Positions 1 to 64,000 of a DNA stretch of 64,000 nucleotides are shown here, piece by piece (position 1 is the first letter of the stretch; each line of letters opens with the position of its first letter). A program made the translations under genes and the position numbers. The notes under the pieces are model-generated. The model had not been told where the DNA came from. It worked only from the letters and a program-made list of their open reading frames with translations, and did no database searches. This stretch comes from Vitis vinifera (lineage: Eukaryota; Streptophyta; Magnoliopsida; Vitales; Vitaceae), in the NCBI RefSeq assembly GCF_030704535.1, contig NC_081817.1, positions 1,193,001-1,257,000 on the forward strand. Reading direction: 5' to 3'.

Positions 1-1124
1 TTGGGAACATTTGGTGTACGATTTTTTTTCAAATAAAAATGTCCCTTGACATATTGATTATTTACACGTGTACTTCAAAAAAAGTTTATTTTTGAAACAA
101 AAATGAAAATATTTTTATTTAAAATGAGTATTTTATAGGATTTTTTTTTAATAAAAAATACGTTCAGAGTTAAATTAACAAAACGGGGATGATCATTTCT
201 TTTAATCAAATCACTCTAAATAACTGAATTAATTGACTAATAGGGATAAAAAGATTCTACATTTATAAATCTAATCTCCTCATTTTTTGTCTTGAAAAAT
301 AATTTGTTTTCGACATGAATATCCTTCACCTGTTGCTTATTTACATATGTAATATATTGATTATTTACCTATGTGTTTTAAAAAGAATTATTATTATTTT
401 TTAAATGAAGATATTTTTTTCCAAAATATATATTTTTTAATATTAAAAATATTTGAAGAATGAGGATGATTTTATCCCTTTTAATCGGAACAACCCTAAA
501 CGCCAAACAGCTTTTTTAATGGGATGTTACGAGATCATTCATCCAAAAAGTTATACACAGAAAAAGTCTGGCATAAGTGACGACCACAAAAAAAATGCAC
601 ATCTTACACAAAATAAGCTGCAAATATGACCGAATTTAAGAAAAAATCAAAACCATTATAATCTATTTATGATTTGCTCAAAAAAAAAAAAAGAGACAAC
701 TATGAAGTCCAAAACCTCTCCTTTTCCTTATTTTCTCGGCCACCAAACAGAGGTTTATCTCAAATTGCCGAAACCACAAACCAACAACGACTCCAAACTT
801 TTTGGAGAACTAAACAAAATGAATAGGACCACCACATAAAAAAATCCCAAATATTTGTATATCTATAAAAAAAAACAAGGCACCGAGAAACGGATAAGAT
901 GGAGAATATACCTTTGATCCCTATAGATGTTTGGACGATTGGCCTGAACAAATCGCAGTCAGTGAGTACTCGATCTGAACCAGCTTTCCTGAAGGACGGG
1001 CCCTAGTTGGGCTTAATTACAGGCCCATCCAGCTTTGGCCCGAAAATTTCGGGCAGGCTGCGGTCCCCGTAGGGCCCTACCTACCTAATTTACATTCCTA
1101 TCTAAGGAACGAAAAAGATTTTTC

Positions 1125-1283
1125 CACGTGGCAAATAAAAAAGCAAAAGCGACCATTATTGGGGCCGGGTTGCAGCTGACACCCACGTGATCGAAGGGAT
1201 GAGATCAAAGACGTGTGACCTACCATCTATGAGTCTTGTTGATAAAGACAAAATCAATTGCATTAAAACCTCACCCACACGTG
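1125..1283. promoter_or_regulatory. Cluster of three perfect G-boxes
   Basis: CACGTG occurs at 1125-1130, 1184-1189 and 1278-1283, with a further ACGTGT at 1211. CACGTG is the core bound by plant bZIP and bHLH factors and acts as an ABA-response or light-response element. The density is high for AT-rich spacer, so a promoter is likely, but no adjacent coding exon was found. Confidence 0.5.
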
Positions 1284-1520
1284 GCAGTTGCTACCTTATC
1301 TCTTTTTCCACTGAGCGGCTTAAGCTGTGGCTTATAACTTATAAGCCACGTTTGAGCCGTAGAGATATTTTTATCCATTCAAAGTTTTTTTTTTAAATGA
1401 AGAATATTTTCGTTTTTGATTTAAATGTTCATATGGTTTATAATTATCAAATATGTTTTTAATTTTTTTATTAGAAATAAAATTAGATATTTAATATTTT
1501 TAAAAATAAAAGACACATTT

Positions 1521-1523
<3 letters not shown>

Positions 1524-1555
<32 letters not shown>
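1524..1555. repeat. (AT)n microsatellite
   Basis: Uninterrupted AT dinucleotide run of about 16 units in spacer DNA. Confidence 0.95.
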
Positions 1556-1560
<5 letters not shown>

Positions 1561-3245
1561 TCTTTTTTTTCTACAATAGTGATGGAACATAAGGTTGTGT
1601 TTGAGAAATATTTTGAAAAATAATTTTAATAAACAATTTTTATAAAAATATGTTTGGAACTTAAAATATTGTTTTATTAACGTATTTTATTTGTTTTCAA
1701 ATATATTTTAAAATAATTTTTATTTAAAGTATTTTATTTTTAATCATTTATCATTTTTATATAATTATTTTTTAAAATAACTATTGAAAATTAATTAAAA
1801 ATGTTATTATGAAAAATTGTGTTTCAAATTACTAAGCCTGTTTTTTATTTTGAAAATAAAAAGTTAATTTAGAAAATGATTGTCAAGTTTAAAATCTTAG
1901 GTTCAGTTTGATAACCGTTTTTTGAAAATAAAACATGACAATAAAAAATTATTTTTTATTTTCTATTTTTAAAAATTGGAAATAGAGTATTTTTAGATAA
2001 ATTTTTTTAATTATTGTTCAAGTGTTGTTTTAAAAATAATTATATAAATATATAAAATAATTAAAAATAAAATATCATATATAAAATTTATTTTTAAAAA
2101 GATTTAAAAATAATATTTTAAAATATATTTTTATTTTACAAAACATCATATGATAATTTTAAAAAACTGTTATTAAAAATTGTTTTTCAAAATTATTTTC
2201 TAAAACAATTAGTTTTACACTTAAAAATCGTTTTTCATTTTTATTTTTATAATTAAACTTTATACCATGAATCTAGCACCTTCCTACGTAATATAATAAT
2301 AATAATAATAGCAATAATATCAAAAAGACCCTTTTTCAAAAAAGATATCAATGGAAGTTTACTTTATTATACTTTATTATAGAAAGTATCAATTGATTTT
2401 ACATGTAATCTTTGGGTACAATGTCTTATCAATCTCTTTATCTCATTTCATTGCGCATGCTTCCTAACCATTATTGCTCTTAGACTTATGACCAATTATT
2501 CAGTGAAGGAAAATATGCTACTAGACAAGTGACTACAAGAGTCTTGTTACGGAACAGCTCAAGCAATCAATTGGAAATTTTTAGTACCAAAAAGTAATTA
2601 TTTAAAATATACTATTTATTTGTACTCACTCAATTTTTTTTTTAAATATCAATAATAATATTACCTTTTATTATTAAATTAATACCTTTGTCCAATCTTT
2701 ATTTAATGTAAAATATGATTGGATAAAATTTTTTAAAATGTATAAATTTTAATTATATTTATTTTTTTCTTAATAAAATCAAATATAAAAAAATAATATA
2801 TATTTTTTTTCTACTGCTTTCCGAAAAAAAAGTATAGCCTTTGATTATTATCAAGATCGTGCATTAAAATAAAATAATCAGGATGAAAAAGTTTGACCAG
2901 CTTGGGTGGAAATAGCGGAGTCGAAAAAGGGGAATTATTGGGCTTTGGAAAACCGGGTACAGATGCACCTAGGTTCATTCCCATCGAAATAGGCCGGTAG
3001 GCTGTGGGCGCCACTGTTATATTTACGGACAAAATACCCGTATGACTTGGGACTCGGGAAGATGAACCATTTCAGATACCAAAATTGCCCTCATTCTTTC
3101 CCACTTTTTACATGTCCAAAAGATTTTTTTAATCTTTTAATATTAATATAATAATTTTTAAAAATTATAAATTTTATGGTTTTACAAATATTTTAAAAAA
3201 ATTGTTTTAAGAATAAAAATAGAAAAAAGGAAGAAGTAATCTACA

Positions 3246-3585
3246 CTAAAGTTAGGGTCCTTTTGTTTGGCTTCCTTGTCTATTTAAACGGCGATGGGAG
3301 AACGTATTTGCAGTGTCATTTTCGTTATCACAACCAGCTCAGACTTCTATCTTGAGATATTTTTAGTGAAAAACGCCCTGAAGAATTAATAATGGATTTG
3401 TATAAACCAAAAATGGATTATTAAAGTTCCTAAGATAACGTAAATGGCATTTACGTAATTTCATTAAAGTTAGGGTCCTTTTGTTTGGCTTCCTTGTCTA
3501 TATAAACGGCGATGGGAGAACGTATTTCCAGTTTCATTTTCGTTATCAGAACCAGCTCAAACTTCTATCTTGAGATATTTTTTCA
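3246..3585 (+). repeat. Duplicated core promoter and 5' leader (two copies, 218 bp apart)
   Basis: About 120 bp at 3246-3366 recurs at 3464-3585 with few differences. Each copy includes the same upstream block, a TATA-like box (TATTTAAA at 3281, TATATAAA at 3499) and the same transcribed leader. Only the right copy leads directly into the coding start at 3599. The left copy has the weaker TATA box. About 98 bp of other sequence lies between the copies. Confidence 0.85.
3438..3456. promoter_or_regulatory. 19-bp palindrome between the two promoter copies
   Basis: ACGTAAATGGCATTTACGT has perfect 9-bp arms around one central base. It sits between the duplicated promoters, and each outer end is an ACGT core, the usual bZIP contact. 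A dimeric binding site is plausible. Function is inferred only. Confidence 0.4.
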
Positions 3586-3598
3586 GCTTCTTAGCGAA

Positions 3599-4109
3599 AT
3601 GGCTATGGAGGTAATTTCACGTACACCACCGTCATCGTCGACGTTGAATCCGAACGCACCTTTGTTCGTTCCGTTGGCATATCGGACGGTGGAGGACTTT
3701 TCCGATCAATGGTGGGCCCTGGTACAGTCCTCTCCCTGGTTTCGCGATTACTGGCTTCAAGAATGCTTCCAAGATCCCGAAACTGACCCTTACTGTTACG
3801 ATATTGACGATCCTGCCCTCCCCGACATCGACGCTCTCTTCGACGACTGCACCGGAAGTAAGTAGCGCTTTTCCAATCTATTGACTCTCTCAGTCCCAAC
3901 TCGATACCTCGTCCGATTCGATTCAGTTTGTCCTTCTTTGTGCAGGCAAAGCGGAGGAGGAGAAGGAGCATCAGAGGGAGTTGGTGTCGCTGGGGGCGTT
4001 GAAGTGGCGGAAGACTCGAGATCCGGTGGTGACGCCTAGGCACTTCGAGAAGGCTCCGAAGATAGTGAGCGTGAAGGTGAGTCCGAGGCCGATTCAGCAG
4101 CCGCGGTAG
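3599..4109 (+). CDS. PAM2-motif protein, ERD15/CID-like
   Basis: Two exons, 3599-3857 and 3946-4109, encode 140 residues. The intron is GT-AG, with the donor inside GAAGTAAGT. Residues about 14-25 ([12 protein letters not shown]) form a clear PAM2 motif, which in this family binds the MLLE domain of poly(A)-binding protein. The following VEDFSDQWW block is also typical of ERD15/CID proteins. Residues about 55-84 are acidic, and the C-terminus is basic and proline-containing. The protein is somewhat shorter than Arabidopsis ERD15. An in-frame ATG at 3512 lies only about 13 bp after the TATA box at 3499, so it should fall outside the transcript; the start at 3599 is preferred. The family acts in stress and ABA responses through mRNA-binding partners. 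The exact orthologue is not decided. Confidence 0.85.
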
Positions 4110-4316
4110 AGCGACTCCGATGCTTGTGGCGTCAATGATTTCGAGGCCGGCGAGTTAGGGTTTCCTGGTAGTTTGAGTTTATTTGTGCTTTTTTTTCCCT
4201 CTTTGAATGTGTACATAGAGATCACTCTAACTCGATGAATAGATCTTCAAAACAGCGGTCATGTTCTGTGTATGTGTTTCTAATAAATAAAATTTGTTCA
4301 AAATCCTCCGGAAAAA

Positions 4317-4436
4317 GATATAAAATCGAGATATCCAACAAGAAAAAGGAAAATCGAATAGAATTAATCGAAAATGGTATAAAATCGAGATATCCAACAA
4401 CAAGAAAAAGGAAAATCGAATAGAATTAATCGAAGG
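4317..4436. repeat. 59-bp tandem duplication in the 3' flank
   Basis: The block starting TAAAATCGAGATATCCAACA at 4321 is repeated from 4380 with a 3-bp difference in an ACA run. It lies between the two convergent genes and is probably in or just after their 3' ends. Confidence 0.85.
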
Positions 4437-4632
4437 CAATTTTACATTCCATAGATATAATATTCTAGGCAAAAATTATAATAATCTCCTCTATGAAGAT
4501 TTATAGGGCCTTAAAGCAAGTTTCTGCAGGTGCTTGGGAGCTCCATTCCCCCAATAGTGACCTTTTTTCTCTGTTTCCATGGCCACGATCCAAAAAAACT
4601 GTAGGAATGATCGTTTAAGATCCGAAACTGGT

Positions 4633-5035
4633 TTACTCTGACTGCCAATTGCTTGCTCTTTTCCCAATCTTTTGGAGGACTCTGATGACTTCTTCCTCGG
4701 TTACATTGCCTGTCACTATGACCTTGTTGAGTTGTGTATCAATGTTGTATGTTTCAATATCTGCTAGCCCAAAGAAGAAAATATAAAATCAGAATTTGGA
4801 ATACTGTAGTCGCGAAATGGATACCGGAGATTTGGGCGAATACCCTCAATCTTCTTGATGGCCTTCAAGATTTTCTTGATGCATTCCTCGCAGTGTAAGC
4901 CGACCTTCAACTCCACCACCTATTGCAGAATCCAGAAGAGCCATTACCTCCATGATCAAGGCCACAGAAAAAGGAGAAAAGAAGTTCAGAAAACAAAGCC
5001 AGGAGTGGGGTGTTTGGGTTACTTACATTAGCCAT
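4633..5035 (-). CDS. Small heavy-metal-associated (HMA) domain protein
   Basis: Three coding exons on the minus strand, 5027-5035, 4844-4919 and 4633-4760, give 70 residues. The first exon codes only Met-Ala-Asn before a GTAAGT donor. The protein is a single ferredoxin-like HMA domain: VVELKVGLHCEECIKK at the N-terminus carries the Cys-x2-Cys metal site, and ETYNIDTQLNKVIVTG is the usual second strand region. Such domains bind Cu(I), Zn or Cd and act as cytosolic metallochaperones. There is no C-terminal isoprenylation box (it ends NWQSE), so this is an HPP-type rather than a HIPP protein. The metal loop has Leu-His where classical ATX1 proteins have Met-x, so the preferred metal is uncertain. 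The gene is convergent with the PAM2 gene. Confidence 0.85.
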
Positions 5036-6380
5036 TCAGATGGATGAGGTTGGATGAAAACAATTCTGGGAGTTTGGTGGGGAAATTCTTCAGTACTTGA
5101 GAAGAAGAAGATTGCAAAAATATTGATATTAGCTCTCTGAATGCACATATTTAAATAAATACATGGTTAGTGTAAGGAATTAGATTCTTTCCTTCATGAA
5201 TGGGAATATAACTTTGTGAAAGGTAACCTTTATTGTTCTTTTTTTGTTGACTCTAGAGACCATGCTTCTGCTAGGGTATTGTCCAGGCATTAATATTAAT
5301 TTGATTTAGGGGAAATTATAGGCGTTTTCAAGTCATTATTCCTGAAAAATTAGTCTCTGTGAATCATTTTCAAGTCACGAGATGATGTGTTAGATTAATG
5401 ATTGAAAACTTAAAGTGCCAAAAAAAGGTCATCGGTTAGTGGGGAGCGGAACAGCAGAAGAGACACGATGATCAATTCATTCCTTTCATGCTAAAGCCTG
5501 CTTTACTAGCCATTAATTAAAAAGGTAGCTTTAAGCCAAAAAGAATGGCATCGCCTCCATTTATGCCTGAAGATATCAATTTAATTTTTGCTGTTTGCTA
5601 GGGAGTACTTTAAGGCACCGAACAGCTGCCTATTGTAGATGATTCACGATTTATGATAGTATTAATATTGATTTCAACCATTAAGGGAGTCACATGCTTT
5701 AAATGCCCAAAAAGGAAAAGGGAAAATTCAATTCGCTTTAAATGCCTAAAAAGGATTTCACCCACTTTAATTAAAGGATAGTTACGGAATTTTGGCATTT
5801 GCTAAATAACCTTCAACAAAAATTTTCCTTCTTAATGAAATTTTGGTCTTTTCGTTCTCAAGAACTATCAAATTTGTCAACATTTTTGACTTGTCATCAC
5901 ATTTAGTCCACCATTTTCGGTAATTTTTCCTACATCAATACTATCAATAATTTTTTTATTGAATATAAATTTATTAATAAAATATTTAAGGAAATGGTTG
6001 GTGAAAGATAATTTAACAAAAAAAAAAAGTGTTAAAATATAAAAGGAAAAAAATAAAATAAAATAGAATTATAGTTAGAACACATGATTTTAGGAATGTT
6101 AAAACATGGAAGGAAAGGAAAAAATAAAAATAAAAATTAAAACACTTGATTGATTTTAGGAATAAATAAAGAAATTTTAAATTATTAAATCTTTTTTCTA
6201 AAATATTCCTTTATTACAAAATTTTGATAAATCTTTTTACATGGTGTGGATTAAACTGAAAGGTCATATTTCAATTTTAAAGTACGGAAATCAATGGCTT
6301 CTGGCATACTTCCCAAGTAGTGAAAGCCACATTGGCCATGCAATCAGACTTCAAGCCTCTTCCATCCTGACATACTCATA
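5036..6380. other. Spacer with the upstream region of the HMA gene
   Basis: The first few hundred bases are the probable promoter of the minus-strand HMA gene. The rest is AT-rich with no convincing exon. A short local repeat of a TTTAAATGCC-type block occurs near 5700-5750. Confidence 0.6.
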
Positions 6381-6658
6381 GGTGGTGTTTGTTTTTTTGA
6401 CTTTTTATTAAAAATAATTTAGTTTTAAAATTTAGGTTATTTATTTTTCTACTTTTTCATGTTTTATTATAAACTTTTTACTAAATAGAAAAAATCAAAT
6501 ATGTAGCTTTTTCTAAATATAAAAAATAACATATTGGTTTTTTTTACTTTTTAATACTTAATAAAAATAAAATACTACAAAAACAAACAACCTAATATTT
6601 AACACTGTTAAGCATTAAGGTTCTATTTAGAATTAAATAAAAAAACAAACATCACCAC
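6381..6658. mobile_element. MITE-like element(s) abutting the sulfotransferase remnant
   Basis: The left end GGTGGTGTTTGTTTTTTTGA at 6381 is matched in inverted form by AAACAAACATCACCAC at about 6643-6658, and also by a second inner end near 6574-6592. The interior is very AT-rich and non-coding, which fits one or two nested non-autonomous DNA elements. No clear target duplication was seen. The element ends about where sulfotransferase similarity begins, so it may mark the break that removed the gene's 5' part. Confidence 0.5.
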
Positions 6659-6659
6659 A

Positions 6660-8216
6660 ACCTCGTTATCCAAGACTGGTACCGCATGGCTCAAAGCCCT
6701 CACTTCTCCATCATCAACCACAACTCCTCCTCCTCTGATCCTCTCCTCACCCACAACCCCCACGAGCTCATTCCTCTCCTGGAGCTGGAATCCTTCGGCG
6801 AAGACCCCAAAAACAATATCCAAGATATCCCTTCTCCAAGGATCCTCAGCACCCACCTCAATCTCCTCAACCTGCCCGACTCCGTCCTGAGCTCCGGCTG
6901 CCGGGTCCTCTACATTGCCCGCAACCCCATGGACACGCTCGTCTCGTACTGGCACTTCTTCAACAAGCCGCTCGGCTTCTCAGTCCTCTGGACGTGGTTT
7001 ATGAGGAGTTCTGCAGTGGGACTTGTTGTCGCCTCGCGTATCCGGTGGTCCACGTTGCTGCTATATGGATGGACACGTGATTCTCAACACACAAGGGGTT
7101 CTTGATTCAGCGGTTGCACCTGCAAAAGGCATCCGGACAGGGTGTCCGGACGCACCCTCCGATGGTTTTGTTAGCCATGGTGAGAGAGAGATATATAAAT
7201 CAGTTGGCCTTTTACTAGGTATCAAGAGGTTACCAGGGGATCCCTTTCTTCTTCGTGCGAAGGTATATATATACAGCTTCAGGGGTACTGTTCCTCTCAT
7301 TAATGGTGAGGAGATATTTTATGTTGTGATGATGACAATAGGTGTTAGTAGGAGCATTATCGCCCTACGAACGACCGTCAGAAACCATGGTAGGTGATGC
7401 GGCTGTCAGAGATCGTGGACAGTGATTATGTAGAATGATCGTGGGAAGTGACTTGCTGTCACTTCCCCTTGTCTTCTCACTCTGCAGGTGATGAGATGTG
7501 GGTCATGGCTGCTTGTTGTGATTGCGTGTAAGACTCGCTTTACTTTAATTGACCATCCAAACGATTTATATCCGGATGGCTCATGCTGATCATCCGGATG
7601 TGTTGTGGAGACCATTCGGATGTCTACGCTCTGCCTGCATCGTTTGCTCTTCCTTGGATAGGGCTTGGCTTTCCTTGAGGTGGTCCGGATAGGATAACTG
7701 CACCATGCATACCTTTAGGGGAATCCAGATGATGATGGTCCGGATGATAATATGTGCCACGCGTCACCATGAACTGCGTGCCACGTGTTTCTCAAGGGGA
7801 GGGGTCCCTACAGGACTGTTCCGGGCGGTTTGTATTTTGATCATGTTCTGGAGTACAGGAAGGAGAAAGAGAAGGAGAGTCTACTGTTTTTGACGTACGA
7901 GGAGCTGAAGGAGGACCCGGAAAAGCATGTGAAGAGGCTTGCAGAGTTCTTGGGATGTTCGCTGGCTTCATCTGAGATCAAGGAGATTGTGAAGAAGAGC
8001 AGTTATCAGAGGCTCCGAAACTTGGATGTGAATCAGAATGGATCAGAAAAGGTTCACTGGAGTGGAATTGGGTTTGGGTCTTTTTTCAGGCAGGGAGTTG
8101 TTGGAGATTGGAAGAACCATTTGAGTCCAGAGATGGTGCAACGGCTCGACCAGATTGCGAGCCAGAAGTTTGAAGGAAGTGGTTTAGAGTTAGAATCCAT
8201 TGTTAGATCTTCATGA
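6660..8216 (+). pseudogene. Cytosolic sulfotransferase (SOT) pseudogene, interrupted by a solo LTR
   Basis: Two blocks, about 6660-7023 and 7818-8216, match the plant PAPS-dependent sulfotransferase family, which transfers sulfate to flavonols, brassinosteroids or hydroxyjasmonate. The left block has the PAPS-binding KTGTAWLKAL stretch (6672-6701), then LLTHNPHELIPLLELE, LPSPRILSTHL and the RNPMDTLVSYWHFFNK region. The right block has FDHVLEYRK, LFLTYEELKEDPEKH and the C-terminal FFRQGVVGDWKNH motif that contacts the cofactor. It ends in TGA at 8214-8216. About the first 60 residues of the family are missing. The KTGT block is in a different frame from LLTHNPHE, so there is a shift near 6703-6710. 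A second shift lies near 6985-6995, before DVVYEEFCSGT. A 789-bp LTR sits inside that conserved stretch. The gene is dead. Confidence 0.85.
7024..7812 (+). mobile_element. Solo LTR of an LTR retrotransposon (copy 1)
   Basis: The element begins TGTTG and ends CCTACA, and is flanked by a perfect 5-bp target duplication, GGACT (7019-7023 and 7813-7817). No internal coding region is present, so it is a solo LTR, the usual product of recombination between two LTRs. A second copy in opposite orientation lies at 30402-31118. It contains TATA-like runs near 7190 and 7265 and many TCCGGA motifs. The superfamily (Copia or Gypsy) cannot be decided from an LTR alone. Age cannot be measured without a partner LTR. 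The two copies differ clearly in length and sequence, which suggests they are not very recent. Confidence 0.85.
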
Positions 8217-8909
8217 GAGGAAGGCGAGTGTTCATGGTCAATCATTTCTGGGAAGCACCTCTAATCTCTTTAAACGAAACAAGATTTCTTGCCTCATATA
8301 TTTGAGTTTTGGAAGCATCCAGTCCAGCTAGGGCCTGGACTTATTAATTTTAGGCCCAAAAGGGTGGGTTAGAAAACATAATGATTATGAAGACTCACTC
8401 TTTTAGAAGATAATTTTACCCTTTAATATATTTTTTATATTATTTATAAATAAATTAAGATTGTCAATGATGTGGGGCCCATACATGATGATAAGTACAA
8501 GTTGATAAATGATATGGGACATACATGATGATAAGTACATGTTGATAGGCAATCAACGGTACATTTTTCAACTTGAAAAAATTGTTATCACTTTTGAACA
8601 ATTAACTATTTAAAAATTTGTTTTTTTTTTTTAAATTGAGATTTTTTAAAGAACCTTATAAAAAAACTAATTTTTAATATCTCATAAATAAAAACCATAT
8701 CCTAAAGTTATTATATCATTTTATCTATAAAACATACAATTAAAAACTTTGTTATCATAATATAATAAATAATTATTTTTTACGAGCACTCATCAATTGA
8801 ATAATATATAAATATTCAATTGACTAACACACACCTATTAAATGGAATAACTCACAATTATTCATTGGGTAATATAGCACGTGAAAAAATTAAATAAAAA
8901 TAAATTAAA

Positions 8910-9405
8910 TTATGTTATAATATATTGTAATGATAGTGTATTTATATTGTAAGTATAATGCATTCATGTCGTACCTATATTTTATTATAAAAGTAATAAT
9001 TTTAAAAATGTTTATTCATACCCTATTGGTATTAACACATCATATTAATATATTAACAACATTTATTTAGTGTTTTGAAATTATTTAATAATTTTTGTAT
9101 ATATATATATAAACTACGTGAATTTAAATTAGTATTTCATTTTATTTCATAAATTATTTATGATATAGGTATGTTGTGAAATATGGTATGATCATACAAA
9201 ATTACCATTTTTATAAAAAAATTCATAAATTTCTTAATTAGGTTTTATTGTAATGTATTATAATGTAAGTGTATTTATATTGTAATTATAACATATTTTT
9301 GTTGTACTTGTATTGTATAATAAAAGTAATAATCTTAAGGATCACCTTTTATACCTTATTAATATTCAACATATCAAATATATTAACATCATCCACTCGA
9401 TACAT
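8910..9405. repeat. Degenerate tandem duplication, period about 332 bp
   Basis: GTGTATTTATATTGTAA occurs at about 8937 and again at about 9269. The following text (TATAATAAAAGTAATAAT, then a run naming TATTAACA) is shared in the same order. Both copies are AT-rich and non-coding. Confidence 0.6.
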
Positions 9406-9621
9406 TGAGAAAACAAATTTATATGAAAATTAAAAAAAAAAAAAAAACACTATGCAAAGGTAAAAAATCATATAAATTTTTTAAAATTATTTTATTATAA
9501 AAATAAAAAATGATTAAACATTTTCTATCATTTTCTTATTATTTTTAGAGAATTTGAATGAAAAATTAAATATTTTATCTTCCTTAAATTTAATACAAAA
9601 ACATAATTTATCAATTTAAAC

Positions 9622-9626
<5 letters not shown>

Positions 9627-9698
<72 letters not shown>
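9627..9698. repeat. (AT)36 microsatellite
   Basis: A perfect AT run of about 72 bp, the longest simple repeat in the window and probably polymorphic in length. Confidence 0.97.
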
Positions 9699-9702
<4 letters not shown>

Positions 9703-10704
9703 AAATCATCATTTTTATTATATAATTATAAAACTTATTTTTTTCTTCATAAAATTAAAAATTAGAATAAAAATAAAAAAAGGTAAAAAAACAATAAATG
9801 ATATTTTGAAAATATTTTTTAAAAGTATTTTTGTTTTAAATAGTAAATTTAAATAACAAATTATATATAATTGTAAGGGTTAAACCCAAAATTTTGATTT
9901 AAAATTTAAATATCAATAATTACAATAAATGTGGGACCCATGTACCATAAATGTATTCACAAATAAAGTGAAGTGCTTTAAATGATTTGAATTTTAAAAG
10001 TTTTAGTTAAAGGACAGTTTTGGTATATTAAGCTTACTAAAGTTCACTCCAATAATTATTAAAAGATACCACCTTTTCTAGTAATTGTTTTGGCCAGCTT
10101 ACCCTTTTAGATAATTCTCCCTTAATTTTAACAAAATTTGGAAAAAAAAAAAGATTTAAATTTAATAAAATATTAATTTTATAAGTTTCTTCAAATTCAT
10201 TTTATTATATAAAGATGAAATAATTTTAAAATACATACATTTTTATTTAATTTTAATTATATTTTTATATTTTAAAACGTACAATGAATTCTCAGAGTTT
10301 TATCTTAAGAACTTTTCTAAAATGAAATTTACATCTCACCTTATGACCGTAATGCTTTTTCTGGACGCAATCGTCCTTTATAAGTTGATAATCATACCCA
10401 ACGTTTATTTTAACATTCATGACGTACGGCCGTGATATACTCACTAACATCTAACGGACGGGAAGAAAATCACTAGTCAGACGCCCACATTGACCAACGG
10501 CTTTAACCGCAGTAAATTAATTGCGAGGAATCAAAATGCGCCACATTGCGTACCGCGTTCTCATTGGCTCCGCCATTTGTGTATTTATTATTATTATTCT
10601 ATCTGCTTGATCGTAAGATTCCTCCTTCGTCCTCTTTCTCAAAAAGACTTGCTTTTGCTTCCTCATCTACTGGATTCCCAAAATTCTGAAATTCGTAATC
10701 GGAA

Positions 10705-12829
10705 ATGGGAAATGCCCTGAGATTTCTATATGCCAATTGTTGCAAGCCTAGCGCTTCGGAGTCGGAGTCGCTCGGACCTCACGGCGTCTCCACCTCCACC
10801 GTCGGCGTCTCGGCTCTCGCTCACGATCTCTTCCACTTTGAAATCACTTCCCAAGTACTTTTCACGACATAACTTCCTAATTTTATGCTTAATTCTGTGT
10901 AATTAGCATAGTTTTTCTCTTGATTGGGGATTTTCATTTTCCCTCTTTTTTTGTGGTTTCAAGGTTCCTGAAAAGCTCAGCCAGCATGTTGTCTCATCCA
11001 AGAAGGCTCAGGCAAATTGGTAAATTCTCGAGGGATCTATCTTCGTAGTGTAGGATCGTGAAATGACAGAATTTTTTTTCGCATTATGAACTGAATTTTC
11101 TTTGATCATTAATGTAGTGTTAGATTTTCCCTTTTGGGAATGCTTTCAAGGAGCTTCTCTGTTAATAAATGAGGTCAATTTTATAAGGTGGAATCATTGA
11201 GGCCCTCTGGTTATCATCCAGAATCCCAAATTGAGTCTCTCCACTCCAGTATTTATGTTTTATAAGGTGAAATGGGATATAGGGTAAAGGACAAGTCCAT
11301 ATCACCCAGAAGTTTGCTTTTTTGTTTTGCTGATAATTGAGATAAATGTCTCCATGTTTGGGTGGATTCCGGTTAGTTACATATATAAGAACATATTGAT
11401 CAGTAGCCTCCCCCTTTTCTTAATTACTAAGATTTTAGCTGAAAATTGTGTGATGTAAATAGTTGATTTGCTGCACATTCTTGATTTTTGTTGGTTTCTT
11501 GGTGGTAAATAAAGGTATAACAAACTACTGGAGGCATGGAGAGAATCAAAATCACCACCAAAAACACCTGAAGAGGCAGCTAGGCTTGTGATTCAGACCC
11601 TGAAGAGACACAAAAAGGCTGATGTTGAGGTACACCAAGAACTCTGGAAGCATTGTGGAAAATGCTTGGAACAAACAGAGGTTGATTCTAATTTGGTAAT
11701 TCATCTGTTGTTGAATGTTTTGTAGGGGCTTCTAGCTTTCTATGGTCTCCCTCTTCCTCACACTCTGGTTCAAATTTCATCTGGGTTTCCAACTTCACTG
11801 CCCCAAGGAGTGAAGTTTGAATTGCAGACACTTCCGGTATCAATAAAACAACTCTAACAACTCAGATTATCATAATCAACGTAATACTGAAGTATTGTTG
11901 GGCTTTGATGAATGATTTCAATGAAACTAGGTGGACGTTAAAGCCGTGGCAGATGGGGATACCATAACTGTTTACGTGAGTTCTACCGACCCAAGGGAGT
12001 CGGCCTCTGTTCCTGGGGAACTACAAATCTTAGCTGTTCAGAGAGCAAAGGCCCGCTCAGAGAGGAACTATGCAAAGGCAGATGCACTTCATGATAAGAT
12101 CATTGATGCTGGATATCGGTTGGTTAATTAGTATTCCCCAGAAATTCCCTTTCATTAATTAGATCCATGGATCATTGATTTAGAGTTGTTTTCATGGCAG
12201 AGTGCTGAATTTTCAAAATGAGGAGGTTCTTGCTAAGAAGTATCGAATTCGACTAAGGTATAACTGACTGTTCTAATAGGATAGCATGCTTGGATCTTCA
12301 GCATGCTCAGTGAATAGTTAATGCTTAATGATTTTGTAATGGGAATGAGCAGAGGAATAGATGCACCAGAGAATTCAATGCCATATGGGAAAGAAGCAAA
12401 GGAGGAGTTAGCTATGCTTGTTCAGGGAAAGTGTTTGAGAGTCCTAGTATATGGAGAAGATCGATATGGACGCACTGTAGGTGATGTATATTGCAATGGT
12501 ATCTTTGTACAGGTACTGTTTTCCTAATACCCCGTCGATTTCTAGTTTCATAGCAACAGTTTATTAATCCAAACTAAGCTCTCTCAGGAAATAATGCTCA
12601 AGAAAGGGTGTGCATGGCATTACACAGCCTATGACCAGCGCCTAGAATTTGCAACAGTAAGTAACCAATTATCTTTCCTCGATCATTCTAATTCCTCATT
12701 GTGCTAAGAAATCTATACCTGTGACATTAGTGGGAGAAAGAGGCCAGAGCAAAGCGCATTGGTTTGTGGGCTTCACCCAACCCAGAGAAGCCATGGGATT
12801 ATAGGAAGGACCGACGTGAAGGGAGATGA
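10705..12829 (+). CDS. CAN: Ca2+-dependent staphylococcal-type nuclease (CAN family)
   Basis: Nine exons join in frame: 10705-10854, 10964-11019, 11515-11629, 11726-11836, 11931-12118, 12201-12257, 12353-12512, 12588-12656 and 12731-12829. They encode 334 residues, close to Arabidopsis CAN1/CAN2. The N-terminus [13 protein letters not shown] has a Gly-2 myristoylation signal and nearby cysteines suited to palmitoylation, as known for this family at the plasma membrane. The staphylococcal nuclease (TNase) domain covers about residues 140-320. [29 protein letters not shown] and [13 protein letters not shown] hold the acidic metal ligands and the catalytic Arg, Glu and Arg. The family degrades DNA and RNA with Ca2+ and is linked to programmed cell death. 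All exons join with consensus splice sites and the catalytic positions are intact, so I see no sign of decay. Confidence 0.93.
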
Positions 12830-13490
12830 TATTGCCATTAGAGGAGCAAAGTGATCTTCTGGACAAGTGTGGCCTCCTCTGGGCTGCCCGGAACTCATAT
12901 GAGGCAAGCACCTAATGCAAAGAAGGCTCACATTTTCAAGACCAGGGAATGCTAGCAGAAAAGAGAACACGGCACTAAGAGATGGAAATTATGTTTCATT
13001 TTCATGTATTGAGCGTATTTAAGATTAATTGTATTCGCCGGTGTTTACTGCTGTCTTAAGTTGTAAACCAAATTTGAAGCTTGAAATGAATGTTCCAAAA
13101 TATTTAAGCATGTTCTTAGTTTCTCAAATATAACCCATATGCAGAACACCACTGGTCAAAGCGAACTCTCAAAAATTAACAAGGACATTGATTTTCATCA
13201 ACTAAAGCATTAACAATTAAGTAAAAGAGAATGAAAGGTGTAAAAAGGGCAAGAACTCTCTTTATTCATCAACATAGCATTAATTGCCTCATCAATCCAT
13301 CAATTTCCACAAAAAATTAACATGAAAAGATTCTATCACAGCCCCAAAAACTTCAGTGAAAATAGAGCAAACAGTTCTTTTTACCATGTATATAAAAGAT
13401 TAAAAAAAAAAAAAAAGTGACAGTTAATGTACCCACTAATGAACAAAAATTCGAGAAAAGAAATGAACTAAGTAGAGGGAAAAATGAGAC
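12830..13490. other. 3' flank of the nuclease gene
   Basis: The first ~280 bases are the probable 3' UTR. From about 13240 the sequence may be the 3' UTR of the possible minus-strand gene whose stop is at 13509. No coding exon is seen. Confidence 0.5.
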
Positions 13491-13508
13491 AATAGAAGCT
13501 GCTGATTG

Positions 13509-15361
13509 TTACTGAAACCTGGCAAGCATGTAATTGGCACAGGCCAAGACAAGACTGCAAAAGACAAAAAGGCATGGATTAGTATACAATAGGAGGGCTA
13601 TAAAATTCAGGTTTTATAAAAAAGGATTTGCAAGATTGACTCATTGTGCCACACAAAGTATTGGTACCATTAATTATTCTTCTGGTATGAGAAATGAATG
13701 TCATGCTAAAAATCCTGCCTATACAGAACAGATGAAAGTTAGGCCCAAATAATTTTTAATAGGTGTTTAGCAAAGTTCCCCATCCAATCCGAGTCCCAGG
13801 CCAAGATTGGCCATGTAGTCTAGTACTAGATTTTCTTTCCTGCGTTCATGAGTTGCCTTGATTTACATTTGTTTACAGTTCAAAATTTTATATTTTAGTT
13901 TTCTCATTATTATCGGAACGAAAGAAGTCAATGGCCACTCTCATTTTCATTTCAAATACAAGATCTGTCCTGTTTTGCACTCAAAAATTTTCACTGGGCC
14001 ACTGTCCCATCATTTTTAATACTTGCAAACCAAAAAGTCACCACACCAAATCCTATAAATTAATCACAAATAAGACCCAGTGTATTTCAATGTTAAAGTT
14101 CTGCTTAGGGCTTGCCTAAGCAAGTATACTTTATCATACCGGTTTAGTTAGAAACATGTGTACTTTTATCATACTGTAAAAGAATCCAATCCAGACAACT
14201 ATCACAGGACCTTGCCTATGCAGAATGAAGAAGGATTTGAAAAACACATTATCAGCATGCAATTAGTACAGGGTAGATAAAGTGAGTTGAAATGCAACTC
14301 CATCATGCATTTGATTATCTCACATAATCTTCTCAAGACAACAGCAATACACCATGTCTTAAGGAAATGATGCTGGCTAAAACATGCATTTATTAGCATA
14401 AGCAATTCCATCAAAATGTCATCAAGCAAAGGCTTCCAACAATGTCGTGTACAATAAGAAACTGAAGCAGTGCCTTGGTTTTCTCCAAGTTAATCTCCTT
14501 CATAATTTGTCTTCACATATAAGCATATATTTCCTCAAAGATTTGTCTAAAATGCCCATGTAAAGAAGGAGGGATTCCTTGGTTTGGGCCGAAGAAGCAA
14601 TGTCACTTGATCATTATCAAACTAACTGCAGTCTTTTTCTGTCCATGAGGATCCCACCAGAGTGCCTTCTACTTCTAAGAGGCTATGAACTGAAAAATGA
14701 GAAGCTGGGATTCTTGGGTAAGTATGGGGTAGGTGCAGGGTTACTGAGACGGAATGGAATGCCATTGCAAGACAACAAGATCGATGCTAATTCTTAACCA
14801 TCTCCACTTTCTCATGCTAAAAATCATTCTCCACTTACTAATGCTAGAAATCATGGAGTCAGCCACAGATTCAAGGTGTCAGGCAGAGTTAAAAAAGGTG
14901 ATAAGAAAGCATCTTGTTACAAATTTTCATTTAAATTATATGATTTTTTTTTTGGGCACTTTGTAAAGTATCAGTGAAGAAGTATATCATCTGTGCATTA
15001 GAGGAAAAAGACCAGTTTTTAAATAGACAAATAAAAGGAACCAAGCCTGCTCTCGTTGGTTTTATGTTGTTAAATAATTTACACAGTAAAGGTTGAAACA
15101 AGCTACATGTTCATTCGTAGACACCAATAAAATAAATGTTTATTCATAGAAACCTATAGAGCCAAATGAAAGACCCAATGGCCAGCATAACCTTTGTGCA
15201 TGGCATTTCAATGGAAACAATGAAAAAGAAAATGTAAATGCAAATAAATCATATCATCCCTTTATCTTGATAAGAACTCACCCAAAAGCATTCTCAACTT
15301 CATCCATCCCTGTACACCACTCTCCAATTACTCCTTCCTCGTTGATAATTGATCCGAACAT
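13509..15361 (-). CDS. Possible two-exon micro-gene or 3' end of an unfound gene
   Basis: On the minus strand an open exon at 15282-15361 starts MFGSIINEEGVIGEWC and ends at the donor GG|GTGAGT. It joins in phase to an exon at 13509-13554 ending YMLARFQ and TAA. The second exon is preceded by a textbook acceptor: a TACTAAT-like branch site, a T-rich tract and TTTTGCAG. The joined product is 41 residues. The open frame continues upstream of the ATG to about 15393, so the ATG could instead be internal to a longer exon. I found no further upstream exons, partly because a truncated LINE occupies 15611-16120. I do not recognise the family. Chance remains possible. Confidence 0.3.
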
Positions 15362-15505
15362 GAGACAATGAAAATATTTACTGCTGAGTATGTCCTAGCC
15401 AATCACTATTCATGTATGCTCCTAGTTTTGACTGTTAAAAGGAGTCACATATGATACAATCTCAATCCTGTTCATCTTTTTCTTTTTCTTTTTTCAAGGG
15501 CAATT

Positions 15506-15567
15506 ATATATATATATATGTGAGTGTGTGGGTGTGCGTGTGTGTGTACATACATACATACATATAC
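15506..15567. repeat. Compound (AT)n-(TG)n-(CATA)n microsatellite
   Basis: Adjacent AT, GT and ACAT runs in series, inside the long intron or spacer of the minus-strand candidate gene. Confidence 0.9.
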
Positions 15568-15610
15568 CTAACTAAAAAGAGGGAGGGCACAATCCAAGTG
15601 TGCATGAAGT

Positions 15611-16120
15611 TTTTTTTTATTTTTTATTTTATGATAGGCAAAGATAGATATGTATAAATTAGAAATAGAAAAAATGAAGTACATAAAGAACATTAATAAA
15701 AGAAAACAACAGATACAAAAAGCTTTACACTGGCCTAACCTACACCTAAGCTATCGATGGAATCTAAGATGGGAACACTATGAAGCCAAACCAAATCAAC
15801 AGACTAAGCAAACAGGATTTTAGAAGAAATCTCTTTTTTTCAGATACACCAAAACAAGCATAAACAGGCAGGGCTTCCACACTCTCATGTGACTCTTCCC
15901 CCCTCCCCCCAAACTATCATGCCAACCAAGACATATCTCTCAACAGAAAGGTCTAGAACCAAGAGACCTCAGATAAAGTGAATCCCAAGGACCACAACTG
16001 CAACACCTTTCCACAATGAATAAGAATGTGATGTCCATCTCTTCCCCAGCTTTGCAAAACCAACACCAACTAACAAGGGACCGATTATACCTTCCAAGCT
16101 GATCTGATGATTCTCAGTCA
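15611..16120 (-). mobile_element. 5'-truncated LINE 3' end
   Basis: The minus strand encodes a degraded zinc-binding tail of a LINE reverse transcriptase. CWFCKAGEE gives the Cys-x2-Cys half, and after a frame change HHILIHCGKVLQLW gives the His-x4-Cys half. Next come LGWHDSL and CLFW blocks like those of plant L1-type elements. The 3' end reads TTTGCCTATCATAAAATAAA followed by more A, the usual plant LINE tail. Several frame breaks and the loss of the polymerase show it is dead. Exact 5' limit is uncertain. Confidence 0.65.
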
Positions 16121-17193
16121 TGCTCATCTTAAAACATTAATATTATAAAGTACATTTCAGTAGTTTTAATTTAGATTGGAACCCCAATATAGCATCATCA
16201 ACCAAAAGCTTAGAACAAAACTCATATTGTCCTCAACCAAAATTATTTGCCAAGATATGCCATGGGAAGTCTTCCTCTATATGTCGGTTAAGCTGGCCCA
16301 TTACCAAAGCAAAAGAAAATGAGCATATAGAGTGACATTATATGGATCTATCTCACCACTTAAGCAACAATTTTAACCAAAATTAACCCAATAGAGAAGA
16401 TCCAAGTACACAAGCTCAAACAACACCACAAACTTGCGTATATACTTTTGGGTGGTGTTGGTCCATGAATGTCAGGATGGTTGTGTTTGGGTTGCATATG
16501 TCTATAACTTGAATAAAATAAAATAAATTGAGAACAACTAAGTGGAAAGACAAAACGAGCAACAATTAGGAGTTCACCCATTGGAGCTCTTGATGGTCTA
16601 GAAATGCAATTACACCATCTACAAAAATGACCATATCCACAATGGTTAAGTGGGAAGATATTTCGGTGTTTTGGCTTTTGCATTCCAACAGCTACCCTTA
16701 GGGTGAAAAAGTTGAAACCGATAGAAATAACCTCCAGACAGATTATGTGACTAAGCTTGCAACAACTTAGCTTTTCAAAGTAAAAGGAACATAAGAGTGA
16801 TCATAAACCAGTATAAGGTATTTAGTACAGACTTTAAATCAGAGGCTTCTTTTGACCACCTTATTCTTTAAACAAAGCCTTATTATCATCTACTATAAAA
16901 GAAAAACTAGGAGATAGGCCCTTTGCAAGCCCCAATTTCAATTAGAGCACAAAAGTGAGAAGGAATAACTACATTGGTCTTCTTCCCACAGGACTTTGCA
17001 ATTTTTGGGGTTGGAAAGTGCATGTAGTGCAATATTTTATTTTCCTACTGTAAACAGTAAAGACAATTGCAAATTTGTATGTTTGATAGACTAAAAAGAA
17101 ATTCAAATAAAATTTAAAAACTCGGTCCAAGAAATTCAAGTCATCATTTTTCACATGCTCATCTTTAAATTGGATAGGAAAGTACATTTGCCT

Positions 17194-17303
17194 TCATTTT
17201 TCATCATTCTTCAAGTCGTCTGAATCAGAGTCACTTGCATTGTAACCTAAAAGAAACCAACCCACATCAATCATAACAAACAAAGCTACTATTAATGGTC
17301 TGA

Positions 17304-17337
<34 letters not shown>

Positions 17338-18461
17338 ACACCTGGATGCTTATCACCAACTTTCAAAGCTGACGATCGACTCTTGGAAGCTCTACTAATC
17401 CAAGCCCGGCCCTGAATTGCCAAAATTAAAAATAAAACATAAAGTAAAACATTAAAAAAAAAAAAAGAAAGTCCCAAGTAATCAAATCAAAGAAATAGAA
17501 AATGCTAATATCAACAACTTGACAGATCAAGCAAAGCAATGAATCAAAATTTTCTTCACCCTGGCCATAAATCTTATTAAAGGGGGAAAAAAAAGAAACA
17601 AAGTTTTGAATCCTTATAATATGCCGAGTCTCTTCAAGTCAATAAGTCTTATATTCCCGCTCAACTATGCAAATAACTTGTCTCTCCATTGAGCAATATT
17701 TAGAAACATGTCTTTTATAGCAATCTAAGATCCAATTCTTCTCCACATTTTCTCAGCAACCAAACAACTCATATGCGGGGAAAAACTAATACTACCCTAC
17801 ATCCCCTAAATCTCGTATCTGGACAAAAAAAACAGAAAGAAAATTAAGAAACCAAAAAATAGTATTCATTACAACAATCTAATTTTCACTTCATACGCGT
17901 CCCCAGGAACACCACAACCACAATAAATATCTAACACTCAAAAGTTCAATGTCCCATCTTATCCTAATTTTTCTCATAAAGCAAGCACAGCATAAAGGAA
18001 AAACAAGGGTGTCAGCACACACATGACCATGATGACAATGGCGCTAACAACAAAAACCCACAAAAATTAAGAAGCCCAAAAGCAAAAGAAAACTAGAAAA
18101 TCAATGGATTGACCTTCTGAGCATCTCTGGAAACTCCATAGCCACTGAAGTACATTTGACCCACCAAAACCTGCATGGTTGTGTCACCAGCTTTGGCTTC
18201 TTTAAGAGTGTCCTGAAACCAACGCTTTGCGCAGTCGGAGACCACCTGGGCCAGCGGCATCCGACGCTGCCCCTCTGAGCTCTCCATCTTCAACCTCACC
18301 CGTTCCGAGCCGAGTCGTGCCCCTCTCAATTTCGTTGTTTCTGGAGGCGAAACCCGGTTTCTCGATATGGGTTTTGCGTGCTTGGGACTTTGGAACTTCT
18401 CAGATGTAACAACCCTAGCGAATTCTTGAAGCCTGGTTGTGGTTGGGAGTGATTTTCCCAT
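17194..18461 (-). CDS. Small Sel1-repeat protein, organelle-targeted type
   Basis: Three exons on the minus strand, 18114-18461, 17342-17411 and 17194-17246, give 156 residues with consistent phases. Residues about 90-130 match a Sel1-like (TPR-related) repeat: VLVGQMYFSGYGV, then RDAQKGRAWISRA. The end is acidic and serine-rich (GYNASDSDSDDLKND). The first ~55 residues are rich in Arg, Lys, Ser and Thr and poor in acids, as in a mitochondrial or plastid transit peptide. A second in-frame Met (MESSEGQ, near residue 58) is an alternative start that would lack the targeting segment. Sel1 repeats bind proteins; the partner and role are unknown. The upstream region 18470-18760 holds several TGGGCC/AGCCCA (site II) motifs typical of housekeeping and organelle genes. 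Confidence 0.8.
17311..17337. repeat. (AG)n microsatellite in a Sel1-gene intron
   Basis: AG run close to the donor side of the second intron of the minus-strand Sel1 gene. Confidence 0.95.
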
Positions 18462-19450
18462 AAAACAAACAGAGGGAGAGAAAGAGAAGGAAAGTGATCG
18501 GAAAACTTTGGGATTCGCTTTTCTTTCTTCCTTTTTTATTTATTTATTTTTTCAGCTTTTTCTTTGGTAAAGCCTATTTAGTGTTTTTTGTAGTCAATGA
18601 TTGGGCCCGTAAGCCCACAGTATTAGTCTTGGACAGATACTAACTGGGTTGGACTAAAACTCGACGGGCCACTTCTTTTCCTTTTCCTTTGTTTAGCCCT
18701 TTAATGGGCCAATTACACTACCAGCCCAAATAATTGTAGCCCAAAATAAAATGTCATTTTTATTTGTTCCATCTCCTATCTTATTTTTTCACCTTTATTT
18801 ATTGTTCATAGTTTCTTTTGTGTTTATACGTGTTTTTTCTTTAATTTGTCTTGCTTTTGTTTTTTTTTTTCACCACTAAAGAATATTATAAAAATCTTAA
18901 AATATAGTTTATATTTTGGGAACTATATTTTACATATGCATTTAATTAAAATTAGAAATAATGTTGATATTTAAAAAAAATTAATTAAATAGAATTTTGT
19001 TTATTATAAAAAAATAAAATAAAATATATAAGGGACATTTATGATGTCTTATATTAAATGAGGGAAAAGTTTCTGACACTACATAAATATAAACTCTTCT
19101 TAACCATGTAAATGTGTTTTAAAGTAGTGAGAACCCTTTAAGCGTAGAGCATATAATATTTATATGATTGGGTGTGGATTGTTACAATTTAATTATCTTT
19201 GATTAATTTTGTTCGGTTTACATTTTTTTTTTCTTTTGCTTATTCAAACAAAATATTTTCTAATTTTTAATCCATTTTCTTTCTCATGGTAAGAAAACAC
19301 TAATATATTTTAAATATAAAAAAATCATGGTCCTCCATAGTTTGTCCTAAGCTCTTTCTACATAGTAATTTTTAAATTATCATCACTATAATTAAAATTG
19401 ATTTTAATAATAATCCTAATATTAAGAAAAGTAACACCAATCAATTCATA
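18462..19450. other. Promoter of the Sel1 gene, then AT-rich spacer
   Basis: 18470-18760 carries repeated GGGCC/GCCCA motifs upstream of the minus-strand Sel1 gene. From about 18780 onward the sequence is AT-rich and I see no gene. Confidence 0.6.
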
Positions 19451-20113
19451 ATTGATGAAGTAGGCCCAAGGATTATGACATGTCAATAAATTGAAGTTAT
19501 CTTTCAATTTTTCCACTTACATCTTGATTCAATTCATTCATCCTAGACATAATCCTAAATAATTGGTCCAAATGCATGTATTATCATTGAATAAAGTTAT
19601 CAAATGTAGATGATATCGACTAAATTTTATTGAATGTTATTTTTAAGTTTTACTCTCCATTCAATTATTTGGTAATTGTTTTAAAAAAACAATTTTTTAT
19701 TTTTTAAATGGGAAAACTATTTTGTACGCTTGAAAACATGTTTGGTAATTTATTTTGTATATATAAAAAATAAGATTTTGTTTGATTATTCAGAAAATAT
19801 GGCCAAATAAGTCATAAGTTTTTTAGAATTTGTTCTAAAAATAAGACGTGGAGAACATATTTTAATTATGTTTAGTTATTTTTCCTTTTGTGAGTTGTTT
19901 TAAAACATGATTATACAAATATGGAGATAATGATTGAAAATAAAATATTTGAGATAAAAGTTATTTTTAAGAAATATTTAAAAATATAGAAAACTAATTG
20001 AGAACATTATGAAATTCAACGAACTTTTGTTTAATAAAATATCATAGAATTGATTTTGAGAATAATATTATCAAAAACTGGTTTTAAAAACATTCCCAAA
20101 TATAACAGCTTTA

Positions 20114-20147
<34 letters not shown>

Positions 20148-23100
20148 ACTAGCCTTTTTTTTTTCTTCGCTCAAATGTTGTATTTTTAGTTATTTTTCTA
20201 AATTTGAAGAGATGATGAGACTAGTATTATTAAGATTCGCTCCAATTCAAACTTGAGATCCAATGAAAATGTACTTAAACAATTAAGGTGATAATAAATT
20301 AAGAAAATAAAATAAGTTATTTTTAGATTTAATAAATTAAAGAAATGAGCATGGAAGATTCAAACATATAACCTCATGTCAAATAAGACTCTAGTATCAA
20401 ATTAGATAAATATTTTTTTTAAAACTTAAACTTCTAATATAGAAACTCACAATATATATGTATGATACACTCTATCAGGGCTATCCACCCTAACCTTGTC
20501 TCATCTTAAGAATAGGTATTTTTTTTAATTATTATTATTTAGAATTATTTTTTACTTTGAAGAAATCAAAGTTACATTAAAATCAAAATATCAATTCTTG
20601 ATGTTAGTTATGCTTATCATGATAGCAAAGAAAATCAAGAGCTTGGGTGAGACTTGAGAGAGACATTGTTGAAAAGAAAAGTAGAAAACAATTTCCACCC
20701 ACCACTTTCACCAAAGAGTACATGAATATCCCATTATTTCTCATTTTAATTTTTCATCTTTATTTAAAAAGAAAAAAAGGAAAGGAAAAAAAAAAACATA
20801 ATTGTAATAAGAAATCAATAATAATGCATAAGGGCATTTGAAATTATTAACTTTTGAACTACCCTTTCTTTTGTGCTTTACAAGTCCAAGACCGCAAAAT
20901 CTAAAGTTATGAAAAATTGGTTTATGAAAATGAAGGATGAAAGTGAAACCAACATTGAACACATCATTCTTTTTAATTGCTAGCTTTTTCCATGTCCACA
21001 ATGCTCAATTATATACGTCAAGAAGCACTTATCAATCAATTTTTGTGGGTCATTTTAACTACTAGACCCAATGGGACTTATCTTCCCAACACCAAAACAA
21101 ACTTTAAGTATATTTCATTGAATATATGCTTCCAACTTAATTAAATATCCTTATCATCATCCTAGAGTGCTTGTCCACTTTTGCCAAATTGATAGATTCG
21201 ACAAAAGGGTTTTTTGAATATGAAAGAGAGAGGCCTTATATATTTATTCATGTACATGTTGGTGTTCTTATCACAATATAAGGAATAATGGAAAAGTTTA
21301 AATCGGGTATTCTCAAAAATATGATTGAGAATATAAGGAAATTTGAAGTAAATTTTGAGTTAAAGTAAGTTTATTCATTCTTATGATTTTAAAATGAGTT
21401 TATATAAATATAAATTAGATAAAGTTATCGATATTATCCGCTCTAAATTTAAGGGGACCCTCTCAATTTTAAAACATATTTATATGATTAAAGATGAGTC
21501 TATACTTATACAGTATTAAGAACTTTTTCACCTATCTGATATGAGACATTACTATTACCTCTCATATAATTGATGAAGTAGGGCCAAGGATTATGACATG
21601 TCAATAAATCGAAGTTATCTTTCAATTTTTGCACTTACATCTTAATTCAGTTCATTCATCCTAACTTGGCAGAATCCCTAAATAATTAGTCCAAATGCAT
21701 GTACTATCATTGAATAAAGTTATCAAATGTAGATGATATTAACTAACTTTTATTGAATGTTATTTGTAAGTTTTACCCTCCATTCAATTATTTGGTAATT
21801 GTTTTAAAAAATCAATTTTTTATTTTTAAAATCAAAAAACTACTTTGCACACTTGAAAACATGTTTGGTAATTTATTTTTTATGTATAAAAAATAAGACC
21901 GTTTGATTATTCATAAAATATGACTAAATAAGTCATAAGCTTTTTAGAATTTGTTCCAAAAATAAGATGTTGAGAATATATTTTAATTATTTTTAGTTAT
22001 TTTTCCTTTTGTGAGTTGTTTTAAACATGATTATACAAATATGCATTGAAAATAAAATATTTGAGATAAAAGCTACTTTTAAGAAATATTTAAAAATATA
22101 GAAAACCAATTGAGAACATTCTAAAATTCAATAGAACTTTTGTTTAATAAAATATCATAGATTTGATTTTGAGAATAATATTCTCAAAAATTGGTTTTAA
22201 AAACATTCCCAAATAGATTTTAAATATTTAAAATCAATTTTCTAGAATATAACAACTTTATTTTATTAGAATATAACAACTTTATTTTATTATTATAACT
22301 AGCCTTTTGTTTTTTTTTTCATCACTCAAATGTTATATTTTTAGTTATTTTTCTAAATTTGAAGAGATGATGAGACTAGTATTGTTAAGATTTGCTCCAA
22401 TTCAAACTTGAGATCCAATGAAAATGTACTTAAATAATTAAGGTGATAATAAATTAAGAAAATAAAATAACTTATTTTTAGATTTAATAAATTAAAGAAA
22501 TAAATATGAGAGATTCAAACATATAACCTCATGCCAAATTACTCTGGTATCATATTAGATAAATATTTTTTTTTATTAAAAACTTAAACTTCTAAGATAG
22601 AAATTCACAATATATATAGATACATTCTATTAAGGCGGTCCACCCTAACCTAGTCTCTTCTCTAGAATAGGTAATTTTTTTTAATTATTATTATTTAGAA
22701 TTATTTTTAACTTTGAAGAAATCAAAGTAATATTAAAATCAAAATATCAATTCTTGACGTTAGTTATGCTTATCATGATAGCAAAGAAAATCGAGAGCTT
22801 GAGTGAGACTTGAGAGAGGCATTGTTGAAAAAAAAAATAGAAAACAATTTCCACCCGCCACTTTCACCATAGGCGTACATGAATATCCCATTATTTTTCA
22901 TTTTAATTTTTCATATTTTATTTAAAAAGAAAGAAAAGAAAGAAAGAAAAAACATAATTCTAATAAGAAATCAATAATAATGCACCTTGTATTTCAAATT
23001 ATTGACTTTTAACCTACCATTTCTTTTGTGTTTTACAAGTCCGACCACAATACCTAAAGCTATGAAAACTTGGTTTATGAAAATGAAGGATGAAAGTAAA

Positions 23101-25850
23101 ACCAACATTGAACACGTCATTCTTTTTAATTGCTAGCTTTTTCGATGTCCACAATGCTCGATTACATACGTCAAGAAGCACTTATTAATTAATTTTTGTG
23201 GGTCATTTTAACTATTCAACCTAATGGGACTTATCTTCCCAACACCAAAACAAACTTTAAGAAGATTTCATTGAATATATGCTTCCAACTTAATTAAATA
23301 TCCTCATCATCGTCCTAGAGTGCTTGTCCACTTTTGCCAAATTGATAGATTCGTCAAAAGGGTTTGTTGAACATGAAAGAGAGAGGCCTTATATATTTAT
23401 TCATGTACATGTTGGTGTTCTTATCACAATATAAGGAATAATGGAAAAGTTTGAATCGGGTATTCTCAAAATATGATTGAGAATAATAAGGAAATTTGAA
23501 GTAAATTTTGAGTTAAAGTAAGTTTATTCATTCTTATAATTTTAAAATGAGTTTATATAAATATAAATTAGATAAAGTTATCGATATTATCCGCTCTAAA
23601 TTTAAGGGGACCCTCTCAATTTTAAAACATATTTATATGGTTAAAGATGAGTCTATACTTATATAGTATTAATAACTTTTTCACATATCTGATACGAGAC
23701 ATTACTATTACCTCTCATATAATTGATGAAGTAGGGCCAAGGATTATGACATGTCAATAAATTGAAGTTATCTTTCAATTTTTGCACTTGCATCTTAATT
23801 CAGTTCATTCATCCTAACTTGACAGAATCCCTAAATAATTGGTTCAAATGCATGTACTATCATTGAATAAAGTTATCAAATGTAGATGATATTAACTAAA
23901 TTTTATTGAATGTTATTTGTAAGTTTTACCCTCCATTCAATTATTTGGTAATTGTTTTAAAAAATCAATTTTTTATTTTTAAAATCAAAAAACTACTTTG
24001 CACACTTGAAAACATGTTTGGTAATTTATTTTTTATGTATAAAAAATAAGACCGTTTGATTATTCATAAAATATGACTAAATAAGTCATAAGCTTTTTAG
24101 AATTTGTTCCAAAAATAAGATGTTGAGAATATATTTTAATTATTTTTAGTTATTTTTCCTTTTGTGAGTTGTTTTAAACATGATTATACAAATATGCATT
24201 GAAAATAAAATATTTGAGATAAAAGCTACTTTTAAGAAATATTTAAAAATATAGAAAACCAATTGAGAACATTCTAAAATTCAATAGAACTTTTGTTTAA
24301 TAAAATATCATAGATTTGATTTTGAGAATAATATTCTCAAAAATTGGTTTTAAAAACATTCCCAAATAGATTTTAAACATTTAAAATCAATTTTCTAGAA
24401 TATAACAACTTTATTTTATTATTATAACTAGCCTTTTGTTTTCTTTTCATCACTCAAATGTTATATTTTTAGTTATTTTTCTAAATTTGAAGAGATGATG
24501 AGACTAGTATTGTTAAGATTTGCTCCAATTCAAACTTGAGATCCAATGAAAATGTACTTAAACAATTAAGGTGATAATAAATTAAAAAAATAAAATAACT
24601 TATTTTTAGATTTAATAAATTAAAGAAATAAATATGGGAGATTCAAACATATAACCTCATGCCAAATTACTCTGGTATCTTATTAGATAAATATTTTTTT
24701 TATTAAAAACTTAAACTTCTAAGATAGAAATTCACAATATATATAGATACATTCTATTAGAGCTATCCACCCTAACCTTGTCTCTTCTCTAGAATAGGTA
24801 ATTTTTTTTTATTATTATTATTTAGAATTGTTTTTAACTTTGAAGAAATCAAAGTAATATTAAAATCAAAACATCAATTCTTGACGTTAGTTAATCTTAT
24901 CATGATAGCAAAGAAAATCGAGAGCTTGAATGAGACTTGAGAGAGGCATTGTTGAAAAAAAAAATAGAAAACAATTTCCACCCACCACTTTCACCGTAGG
25001 CGTACATGAATATCCCATTATTTCTCATTTTAATTTTTCATATTTATTTAAAAAGAAAAAAAGGAAAGAAAAAAAAACATAATTCTAATAAGAAATCAAT
25101 AATAATGCACCTTGTATTTCAAATTATTGACTTTTGACCTACCATTTCTTTTGTGCTTTACAAGTCCGACCACAATACCTAAAGCTATGAAAACTTGGTT
25201 TATGAAAATGAAGGATGAAAGTAAAACCAACATTGAACACGTCATTCTTTTTAATTGCTAACTTTTTCGATGTCCACAATGCTCAATTACATACGTCAAG
25301 AAGCACTTATCAATCAATTTTTGTGGGTCATTTTAACCATTCAACCCAATGGGACTTATCTTCCCAACACCAAAACAAACTTTAAGAAGATTTCATTGAA
25401 TATATGCTTCCAACTTAATTAAATATCCTCATCATCATCCTATAGTGCTTGTCCACTTTTGCCAAATTGATAGATTCGCCAAAAGGGTTTTTTGTACATG
25501 AAAGAGAGAGGCCTTATATATTTATTCATGTACATGTTGGTGTTCTTATCACAATGTAAGGAATAATGGAAAAGTTTGAATCAAGTGCTCTCGAGTTAAA
25601 ATACGATTGAGAATAATAGGGAAATTTGAAGTAAATTTTGAGTTAAAGTAAATTTATTCACTGTTATGGTTTTAAAATGAGTTTATATAAATATAAATTA
25701 GATAAATTTATCGATATTATTCGTTCTAAATTTAAAGGGACCCTCTCAATTTTAAAACATGCTTATATGATTAAAAACGAGTCTATACTTATACAGTATT
25801 AAAAACTTTATCCCTTATTTGATATGAAATGTCGCTATTACCTCTTATAT
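19451..25850. repeat. Tandem array of three ~2.1 kb non-coding units
   Basis: The unit starting ATTGATGAAGTAGG occurs at 19451, 21569 and 23722, giving periods of 2118 and 2153 bp. The third unit ends near 25850, where TTACCTCTTATAT leads into unrelated sequence. All landmarks keep the same order in each unit: a TTTGGTAATTGTTTTAAA block, an A-rich tract, the CAAGAAGCACTTAT block, GGCCTTATATATTTATTCAT and a GGGACCCTCTCAATTTT tail. Units 2 and 3 are more alike than either is to unit 1. No long reading frame is shared by the units. This is neither an LTR pair nor rDNA. Confidence 0.93.
20117..20147. repeat. (ATT)n microsatellite, unit 1 only
   Basis: ATT run present in the first 2.1 kb unit and largely absent in units 2 and 3, where a TTTATTTTATT variant stands in its place. 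Confidence 0.9.
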
Positions 25851-28453
25851 AAACACAACGAGAACGTTGTGTCATACAAAATTAAAACCCTCATATGGGG
25901 GCCCTCATTGTGTTCCATGAGATTATTGAACCAAACAAATAGACGAGGTGAAACAAACCTCCACATAAGAGTTAAAGATTGGCTCTGATTTTATTTGCAA
26001 TGATATGCATTTAATCGTGTAAAATTGTTTGCTTTAGGTTCAAAAGGGTCCTTATGACTTTAAAACGCGTTACAAAATTAAAGTGAACTATACTTATATA
26101 ATATAAAAAAAATTTCTCACCTAATTAATATAAGAAATGACAATAAAAATTATTCTTTATACGTATTAAAAATTTCATCTTGATCATTTGTATTTTTGAG
26201 GTGGATTTTCATATGAAAGCGATATATTTTTTATTTTAAAAAATTCATTTTATTGTTATCGAAGTCACCGTTTAATCGACAATGCATAATATCTTGGTAA
26301 CCCTTTTGGTGCACAATGAAAGATTTTTCAATTTAACCGACTTTAAAACCTTTCTCCACAAATTACAAGAATTACTACTTGTAAAGTGTCAAAGCAAGAT
26401 ATGATTAAAAATTTTATGGATAATGATTCAAATACTTGGCAATTTTAGGGTCACATATGAAGGGGAATAGTAACAAACAATACATGGAGTATGTTTCAAG
26501 AAGTTGAATTTTTGATGGGACATTCTCAATGTGGGCCAAAAGTTCTCTCATAGAATAGTATACAGCCATAAGAATATGCCTCAATGCCACTACACTTATC
26601 TTATATTTGCCACTATCACAAAAACCCCACCAACAAGCCCTCACTTATTTTCTTGTCCATTGTCTAATGGGTCTTTGTTAGCTTTATTTTTCTAAGAATA
26701 TTTTGTATTTCCTTAAACTTTGGTATAAGGGCACTAGCATATAAAAATATGATATGGTGACATGATACCCTTGAAAAATAAAGCCCAAGAATATCAAACT
26801 GATGGGTTTAGATTTGTTTAAATAAGCTTCCTAATTTTTATTTAATTATTTAATTTTTAAATAATAGTAATTTAAATTAAAATTTTTGAAAATAATTTAT
26901 AAGAGCATAAGTTAAGTAATTTTTTTTACATGAGTTTATACTTTTTAAATAAAAATTTATACTTTTAAAAATAAAAACAATAAATGTATCTAGATGAAGC
27001 CTTAGGTGAATGACCTCAATAAACTTAATTTTCTTGAAGAGAAAAAATAAATCTAAAAATAGAAAAAATATTTTTTATCATAGAAACTTATTAAAAAATA
27101 AACTAAAACTCTTATGATATAAGCTTTAACATTATGAATTTAAGTTTGATGATGTTTGTTTTTTTTTTTCTCTTAATTTTAAATAGAACTTAAAACTAAA
27201 AAAACAAAAACCCTCGATTTTCTAACAAAAGCTAAAAAGAAAAAGTCATCTCCACCAAGCCCTAATATCTTTAAATCATTATGGCAAGTATAGAGTTAGT
27301 GACCATTCTTCCATTAGCAACATTAATGGAATAAAAATTATTTTGCCCTTACAAAAGTGGCAAATGCCCAAATTTCTTTAGCCTTTTATACTGCCCCTTC
27401 TAATTTGTAGCTAATTCTAAGCTCTTTTGTAGAGGAGGGGTTGGGCGATTCTTGCAACTTATCCCAAATTGACAAGTGGAAATTAAGGGGGTTTTAGTAT
27501 ATATTTTTTTTAAATAATGAAAAAATTAGAAGTAATTTTTTTATGGTTCAATCTATTTTGCATTTTGAGAATTTATATATATATATATATATATTTTTGT
27601 TTTGTTATAATGAGGATGGTTTTGACATTTAAAATTTTTTTTATTTGGAAAAATAATTTTAAATAATATGAGTTGTTGAGGCAAAACATTTTTTTTTAAA
27701 AAGTTTTTTATTTAAAAATTGAACTATATTAAAAGCAAATATAATTTATAAATAAATATTATAAATTCTTATAATTTATTTCACATTAAACGTTTCCTTC
27801 ATGCAAGCTACAACTGAACAATAAATGCAACAATTTTGGACTAATCTTGATTCGTGGGCTAATAAACTTCATCCAACGTCTCAAACTTTTGGAGCCCATG
27901 CAAATCCAACCATTCATTTGACGGGAATGGGAAAATCAGAGGACAAAGATCATGCCACGTGGAAAGCGATCACGTCCTGCACGTGACGTCTAGAACTCTC
28001 CTATGTCCTTTTTAGTCACAAGACAGTATGTATTCATTGTATTCACATTTTTAGTTATTATTTTTTATTTTTTCGAAAAATGGAATCAAACGATAAGTCA
28101 AAAACAAATCAAAATAAGGCAATCGGAGGAATACATATTTATTGAAATATGAAACCATTTTATTACACACTGGTGATGAAGATATGACCAAGAAGGCATC
28201 TCCATCTGATTGGTTCTTCCAAACTCTGACACACGGTACAATACTGCAACCAAAGTACTGGATAACTAAGACACACTGGATGAAGAAACAAAAGAGCCAA
28301 ACAGAACCTTGGACTCCACATCCACCAGACACGAGAGATTCCGGTGAGTTCAGCCCATATGGAAATCGGGAGTGGCAGCCAAATCACTCCTTCTTTATTT
28401 ATTTATTGTATATTATTATATTGCGTACGGCTGCAAGTGATCGGCACGTTTCC
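25851..28453. other. Spacer with a dispersed copy of the 2.1-kb unit tail
   Basis: No coding exon is supported. Around 26030-26160 a diverged copy of the array tail occurs (AGGGTCCTTATGACTTTAAAACGCG, then CTATACTTATATAATAT and a TTTCTCACCTAAT block), outside the tandem array. 26800-27800 is AT-rich. 28140-28453 is the likely 3' UTR of the minus-strand WUN1-type gene. Confidence 0.55.
27956..27990. promoter_or_regulatory. Dense ACGT-element cluster
   Basis: Two CACGTG boxes (27956-27961 and 27980-27985), one CACGTC and one TGACGTC fall within 35 bp. This is a strong bZIP-type cluster. It lies about 460 bp beyond the stop of the WUN1-type gene, with no promoter-proximal exon in sight. Confidence 0.5.
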
Positions 28454-28978
28454 TTATATTGCCAGGACAAGACCCGGAACCGATTTTCCGACCCGATCCG
28501 AGAAGCTGCTCTCCCAGACGGAGGGGCAATGGCGCGACGGCGGCGAGGGAGTCGACGACGACGACGCGGCAGAGATCGACGACGAGGGTGACGTCGTGAA
28601 GTCGGAGTTGGAGAGACGGGTGACGGTGAGGGAGGTGTTGAAGTACTCTCGGACTTGGGTTATTACCCCATCAGTGACCGTCCAGGCGTGGACCCAGGCG
28701 ATTGAACCGCTGTGATCGCAGCCCTCGGCGAGGACTGTCGAACCGAAAGACGCGAAGGCGAGTGGCTCGAAGACAAATGACTCGTCGGATGAGACACCAG
28801 TGAGCAAGCGCATCATAAACTGGTGGGAAGGCGGGCCATGGAACCACCACTCGAGGTCGGCGGCGAGAAGTCGATGGACCGTGTCGACGTCACGTGAGCC
28901 TAAGGCTTCATATAGGGCGCGTACCACCCTTTGGTTACTCGCATCAACCTCCTCCAGAATTTCCGGTGAGTTAGCCAG
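28454..28978 (-). CDS. Wound-induced protein WUN1/WI12-type, SnoaL/NTF2-like fold, non-AUG start likely
   Basis: Single exon on the minus strand, stop TAA at 28454-28456. The product carries the WUN1/WI12 family core: NQRVVRALYEALGSRDVDTV, LEWWFHGPPSHQFMMRLLTG, FASFGSTVLAEG, WVHAWTVTDGVITQVREYFN and a serine-rich tail. The fold is SnoaL/NTF2-like; the biochemical role is unknown, and expression follows wounding, senescence and pathogens in the family. The frame is open up to the TATA box (29099-29105) but has no ATG before the conserved region. The first in-frame ATG (MMRLLTG) would cut off the conserved first helices. CUG codons at 28976-28978 (GAA CTG GCT) and 28955-28957 (ATT CTG GAG) have good contexts (purine at -3, G at +4). 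The start given is the upstream CUG. Three W-box cores lie within 29355-29430. Confidence 0.8.
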   Translation of the reverse strand: MANSPEILEEVDASNQRVVRALYEALGSRDVDTVHRLLAADLEWWFHGPPSHQFMMRLLTGVSSDESFVFEPLAFASFGSTVLAEGCDHSGSIAWVHAWTVTDGVITQVREYFNTSLTVTRLSNSDFTTSPSSSISAASSSSTPSPPSRHCPSVWESSFSDRVGKSVPGLVLAI

Positions 28979-29098
28979 TTCTGGTAGAGACTCCGGCGAG
29001 CTAATTACTAGAGAGAGAGTAATTTCAGGAGAGAGAAATGGAAGAAAGAGAAAGCTCTGAGAGACTCGGTAAGGATTCAAGCGAGGAGGTTGCGGGCC

Positions 29099-29105
29099 TT
29101 ATATA
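29099..29105 (-). promoter_or_regulatory. TATA box of the WUN1-type gene
   Basis: TATATAA on the minus strand, about 120 bp before the first good CUG. It places transcription start near 29070, so an upstream AUG in the transcript is unlikely. Confidence 0.7.
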
Positions 29106-29354
29106 GGCGAGTGGATGAGGAAAGGTTGGGATCCTCTGTTTCTATCTCTTTTTCCATAAACTGCACCGAACAATAAGACGTGGATGATTGGGAATTTTGT
29201 GAAAAGAAATGGGGATTTTGGGAATATAACTAATCAACGTCTGGAGACCATGGTGTCACGTGGCGGCTTGGGAGTGGCAAGTCGAAAAGGACCAGTCAGC
29301 CTACTTTTGTTGTGGTGTGGGACAAGATGTGGGGCCCATTGGGACCAATGAAAA

Positions 29355-29430
29355 GTCAAGCCAACTTTTTTGACCCCACACGTTTGAAATGGTCGACACG
29401 AGGATGGGCCGGCTTGTATACTATTTGACT
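29355..29430 (-). promoter_or_regulatory. W-box cluster upstream of the WUN1-type gene
   Basis: TTGAC cores occur at 29355-29359 (as GTCAA), 29370-29375 (TTGACC) and about 29425-29430 (TTGACT). These are WRKY sites and fit wound or pathogen induction. A CACGTG box lies near 29260. Confidence 0.55.
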
Positions 29431-30401
29431 ATCTACTATCCTCACTTATTTAGTTATTTACTTCTTTTCTGTCTGATTGTAGCCTTCTAGGGAAAAATTT
29501 GTGTATCTGTCACTAAAAAGCTGGGTCGACCTCATCTATGAAAACATTAGGACCCACATCCGGTACGTGTTTGAATTTAAATTATTTCTTACTTTTCTCA
29601 TATTCTCTTTCTTTTTTCTTTTATTATTATTCTTATTTTATATCATTCTATTTTCCTTGTTACACATTAAAAAACAAGAAAGATATTATTTGATTTTTTA
29701 TTTAATAATTAAAATATAATTAAGGCTTCATTTGAAATAATTTTGTATTTTTAGCTTTAATTAAAAATTGAAATTGAAACCAAATTCATAATTAAAAATA
29801 TATATATATTGGTATTGTAAAAATTATATTAAACGTAAAAAATTTATAAAAATAAAATAAACGTTTATAAGAAATAATATTTTTTTTTAACTTTAATATT
29901 AAACATTTTTTTTTTGAAATTATAAGTCTTTTGAACAAATTAAGCACAAAAGATCTTATTAAACTTGAAAAGAAATTTAGTATTTGATAACTATTTTTTA
30001 CTTCTTTAAAATAAAAAAATAGAAAAATATGTTTAATAATTAAAAAAATGATATTTAAAAAATATATATTTTAATTTTTTTCACTTATTTTCAAGGATTG
30101 TTTAAAAAATAATTATAAAAAAAATATAAAATGATTTAAAATAAAATAATGAATATAAAAATTATTTTAAAATATATTTATAAATATTTAAAATAATTTA
30201 AAAACATTTAAAAACATTTAAACAAAATTCTATTTTCCAAAATATTATAAAATAAATTTTAAAAACCATTATAAAAAAACTATTTTTCATTATTATTTTT
30301 AAAAATAGTTATGAAATTGAGTTTTAATTTCTTAAAAATGGCTTATAAAACCACTGCAAAAAATAAATAAATTAAAAATATATTTAAAATATATTAAAAA
30401 C
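29431..30401. other. AT-rich spacer
   Basis: No gene seen. Long AT-rich stretches resemble decayed inverted-repeat elements and continue on the far side of the solo LTR at 30402-31118. Confidence 0.6.
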
Positions 30402-31118
30402 TGTAAGGACCCCTCCCCACACGTGGCACACATCTCCTGATGATGCGTGACACACATTCTCATCCGGATTTCCCCAAAAGTACACGTGACACGCTTCTCC
30501 TATTCGGATTACCTCAAGAGGAGGCACACGACACTCATAAACAGAACATCCGAACGACTTCCACAAATGCATTCGGACGACCAAAATAGGTCATCCGGAT
30601 ACGTTTGTCCAGATCATTGACTAAAATAAGCAAGTCTTACACGTTATCACAACAGCCTGCCATGGCCCACGCTCCACCACCTATAGGGTGAAAGGACAAG
30701 AATGAAGTGACAACAAGTTACTTCCTACGATCACTTCCCACAATTTCTGACAATCGCAGCAACTATCACTATCTCTGTCAGCCGCCCGTAGGGTGATGAT
30801 GGCCCTGCCACCACCTAGTGTCATCATGATAACACAAAATATCTCCTTGCCATTAAAGAGAGAAACAAAGCTTCTGAGACTATATATATGAACCTTCACA
30901 CAAAGGGGAAGGTAAGGTTGCTATACCTAGTAAAAGGCCAACTGATTTATCTCTCTCTTTGAACCATGACTGACAAAACCATAGGAGGGTGCGTCCGGAC
31001 ATCCCGTCCGGACGCCTTTTGCAGGTGGAACGACTGAATCAAGAATCTATATTGGTTGAGATCGTGCGTCCATCCATTTGGTAACTACGTGGATCACCAG
31101 ATACGCGAGGCCTCAACA
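30402..31118 (-). mobile_element. Solo LTR of the same family (copy 2)
   Basis: Read on the minus strand, it begins TGTTGAGGCCTCGCG and ends CCTTACA. The flanks show a perfect 5-bp target duplication, AAAAC (30397-30401 and 31119-31123, plus strand). It shares most of its length with copy 1 at 7024-7812 but is about 70 bp shorter. There is no internal region. It is inserted in AT-rich, MITE-like sequence. Family is LTR retrotransposon, superfamily undetermined. Confidence 0.87.
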
Positions 31119-34100
31119 AAAACGATTTAAATAGATCTTTATTTTATAAAATATTATAAAATAATTTTTAAAAACTATTATGAAAGATTGTTTTTCTTAA
31201 TTCTTAAATGCAACTTTTATTTTTATTTGTCATGAATTTTCTATACTCCAACCAAAATGTAAAATAACATGCATTTTTAAGACTCGAACAGAGACGAAAA
31301 AAATTGTATTGAAAAGAAAAAGGTAAAGACGAAAGGTGAGTGACAAAAATCCCTTACTGTAAATAGGTGGATGTCACATATTGGACAGTCATGATTAAGA
31401 AAAAAGCAAGGGTCCACTCTTGAATATGTGGCCAACTTTGATTCTGTCTTCATCGATGGACCCCAAAAAAAGTGTACAATGAATCACAGTGAGGAGCTAG
31501 ACTGGTGACAGAGCATTTGGTGTGCCAGGTTGGCCCATCTTTGCCACATCATTCAGATATGATGGCTCCAAGCTGTTGTCCTTTAGGGGTGGTCCACCTC
31601 TTTCAGAAAATAATTGTGAAAAATTACTATGGGAAAATACAGGGTGAAAGTTGAATAGATTAGCGAGTTGAAGCTCAAAATCCAAGCTGATGAAGACAGG
31701 CACTAGTTACTTGTAGTTGAAAGTGGATTAAGATATTTTTCTTCTTATTTTATTTGATGTTTGTTGGTTTTGGCCTTTGCAACTAGGTTTTGACTACGAA
31801 TTGGGTGTCATAGTTTCATTTTACAATCTTCTCTTAAAAATATTTTACTTAAAATTTACAAATTTATTACGAGGGTATTCAAAAAATTAATTATATCGAA
31901 AAGTGGATTGACTCTTATAAATGTAAAATTGAACAAGTTCAATTCAAATATAAGCGTATAATAATTACTTGTTGCATTATTAGAATTAATTTGGTAGTGA
32001 TTATTGAAAACGTTTTTAACTTAAAAAAGTGTTTTTAAAAAAACATTAAAGATTGTTTGGTAAAACTTAATATTTTTTACTTAATGACTTAATTTTATTT
32101 TAAGTTAAATCACTGAAAACTTATTACTTAATTTTTATTTTAAGTATAAAGGTTTTATGATAAAAATAACTTAAAACATAATTCTAAATCATCAAATTGA
32201 TATATTTATCCTTATAAATTATAACTAGATAAAAAATAGTTGAGTAACAGTGAAGATCCTGGAGTAACAAAAAATATTATAGGGGGTATTTAGGGCAAAT
32301 AAGGGTAAAAAGGTAAAATAAATATATAGATTTAAGAATAAGTTAATTACTTTTACCTATTACTTAAAATTGTTTTTGATTTTGAGTCATACAATTTAAT
32401 TATTTTACTAAAAATATTTAATTTATTTAATAACTTAAATTAAGTTATTAAGTCACTTTAAGTTATTAAGTTTATTTACCAAATACTCATAAAATGTTTA
32501 ACAAAATTTAAGAAACACTTTTAAAATTTTGAAAAATCAATTATAAGATTAAACAATCGATTATAGTATTTTCTGAAGAGACATTATATAAATGATTTTT
32601 CTTGTCTAAAAAACACTTTCATTGAAAATACTTCAAGTAATCCTAAACGAACTTTTAATTTGATGCATATATTTTCTATTCACGAGAACGATAGTTTGCA
32701 ATTATGTCGTTGGATTATAATAGCGTGATTTGGAATAGGGTGTATGATGTGATTTAATTGAGCCTAAAGGCAACTTCTTCTAATAGTATGATTTCAACCT
32801 TTTAGTCCCTAATCATAAGATATTTTTGTTTTGGCTCAAATTTTAAAAATAATTTTTGTCACTCATTGGAACCAAATCTAACTAAAGTGAACTAAATTGA
32901 CTTCCATTGATTATTATTATTCAATTGAACCCAATCAAATAAATCATTTTTTTAAATTCAATTAGTTAGAGTTCTTAATGCCTTAAAATGGACTAGATCG
33001 ATTTAGTTTAATTTTAATGCTTAAAATAGAACTAATTGTAATTTCTAATTCTAAAATATTTAATTATAATTACAATAAAAATAAAACAAAAAATAGAAAT
33101 TATATCCTCACAAGCCTATGACCAAACTTTTGTATTTTACCCAAATGGTGAATATCTTTGGTTTAATTAGTGAGTCAAATTATAGATCCTCCTTAAGTCT
33201 TACATCAACCTTTTTAGCACTTATCATAGTCTAGGTATGAAGTATTTGATTTGAATGATTAATGCCTTGGTTTTAACATTAGAGTAAGATAGTAAGTCTT
33301 TCAAGAGTAGGAATTGTTGGTTTTATATTATGATGGATCCAATGGGCGACTCTTCTAATGTCTCGTTCACTTGATTATGCAAAAAGTTGCATCCAAATGT
33401 GTTCCGGATAGACATCTCTAATGCCTAAGTTAACTTTAAGGTTTTTAAAATGAATTTTTGGGAAGAGTTTTATGCATCTTGGATTCTTATTCCTCTATAT
33501 TTTATATAAAGTGAATCTTGTAATTTCCCGTGGGCCGTTATGACCCATTTTTACTTCTTACATTTAATTTCATAATGTATCTTGTTGATAACACATATAA
33601 CGATTGACCCATTGATGGTGTGTAACAAATCCATTTACTGTGATTGATTGCCTAAACAATTATGGTTAAACGAGAGAAATACAACTCACTACTTGAATAT
33701 GTAGCTTAGGATAAGTTGTTTACTCAGACACCTCACTATCTTGAGTATCCATAGGGATGACAATAGAATAGATATAAGATGGGTTGATACATCATGACTT
33801 GTTCCATTTATTTATATTTATTTTAATTCCTAAAAAAAGACGGAAATTTAAAGGGATATGGATGGGATAAAAGTCATAACTAAACTTATCTCGACTCCAA
33901 CCCAATAAAAAATATTTAAATTCATCTCATACCCATTTATTTTTATCCTAAACTCATCATTTTAGGAATGAGACGGAGCTAAAAAAGCTTATCTCATTTC
34001 CACCTATATCCAACAGCCTCACATAGAAAAAGCGCAAAAAAAATTGGTGAATTTAGTATGATTGGGATTTGGAGTTAATCCTTCGGAGTAAGCTTTGGGT

Positions 34101-34737
34101 CGGTTTGAAAATTGGTGTTCTATGAGCAATACCTTTCCGTAAAGTAAGCCCAGGATGACTTATGATATTGGATTTGGTGCTTTTTTAAGACGAAATGGCA
34201 AATCCCTCCATAGGAAGCAAGCTTAGGAGGGATTTTTCATTTCATTTTAGATTTTCTTTTTTAAATCAATTCAGATTTTGGGTTGTTTTGAAAATGTCAG
34301 CCAAGTACATTCAGTACCCCCATAAAATCTCACCTGCTACAATTGGAACAAATTCAACCCTACCGTCTAACTTTTTAAAAGATTAGGTGACCGACTAAAA
34401 AGCTTTTTTTCCATTTTTTTGAATTTTTAAAATTTTATTAATTACTTCCTACCGATCCTTCTTATTTTTTGCTTTTTATTTTTTTCGCCGGTTGCTATAT
34501 GCATTATGTGTAGGGGTTGTTCCCTATTAAATTCTTTTATTAGATGCTTTCAATCCATAGAGTAATCATAGCTTGACGGGTGATTTTAGAAAGTATTTTT
34601 AACTTAAAAAATATTTTTTTTTTTAAAAAAAGAGATGTTTAACAAAATTTATGAAATATTTTAAAAAATCTGACAAATAGCTTATAATGTTTTTAAAAAA
34701 TATTTTATAAATAATCTTCTATAATCGAATAATTGAA
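31119..34737. other. Spacer, no gene seen
   Basis: No convincing exon on either strand. It includes a nested pair of inverted-repeat elements (31989-32655) and other AT-rich remnants near 33750-34020 and 34575-34720. The 31400-31720 stretch is less AT-rich but holds only short reading frames without recognisable motifs. Confidence 0.55.
31989..32655. mobile_element. Nested MITEs
   Basis: The outer element begins ATTTGGTAGTGATTATTGAA and ends, inverted, near TTCAAGTAATCCTAAACG. Inside it, from about 32053 to 32490, lies another element whose left end (TTTGGTAAAACTTAATA) is matched in inverted form by TTAAGTTTATTTACCAAA. The outer sequence resumes right after the inner one (TTTAACAAAATTTAAGAAAC). 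Both are AT-rich and non-coding, in the style of grape hAT-type MITEs. Target duplications were not clear. Confidence 0.5.
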
Positions 34738-36590
34738 TACCAAGAAGGGACTTATAATTCAATCATTAATCACTAGCTTCATGGTTTAAAACAACAAACT
34801 ATCATACGTGATTTACGCGTACAAGTTCTTTTCAAGGCATGAGCCATGCATTTTCTAATTCCATATGTTGTCTTTCTTGCAGAGGCTTTTCCGCCAGTTC
34901 TCCGCGTAACACATTATAAAATTTGAATTATTATTATTATTATAGTTTGTTTTTTCTTTTCCCATTTTGGCATGATGATAAAATGTTCACCCGTCTGTAT
35001 CGTCCATACTCAAGACCAGTATGACACCAGCTTGGCTGGCCTCACTCCCACGATCTCTGAGAGTTTTAAAATTGAGATCATAACCTATTACCAATGGCCA
35101 TTCATAAAGTAGAAAACACGACCAAAAAGTTGAGAATTTTCTCGAGAAAAACCTAAGATGAGGACAGGGACATGAGGTGGGAATCACCATAACCGAAAGT
35201 GTCATTTTCCACTCATTGAGGGACAAGCAATAAGAACCGAAAGTTTGAGTACGATACCTCATTCAAACTTAAAATCATTCTTTAATCTATATGGCTGTTA
35301 CACAGCCAATTCCTTTGTTTTTTTCCTACCCCAGATACTCCTACCCCATTGCATTTTTTAAGTTTTCATGATAGTATTCAAGTTCATTACCACAACCTCC
35401 ATAAACCCGATAGGTTCTAATCGTAATTAGACGTTAATCGTCCACTTCACAGAATGCTAAATGTTGGGTATATGATGAAAGTTTCTTTGAGTTGAAACAG
35501 AGCAGTTTTATCTAAAAGGAAGAGAGGTTTCATATGGGAATGTTGCATGCAAATGAAGATCTGAAATCGTTCTAGTTCTATTGCATCTTGCGTAGAATTC
35601 GATTCAATGAGTTCATTTGCATGATAATCACCAAAATGAGAATGGTAGTAAGAAGTAACAACGATGATATTGGAGAAATCCTAAATTCCATAGATCATAG
35701 TGCTCGCTGTTTGAATGATGACGGGAACGAAGGTTTTCTGTGTGTGATAGTGACATATATGAATCAGAGAATGTCATCTATAGATACCTAAACAAACACC
35801 AGTGCCATATAAGTTGCTGCTAATATAAAAATCACGATCACTAACACATATCAGCCATGTCATTATGCAACATAATATAACAGAATGAGTGGCTTCTCAA
35901 CTAACCCATTAGTGAAAACAATGTGTGGCTGTGCTTTCAGCTTGGGAGGGGGAAAGCAAAAGGTAGAGGTTCAGACACTCTCTACAATACAATCTAATAC
36001 GAATAAAGAAGAGCAAGAGTTTTTATAAAGACAAATTCGTCATCATAGGGAAACTTACAGTAGTAGGCATTGCACTGGGAACATCCAGAGTCTACTATTT
36101 TTATCCTCTAACGCAGACTTAACATATGATCAGAAATTTCAACCACGGGGTGTATGCAACATCAATACTTTAACGTCATCCCATTGTACCAATGCCTTTT
36201 TCAGCCTTGTTCTCCTTTTACAAGCTTCAATTCACACTGACTCGTCAAAAAGGCCTAAAGAGAGAAACCTTGAGAATGACTTAGATTACCAAAAACACTA
36301 ATAATATTCAAGGCCTGCAACTCAAAAGGGAGTTCAGATCTTTAATCCTGCACTCCATGAGCCACCCCAAAGCAATAAAGAGAAGACTTTATCATCCCCA
36401 CATAAATTGATGAACCCAGTAAAGAAGTATGCAAAGCAAACATGAAGGTATGCCCAGTCTGGGTTGCTATTATGTTTTTCCTCAACCTCACGTGTTTATG
36501 TTGTTCGCAATAATTTTTTTTTTCCTCATTAAATTGGCTAAGAAAACTTGTTAAGGAACTGCCTGATATGATGAAACTCTAGTTTACTTA
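34738..36590. repeat. Tandem segmental duplication, copy A
   Basis: About 1.85 kb that recurs at about 37213-39025. Shared landmarks in order: ACGTGATTTACGCGTAC (34806), GCAGAGGCTTTTC (about 34881), CATTCATAAAGTAGAAAAC (about 35100), a GAGGGACAAGC block (about 35218), GTGTGTGATAGTG (about 35740), AAGAAGAGCAAGAG (about 36006) and AAGAAAACTTGTTAAGGAA (about 36580). No protein family was recognised. A minus-strand reading frame at 34987-35262 is only partly kept open in copy B. Confidence 0.85.
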
Positions 36591-36844
36591 TGCATTAAAA
36601 GAATTTGAATAATACCAAAATTACCCTTTAAAAATTATTATGGTAACTTGAACTTCAGCTTCAAATTAAAACAAAAAACAAAAAACTATCCCACCCAGGC
36701 CTTAATCACTTCTAAGATGACATTGTTTCTATTTGGTCGTGTTCTTAGCTTAGACATGTCACCTTGATCTCATTCTTACACATGCCCAAGTAAAATTAGA
36801 CAAGAACATTTGGTATGGTACCAAAAGGTAATTGAATACCAAAG

Positions 36845-37345
36845 AGTCGCTCATAATTCATTCTTTAATCACAAGCTTCATTGTTTAAATAACTACCTAT
36901 CCTACGTGATTTACGCGTACACGTTCTTTTCAAGGCATGAGTCATGGAATTTCCAATTCCACATTTGTCTTGATTCATAATTCCTTCATTAATCACTAGC
37001 CTCATCGTTTAGAATGACAAACTATCCTACGTGATTTACGCGTACAAGTTCTTTTCAAAGCATGAGCCATGGATGTTCCAATTCAACACTTGTCATGACT
37101 CATAATTCATTCATTAATCACTAGCCTCATCATTTAAAATAACAAACTATCCTACGTGATTTACGCGTACAAGTTCTTTTCAAGGCATAAGCCATGGATG
37201 TTCCAATTCCACACTTGTCTTGACTCATAATTCATTCATTAATCCAAAGCCTCATCGTTTAAAATAACAAACTATCATACGTGATTTACGCGTACAAGTT
37301 CTTTTCAAGGCATGGGCCATGGATATTCCAATTCCACACTTGTCT
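36845..37345. repeat. Four 125-bp tandem units
   Basis: The anchor ACGTGATTTACGCGTAC occurs at 36904, 37029, 37154 and 37279, exactly 125 bp apart. The surrounding text (CATAATTCATTC..., TTCTTTTCAAGGCATG, CATGG, CCAATTC) is repeated too. Copy A has only one such unit (anchor at 34806), so the array expanded after, or was lost in, one duplicate. Confidence 0.93.
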
Positions 37346-39025
37346 TTCTTGCAGAGGCTTTTCTGCCAGTTTTCCGCATAACACATTATAAAATTGAACT
37401 ATTATTGTTTTTCTCGTTGGTATAATGATAAAATCTTCACCTGTCTATATCACCTATTCTTAAAACTAGTATGACACCAGCTTGGCTCACCTCATTCCCA
37501 TGATCATTGAGAATTTTTAAATTGAGATCAGAACCTATTACCAAAGGCCATTCATAAAGTAGAAAACATGACCAAAAAGTTGAGAATTTTCTTAAGAAGA
37601 GATGAGGACAGGGAAAAGAAGCCAAAAGCACATCGGGTGGGAATCACCATGATCATAAAGGCTTGAAGCAAGTTTCATTTTCCACTCATTGAGGGACAAG
37701 CGAAGAGAACCGAAAGTTGATCATGATATCTCATTCAAACATAAAATCACTCTTTAATCTGTATGACTATCAACTAATGGCGCTAATTCTATAAAACCAA
37801 GAGGGTTGTTGAATCACCATGGCCAATTCATTTGTTTTTTCCCATCTTTCTCTATTATTTTTCTTCTACTACTTCCCCAAATGCTCCTACCAAATTTAAA
37901 TTTTAAAAGTTTTCATGATGGTATTAAAGTTCATTAGCACAACCTCCATAAACCCAATAGGTCTCCAACGTGATCAAACCACTTCACAGAATGCTAAATG
38001 TTGGGTAGATGATATAAAACATCTTTGAGTTATAATCATAATAATCACCAAAATGAGAATAGTAATACTAAGAATGATGTTAATGGAGAAATCCTAAATT
38101 CCAGATACCACATGGCTTGCTGTTTGGATGATGGGAAAGAAGGTTTTCTGTGTGTGATAGTGGTGTATATGAATCAGAAAATGTCGTCTATTGATACCTA
38201 AACAAACACCAGCACTACCATATGAGTTGTTGCTAATTATAAAAATCATGACGACTAACACAGATCAGCCACGTCATTATGCAATGTAATACAACAGCGA
38301 TGAGTGGCTTCTCAACCAACAGATTAGTGACAAATAATGTGTGGCTGTGCTTGCAGCTTGTGAGGGCAAAAGCAAAAGGCCGAGGTTCAGGCACTCTCTG
38401 CAATATGTCTAATATGAATAAAGAAGAGGAGCAAGAGCTTTTATAAAGACAGTCATCGTCGTAGGGAAACTTCTATAGTGGGCATTGCACTGGGAACAAC
38501 CACAGTATACAACTTTCATCCTACTGCATACTTAACATATGATCAGAACCATCATCTTCTAAAACCCCTATGTCAATAACTGGGTGTTTGCAACATCATC
38601 CCATTGTATCAATGCCCTTTTTGCCCTTCATTCTCCTTTTACAAGCTTGAGTTCACACCAACTCATCAAAAGGGCCTAAAGAGAGAAACCTTGAGAATGG
38701 CCGAGATGACCAAATACACTAGTACTATATTTGAGGCCTGCAACTCTAGAGGGAGTTCAGATCCTCAATCCTGCTCTCCATAAGCCACCCGAAAGCAATA
38801 AAGAGAAGAAATGATCATCCATACATAAATTAATCAACCCAGTAAAGAAGTCATGCAAAGCAAACATGAAGGTAAGTGCACACACATGTACAGAGGGTAC
38901 GACCGTTATCGGTTGCTATTATGTTTTTCCTCCACCTCATGTGTCTATGTTCTATGAAAGCTTTTTATTTCTCATTAAACTGCCTAAGAAAACTTGTTAA
39001 GGAAATGCATGATATGGTAAAAGTA
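37213..39025. repeat. Tandem segmental duplication, copy B
   Basis: Counterpart of 34738-36590, offset about 2473 bp at the anchor. It shares the same landmarks with scattered substitutions and small gaps, and the last 125-bp unit forms its left end. It lies downstream of the PLAC8 gene and shows no gene I can recognise. Confidence 0.85.
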
Positions 39026-39617
39026 CTTTCTGGTCATGGATGAAAGGAAAGAAATTAAATAATATATTTTAGGCTCTCTTAAATTCTATTTCCAACACAG
39101 GACTTAGGTTCCCCCTCCTGAAGGTATCTTTATGTCAATAATCCTAACTACTCCCACATTTCTAATTATAGTATTACTAAAACCGCATTCTAATTATTTA
39201 GTCTCAAGGTGGAGGCAAAACAACCTATGAACAAAAACCTCAAAGTACCAGTCTGAGTTTATTGAAGAATTCAACCTGAAACAAAGATAAATCAACCCAT
39301 GGGAGAGAGCATTCCACATAAAACAGAAAAATAGGAAGACAGGAAAGCAGCAGAAGTACAGATCTCATGCTTGATGATCACAGAAATTACTGCCATTTAG
39401 GTAGATTATCTTCTACAAAATAACTGCCTAATTAAGGTAAAGTATTTCTTCAACTATGGAGTTAATTAAGAAACACAATGCAAATATCATATGGAAACTA
39501 GATGCCTTCAGTAAGGTATGGAAAACATGGTATGATATGTATTTGTGACACTCAAAAATAAAGTAATTACACGAACTAGTCCACACCGAAAGGTATCAAA
39601 CGTTTTTTCTTTTTCTG
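39026..39617. other. 3' flank of the PLAC8 gene
   Basis: No reading frame of note. The right part is likely the 3' UTR of the minus-strand PLAC8 gene. Confidence 0.5.
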
Positions 39618-41285
39618 CTAATTTGCTTCTCTTCGTATCAATGATGGAACAGGTGGTATCATAATTTCATCCTTACCTCCTGCAGGAGACTCTTCCTCCA
39701 CCACGGGTAGATTCCTTTCGGGACTGTAATATCCCTTTGAAGCTCTGCTTGAACTTGGAGAGGCAGCTATGATTTTCAATGGGCTGGCACTGTTCCCAAG
39801 TGGAGAACTTGAGCCGGACCTGATCTGACTCACACCATCTTCACGAGGCAAAGGTGAAATTGGCAGCTGACTACCACCATCCATTTTTTTCCTGCAAAAT
39901 GTATTTTCTACAATATCATAGGAATTCCCGGTCCTCACTTCCTGAGAAAGAGAACACCAACAACAGCAAAGCCACAGTGCACAATCAGTAACAGCAGGTT
40001 CACCACAACAGAAGTGATAAGCTGGCAAATTGAATCTCTTTCTCATCTGAATCCTCCAGAATCCGCCATAGAGTAAGCCAAACACACAAAGAATAAGCCC
40101 CATCGTCCCCAAAGCCGCCCTTGCGGTGTCATTATCAATATTAACAGCTGCCAAGTTGAAAATCCAGAAAGGAGCCATACAAAACAAAAGAAAAGTAGCA
40201 ATATGAACATACATGTTTCCAAATCCAAGTCTCTCCATATTCCACCCAAAAACACAAAAACTGCAGAACAGTGAGAGATATGCTAGAGAAATATCATCCC
40301 AGAAATCAAGAACCCCTCCACTCCATTCTGGCCTACTCTCGACAACCCTCTGCTCATCCCTTGATGCAAATGAGAACCTCCTCTCCATCGACTTTCGTCT
40401 CAACTGGCTTGACCTGTTTGAGTCAGTTGTGATTGGAACTTGTGCTTCCTCATCCGTTTCAGAATCATACTCCTTCCCAAGGGGGCTAACAATGGTATAA
40501 ACACCAGCAATTGCAGGTGCACCAATTGCAACAGCTATGCATATTCCAACTCCTATAGCGGGTCGCTCAGATCTCCTGTACCCCAAGTTAAGACCACAAA
40601 GCGCATACTGAGCAAAACAATTGATATGGAGTAGAATAACAACAACCATCATGTGCGCCCATTCATGGGGCTTATAAGTCCCATTCTTGCAGTAAATCTT
40701 TCTAAGTTTAGAAATGTCTTCTGGCCTCCATCTGCAAAGAAGGACAAGATGGTAGAATCGCTTTGGGTGTTGATACAAACACATAAGAGTAAACAGCGCA
40801 TTGAGAATTTGATTATTAACTTCAAACCACGCATCTCTCTGAGACTTCTTTGGTAGTTCATGGTTTAACATCCCTGTCATGACAAGGAACAAAATCGCAC
40901 CCGAGACAGCAACACACACAATCCACGCAAAAAGGGCCATGTTCATGGGGTCTCTAATCCATTCTTTGCACATTTTCCTGAGTGAAACCCAATCAATTTT
41001 CCGCATAAAAACCTCATTGAAACGCTCCCTAATATGATGACTGGAAGAAGGCACAGCTCGTGAAAGCTCATCTCTCCCCTCAGCTAGTTGCCGAAATTTG
41101 GCTGAGCCAAATTTGAGCAACCTCACTCTACCAAGAAACCTTTTCTTAAACCCTTTTTTAGTGTCTTCATCACTAATTAACCCTCTTTGAGATGTTGAAA
41201 TGTGAAGAGGAACCAGACCCTCTACTTTGCTCCCATTGCTTTCCTCAATTTCCTCTTTGAGTTCACCGTTATCAGTGGAAACCAT
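39618..41285 (-). CDS. PLAC8 / DUF2985 family membrane protein
   Basis: One uninterrupted minus-strand exon of 555 residues. The start chosen, ATG at 41285 (MVSTDNGELKEE), has A at -3 and G at +4. The frame stays open upstream to about 41399 but has no ATG there. Order of parts: a charged N-terminal third with a basic KKGFKKRFLGRVRLLKFG segment; a first membrane helix (about 116-139, MALFAWIVCVAVSGAILFLV); the DUF2985 region with VNNQILNALFTLMCLYQHP and CRWRPEDISKLRK; several more helices; the cysteine-rich PLAC8 stretch (YHFCCGEP, then DCALWLCCCWC); and a serine- and proline-rich tail. Related PLAC8 proteins are linked to cell size and to cadmium or calcium transport, but the role of this subclass is unknown. 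A probable 5' UTR donor (ATAG|GTACGT) lies near 41712. Confidence 0.9.
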   Translation of the reverse strand: MVSTDNGELKEEIEESNGSKVEGLVPLHISTSQRGLISDEDTKKGFKKRFLGRVRLLKFGSAKFRQLAEGRDELSRAVPSSSHHIRERFNEVFMRKIDWVSLRKMCKEWIRDPMNMALFAWIVCVAVSGAILFLVMTGMLNHELPKKSQRDAWFEVNNQILNALFTLMCLYQHPKRFYHLVLLCRWRPEDISKLRKIYCKNGTYKPHEWAHMMVVVILLHINCFAQYALCGLNLGYRRSERPAIGVGICIAVAIGAPAIAGVYTIVSPLGKEYDSETDEEAQVPITTDSNRSSQLRRKSMERRFSFASRDEQRVVESRPEWSGGVLDFWDDISLAYLSLFCSFCVFGWNMERLGFGNMYVHIATFLLFCMAPFWIFNLAAVNIDNDTARAALGTMGLILCVFGLLYGGFWRIQMRKRFNLPAYHFCCGEPAVTDCALWLCCCWCSLSQEVRTGNSYDIVENTFCRKKMDGGSQLPISPLPREDGVSQIRSGSSSPLGNSASPLKIIAASPSSSRASKGYYSPERNLPVVEEESPAGGKDEIMIPPVPSLIRREAN

Positions 41286-42658
41286 TCTCACACCAGATTC
41301 AAAAACTAGGTTTCTGGGGTTTTTCCAATTCCACAAATCTTCAAACTTCAAAGTGTGCAAATCACCATGAATTTCAGCTTCCCAATTCCCAGGTGACCCA
41401 CTTCAATTTCAGTTCCATTCCACCCTGTTCTCCCAACTCATCACAAAATCACATAAACTAGTTAAAACCGATGTTGCCAGTGAAGATCTCGCAATCCAAA
41501 AGCCAAAACCATATATCCAGAATGAAATTCACAACAATTTCACAAACTATAGAATATGATCACTACCCATCAAGAATAAATCATAAATTCCAATTCATGA
41601 AACACACCCAGAAAAAAATGCCCTTTGAAAGGAAGAATTTAATTTTTACATAAAAGGAAAGTACAGTTTTTTTTTTCAAAAGACCATGAAGATAATAAAA
41701 GCTAAAACGTACCTATGGTCCCATGATGATGGCAGAGGAACAGATGTACAGAGAGTCCAATATAATCTGGAAGGAGACAGCTCTAGAATCCAAAGCCGAG
41801 AGCATATCCTTGTACTGGGTGGAAATTTCCTTGACGTTATAACTTCTTCCAAAAAGGGTAAAAAAAATAAAGAATGATTGAAAAAAAAAGACCCAAAAAG
41901 ACGTGGACTTTGCTGACTTGTTAAGCTAGGAATCCATCCACATGCTGCTTTCTCTTTCTTTCTTTCTTTTTTTTTTTTCCTAAAAAATAAAATTATTTAA
42001 ATAAAAAAAATCTGCCATTTTTCAAGTCAACCCTAGTCAAATTCGTCAATTTTTAAAAGGATAAATTCCATAAAATTATCTATATATATAAGCAAGCTTT
42101 TAACTCCTTACGTCCAATAAATTTTTATTTTTAACAATTTTTTAAAATATTTTTCATTGTTTTTAAGAGTAAATTATACAAATTTATTCCTATTGGATAG
42201 GATTACTATTTCCAAGTTGTTACATATTAACGCTATGACTTTGGAATGAACTCCTCCTTCAGGTTTTTAATGCACAAATGAGATATAAATGTCATTAATT
42301 TAAACAAACGGTTATTGAAGTTACAAATGGATCAATTATACTGTTAATAATGGCATTTTTGCAAATGATTCTCTATTCATAAAAGCACAACCATTTAAAT
42401 TCAATCATTTTCGCTTGAGTCCGACATTGAGAATTCAGAAATGGTAGGTGTGTGTATACAAGCAAGGAAAACAATGATCACATTAGAACCTCACCCTCAG
42501 AAATGCAAGCATAGACATTCTGATTGAAACCCAAATCAAGAAGATTTGAAGAAAGCAAAAAGAAAAAATTGGAGATCGTGAATGTGTGGCAGACACAACG
42601 GCATTATACAAAGAAATCATCCTGAACAAAACCCTGAAACGGAACCGAGAAATAGGAC
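41286..42658. other. 5' region of the PLAC8 gene and 3' flank of alpha-SNAP
   Basis: 41286-41860 holds the PLAC8 leader, probably with a 5' UTR intron, since a GTACGT donor is visible on the minus strand at 41712. 41890-42380 is AT-rich promoter or spacer. 42380-42658 is the likely 3' UTR of alpha-SNAP. Confidence 0.5.
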
Positions 42659-45600
42659 TCAGGTGAGATCATCCTCCTCTAGTTCTTTGGCTTTGATAGC
42701 TTCTTTCACCCTCAGTAGAAGGGTTGTCTTCCAAGCATCCTGTGCGGTAGAATCAAACAAAGTAAACTTCAGGAAATTTAGATTCATAATTAAAAGAAGA
42801 AAAAAAATCAGAAAAAACCAGTCTGACAGCTAAATAAATATAAATGCACTAAGTGCAGAGAATCAAGCAAGATGTCCATAGGAGAGTGAGTCTTGAATGA
42901 GCCGATGGGGGTTTGAAAGGATAAAGGAGATTGGATGGTAAGCTGTGAGAGAACTTTGTCTACCAATCCCCATTTTGTTTCTGAATGGGCACTCTGGCTT
43001 TCAGTTCCAATATCATGCCCAGAAATCCTGAAAGATGGGGTAGGTCTTAAAGAAGCCTAAGAAAAGTAGAAATGGAGCTGCTGAAGACTGCCTAGGAAAA
43101 TTAACAGTTAGAGATGGTCGAGAAGCCAATAGCTACTGCTATTGTTTTCTCAATGGAGGCAGGCAATAGCAACATCTAGTTGATCACTGGGATGCTTCAT
43201 ACTACTTTTCCGTAAACTGTCTTAATTGGATCCTTCTACAAGATTGCACCCATAAGCCACATCTCTAATTGGCTAATATTATGGATTGGACTGTCTCCGT
43301 GTACTGATTCACCAACCATCCAACAGTAACAGACTCAATATCAATGCAAGACTGGGTTCATCAGATGGAAGCCTTAGCTTGAAAAATGAAAGCTACAGTG
43401 TGTACTTCCCAGTTTTTCCTTTATTTACATTTTTTTTTTTAAATATATCCTTCTGCTTTTTATTGACTCAGCATTAGCAATTTGTTGACTGGTCTGTCGT
43501 ATCTTTCAAAATATGGCGGAAGCATGGGACTACAAGCCTAATTCAACCAAACATTCAAGTACTACAAATTTAGAACATTAATGTTGAAGAGATCTGTTGT
43601 TCTCAGATGGGTGCCATATCTCTCAGCATTCTACTTCTATCCCTTAAAAATCAGGGACATATAATTTGTAAAGGCACCATGTTCTCAGCAGTGCCATTTC
43701 TTAGGTGATTTAGTAAATAAAGGAATAAATCACAATTCTTTCTTTCCTTTTGTGATGGTATAATACCAAACCTAGGACTCAACTTCTCCTACAAAAGCAC
43801 TATCCAGTCTGTATTACATTTTTTTCAGTGCAAGAGTGGCCCACCCAATTTGCAGATTTCTACAAACTAATTGAAATCCAAAACTTGAGGTGTTTCAAAT
43901 GGAATTAAAATTGCAATGGAGGGGAGAAATGTACCAGTTGGGTCATGCTATCAAATTCCTTAACAGCATCAGTGAACTTCACAACATCTTCCTCATCAAC
44001 TGCAGCAGCCAAATCCTGCCATTCACAAAACAAGCTTCCTTACTACCCTGAGGAGTTCAGTTTTTATAATAAAGATATCAAAGTTGCCACAATGGAGAAG
44101 TTGCAACTTGCAAGTTAAGGGTTTCCTTCTGTAGACAAAAAAGAGAAAGAGAAAAAGAAAAAGAAAAAAGTATTAGAAGCCCCAAGAAAATAAAAAGAGA
44201 CATTTGCAACCCGACACATTCTAAGGCAATATGTCATCCATCCAGGCTCAAAATATTCATCAGTGTGCAACTTCTGGTAAAGTGAATCCAAGAATAGATT
44301 AACATTTAGTCACATGTTTATGTCTAGATTTTAAGAAGTTAGCATTTCCAACACCCCATGTGTAAGTTAGGCAGCAACTTCCCACAACCATGAGTAGCTA
44401 ACTAAAGCTGAGAAGGTTACCATTTCAAAAGAAATGAAAAACCAATGAAAATCCTTACAAGATGTAAGAGAACCCACCACAAGTAATTTATATTCACGTG
44501 TTCCTGAAAAAGTTGGATCCATTTCCTGCAAAAGAAAAAGCAATATTGATATTTCTATCCAGCCCATAGGATACAATTTCAAAAAGCTAAACAAAGACAA
44601 ACTTAGACCTGATATCGGTCTAATGCATTGGTAATTGCAACGACATCGCCTTTGCAAAGTTGACAAATGCCAGCGTTAAGAAGATGTCCCTTGACTCCAT
44701 ACTTCAGCAAATTATTGTTTAGTGATTGTCGTCCTATGTCTTCATAAATTTGAATTGCCTTCTGATATCTGGAGAAATACCATAGGCATATAGTTCAAAT
44801 CCACATCAATATACAGTTCATCTCTTTACCTACATGTTACCTTAATAACAACTGTAATAACTCATATTCCAGGAAAATGAAAAGGCTTTAAGCTTTATGG
44901 TTTTATGTTTCATTTATATCATTCTACTCTTTGTTTAGGGATTCACTGCCACTATTTCATGGGTAAATGAGGACATCAATCGTGAGGAATGATTATATAT
45001 ATCCAACAGAAACTTTTGTACATATAACTGTGTATGAGATTCTAAACAAAAGAAGCAAGAAAAACAGTGTCCAATGATGGTAGTCTTTTCCGTACAAATT
45101 TATTGCCAGTATTATCAGTAGAGGAATCATAAACAACTGCATCTGAGTGAAAAGAGCCAACTAAAGCTCAAATCAAGTTTAAAATCCCACAGAAACATGT
45201 CACTACCAGTCCTAAGGTTTATCCATACCCAAGACCTTGTGAGAATGTATGCACAGAAATTTGAATACTGCTTTCTAAAAATATAATGCAGATGAAATGT
45301 TAACTACTGTAATTTTATGAAAATAAATAAATACAATCAAACAAATAAACTGACTAGAATTAAAATCTTAGCTCCATAGAATAACAAGTCTAAAAAACAA
45401 CCAAGATGCTTCAGGCAGGCAAATGATATAAATTTGTTTGTCACACAAACAAACTTCTCAAATGGATTGCTATGCAGACAAACACAGGTTACAATACATA
45501 TGAAAGAGGTACTGAGAAATCAATGCATCACATACAGTGTTCAAACATTGTATAAACCTTTTAGAGAGTTAAAAAATCTACAGTTGGAGGAGAGGCTTAC

Positions 45601-48017
45601 TGTTCTAGTTGAGCAGCAAATTGTGCAACTTTTGCATTACACTGGTTTGCAGCAGTTGTTGCTTCTTCACTTTGATAAATATCAGCTGCTTTTTCAAAGT
45701 AGATTATAGCCTGCTCAAAGTTTTGTTCAAGCTCATATAATTCAGCAATTTCCTGCAAATGAAAAAGTAATTCCGAGTTGTCAATCATCTCCTATACTTT
45801 TATATAACATCATCTCATGACCAAATACAATGATATTATGTAAGCACCACTGCTGAATAAACTTTGACATCGTTCAACAATATCTCAGATCCTGGGTAGA
45901 ACAGAATGAAAGGAACTGCAGAAACATGATGCACCAGAGTTCAAGAAAATCAATTGAAATGCAAACAGATTACAAAAATGATGTGCCATATGCAACTAAT
46001 TAATCATTTTAATTTATTGCCTCAGATTATAGATTGATGGCAAAAACCAGTAGATAAACCATACCTTGTAATATTTTCCAGCCATGTTGAACCTCCCATT
46101 ATCCAAAAACAGATTTGCTGCTTGTTCTAAGCAAGAAATGGCTTCTGCAAAGAAAAAAATATTGATGAGGACTGGAATACACTCGACTTTTTATAAAGCA
46201 TGTTTCTGTAGTGAATCTAGTAATAATCAACCATCAGAGACCATCCCATGCATTAATAGAAAGTCATATTCCTGAGATTTCTGACAAAAGGTATAAAAGA
46301 AAAGGCATAAACTATGTCAGCTGTTGACTTTGTCGTTCAACCTCATATAATCAATAAAAGATCTTGTAAAGGGAAAACACACAAAGGAATCACCATCACC
46401 CCAACCCCCCAACCCCTTTTGCAAATCGTTTTCAGAGTTCAAAAAAAATGGTAATCTTACATGGATTCAAAGAATTAGGTTCTACATTGTTATTCTGTCA
46501 TTATCTCTTTAGTGTGCAACCTCTTTTGTTAGGAACCTTCAATATAAATTTTTGTTTGCCTATCAAAAAAAAAACAAAAAAAATCTCAACTGCATGGTGG
46601 ATGAATAGAGTCATAGCAAATTGCTCATGCCAAAGAAATCAAATCAGTCACAGTGAGAAACCCAAGGAAGAAGGGACCATGTACACTGAAATTTGACACC
46701 ATGATGCTTATGAAGAAAAAACTAAAATCAGAGATACAAGCAAACACCATGCATACCTTTAGCAGATGTTTTCTTATAGCAATGACCAGCATCAGCATAA
46801 GCTTGTGCAGCTTCATGTTTGCTATCCAGCTATTAACACAAAACTAACAATATCAAGTGGGTTTATATTAAAAGAAAAAAAAAAAAAAAAAGAACTAAAG
46901 TTGTTTGATCCCATGGATTCGGAGCACTTACCTTTGTATAACAGTTTGACAACTTGACATAAGTCGATCCAGCTCTGTCCCCTGAAACACCATATATCAT
47001 AGGGACTAGTAAGACATATTATGTATATGCAATGTTGTTGAAATATAAAACTAAACAATAAGCTAATTATTTTGAAACACTTGCCCCCTTGAATTACCAA
47101 ATTGATTTCAGATTATTTTCTAACTTAGAATAAAATAAATACCATTGGATCATCATTATCATTATCAGCAAAAGATAAGCAACAAAGAAATATCAGAAAA
47201 ATCAATGATGCAGCATTTCATGAGTTTGGGAGCCAGAAATCATCAAAAAGTGCAGTGCTCATCAACAGGGACTTGGTCTCACATTCATTCATCAATCCAC
47301 CTTGTTCCTAATCCATTCCACCCGTAAAGATTTTCATTTCTTAAGAAATGCCAACCCAATAAGCCAAATAGTTTTGAATCTCAGGTTCTAAATAATGAAA
47401 ATTAAGTTCCAAAATGACAATTCCATTTCTTTCAACATATTTTCTCAGCAACCAAACCAGCTTGACCAAACACATTAACAGTGTCTTCGAAAATAGACAG
47501 ATTCGCAAAAAACACATAATTAAAACTGTGCATTCTCTTTCTCCGATCAATTCTAACACAACCTTAATCCAAAAGCTGCTTGCTTTACCTTGCAGTTAAA
47601 GCACCGAATCAAAAAACCATCACGATCCAAAACAACCAAATTCAAATCTTCAAATAAAAAATGATCCAAAAACACTATAAAAATCCAAAAAGAAAATCCA
47701 ATCAAAATCCAAATGATAACCTTGCCAAATCCAACGAAAATGGTCGAGAAACAAAAATCCAAAAATGGAAACTTTTCTTAAGCATTTCTAATCCTTTCTC
47801 TCATTTAAATTCCCGCTATGAAAAAAAAAAAAGAAGGGAAAATTTGTGGGATTTAAAGAAACTGGAAAATACAGGATTTGGCGAGTTTGAAGCAGTTGGC
47901 AGCCTTATCGTAGAAATCAGCAGCATCTTCGTATTTGGAACCGAACAATCCCCAGCCACTGATCTTCTTCTCCGCTTTCTTCTCGAACTCTTCTCCTCTC
48001 TGTATATTATCCGCCAT
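42659..48017 (-). CDS. ASNAP: Alpha-soluble NSF attachment protein (alpha-SNAP)
   Basis: Nine exons on the minus strand join in frame: 47873-48017, 46932-46981, 46757-46829, 46065-46144, 45601-45752, 44609-44768, 44478-44525, 43935-44015 and 42659-42739. They give 289 residues, the usual length in plants. The protein is all TPR-like helices: [20 protein letters not shown] at the membrane-binding N-terminus, [72 protein letters not shown] and [15 protein letters not shown]. The C-terminus ELEEDDLT is the acidic tail that stimulates NSF. Alpha-SNAP links NSF to SNARE complexes for their ATP-driven disassembly after vesicle fusion. All key regions are intact. The last intron is the longest (about 1.2 kb). 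A LINE 3' remnant lies in the intron between exons 3 and 4. Confidence 0.96.
46448..46583 (+). mobile_element. LINE 3'-end remnant in an alpha-SNAP intron
   Basis: The text ends TTTTTGTTTGCCTATC followed by a long A-rich run, the same 3' signature as the LINE at 15611-16120. It is short, 5'-truncated and inserted opposite to the host gene. Confidence 0.4.
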
Positions 48018-49339
48018 GGTTATTCACATCTAAGGGTTTACAGAGTTGCAGAAACGATGAAGAAGCCAAAGGGAATGACTATTGCCACGGTTGTATCTGA
48101 TTCATCCAAGGATAGTGGGCCCTAATTAATTAACCTGGGCTAGTGCCACTAGAAGTTGGGCTGAGAATGTGGACCGGTCCACAAAGTGTTTTCAGTTTAT
48201 ACTATTTTTTATTAGCAGCTTCTATTACAAATATATTAGAGAGAATCACATGTTTAATTTTGGATTTGGGATTACTCTAAAGAAGCCAACATCTTTAAGC
48301 ATCTCCACTCAATGACAACAAAAGTAAGGCAATCATCTTTAAGCATCTGCCGTATACCATTGGTGGGCTCATATCAGCCTATTTGGGCTGGACATGAAAC
48401 CCAAGCCTATCAACATAGCCAGAAGGCACAATGGGCTTGACGGCCGTGATATAACTAAACATAATTAAACAACAAATCAGGGTACATTTGCAAATCCATC
48501 AAATTAAGAGGGTTAAAAACCTAAAAAAAAAAAAGAAAAAAAAGGAAAATTCCAAGTATGGTCAAATCACATCATATCACGTGAAGATTTCACCTACTTA
48601 TTTAAAGTAAATACTTTAGTATTTGTTCTTATCATATCATATCATATCATGATTCGTGTCAAATTTGTGGCTGCCAGCTAATCTCAATTCTTATACATTC
48701 AAGATAGTTTTCCTCATGAGGCCCACGTGTTCTAACTCATTTTAATATATTCACTGCATCTTGGAAGATGGTCTCAATTTCTTTCCATGCCACGTAACCA
48801 TTTTACATTATAATATTATCAAATAAAAATGATGATTTTTTTCTTGTAATTTTAAAAAATATAGCCTCAAAAATAATTATTTTATATTATAAATTTGAAT
48901 TAATATTATTTTAATTCCTATAGTATACAAGTGGACCACACATCAGACCATAGATTTAATTTACTAACAATTCAATCAATTGGTCGGATCTTCCAATGGG
49001 TTACCAACCAGGCAACCCTGTCCAACACGACCCACTTTTCCGTCCAAATACATTTTCCTTTTAACTGTTCATCGTTTCTGTTCTCTGATTCAATGAACAC
49101 GAATGACCAAGCGCCGTCCAAATCATTCCACGTCGTTATAACTAATAATTTATAAACTCCTATATTCCAGTTTTACCCTCCGTTTTATTAACTTTGAATT
49201 AAACTAATAATGTTAATTTGGTGAAGCCAACTGAATGATGAGTTGATGATGATTGATGACAGCAGCTATGTGATAAATAGAGTACTTAAATGCCAGTTAT
49301 GGAGAAGGAGACAAGAGGCTAAGATAGTGAACCTGCGGG
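48018..49339. other. Divergent intergenic region, alpha-SNAP and AVT6-type genes
   Basis: Just upstream of alpha-SNAP (48110-48430) are several GGGCC/GGGCTG site II-like motifs. The middle is AT-rich with an (ATCAT)4 run at 48631-48650. The 250 bases before 49340 are the likely promoter of the transporter. A short reading frame at 48931-49155 has no family features. Confidence 0.55.
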
Positions 49340-52300
49340 ATGAAGCCGGCCAAGACTAATGCCGGAGCTCTGGCGCCGCTCCTCCCGGAGCTGAGCTCGC
49401 AGGAGGCTAAGGCACCGAGGAGAGCTTCGGTGTTAGGTGCGGTGTTCAACGTCTCAACAAGCATCATCGGCGCCGGAATCATGTCCATTCCGGCTACTCT
49501 CAAGGTCCTCGGGGTAGCTCCGGCGCTAGGGCTGATCGTGATCATCGCTCTCCTGGTGGATGTCTCCGTCGAGTTCCTGCTGAGATTCACGCATTCTGGC
49601 CGGTCGACGACCTATGCTGGCCTGATGGCGGAGTCGTACGGACGGATTGGATCTGTCGCTGTTCAGATTTGCGTGATGATCACCAACCTCGGTTGTCTGA
49701 TTATTTATCAGATTATTATCGGTAAGCGTCATATTTTTTACGAATTATTTAGCTAATAAACTCCATTGTATTACGCGAAACACCAAAACTAGATTAGATT
49801 CACGAACTGACGGCCGATATTGAGCTATTTCCGATGGCGCCTGAGCAAAAATATGAGATTTATGAACCGTTGGGGAGTTGCTAGCTGTTGATTTGATTTA
49901 AAGTCCTCCAAGTTTCAATTCTATATTGGTAAATATGCATTGATTTGACCTGCTTTTGAGTCAACTCGAGTCCGTAATCTCATGAGCCTCATTAGTATAA
50001 TAGATGTTCCAGAATCACGTTGATTCATTTTGGAGGTTCTTGAAACGACAAAAGTATATAGAAGCGGGATTTGTAGTTAGTATGAGAATATTTTAACATT
50101 CATTTGGATTTCGATTTGTCAATAAATGCACTTGATTTCAAAAAAATTACATCCATGGAAGAATAGAATGGAGAGCTTGATGAAAAATTAATTTTTATTT
50201 TTTATTTTTTATTTTTTATATTTGTTAATGTTCTTTAAAATGATAGCTTTGTAGTGTCTCTCAGGGGACGTACTTTCAGGAAATCAGCCTGAAGGAACAG
50301 GGCACTTAGGCGTTCTACAAGAATGGTTTGGCCTTCACTGGTGGAATTCACGTGCCTTCGCGCTTCTCATCGTTGTCTTATTCGTTCTGTTTCCATTAGC
50401 CTTGTTTCGGCGTGTGGGTTAGTACATCCCAAAATTTTCTCCCATAGCTGATAAAGTACGATTTTGCTATAATTTTGAATTGCGGAGTCTTATTTCGAAA
50501 AAGATTTGGTCATGGATGTAGAAGTTGACAATTCAAGGGTCAAATTTGATCATTTTTGAACCATGGGAATTGCCAATTTCCCCTCCGTAGATCCACAATA
50601 AAAATCATCAGAATTAGGATTTGGTAAAATGAAAGCATTCTGCTATCAATAAGGTTAGAAATCCTTAACGAGAATTGGACCTAATCAACCTGGATATCAG
50701 CCATGTCAAATTACCGAAATTGAAAGATTAATTTAGCAGCATAGATTTATGATGATACTTTCTTCTTATGTTGTCATGTTCTAATGCATTTCCAGGATCC
50801 TTGAGATTCACTTCGGCAATATCAGTGCTCCTAGCAGTGGTGTTTGTTGCCATAAGCTCGGTGATGGCGATCTCTGCACTTTTTGAAGGGAAAGCACAGA
50901 GCCCCAGATTGCTACCCGAGTTGGACACCCAAACCTCCTTCTTTGACCTTTTCACTGCTGTTCCAGTCATCGTCACGGCCTTTACATTTCATTTCAATGG
51001 TAAGAACACCTCCATTTCAATATGCTTGCTTAGCTTTGTGTAAAGTTAGCTTATATGTTTATGGGCAATAGACAGCAGTTTTCCCAAGATGGAGAGACGA
51101 TTTTGTTTCATATGTGGCATCCATCACATTTACCATGCAGGATACTACTGCAATGGTGAGGTTGATGCCCAATGTCAACAACCTAAATGCATGGATATGT
51201 TCATTTTTCTATAGGATTTAGAGTTGGTTTGGGAGCTATCTTAAGAATTACTTTTAAGCGCTTTCTAGATAATCACATTTGTGATTATTCCCAAAATCAC
51301 TTTTTTATATAACATATTATCAAAACATTTTTTTCGATTTATTTCCTAACACCAAACTATTCATTTTAAAAATATTTTTAATAGGACAACACTATAAAAA
51401 CATTATTGATAAAAGCGCTTTAACTATGCCTAGAAAAAACGGGTGCTGCTTGTACATTTTTGCATTAAGCCTGAAAAAAGCGCTCTCCCAAATAAGACTA
51501 TTTGTCTTTCTGAATCTTCTATAAAAGGGAAGAAGAGTCTGTTATATGTAGTTTCCCAAGTCCATCTTGATCAAACAGAATGGCATCGTCAAAAAATACA
51601 AGCGCAAAAGCACTATGATCATAGGCAAGTTTCTTTCAAATGATATTGAACGAATGCATGCAGTTCACCCGATTGGATCCGAGCTTGGAAAACCTTCTGA
51701 TATGATTTCAGCTGTCCGGGTGTCACTGGTACTCTGCGCTGTCATTTACTCCTCTATAGGAATCTTTGGGTACCTCCTTTTTGGGGATTCAATCATGCCC
51801 GACATACTTGTAAATTTCGACCAAAATTCTGGTTCAGCAATGGGGGCCTTACTCAACGACACAGTCCGATTAAGCTATGCACTTCACCTCATGCTGGTGT
51901 TCCCTCTCTTGAACTTCTCCTTGAGGGCCAACGTAGATGAGCTCCTTTTCCCTAAGAGGCCCCTTTTGGCAACAGCCACCCCCAGATTCATGTCCATCAC
52001 TGTTATTTTGCTGGTCTTCTCTTATTTTGCTGCTATAGCCATCCCCAATATTTGGTATTTCTTCCAATTTATGGGATCAACTTCTGCTGTCTGCCTCGCC
52101 TTCATCTTCCCAGCTGCAATCACCCTGAGGTACTCTCTCTAAAAGAATGTCGTTTTTCTGTTATACCACTTTCTAATCATGGCTCTGCTTAATCTAATTC
52201 CGGTTTTTTGCAATGGCAGGGATGTTCATGGCATATCCACAAGAAAGGACAGGGTAATCGCAACAATAATGATAATCCTGGCTGTAGCAACAAGCTCAGT

Positions 52301-52346
52301 TGCTATTTCCACCAATTTATATAGTTTGTTCCTAAACAAGAAGTAG
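49340..52346 (+). CDS. AVT6: Vacuolar-type amino acid transporter, AVT6 class (AAAP family)
   Basis: Five exons, 49340-49721, 50265-50417, 50796-50999, 51664-52129 and 52220-52346, encode 443 residues. After a hydrophilic start (MKPAKTNAGALAPLLPEL), the first helix carries GAVFNVSTSIIGAGIMSIP, the hallmark of SLC38/AVT6 transporters. Further landmarks are TNLGCLIIYQIIIGD, FTFHFNVHPIGSELGKPSDM, SSIGIFGYLLFG and FPLLNFSLRANVDELLFP. About eleven membrane helices are expected. Arabidopsis AVT6 proteins export acidic and neutral amino acids from the vacuole; the substrate here is not shown by sequence. The splice at 50999/51664 regenerates the conserved HFNVHP stretch. A MITE sits in that intron. 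All exons are intact. Confidence 0.93.
51236..51496. mobile_element. MITE in intron 3 of the AVT6-type gene
   Basis: GGTTTGGGAGCTATC at the left and GCGCTCTCCCAAATA at the right form inverted ends, with AAGCGCTTT repeated inside both flanks. It is non-coding and removed by splicing. Confidence 0.55.
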
Positions 52347-52757
52347 GTTCTGATTTGTGTATTTCTATTTCAAGTCCTCAAGCTGAACGAGGAAAAAGCA
52401 AGATTATAAATTCATTTTGTAAGTGTGGCTACTCGTCCATCAAAAGAAGTCCCATCCCTCTCAAAAGGGATGTCCCGCTACTTTGTAAAATTTATTGGGT
52501 TATAAATTCTTACATTGCCTATTCCAGGAGTTTCGACAAAAAACTGGTATCAACACTACAGCAATGGCATTTGGGGAAAAATAAAACAAAATAAAAAACA
52601 GAAACGGGAGCTGGAATATGAGAACAATAGCCTATTGCACAAACATGAATATGAAAACTGTCCTTGGGTGACAAAGATGCTTGCCAGAACTGGATATGGT
52701 CTTTTGAACTTTGCTGTGTTTCAAGCCCATGACTGAAAGGAGTTAATTAATTACTTC

Positions 52758-55700
52758 TCAAGATGGAATGTCGTATCTCAAATCTTGAAATCTTTTCAGC
52801 AAGTTCACCTTGTATTTTTCTATTTCTGCACACTCAGTGGAATCTGGGGTAGACTTCACAACTGATATCGCTCCTGCATGGTGTAGGGCTCCAACAGCTT
52901 CCTCTGCATTATTAGAGGAAAAAGCAGATTAAGAACAAAAAAAAAGAAAGAAAAGAGTTGGAAGATAAAGATGATCTCTGTTTCTCATTGGCTTGGAATA
53001 ATCAGAAACTTGTATCTCAATTGAGAACTAGAGTTCGACTCCAGAAGTTAATATAGAGATCTGAAACATTTTTAACAATTAAAACCATGATTTTACCTTT
53101 ACTAAGAGGATTGTTTCAAAGGTTCCAATATTCCATATTTCCAAAGATTTAAATGCCTGATAAATGTTTTACAAAATTAAACAAGCGTAGTACTTGCATG
53201 AAGGGGGTAAGAAAAAAAAAAACTTGCAATTCATCCAACTATTCCAATTATTGGCATCAATTTTGGGAACCAAAATCTATTAGCATAAATTCACAATCAT
53301 ATATTAGTCTGTTCTACTTCAATCACAGCTTAATTGACTTCCTTGGAATTAATCTTTTTTGTTGTTATATCATTGTGTCTATCATTTTATCTAAAGCATG
53401 CATGTCTCCATTACTTGCATAAATCATTTAATAAGAAATGAGAATTCTCGGAGTTTAGATGTTCCAAGCATCTTGTTTTTCACATCTTCATTTTGAAGAT
53501 ATTGTTTAAAACATACAGGATTACTTGCTTCTAAATGAGTTCCATGCCAGTGAGATAGAATAAGCCAAATCTCTTTTCAAAATTATTCTATGTCTAAAAC
53601 AGCAGAGTTGTGGGCCTTCAGATCGTTTGTTAAAAACAAAGTGAAGGTTTCCAAATGGGTGTGAATATTACCGTAAATAGACATATTCAAAGGAAAAACC
53701 ACTGAATTTAAACATGAAAGTCTGACCTGAGTGTGAGAGTGCAGCAAGGGCTTTTAAAGCTTCTTTCCGGGTGCGGTCATCTTTAGCAGCTCCCAACATA
53801 TTGATAAGCTCTTGAGCCCCACCCATCTCCACTATTTTCATTCGCCTTTCATCTATGAAACAAGAAGAAAAGAACTTGAAATCAAGATCCAAGCAGCAAA
53901 CCGTCACCAAACTAAAGCATTGTACCCCTTCAAGTTCACATGCTAGCTATCCGTTTCATGAGATTGGAAACCCATATGTTCCATTATTCTCAAAACTTAG
54001 ATTGCCGGTGCAAAAAGTTTAAATACTTTTATATTTCCTATTTCTGCAATTATAAGAGAAGAGGCAAAGGGAAGCAATTAAACGAAGATGGAAAACTATG
54101 GACCTGTTTGGAAATGTTTTTGAAAATAGTTTTCTTAGGTTATTCTCTGTGAAGGTATATTCGCTTATTTACAATACAAAAGTTTCTTAAATATTCTCCA
54201 TATTTTCAATTGTTGCCCAGAATACTCTACACAAAATAATTGAAAACACCTCAAATTGATTATAAAAAACAACCTGCTTTCGGAACAAATTCTCAAAAAG
54301 CTGTTTTCTGTCAAAAGTTTATCAAGCATAGTTTCTTAGTTTGAAAATTGTTTTCAAGAACAATTTCCAAACATTCCCTGTAATTTTATACACACTATAC
54401 TAGTAATAGATGGCGCTGCTCACTATCCCTTTGGAATTTAATCAAAGAAAATCCTTTGAACCATTAAACAATTGAATTTCCTTCGAGAAAAGAAAAATAT
54501 AATTAGCTACCATAACATATTAGTGGAAAACATCAATCTCTTACCAATAATTAGCATTGCACTATAAAAGGTGAAGAGATTTGTGAATTACAATGAGAGA
54601 AGTTTCATAAGCATAACTCTAGTAAGGGATGAAAATAGCTTACCATCTATTGCAAAACGGGCTAATCTAGATGCTCCCATTCTTTTAAATAATGGATCCT
54701 TGACGTGCAACAGGGATACAGACTGTTGCAATAAATTATCCCCTGGAAAAATCAATTATCACAATCATGTTAATTAAGATCAAAACGGTTTTCAACAATG
54801 CAAATTATTATGGGATTAAGATCAAAACTGTTTTCAACAATGAAAATTATTATAGGATGGGTCTAAAACCAACTTGCATACCCAAATATGGAAAAAACTG
54901 GTAAGCAACAGCTGTTGCAGTCCCTGCAAAGATCAGCTTCAATAGCCATCCAACTTTTCTTTCCGCATCCTCCTCAAGCGAGCGCTCATCTGGACTTCAA
55001 ATTGAAGCATTTTACTGTGATTATCAACACCAAATATTCAAACACACTGTTTGTTTGGCAAGAAAATAGAGGAAAACAGAAAAGAAAACAAAGGGCGTGT
55101 TTGGTCACTGTTCCTAAAGCGGTTTTTTGTTGTTGAAAACATTTTTTTTTCAGAATTTGTTATGAATATTGATTGTTTTCTAGGATATATTTCAGTTGTT
55201 TTTAGTGCAACAATTAAAAAGATGGAAAATAAGCAAAGAAAACTATTTTTCATATTTAAGTTCCCAAACAGAATTTTTTACTGAAAAAAATTGAGAATTG
55301 TTTTTAAGAATTATTTTCAATAACTATTATTTGAAAAAGGTTTTAGAAAACATTGCCAAAACATGCACAAATTTTCTTCTTCTCTCTAATGCTTAGCTAT
55401 CAGGAAAAAAAAAAAAAAAGAAGCTCAACTCAACAGATCCAAATAGCCGTTTTAATTTTTAACTGAGTGAAGGAATTTAATTTTCGAAATCTCAAGCAAG
55501 AAAATAGAAAAGGTTCAAAATTAAAGTTCAAATTTTTCCTACATTTACTTAGCAACCAAACGAAGCAATAAAATTATCTAAAAAATGTGCGAAGTAAAAA
55601 GGATTGACCTTTTCCATTGTAAGATGAGAAATTGCGAGATCGAACATTTCCAGGTTTTCTTCTGCACAAATACTACATAAAGATAAAACATCGTCATAAA

Positions 55701-55946
55701 AAAAAAAAAAAAAAAGTAGTTCTCAGATTAATCAAAAGCAATGAGAAATTAGGGTTTTAGAAGGTTGAATGAGAGAAATGGAGACGAAGGACTTACAGTG
55801 AGCTGAGATGCTATTGTGCGCATGATGTGAGAACGGCGCTTGCCCCTTCCGAATTCAATGGGATCTATACTACTAGCTTTAAAGCCCATATGAAAAGCCA
55901 CCCTGCCCATTTTTGGAAAACCGTAGAGAAGTCTACCTAAGACCAT
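52758..55946 (-). CDS. Small armadillo-repeat protein, probably organellar
   Basis: Six exons on the minus strand, 55797-55946, 55609-55672, 54882-54989, 54644-54742, 53727-53852 and 52758-52903, give 230 residues. Exon 2 is placed at the upstream acceptor (TATGTAG|TATTTG) because only that keeps frame with exon 3. The first ~70 residues are basic and poor in acids (RGKRRSHIMRTIASQL, RRKPGNVRSRNFSSYNG), like a mitochondrial or plastid transit peptide. A hydrophobic stretch follows (VGWLLKLIFAGTATAVAYQF). Then come armadillo-type helices: LFKRMGASRLARFAID, MKIVEMGGAQELINMLGAA, RKEALKALAALSHSEEAV and LHHAGAISVVKS. The overall design suggests a membrane-anchored organelle protein. Partner and function are unknown. 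MITEs interrupt two of its introns. Confidence 0.82.
54101..54381. mobile_element. MITE in an intron of the armadillo gene
   Basis: The left end CCTGTTTGGAAATGTTTTTG and the right end (inverted) GTTTGGAAATTGTTCTTGAA match closely over about 30 bp. The interior is AT-rich and non-coding. Confidence 0.7.
55097..55372. mobile_element. Second MITE in the armadillo gene, same type
   Basis: GTGTTTGGTCACTGTTCC at the left is matched in inverted form by AAACATTGCCAAAACATG at the right. It lies in the intron between exons 2 and 3. Confidence 0.55.
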
Positions 55947-57475
55947 TTTTTTGGGTCAGGCCCCAGGCCTGGTCCGGCCCAAAGCTTATATCACTTCGTC
56001 TCAAATATTCTCAAAGTAGTTGATGAATAAAAATTTTAAAAGATCTTGCATTGAAAATTTTTTTATATTAATTTTTTTTTTACAGAAATTTATTTCTTTT
56101 TATGTTTAGTTCCCGGAAATTACTAAGAAAAGAAAAAAAAATGTAAAGGAAAATAATTTTTTCATGTTTGGTTGTCTTATGAAAAATATAAAAGAAAATC
56201 AAATATAATTAAAACTAATTAAAAATTTATGTATTTTAAAATTATTTAATCTTTATATTAATGAGTTAAAATAAATAAAATGAGTTTGAAGTAAAAAATA
56301 AAAATAACTTATCAACTTTTAATCCATTTTTTATTTTCTTTCACTTTTTCTTTCCTTCTATTTTTCCTTTATATTTTCTTTCCCTTACATTTTCCCTCAA
56401 ATTTTCTGAGAACCAAACATAGCCTAAGGGTGGCTTGCCACTCAGGTGTACTGGTAATATTTTTAAAGGCATTATTATAGATATTCAGAAGAAAAAAATT
56501 CTTGAGATGGATCAATCTCATCCTCATTACATTCCTTTAATAATAAAAATAGCTAAAAAAAATTATTTCTGAATAAATTAATAGTCAAAATCAACCTCAT
56601 TCATAAAAATTAACCATTGTTTTTACAATTCAATGTGAAAATGTTTTCAATTAAAAAAAATATTTTCAATAATTTGTATTTTTTGTTTTGAAAGCAATGT
56701 ATAAAAATATTTTGTAACTAAATTATAATTTTTTTCAAATTATATATTGCCTCACTAGTCAAATTTCTTATAATTAAATTGTAATCATCCATTCTTAATT
56801 ATATAAATATTATTCATTTTAAACCCAAAAGATTCCCACAACTTTACGATGTGCCTATAAAAATAAGAGAAGTCTACTATCGAGAGATTTTTATTTTTTT
56901 TTCATTTTTTTCTCTATCTAATATGTATATGACAATCACCCTCTTCTGCAAACACAATGTCATTCTTATATCTTGCAGGATTTTAGGGTCAATAGATACA
57001 TCCCTTGCCGAGCCAAAAAATTCTCTCTTAAAGAGTGTTGTTGAAACAAGAAATGTATCCAATCATTCACATTGCTTGGTGGAGCCATATAATATTTGAT
57101 TAGCAATGTTAGTTGGGGCGTTCAGAAAATAGATAAGCTTGATTTTAGAAATAATAAAAGAAAAATAAAATTATTAAAAGTATATATTTATATTTTTTTA
57201 GCAAAAAAACAAAAAAAAATTCAAAGAGTTTGTTGCTATGAGGAGGATACATTATACTCCCTCAAAGTAGAAGTTGATGTTGGGGCTAATTCTAATATCA
57301 TACCAATTTCATCGAGTATTAAGATAAAAACACTGGGCAAAATCTTCAGCTTCTTAACATGGCTCCTCCTCCATGGAGCCAGGGCCACATTCTTCTCAAG
57401 CCTCCCATATGACCGAAAACGAAAAGCCGTATCAGGTCCTAAAAACCGAGCAGACTCCCAAGGGAGAATGGTGCC
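55947..57475. other. Spacer and 3' UTR of NOP53
   Basis: 55950-56000 carries GGCCC motifs of the armadillo gene promoter. 56000-56830 is AT-rich. From about 57230 to 57475 is probably NOP53 3' UTR. Short reading frames at 56851-57099 and 57096-57488 show no family I can name. Confidence 0.5.
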
Positions 57476-60400
57476 TTATTTCCTGTGAAAATACAAATCC
57501 ATGAGATTAAACAGTATTTACGATGCGTCTCAGATCAGATGGATTTTATTAGGGCATATATTGAGCATAGAGATGATGAGAGGGAAACTCGACTGACCTG
57601 CTCTTCTTAGCAGTCGGTACAAGCAATCCTCTTTTCTGCAGGCTCTTATACCGATCCCTTGTAAGGGTGCTACAGCCCTTTACACAATAAAAAGGAACAG
57701 TGAGGTTCTCCAGTTAGGAAGGTGAGTAACACAGCAGAATGGGAGATCTGACTGTTAATTAGTAAACAGAGAAGACAGAGAGACGAAAGAGAAGGAAGGG
57801 AACTTCACTGACCTTGAGCTTTCGGAGGGATCCAGTGATTTCTTCAGACAATAGGACTTGAACTGGGGCAGGCTCAAATCTGAAATGAATGATACATGTC
57901 ATATCTGCTTTACAGAAGATTATGATTGTAGTAATGGAAGTACGATACAAAATATTTGGATTTTTTCAAGAACTATTTCTCTTGCTTTTAACTTTCGAAT
58001 TTTGGAGCCACAAACCAAAGGTAGGGTATAGAGAATGATACATGTAATTGGTTTTTTCATCAACTCTGGAAATTTGCATGTATCACAGTAATAACTATGC
58101 CCACAACCAATTAGCAATAAATGATAAAAAGAGAACAGATAGGTCAAGGTATATAATATCTTTAACAAGAAATGATACATACTTGTGCTTCCCTAGACGT
58201 GGAGGACGAGATTTGAGTCTATCTTGTTTAGCTACAATCCGCCTCTGATGCCTTTTATGCTTCTCCTCGTCTTCTTTGGCTATTTCTTGAATTATATCTG
58301 GTAAGCTACAACCAGCAGAACCAAACAAAGTTTAGCACATAACCTCCATTGAAATAAATATTTGTTCAAGTGGGCATGTCACTCTACCAGTCAATTTCTT
58401 TTGAGAGTGCCTCCACCCTTTTTGCTTCTGCTTCTGCTCTCAGCAGTTTCTTGGACCTAGCTCTCCTATTCAGTTCAACTCGAGTCACCCTCTTTATTTT
58501 AGAGGACCTGCAGCATGACAATTCAGTGTGAAACTCACAATACCATATTCTGTGGATATTTGGATATTTTCATATCTCAGGCCATATTTGAATGCCCCCA
58601 CCAAGAAGTTCCAAGGTGGTCTAAAAAGCCACAAAAAACATTTATTCACTCAGAGTCTCATGATGCTAGCTTCCTAGTTAGACTACTGGGTACTAATTAG
58701 GAGTTACTTCAAACCAAAAAATAAATAAAAAATAAACAAAATAAAATAAGAAGCAGCAGCAGCCCCCATTAACAAAGACAGTTTGAACATGGGAGCTCTG
58801 CATATACCCTACCCTAGCCAGATAGACCTTCTGCCCATACAAAGAGGCCCAGCCTCAGACCTAAGATTATGAAACCCAAGTCTAACCTGCCATTAAACCC
58901 TATTGAACCACATAATTACAAACTTAAGATGCAGATGGAACCACAGCCACAGGCATAAATTTTTAGAAAAATTTGTACAATCAACTTACTTGAGGTATAC
59001 ATGCAAGAAAAATGTGATTGGCAATGACCTTCATAAATGATATCTTAGCAGTGCCGTCAAGAGCACAAAAATGGCCTCTTTAGAACTTCCTACATTTACA
59101 AAATCTATTGACGCATATAAGATTTTCTGAAATAAAGACACAATCTTGATTCTTGAAGTATGAATTCCTCTTATGAACCCCACAGGCAACTCAATACTCC
59201 TGCTCAGGGACAAAGGAGGTCCCAGGTTCAAGACAATAGCTTACCCGATGCATGGCTCTTGAGTGGGGAATCTGTGTTTCTCCCCTGTCCTGAGGAGCAG
59301 GCTAGTGGATTTCTACATTAGAGAAGAAGTGAATTCCCCATACAGGTTGAGTGTGGAAGAAAAAAATAGGATTCACAAATGATAAGAATGACATGAGGAT
59401 CTTTGAGAATCTTCAAGCAATGGTAGCCTACATAAATGAGATGACAATAAGGTGTACAGATCTAAGTACTAGTCATAGCACAACAAAAGAAAATTACCCA
59501 CTGATAAACATGAACATGGGCCCTAAAATGCATCTGACAAGCATATGAAGAGCCCTCATATTGACACAACAAAAAACATACAAACTTGGCATAATTAAGT
59601 CTTAGTCCATGGGTACAGCTGAATTGTTGAACTGCCTAATTTTTCTTCTAATACACACTAAGGTAACTGAATTATCCATTCAAATAAGTCATTCAGTTGG
59701 TAATAATAGCAAAAACCAGCAACTTAAAACAGACCTTTTCTCTTGTGCAGTATCCTCATTCTCGCACAGCTCCTTCCCATTCTGATCATCATCACTTCCA
59801 TCATCCACCTCAATAAAATACATCTGTGATATTTTGGGCTACTTCAGAGTGTTTCTTGAGGTATATTGAAAACGATACATCAAAATACATTTTAGCACAA
59901 TTCCAAATGATTAAAGGAACAAAGAGACTACATCTTCTTCATCAACAGCTTCTCCAGTAACAGTTAATGGAACTGGCTGGGGTCCCAACTCATTTTGATA
60001 GACTTTCTGCATTTCATCTGCAACGGCATGAGCCAATGAATCCTGCATTGACAAGGTACATGAATGGAGTATATTTAGTGTAAAGTAACAAATGCAAATA
60101 GGTTATTTATGTAAAGGCTGAATCAGATATCAAGAACTAACCTGATGACTTTCAAATGAAGGATTGAATGAGCATCCAGGTTGCTCAACTTCTACTGCTG
60201 GAATGAGCGAAGGCTTGGATATCTGACAAAAATTTCAAGTAGCTAAATTATCATCTGACCAGCATTAAAGATATCTAGAATCTTTTTAACCCATTAGAAT
60301 GGTGAGTCCATCAAATTATATGGCTCCATGCTTTTTCACATAGCAATTGAATGTAACAATCCATCAAGGACAATAGGGCCATTTAGAAATTGGTTCCATC

Positions 60401-62006
60401 TCTGTGACTAAAGGCACACTAGTTTTAAATTTTCACACAAGGCCACAATTTAAAATTTTACCAGTATCTAGGGACCACCCCCAATTTAAAAAAGAGCAAA
60501 TAAGATGATTTAAATTCCACACTAATTACAAAACCCTAACCAATATCTATGATGGGCACTGCCTTGTGGTTCCATGTTTACAAAAGAGGCAACAACAGAT
60601 GCCCCATATATGAATTTCTAATGAGTTGGGCTCGCATAATGGCATACCAGTGTGTGTCATTCCAACCATGGACAATTTTATAACGAAAGCACACAAGAAT
60701 TGAAAAACCACATTTCAATTTAAATCACAAATAACAATGATTACCTTTTTCTTCTTGGTGTCCTGTTGACCTGCAAAAGTATCAAAGACAACCCATATTA
60801 AGTATGTGATATCAAAATCACCACCAAAAACTAAAAAATAAAAAAAGGGAGAGAGAAAAGAACAAGAAGAATGAAATTCAAGAGACCTTCATCATCCCAT
60901 ATGTCAACCATGCCAGAATCTGAAACATTCTCACCCTGAGAACATATAAATTAAAAACATATGATCAGTCCCTTCCACCCATTAGCTGAACAAACATTTC
61001 TACCTTTTCCTTTTTCGGTTAAATAAATTGCTTACCTCAGGACCATCTTCAGCAGGTTCTTTTGGAATTTGACTTTCCTTTCTTTTTGTATTTGATTTCT
61101 TCTTGGTTGAAGATGGAACTGGTTGAACAAAGGCATTCCTTTGAAGTACACTATCACTACGGAGTACTTTTTCCCTATGCTTTTCGATTTTCCTTTTCAC
61201 AGAAAGATCTGAAATGGGGAATATATCCAATCATTTACAGAGCAAAACAAAGAAAATAAGAAAAAGAAGTGAAATAAAACTCGTCACTGTGTCCTCTATT
61301 CCCAATCCTAAATCCTTATCATAAAAACTATCCATTTCAGTTGGAATCTTGCAACAGTCAAGTCAATTAAACCCCTACTTAATACCAATTTTCATGTATT
61401 TTCCACGATTCCCTCCGTAACCAAGCAGATTTTTTTGTAGAAAGAAAAAATAAAATCAATCCTTGAATCTTCGAATTCTCATTACTAATTGGGACCTGAG
61501 GAAAGAGTAACCTCAACTCAACTGAGCTTACTGAAACTAAGCTGAGGTCAAGTTCTCATCATTTGAAACCAAAAAACACAAAATCTTCTATTTCATCTAA
61601 ATTGAAAAGTAACTGTTTACATACGAACAGACCACCAAACCACAAAAAGAACAAAAAAATGAAACCCTAAATAGAGCTGAAAAAGAGACTCACTGAACCT
61701 CACACAACCATAAGGCTTAGTGGAGCTAAGTTATCTATTTTGCAGAGACCAAATCACCGGAATGTGAAATTTGGATACTACCTTTTCCTTCATTTTCCTA
61801 CGTTTTCTAGGTAACCAAACAGGAAAAAGAACAATACCACTGGACTTGTCGACGAAGAAGAGGGAGTCGCTGGGCACGGCGGCGAGGGAGCCGCCGGAGA
61901 GAGCGTCCTTGGTGGATTTCTCGAAGAAGTCCTCGATGTCATCCGTGCCTATGTTAGCCCTCCACGCCTTCTTCCCCTTTCGGGACCCTTTCGCCTTCTT
62001 CCCCAT
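57476..62006 (-). CDS. NOP53: Ribosome biogenesis protein NOP53 (GLTSCR2/PICT1 family; SMO4-like)
   Basis: Twelve coding exons on the minus strand join in frame: 61838-62006, 61036-61208, 60887-60935, 60745-60770, 60142-60222, 59932-60042, 59735-59808, 58388-58507, 58183-58305, 57813-57879, 57598-57677 and 57476-57482, giving 359 residues. Family blocks are MGKKAKGSRKGKKAWRANIG, DDIEDFFEK, LFFVDKSSG, a Lys-rich KRKIEKHREKVLRSDSVLQR, an acidic middle, RVTRVELNRRARSKKLL, the long basic helix up to PPRLGKHKFEPAPVQVLLSE, and STLTRDRYKSLQKRGLLVP. NOP53 acts in 60S maturation and helps recruit the exosome helicase MTR4 for ITS2 processing; the plant homologue SMO4 affects organ size. The last coding exon is only 7 nt and ends the protein in ...KKSRK. 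The promoter shared with the PPR gene has telo-box and site II motifs. Confidence 0.93.
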
Positions 62007-62848
62007 CTCACTTCTTTGGCCGCCAAAGCTATGGAGTTTGCTCCTTGATACCGTACGCACTGGGTGTAATAACCCTAGGCCGGCCTTCTCTAGGGTCGAT
62101 CTCATAAAAAGCTCGTGTGGTTCCAATGGGGCCGGTTTGGTTCGAGAAAGTTGGGCTGGGCTTGTCATTATCATAGGCCAGAGGCCCATAAAACTGGAAA
62201 ATACATTTACAAAATTCTTCATATTTTTTTCATTTGAATAGGTAAATTACAAAATTAACCTTCCCCTTTTTGGTCAACCCGGAACCCTAAACTATACCCA
62301 AATTTTTTATGATCCCATTTAATAATATTTTTCATGAGAAATTAAAGAAAAAAAATACAAAAAATTAGTTTTAATATTTTTCTAATTTTAAGAGCCTCAA
62401 TTTTACATTGATAAATATACGGATAGAATTGCTATCCTTGACCTTTGCTTGGGAGTGGGTTACTAGCTATGCAGATTTTTGTTGGTGAGCTCCATACTTT
62501 TTCTGGATAAGGAATTTGGGTTTCTACTTCTCATCTCCTCTGATAATTTTCACTTTCAAACTGTAATCCTAACCAATACCTGGTTTTTGCAGTTTCTTCC
62601 TCTGGTTTGGTTCAAAAAGAATTCTGGGTTTGGTTCAGAAACTGAAGGTTGGTTGAATTTGAATCCATTTCTTCGTTATTCTTTGATAATTAGATGCAAT
62701 TATGACATAATATCTTGTTTATTGCTTTCATTCACTGGTTCTTGAGCAATTTTTGAACTGCTTGATGTTGAACTGCAGTTCACTGTGTATAATTTGTTTT
62801 CCTTCTTCGCGTCTTTAGCTGTAGTTGCATTGAGAATTGGACACAAAA
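62007..62848. promoter_or_regulatory. Divergent promoter region of NOP53 and the PPR gene
   Basis: AACCCTAG at 62071-62078 and AACCCTAA at 62283-62290 are telo-box-like. TGGGCT (about 62152-62163) and GGCCCA (about 62182-62187) are site II-type. This pairing is typical of plant ribosomal protein and ribosome biogenesis genes. The right half is probably the PPR leader. No reading frame of note is present. Confidence 0.6.
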
Positions 62849-64000
62849 ATGAGTTTCTTCATGAAACTCAGTGCTTCTCAACTGCCCCTGTTTGAATTGC
62901 CAACTGCTGTTTCCAACAATAGAGTAAGATAATCTCTCTCAAATGGTTTGCTTCTTTTATAGCGAACTGTTCAGAAAATTGACTGGGTTGTTCTGGTTAG
63001 GTTAGGGGATCTTGTTTATTTGTAGGTCTAATTCATATTCTAGTTATGATGTTGAAACCGAAAATTTTTTGCAGACTGGAAGTTTGGCTGTAAGTGTACC
63101 ATCTCAAACAGCCAAAAAATCTAAGATTGTTGTTGGAAGAAACCGTCCAGAGTCAATTGGCATTAGTGAAACTTACCAGCAAACTCAAGTCCAAGATTTG
63201 ATTGATGTTTTACGCGATTGTGCAGAGAAAGGATCTATAAGAGAAGCAAAAGCGGTTCATGGGCTTGTGTTAAAATCCAATTTTGAAGATAAGGATTTAA
63301 TGGTGTTGTTTAACCATGCAGCTCATGTGTATTCAAAATGTTCAGAATTTAGGGCAGCTTGTGGTGTGTTTGATGAAATGCCACAGAGAAATGTATTCTC
63401 TTGGACCGTCATGATTGTAGGATCAACGGAGCATGGGTTGTTTTTTGATGGGTTCAAGTTTTTCTGCGAGATGTTGAATAGTGGGATCTTGCCAGATAAA
63501 TTTGCATATTCTGCAATCATCCAGTCATGTATTGGTCTAGACTCTCTTGAATTGGGTAAAATGGTACATGCCCAGATAGTTATGAGAGGCTTTGCAACTC
63601 ATATTTTTGTTAGTACATCTCTTCTTAACATGTATGCAAAGTTAGGGAGTATAGAGGATTCATATTGGGTGTTCAACATGATGACAGAACATAATCAAGT
63701 CTCTTGGAATGCCATGATATCAGGATGTACGTCAAATGGTCTTCACTTAGAAGCATTTGATCTTTTTGTTAGAATGAAGAATGGAGCATGTACACCAAAT
63801 ATGTACACACTTGTTAGTGTTTCGAAGGCAGTTGGGAAGTTAGTTGATGTTAATATGGGAAAAGAAGTTCAAAATTGTGCCTCTGAATTAGGTATAGAGG
63901 GTAATGTTCTAGTGGGAACTGCACTGATTGATATGTACTCAAAATGTGGGTCCTTACATGATGCAAGAAGTGTTTTTGACACAAATTTCATTAATTGTGG
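62849..64000 (+). CDS. PLS-class pentatricopeptide repeat protein (5' part)
   Basis: Partial at the right edge. Exon 1 is 62849-62923 (25 codons) and exon 2 starts at 63075 after TTTTTTGCAG and runs open to the window end, giving at least 333 residues. The start MSFFMKLSASQLPLFELP is weakly basic and hydroxyl-rich, like an organelle transit peptide. Repeats follow from about residue 60: LIDVLRDCAEKGSIREAKAV, VYSKCSEFRAACGVFDEMP, NVFSWTVMIVGSTEHGLFFD, GKMVHAQIVMRGFATHIFVS, NMYAKLGSIEDSYWVF and VSWNAMISGCTSNGLHLEAF. The P, L and S repeat alternation marks a PLS-class protein; any E or DYW domain lies beyond the window. Such proteins bind organelle RNA and often direct C-to-U editing. The target is unknown. 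The small first exon is unusual, since most PPR genes lack introns. Confidence 0.9.

Follow-up and report, generated by a model that had tools for sequence, protein, structure and literature searches.

A WI12/WUN1-type gene on the minus strand of the grapevine window analysed here (the whole stretch of 64,000 nucleotides, G000:C13:1193001-1257000) probably yields its full NTF2/SnoaL-like protein by non-AUG initiation, with a main start at one CUG codon (CUG1) and leaky use of a second one (CUG2); we give this reading a probability of about 0.7. The CUG start is proposed because a conserved first part of the domain precedes any usable AUG. The original prediction, that this gene is translated from a CUG, is supported by (i) selection on the segment that precedes the AUG, (ii) the part of the domain held in that segment and (iii) an equally AUG-less paralogue carrying two CUGs. 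The use of the CUG codons and the order of their use are what we infer, rather than observe, from the sequence, and the stress control and two isoforms also suggested for the gene are putative in the same sense.

The reading frame and its first AUGs

The frame is open from 29098 to 28454 (214 codons plus a TAA at 28456-28454), and coordinates and codons confirm the earlier description of a frame running open from the TATA box into the NTF2/SnoaL-like core. A scan of this frame found no in-frame ATG between the TATA box and 28816; the conserved blocks are thus preceded by none, as had been claimed, and the first is the ATGATG at 28816. The transcription start was assumed, by inference, to lie about 30 nt after the TATA box. 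The features of the gene are as follows (C6 stands for the paralogue on that contig).

29098-29105, minus strand: TATA box TATATAAG of the WI12/WUN1 gene; it contains the in-frame stop that closes the frame on its upstream side
28979-29073, minus strand: probable 5' leader, pyrimidine-rich and AUG-free in all frames, with an assumed transcription start
28454-28978, minus strand: proposed coding sequence from CUG1, 174 aa, WI12/WUN1-type NTF2/SnoaL-like
28976-28978, minus strand: CUG1, proposed main start, GAA-CUG-GCU, expected to give Met-Ala; same 9 nt in C6
28955-28957, minus strand: CUG2, proposed as secondary start, AUU-CUG-GAG, 21 nt downstream of CUG1; the CUG is also present in C6
28944-28900, minus strand: out-of-frame AUG ORF of 14 codons; a second AUG at 28911 has the same stop
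28817-28936, minus strand: conserved N-terminal domain part before the AUG, NQRVVRALYEAL...LEWWFHGPPSHQF; 30 of 40 residues as in C6
28813-28839, minus strand: out-of-frame AUG ORF of 8 codons, CCAUGG; its UGA overlaps the in-frame AUGs
28811-28816, minus strand: first in-frame AUGs, ATGATG (MMRLLTG, 120 aa); the second is the start of the Pfam WI12 model

The AUG at 28816 falls within the NTF2/SnoaL-like domain and has a weak context (U at -3, A at +4), and the next one, at 28813, has an A at -3. Initiation at MMRLLTG had been said to delete conserved helices; in keeping with this, the structure models predict that the 120-aa form has lost the first helices of the fold. We rejected an assembly error as the explanation, given that the C6 copy likewise lacks such an AUG. 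A G-box (CACGTG), a common stress/ABA promoter element, is present at 29257-29262, some 150 nt before the TATA box.

The window protein matches the full Pfam model PF07107 (positions 1-104) with 146.9 bits against a cut-off of 27. In all three WI12 genes found in the genome the internal AUG is where this model sets in. The family thus looks as if it had been assembled from proteins whose N-termini were cut short by annotation that relied on AUG starts; the WUN1 proteins in databases presumably start at that internal AUG. With SnoaL_2 (PF12680), C6 scores 33.1, above the cut-off of 27, and the window and C8 proteins score below it (23.6 and 18.2, respectively); the piece before the AUG taken alone (28817-28978) matches SnoaL_2 positions 1-32, also below the family cut-off, and two of the three proteins have weak ketosteroid-isomerase matches in NCBIfam that fall well short of the cut-off. 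The predicted fold of the window protein consists of helices followed by a four-stranded sheet, with structural matches to solved NTF2/SnoaL-like members. These models, both of moderate to low confidence, support that the segment before the AUG would form the N-terminal part of the NTF2/SnoaL domain.

Paralogues and protein-level selection

WI12 (PF07107) genes above the cut-off number three in the 495.6-Mb, 21-contig genome, namely those on C13 (the window), C6 (L002) and C8 (L003), and counted from CUG1 the C6 and C8 proteins are 64% and 46% identical to the window protein. The C6 copy has no in-frame AUG from its TATA box (L002:2082) up to its MQLLTG (L002:1839); its CUG1 lies at L002:1995-1993 and its CUG2 (GCG-CUG-GAG) at L002:1974-1972. 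The C8 copy starts with a normal AUG in strong context (AUGGCA), and its product opens with Met-Ala before the same domain. Neither of these two copies, nor the three out-of-frame AUGs ahead of 28816, nor the position at which the Pfam model starts, formed part of the original description. From the TATA box the distance is 127 nt to CUG1 in the window gene, 87 nt to CUG1 in C6 and 109 nt to the AUG in C8. Searches of viral contigs with the window protein and of the genome contigs with the three-protein alignment returned no relatives outside these three paralogues, and the conservation reported here is that among three paralogues of a single genome.

The C13 and C6 copies share 30 of the 40 residues encoded from NQR up to the AUG (dN 0.156, dS 1.12, dN/dS about 0.14); by codon position, mismatches are 8 at the first, 4 at the second and 17 at the third. 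The 68-codon core that follows the AUG gives similar figures (46 identical, dN 0.208, dS 1.65, dN/dS about 0.13). Over the whole segment between CUG1 and the AUG, identity is 36 of 51 aligned residues (dN 0.226, dS 0.838, ratio 0.27; 112 columns after the AUG: dN 0.289, dS 2.17, ratio 0.13) and mismatches number 13, 8 and 20 by position, a third-position excess with P 0.029 under equal rates. These ratios and the mismatch pattern argue that the conserved block before the AUG is protein-coding and under protein-level purifying selection. The stretch between CUG1 and the conserved block is less constrained (6 of 11 residues identical), and before CUG1 there are five identities among 17 aligned codons; as weak BLASTP similarity between C13 and C6 continues for seven residues ahead of CUG1, translation may begin slightly upstream of it. 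In comparisons with C8, synonymous sites are saturated.

The two CUG codons and alternative starts

Both CUG codons were found at the predicted positions and with the predicted purine at -3 and G at +4 (gaaCUGg, with G at -3, for CUG1; attCUGg, with A at -3, for CUG2). They are the only in-frame near-cognate codons in such a context between the TATA box and the conserved block, and C6 likewise has just two, both CUG, so that in the two genes compared the good-context near-cognates common to the AUG-less paralogues are two CUGs each. The spacing is 21 nt in both genes, and GAACUGGCU at CUG1 is identical. Mononucleotide shuffles of the leaders gave means of 0.057 (window gene) and 0.049 (C6) good-context CUGs, with P(>=2) of 0.0013 and 0.0012, values that are post hoc because the codon was picked after looking; when any of the nine near-cognates is counted, the shuffled means are 0.41 and 0.39 versus 2 and 2 observed. 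In Leu-Leu columns of the window gene and C6, the codon is kept in two of two cases at the CUGs versus three of 11 elsewhere, numbers too small to tell, and CUG identity in two paralogues is, alone, weak evidence. A downstream hairpin as enhancer of CUG use was rejected, since the lone mildly structured segment (-30 to +60, window gene) has no C6 counterpart: three segments around or after CUG1, set against mononucleotide shuffles, had folding z-scores of -2.13, -0.99 and -1.17 (window gene) and of +0.55, -0.65 and -0.04 (C6), with no conserved hairpin downstream of CUG1 in these two genes. Rfam gave no match at 27500-30500 up to E 0.1.

In the mechanism that we propose, ribosomes would scan the short AUG-free leader and Met-tRNAi would initiate at CUG1 (28978-28976, GAACUGGCU), giving a Met-Ala start like that of the AUG-initiated C8 protein. 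Some ribosomes would pass CUG1 and initiate at CUG2 (28957-28955), the product being seven residues shorter, and both products would retain the conserved NTF2 block. For those missing both CUGs, three out-of-frame AUGs would come ahead of the in-frame one at 28816, and the 120-aa AUG-started protein, which lacks the first domain helices, should therefore be minor. All three out-of-frame AUGs (28944, 28911 and 28839) have a U at -3 and, given the A at -3 of 28813, some ribosomes may reach the AUG by leaky scanning. C6 also has three out-of-frame AUGs ahead of its in-frame AUG, including a counterpart of the 8-codon CCAUGG ORF (L002:1839-1865) whose UGA overlaps that AUG. With this overlap, the end of the 8-codon ORF is a candidate termination-reinitiation site, and limited reinitiation may be possible in both AUG-less genes. 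As a possibility, the weak start together with the out-of-frame AUGs might form a built-in brake that is eased when start-codon stringency shifts in wounding or stress.

Several other readings of the missing AUG have to be weighed against this one. It is improbable that a spliced upstream exon supplies the AUG, with the conserved N-terminus belonging to a second exon. The leader of the window gene does contain pyrimidine-rich stretches ending in AG (for instance before 29007, 75% pyrimidine), C6 has one of 85% pyrimidine just before its TATA box, and acceptor-like AGs occur at equal distances from CUG1 in both genes (-76, +27 and +30). However, the AG at -76 sits in the C6 TATA box and those at +27 and +30 follow sequence of 30-50% pyrimidine, which makes each of them a poor acceptor in at least one gene, and the C6 leader is U-poor (26% over its last 100 nt), unlike the end of a plant intron, which is expected not to be so. 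As to donors, three ATGs within 1.5 kb upstream of the C6 gene reach a donor-like site, whereas the corresponding 1.5 kb of the window gene holds no ATG-to-donor candidate by a short list of donor patterns. C6 moreover carries an in-frame AUG at L002:2166, 84 nt upstream of its TATA box and usable only if transcription begins further upstream, whereas all three copies have a TATA box 87-127 nt ahead of the proposed start. On this balance an upstream spliced exon is disfavoured for the window gene.

A somewhat less improbable, though still unlikely, variant places the non-AUG start elsewhere, either mainly at CUG2, with its A at -3 and G at +4, or at a near-cognate upstream of CUG1, where both genes have in-frame AUU codons and the weak protein similarity begins seven residues before CUG1. 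CUG1, however, is reached first by scanning and has the better conserved context (9 of 9 nt), and the AUUs lie at differing distances from CUG1 in the two genes and have no G at +4. The least probable reading is that translation truly starts at 28816, which would leave the conserved segment before it as a relic or an element acting only as RNA. The PF07107 model begins at that AUG, the 8-codon ORF ends on it in both genes, where reinitiation could follow, and the upstream out-of-frame AUGs have their U at -3; against this stand the protein-level selection on the segment before the AUG, the predicted absence of the first helices in the 120-aa form, the three out-of-frame AUGs ahead of 28816 and its weak context. 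Selection and fold contradict a true start at this AUG, and initiation at CUG1 with leaky use of CUG2 is the reading that we retain.

Known systems, age of the copies and genomic neighbourhood

FCA, which encodes an RNA-binding protein, is the classic plant case of CUG initiation, proven by experiment; Simpson et al. 2010 reportedly described a CUG ahead of the first in-frame AUG as the start of Arabidopsis FCA translation, and van der Horst 2019 is said to be a survey of Arabidopsis non-AUG main ORFs. Like FCA, the window gene is a plant nuclear gene with a conserved segment before the first in-frame AUG and a CUG as the likely start; unlike the experimentally proven FCA, it has two CUGs 21 nt apart, both of them predicted starts. 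The statement that CUG initiation is established in plants also agrees with initiation profiling in Arabidopsis and tomato, where near-cognate starts, mostly CUG, are prevalent (PMC11062462, in an excerpt). CUG initiation in plants is thus already known, and an earlier listing of the WI12 family among non-AUG genes is possible. In the literature collection searched, nothing joined AT3G10985, or wound-induced Arabidopsis genes, with a non-AUG or CUG start, and the term 'start codon' does not occur in the excerpt of a soybean WI12 paper (PMC8753364).

With WUN1/WI12/SAG20 proteins (PF07107; wound-induced in potato and ice plant) the window protein shares a match across the whole Pfam model, but, unlike the model, which starts at the internal AUG, it would gain 54 residues from CUG1 that complete the domain. 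With NTF2/SnoaL-like proteins (SnoaL_2, PF12680; ketosteroid isomerase fold) it shares helices, a four-stranded sheet and, below the cut-off, a profile match from position 1; unlike them, it has a C-terminal tail with WI12-specific motifs, and its identity to solved members is low, at 6-28% (50 VIA rows). If the CUG reading is true, the standard WUN1/WI12 description lacks over a third of the folded domain, and work with constructs or antibodies made from the AUG form would therefore probe a protein that may be unable to fold. The plant genes with non-AUG main starts would also gain a stress-response member with two CUG starts shared between paralogues, for which the AUG-bearing C8 sister copy would serve as a natural control. 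More tentatively, and with the odds somewhat against it, CUG initiation could be ancestral and general in eudicot WUN1/WI12 genes, predating the gamma hexaploidy, with the family (potato WUN1, ice plant WI12, Arabidopsis SAG20) and its Pfam entry having been described in truncated form.

We take chromosomes 6, 8 and 13 to form one triplet. C13 and C8 are linked by a 594-aa PLAC8/DUF2985 gene whose only other matches are two places on C8, and by a 148-aa gene whose only other match is on C8, at a distance of about 60 kb from that contig's WI12 copy; a 280-aa gene, one of a large family with 49 matches, links C6 and C8, its best match elsewhere (78%) being on C8. An amino-acid transporter exon, also tested as a neighbour, had no match on C6 or C8, and no neighbour linked C13 directly with C6 in the stretch compared. 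Between C13 and C6, dS is 1.50 over the whole frame from CUG1 (1.12 and 1.65 in segments). Excerpts of PMC3091711 put the median Ks of grape gamma duplicates at 1.22 and describe grape chromosomes 6 and 8 as homoeologous in the paleohexaploid ancestor. Taken together, the dS value, the neighbour links and this homoeology indicate that the AUG-less C13/C6 pair plausibly dates from the gamma event. Relative to common neighbours, the C8 copy (L003, C8:11137039) faces the other way from the C13 and C6 copies and may therefore be an inverted or older copy. Published WI12 locus tags on grape chromosome 8 (VIT_08s0058g00800; PMC4388344, in an excerpt) and chromosome 6 (VIT_06s0004g07550; PMC5432621, likewise) agree with the C8 and C6 copies, respectively.

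Elsewhere in the window, the 594-aa DUF2985/PLAC8 gene lies at 39621-41402, and one of its C8 relatives carries an internal TAG. A sulfotransferase domain at 6641-8213 is split into two pieces (profile positions 30-131 and 134-255) about 670 nt apart; an open frame at 7005-7397 overlaps the gap, which is an intron or an insertion.
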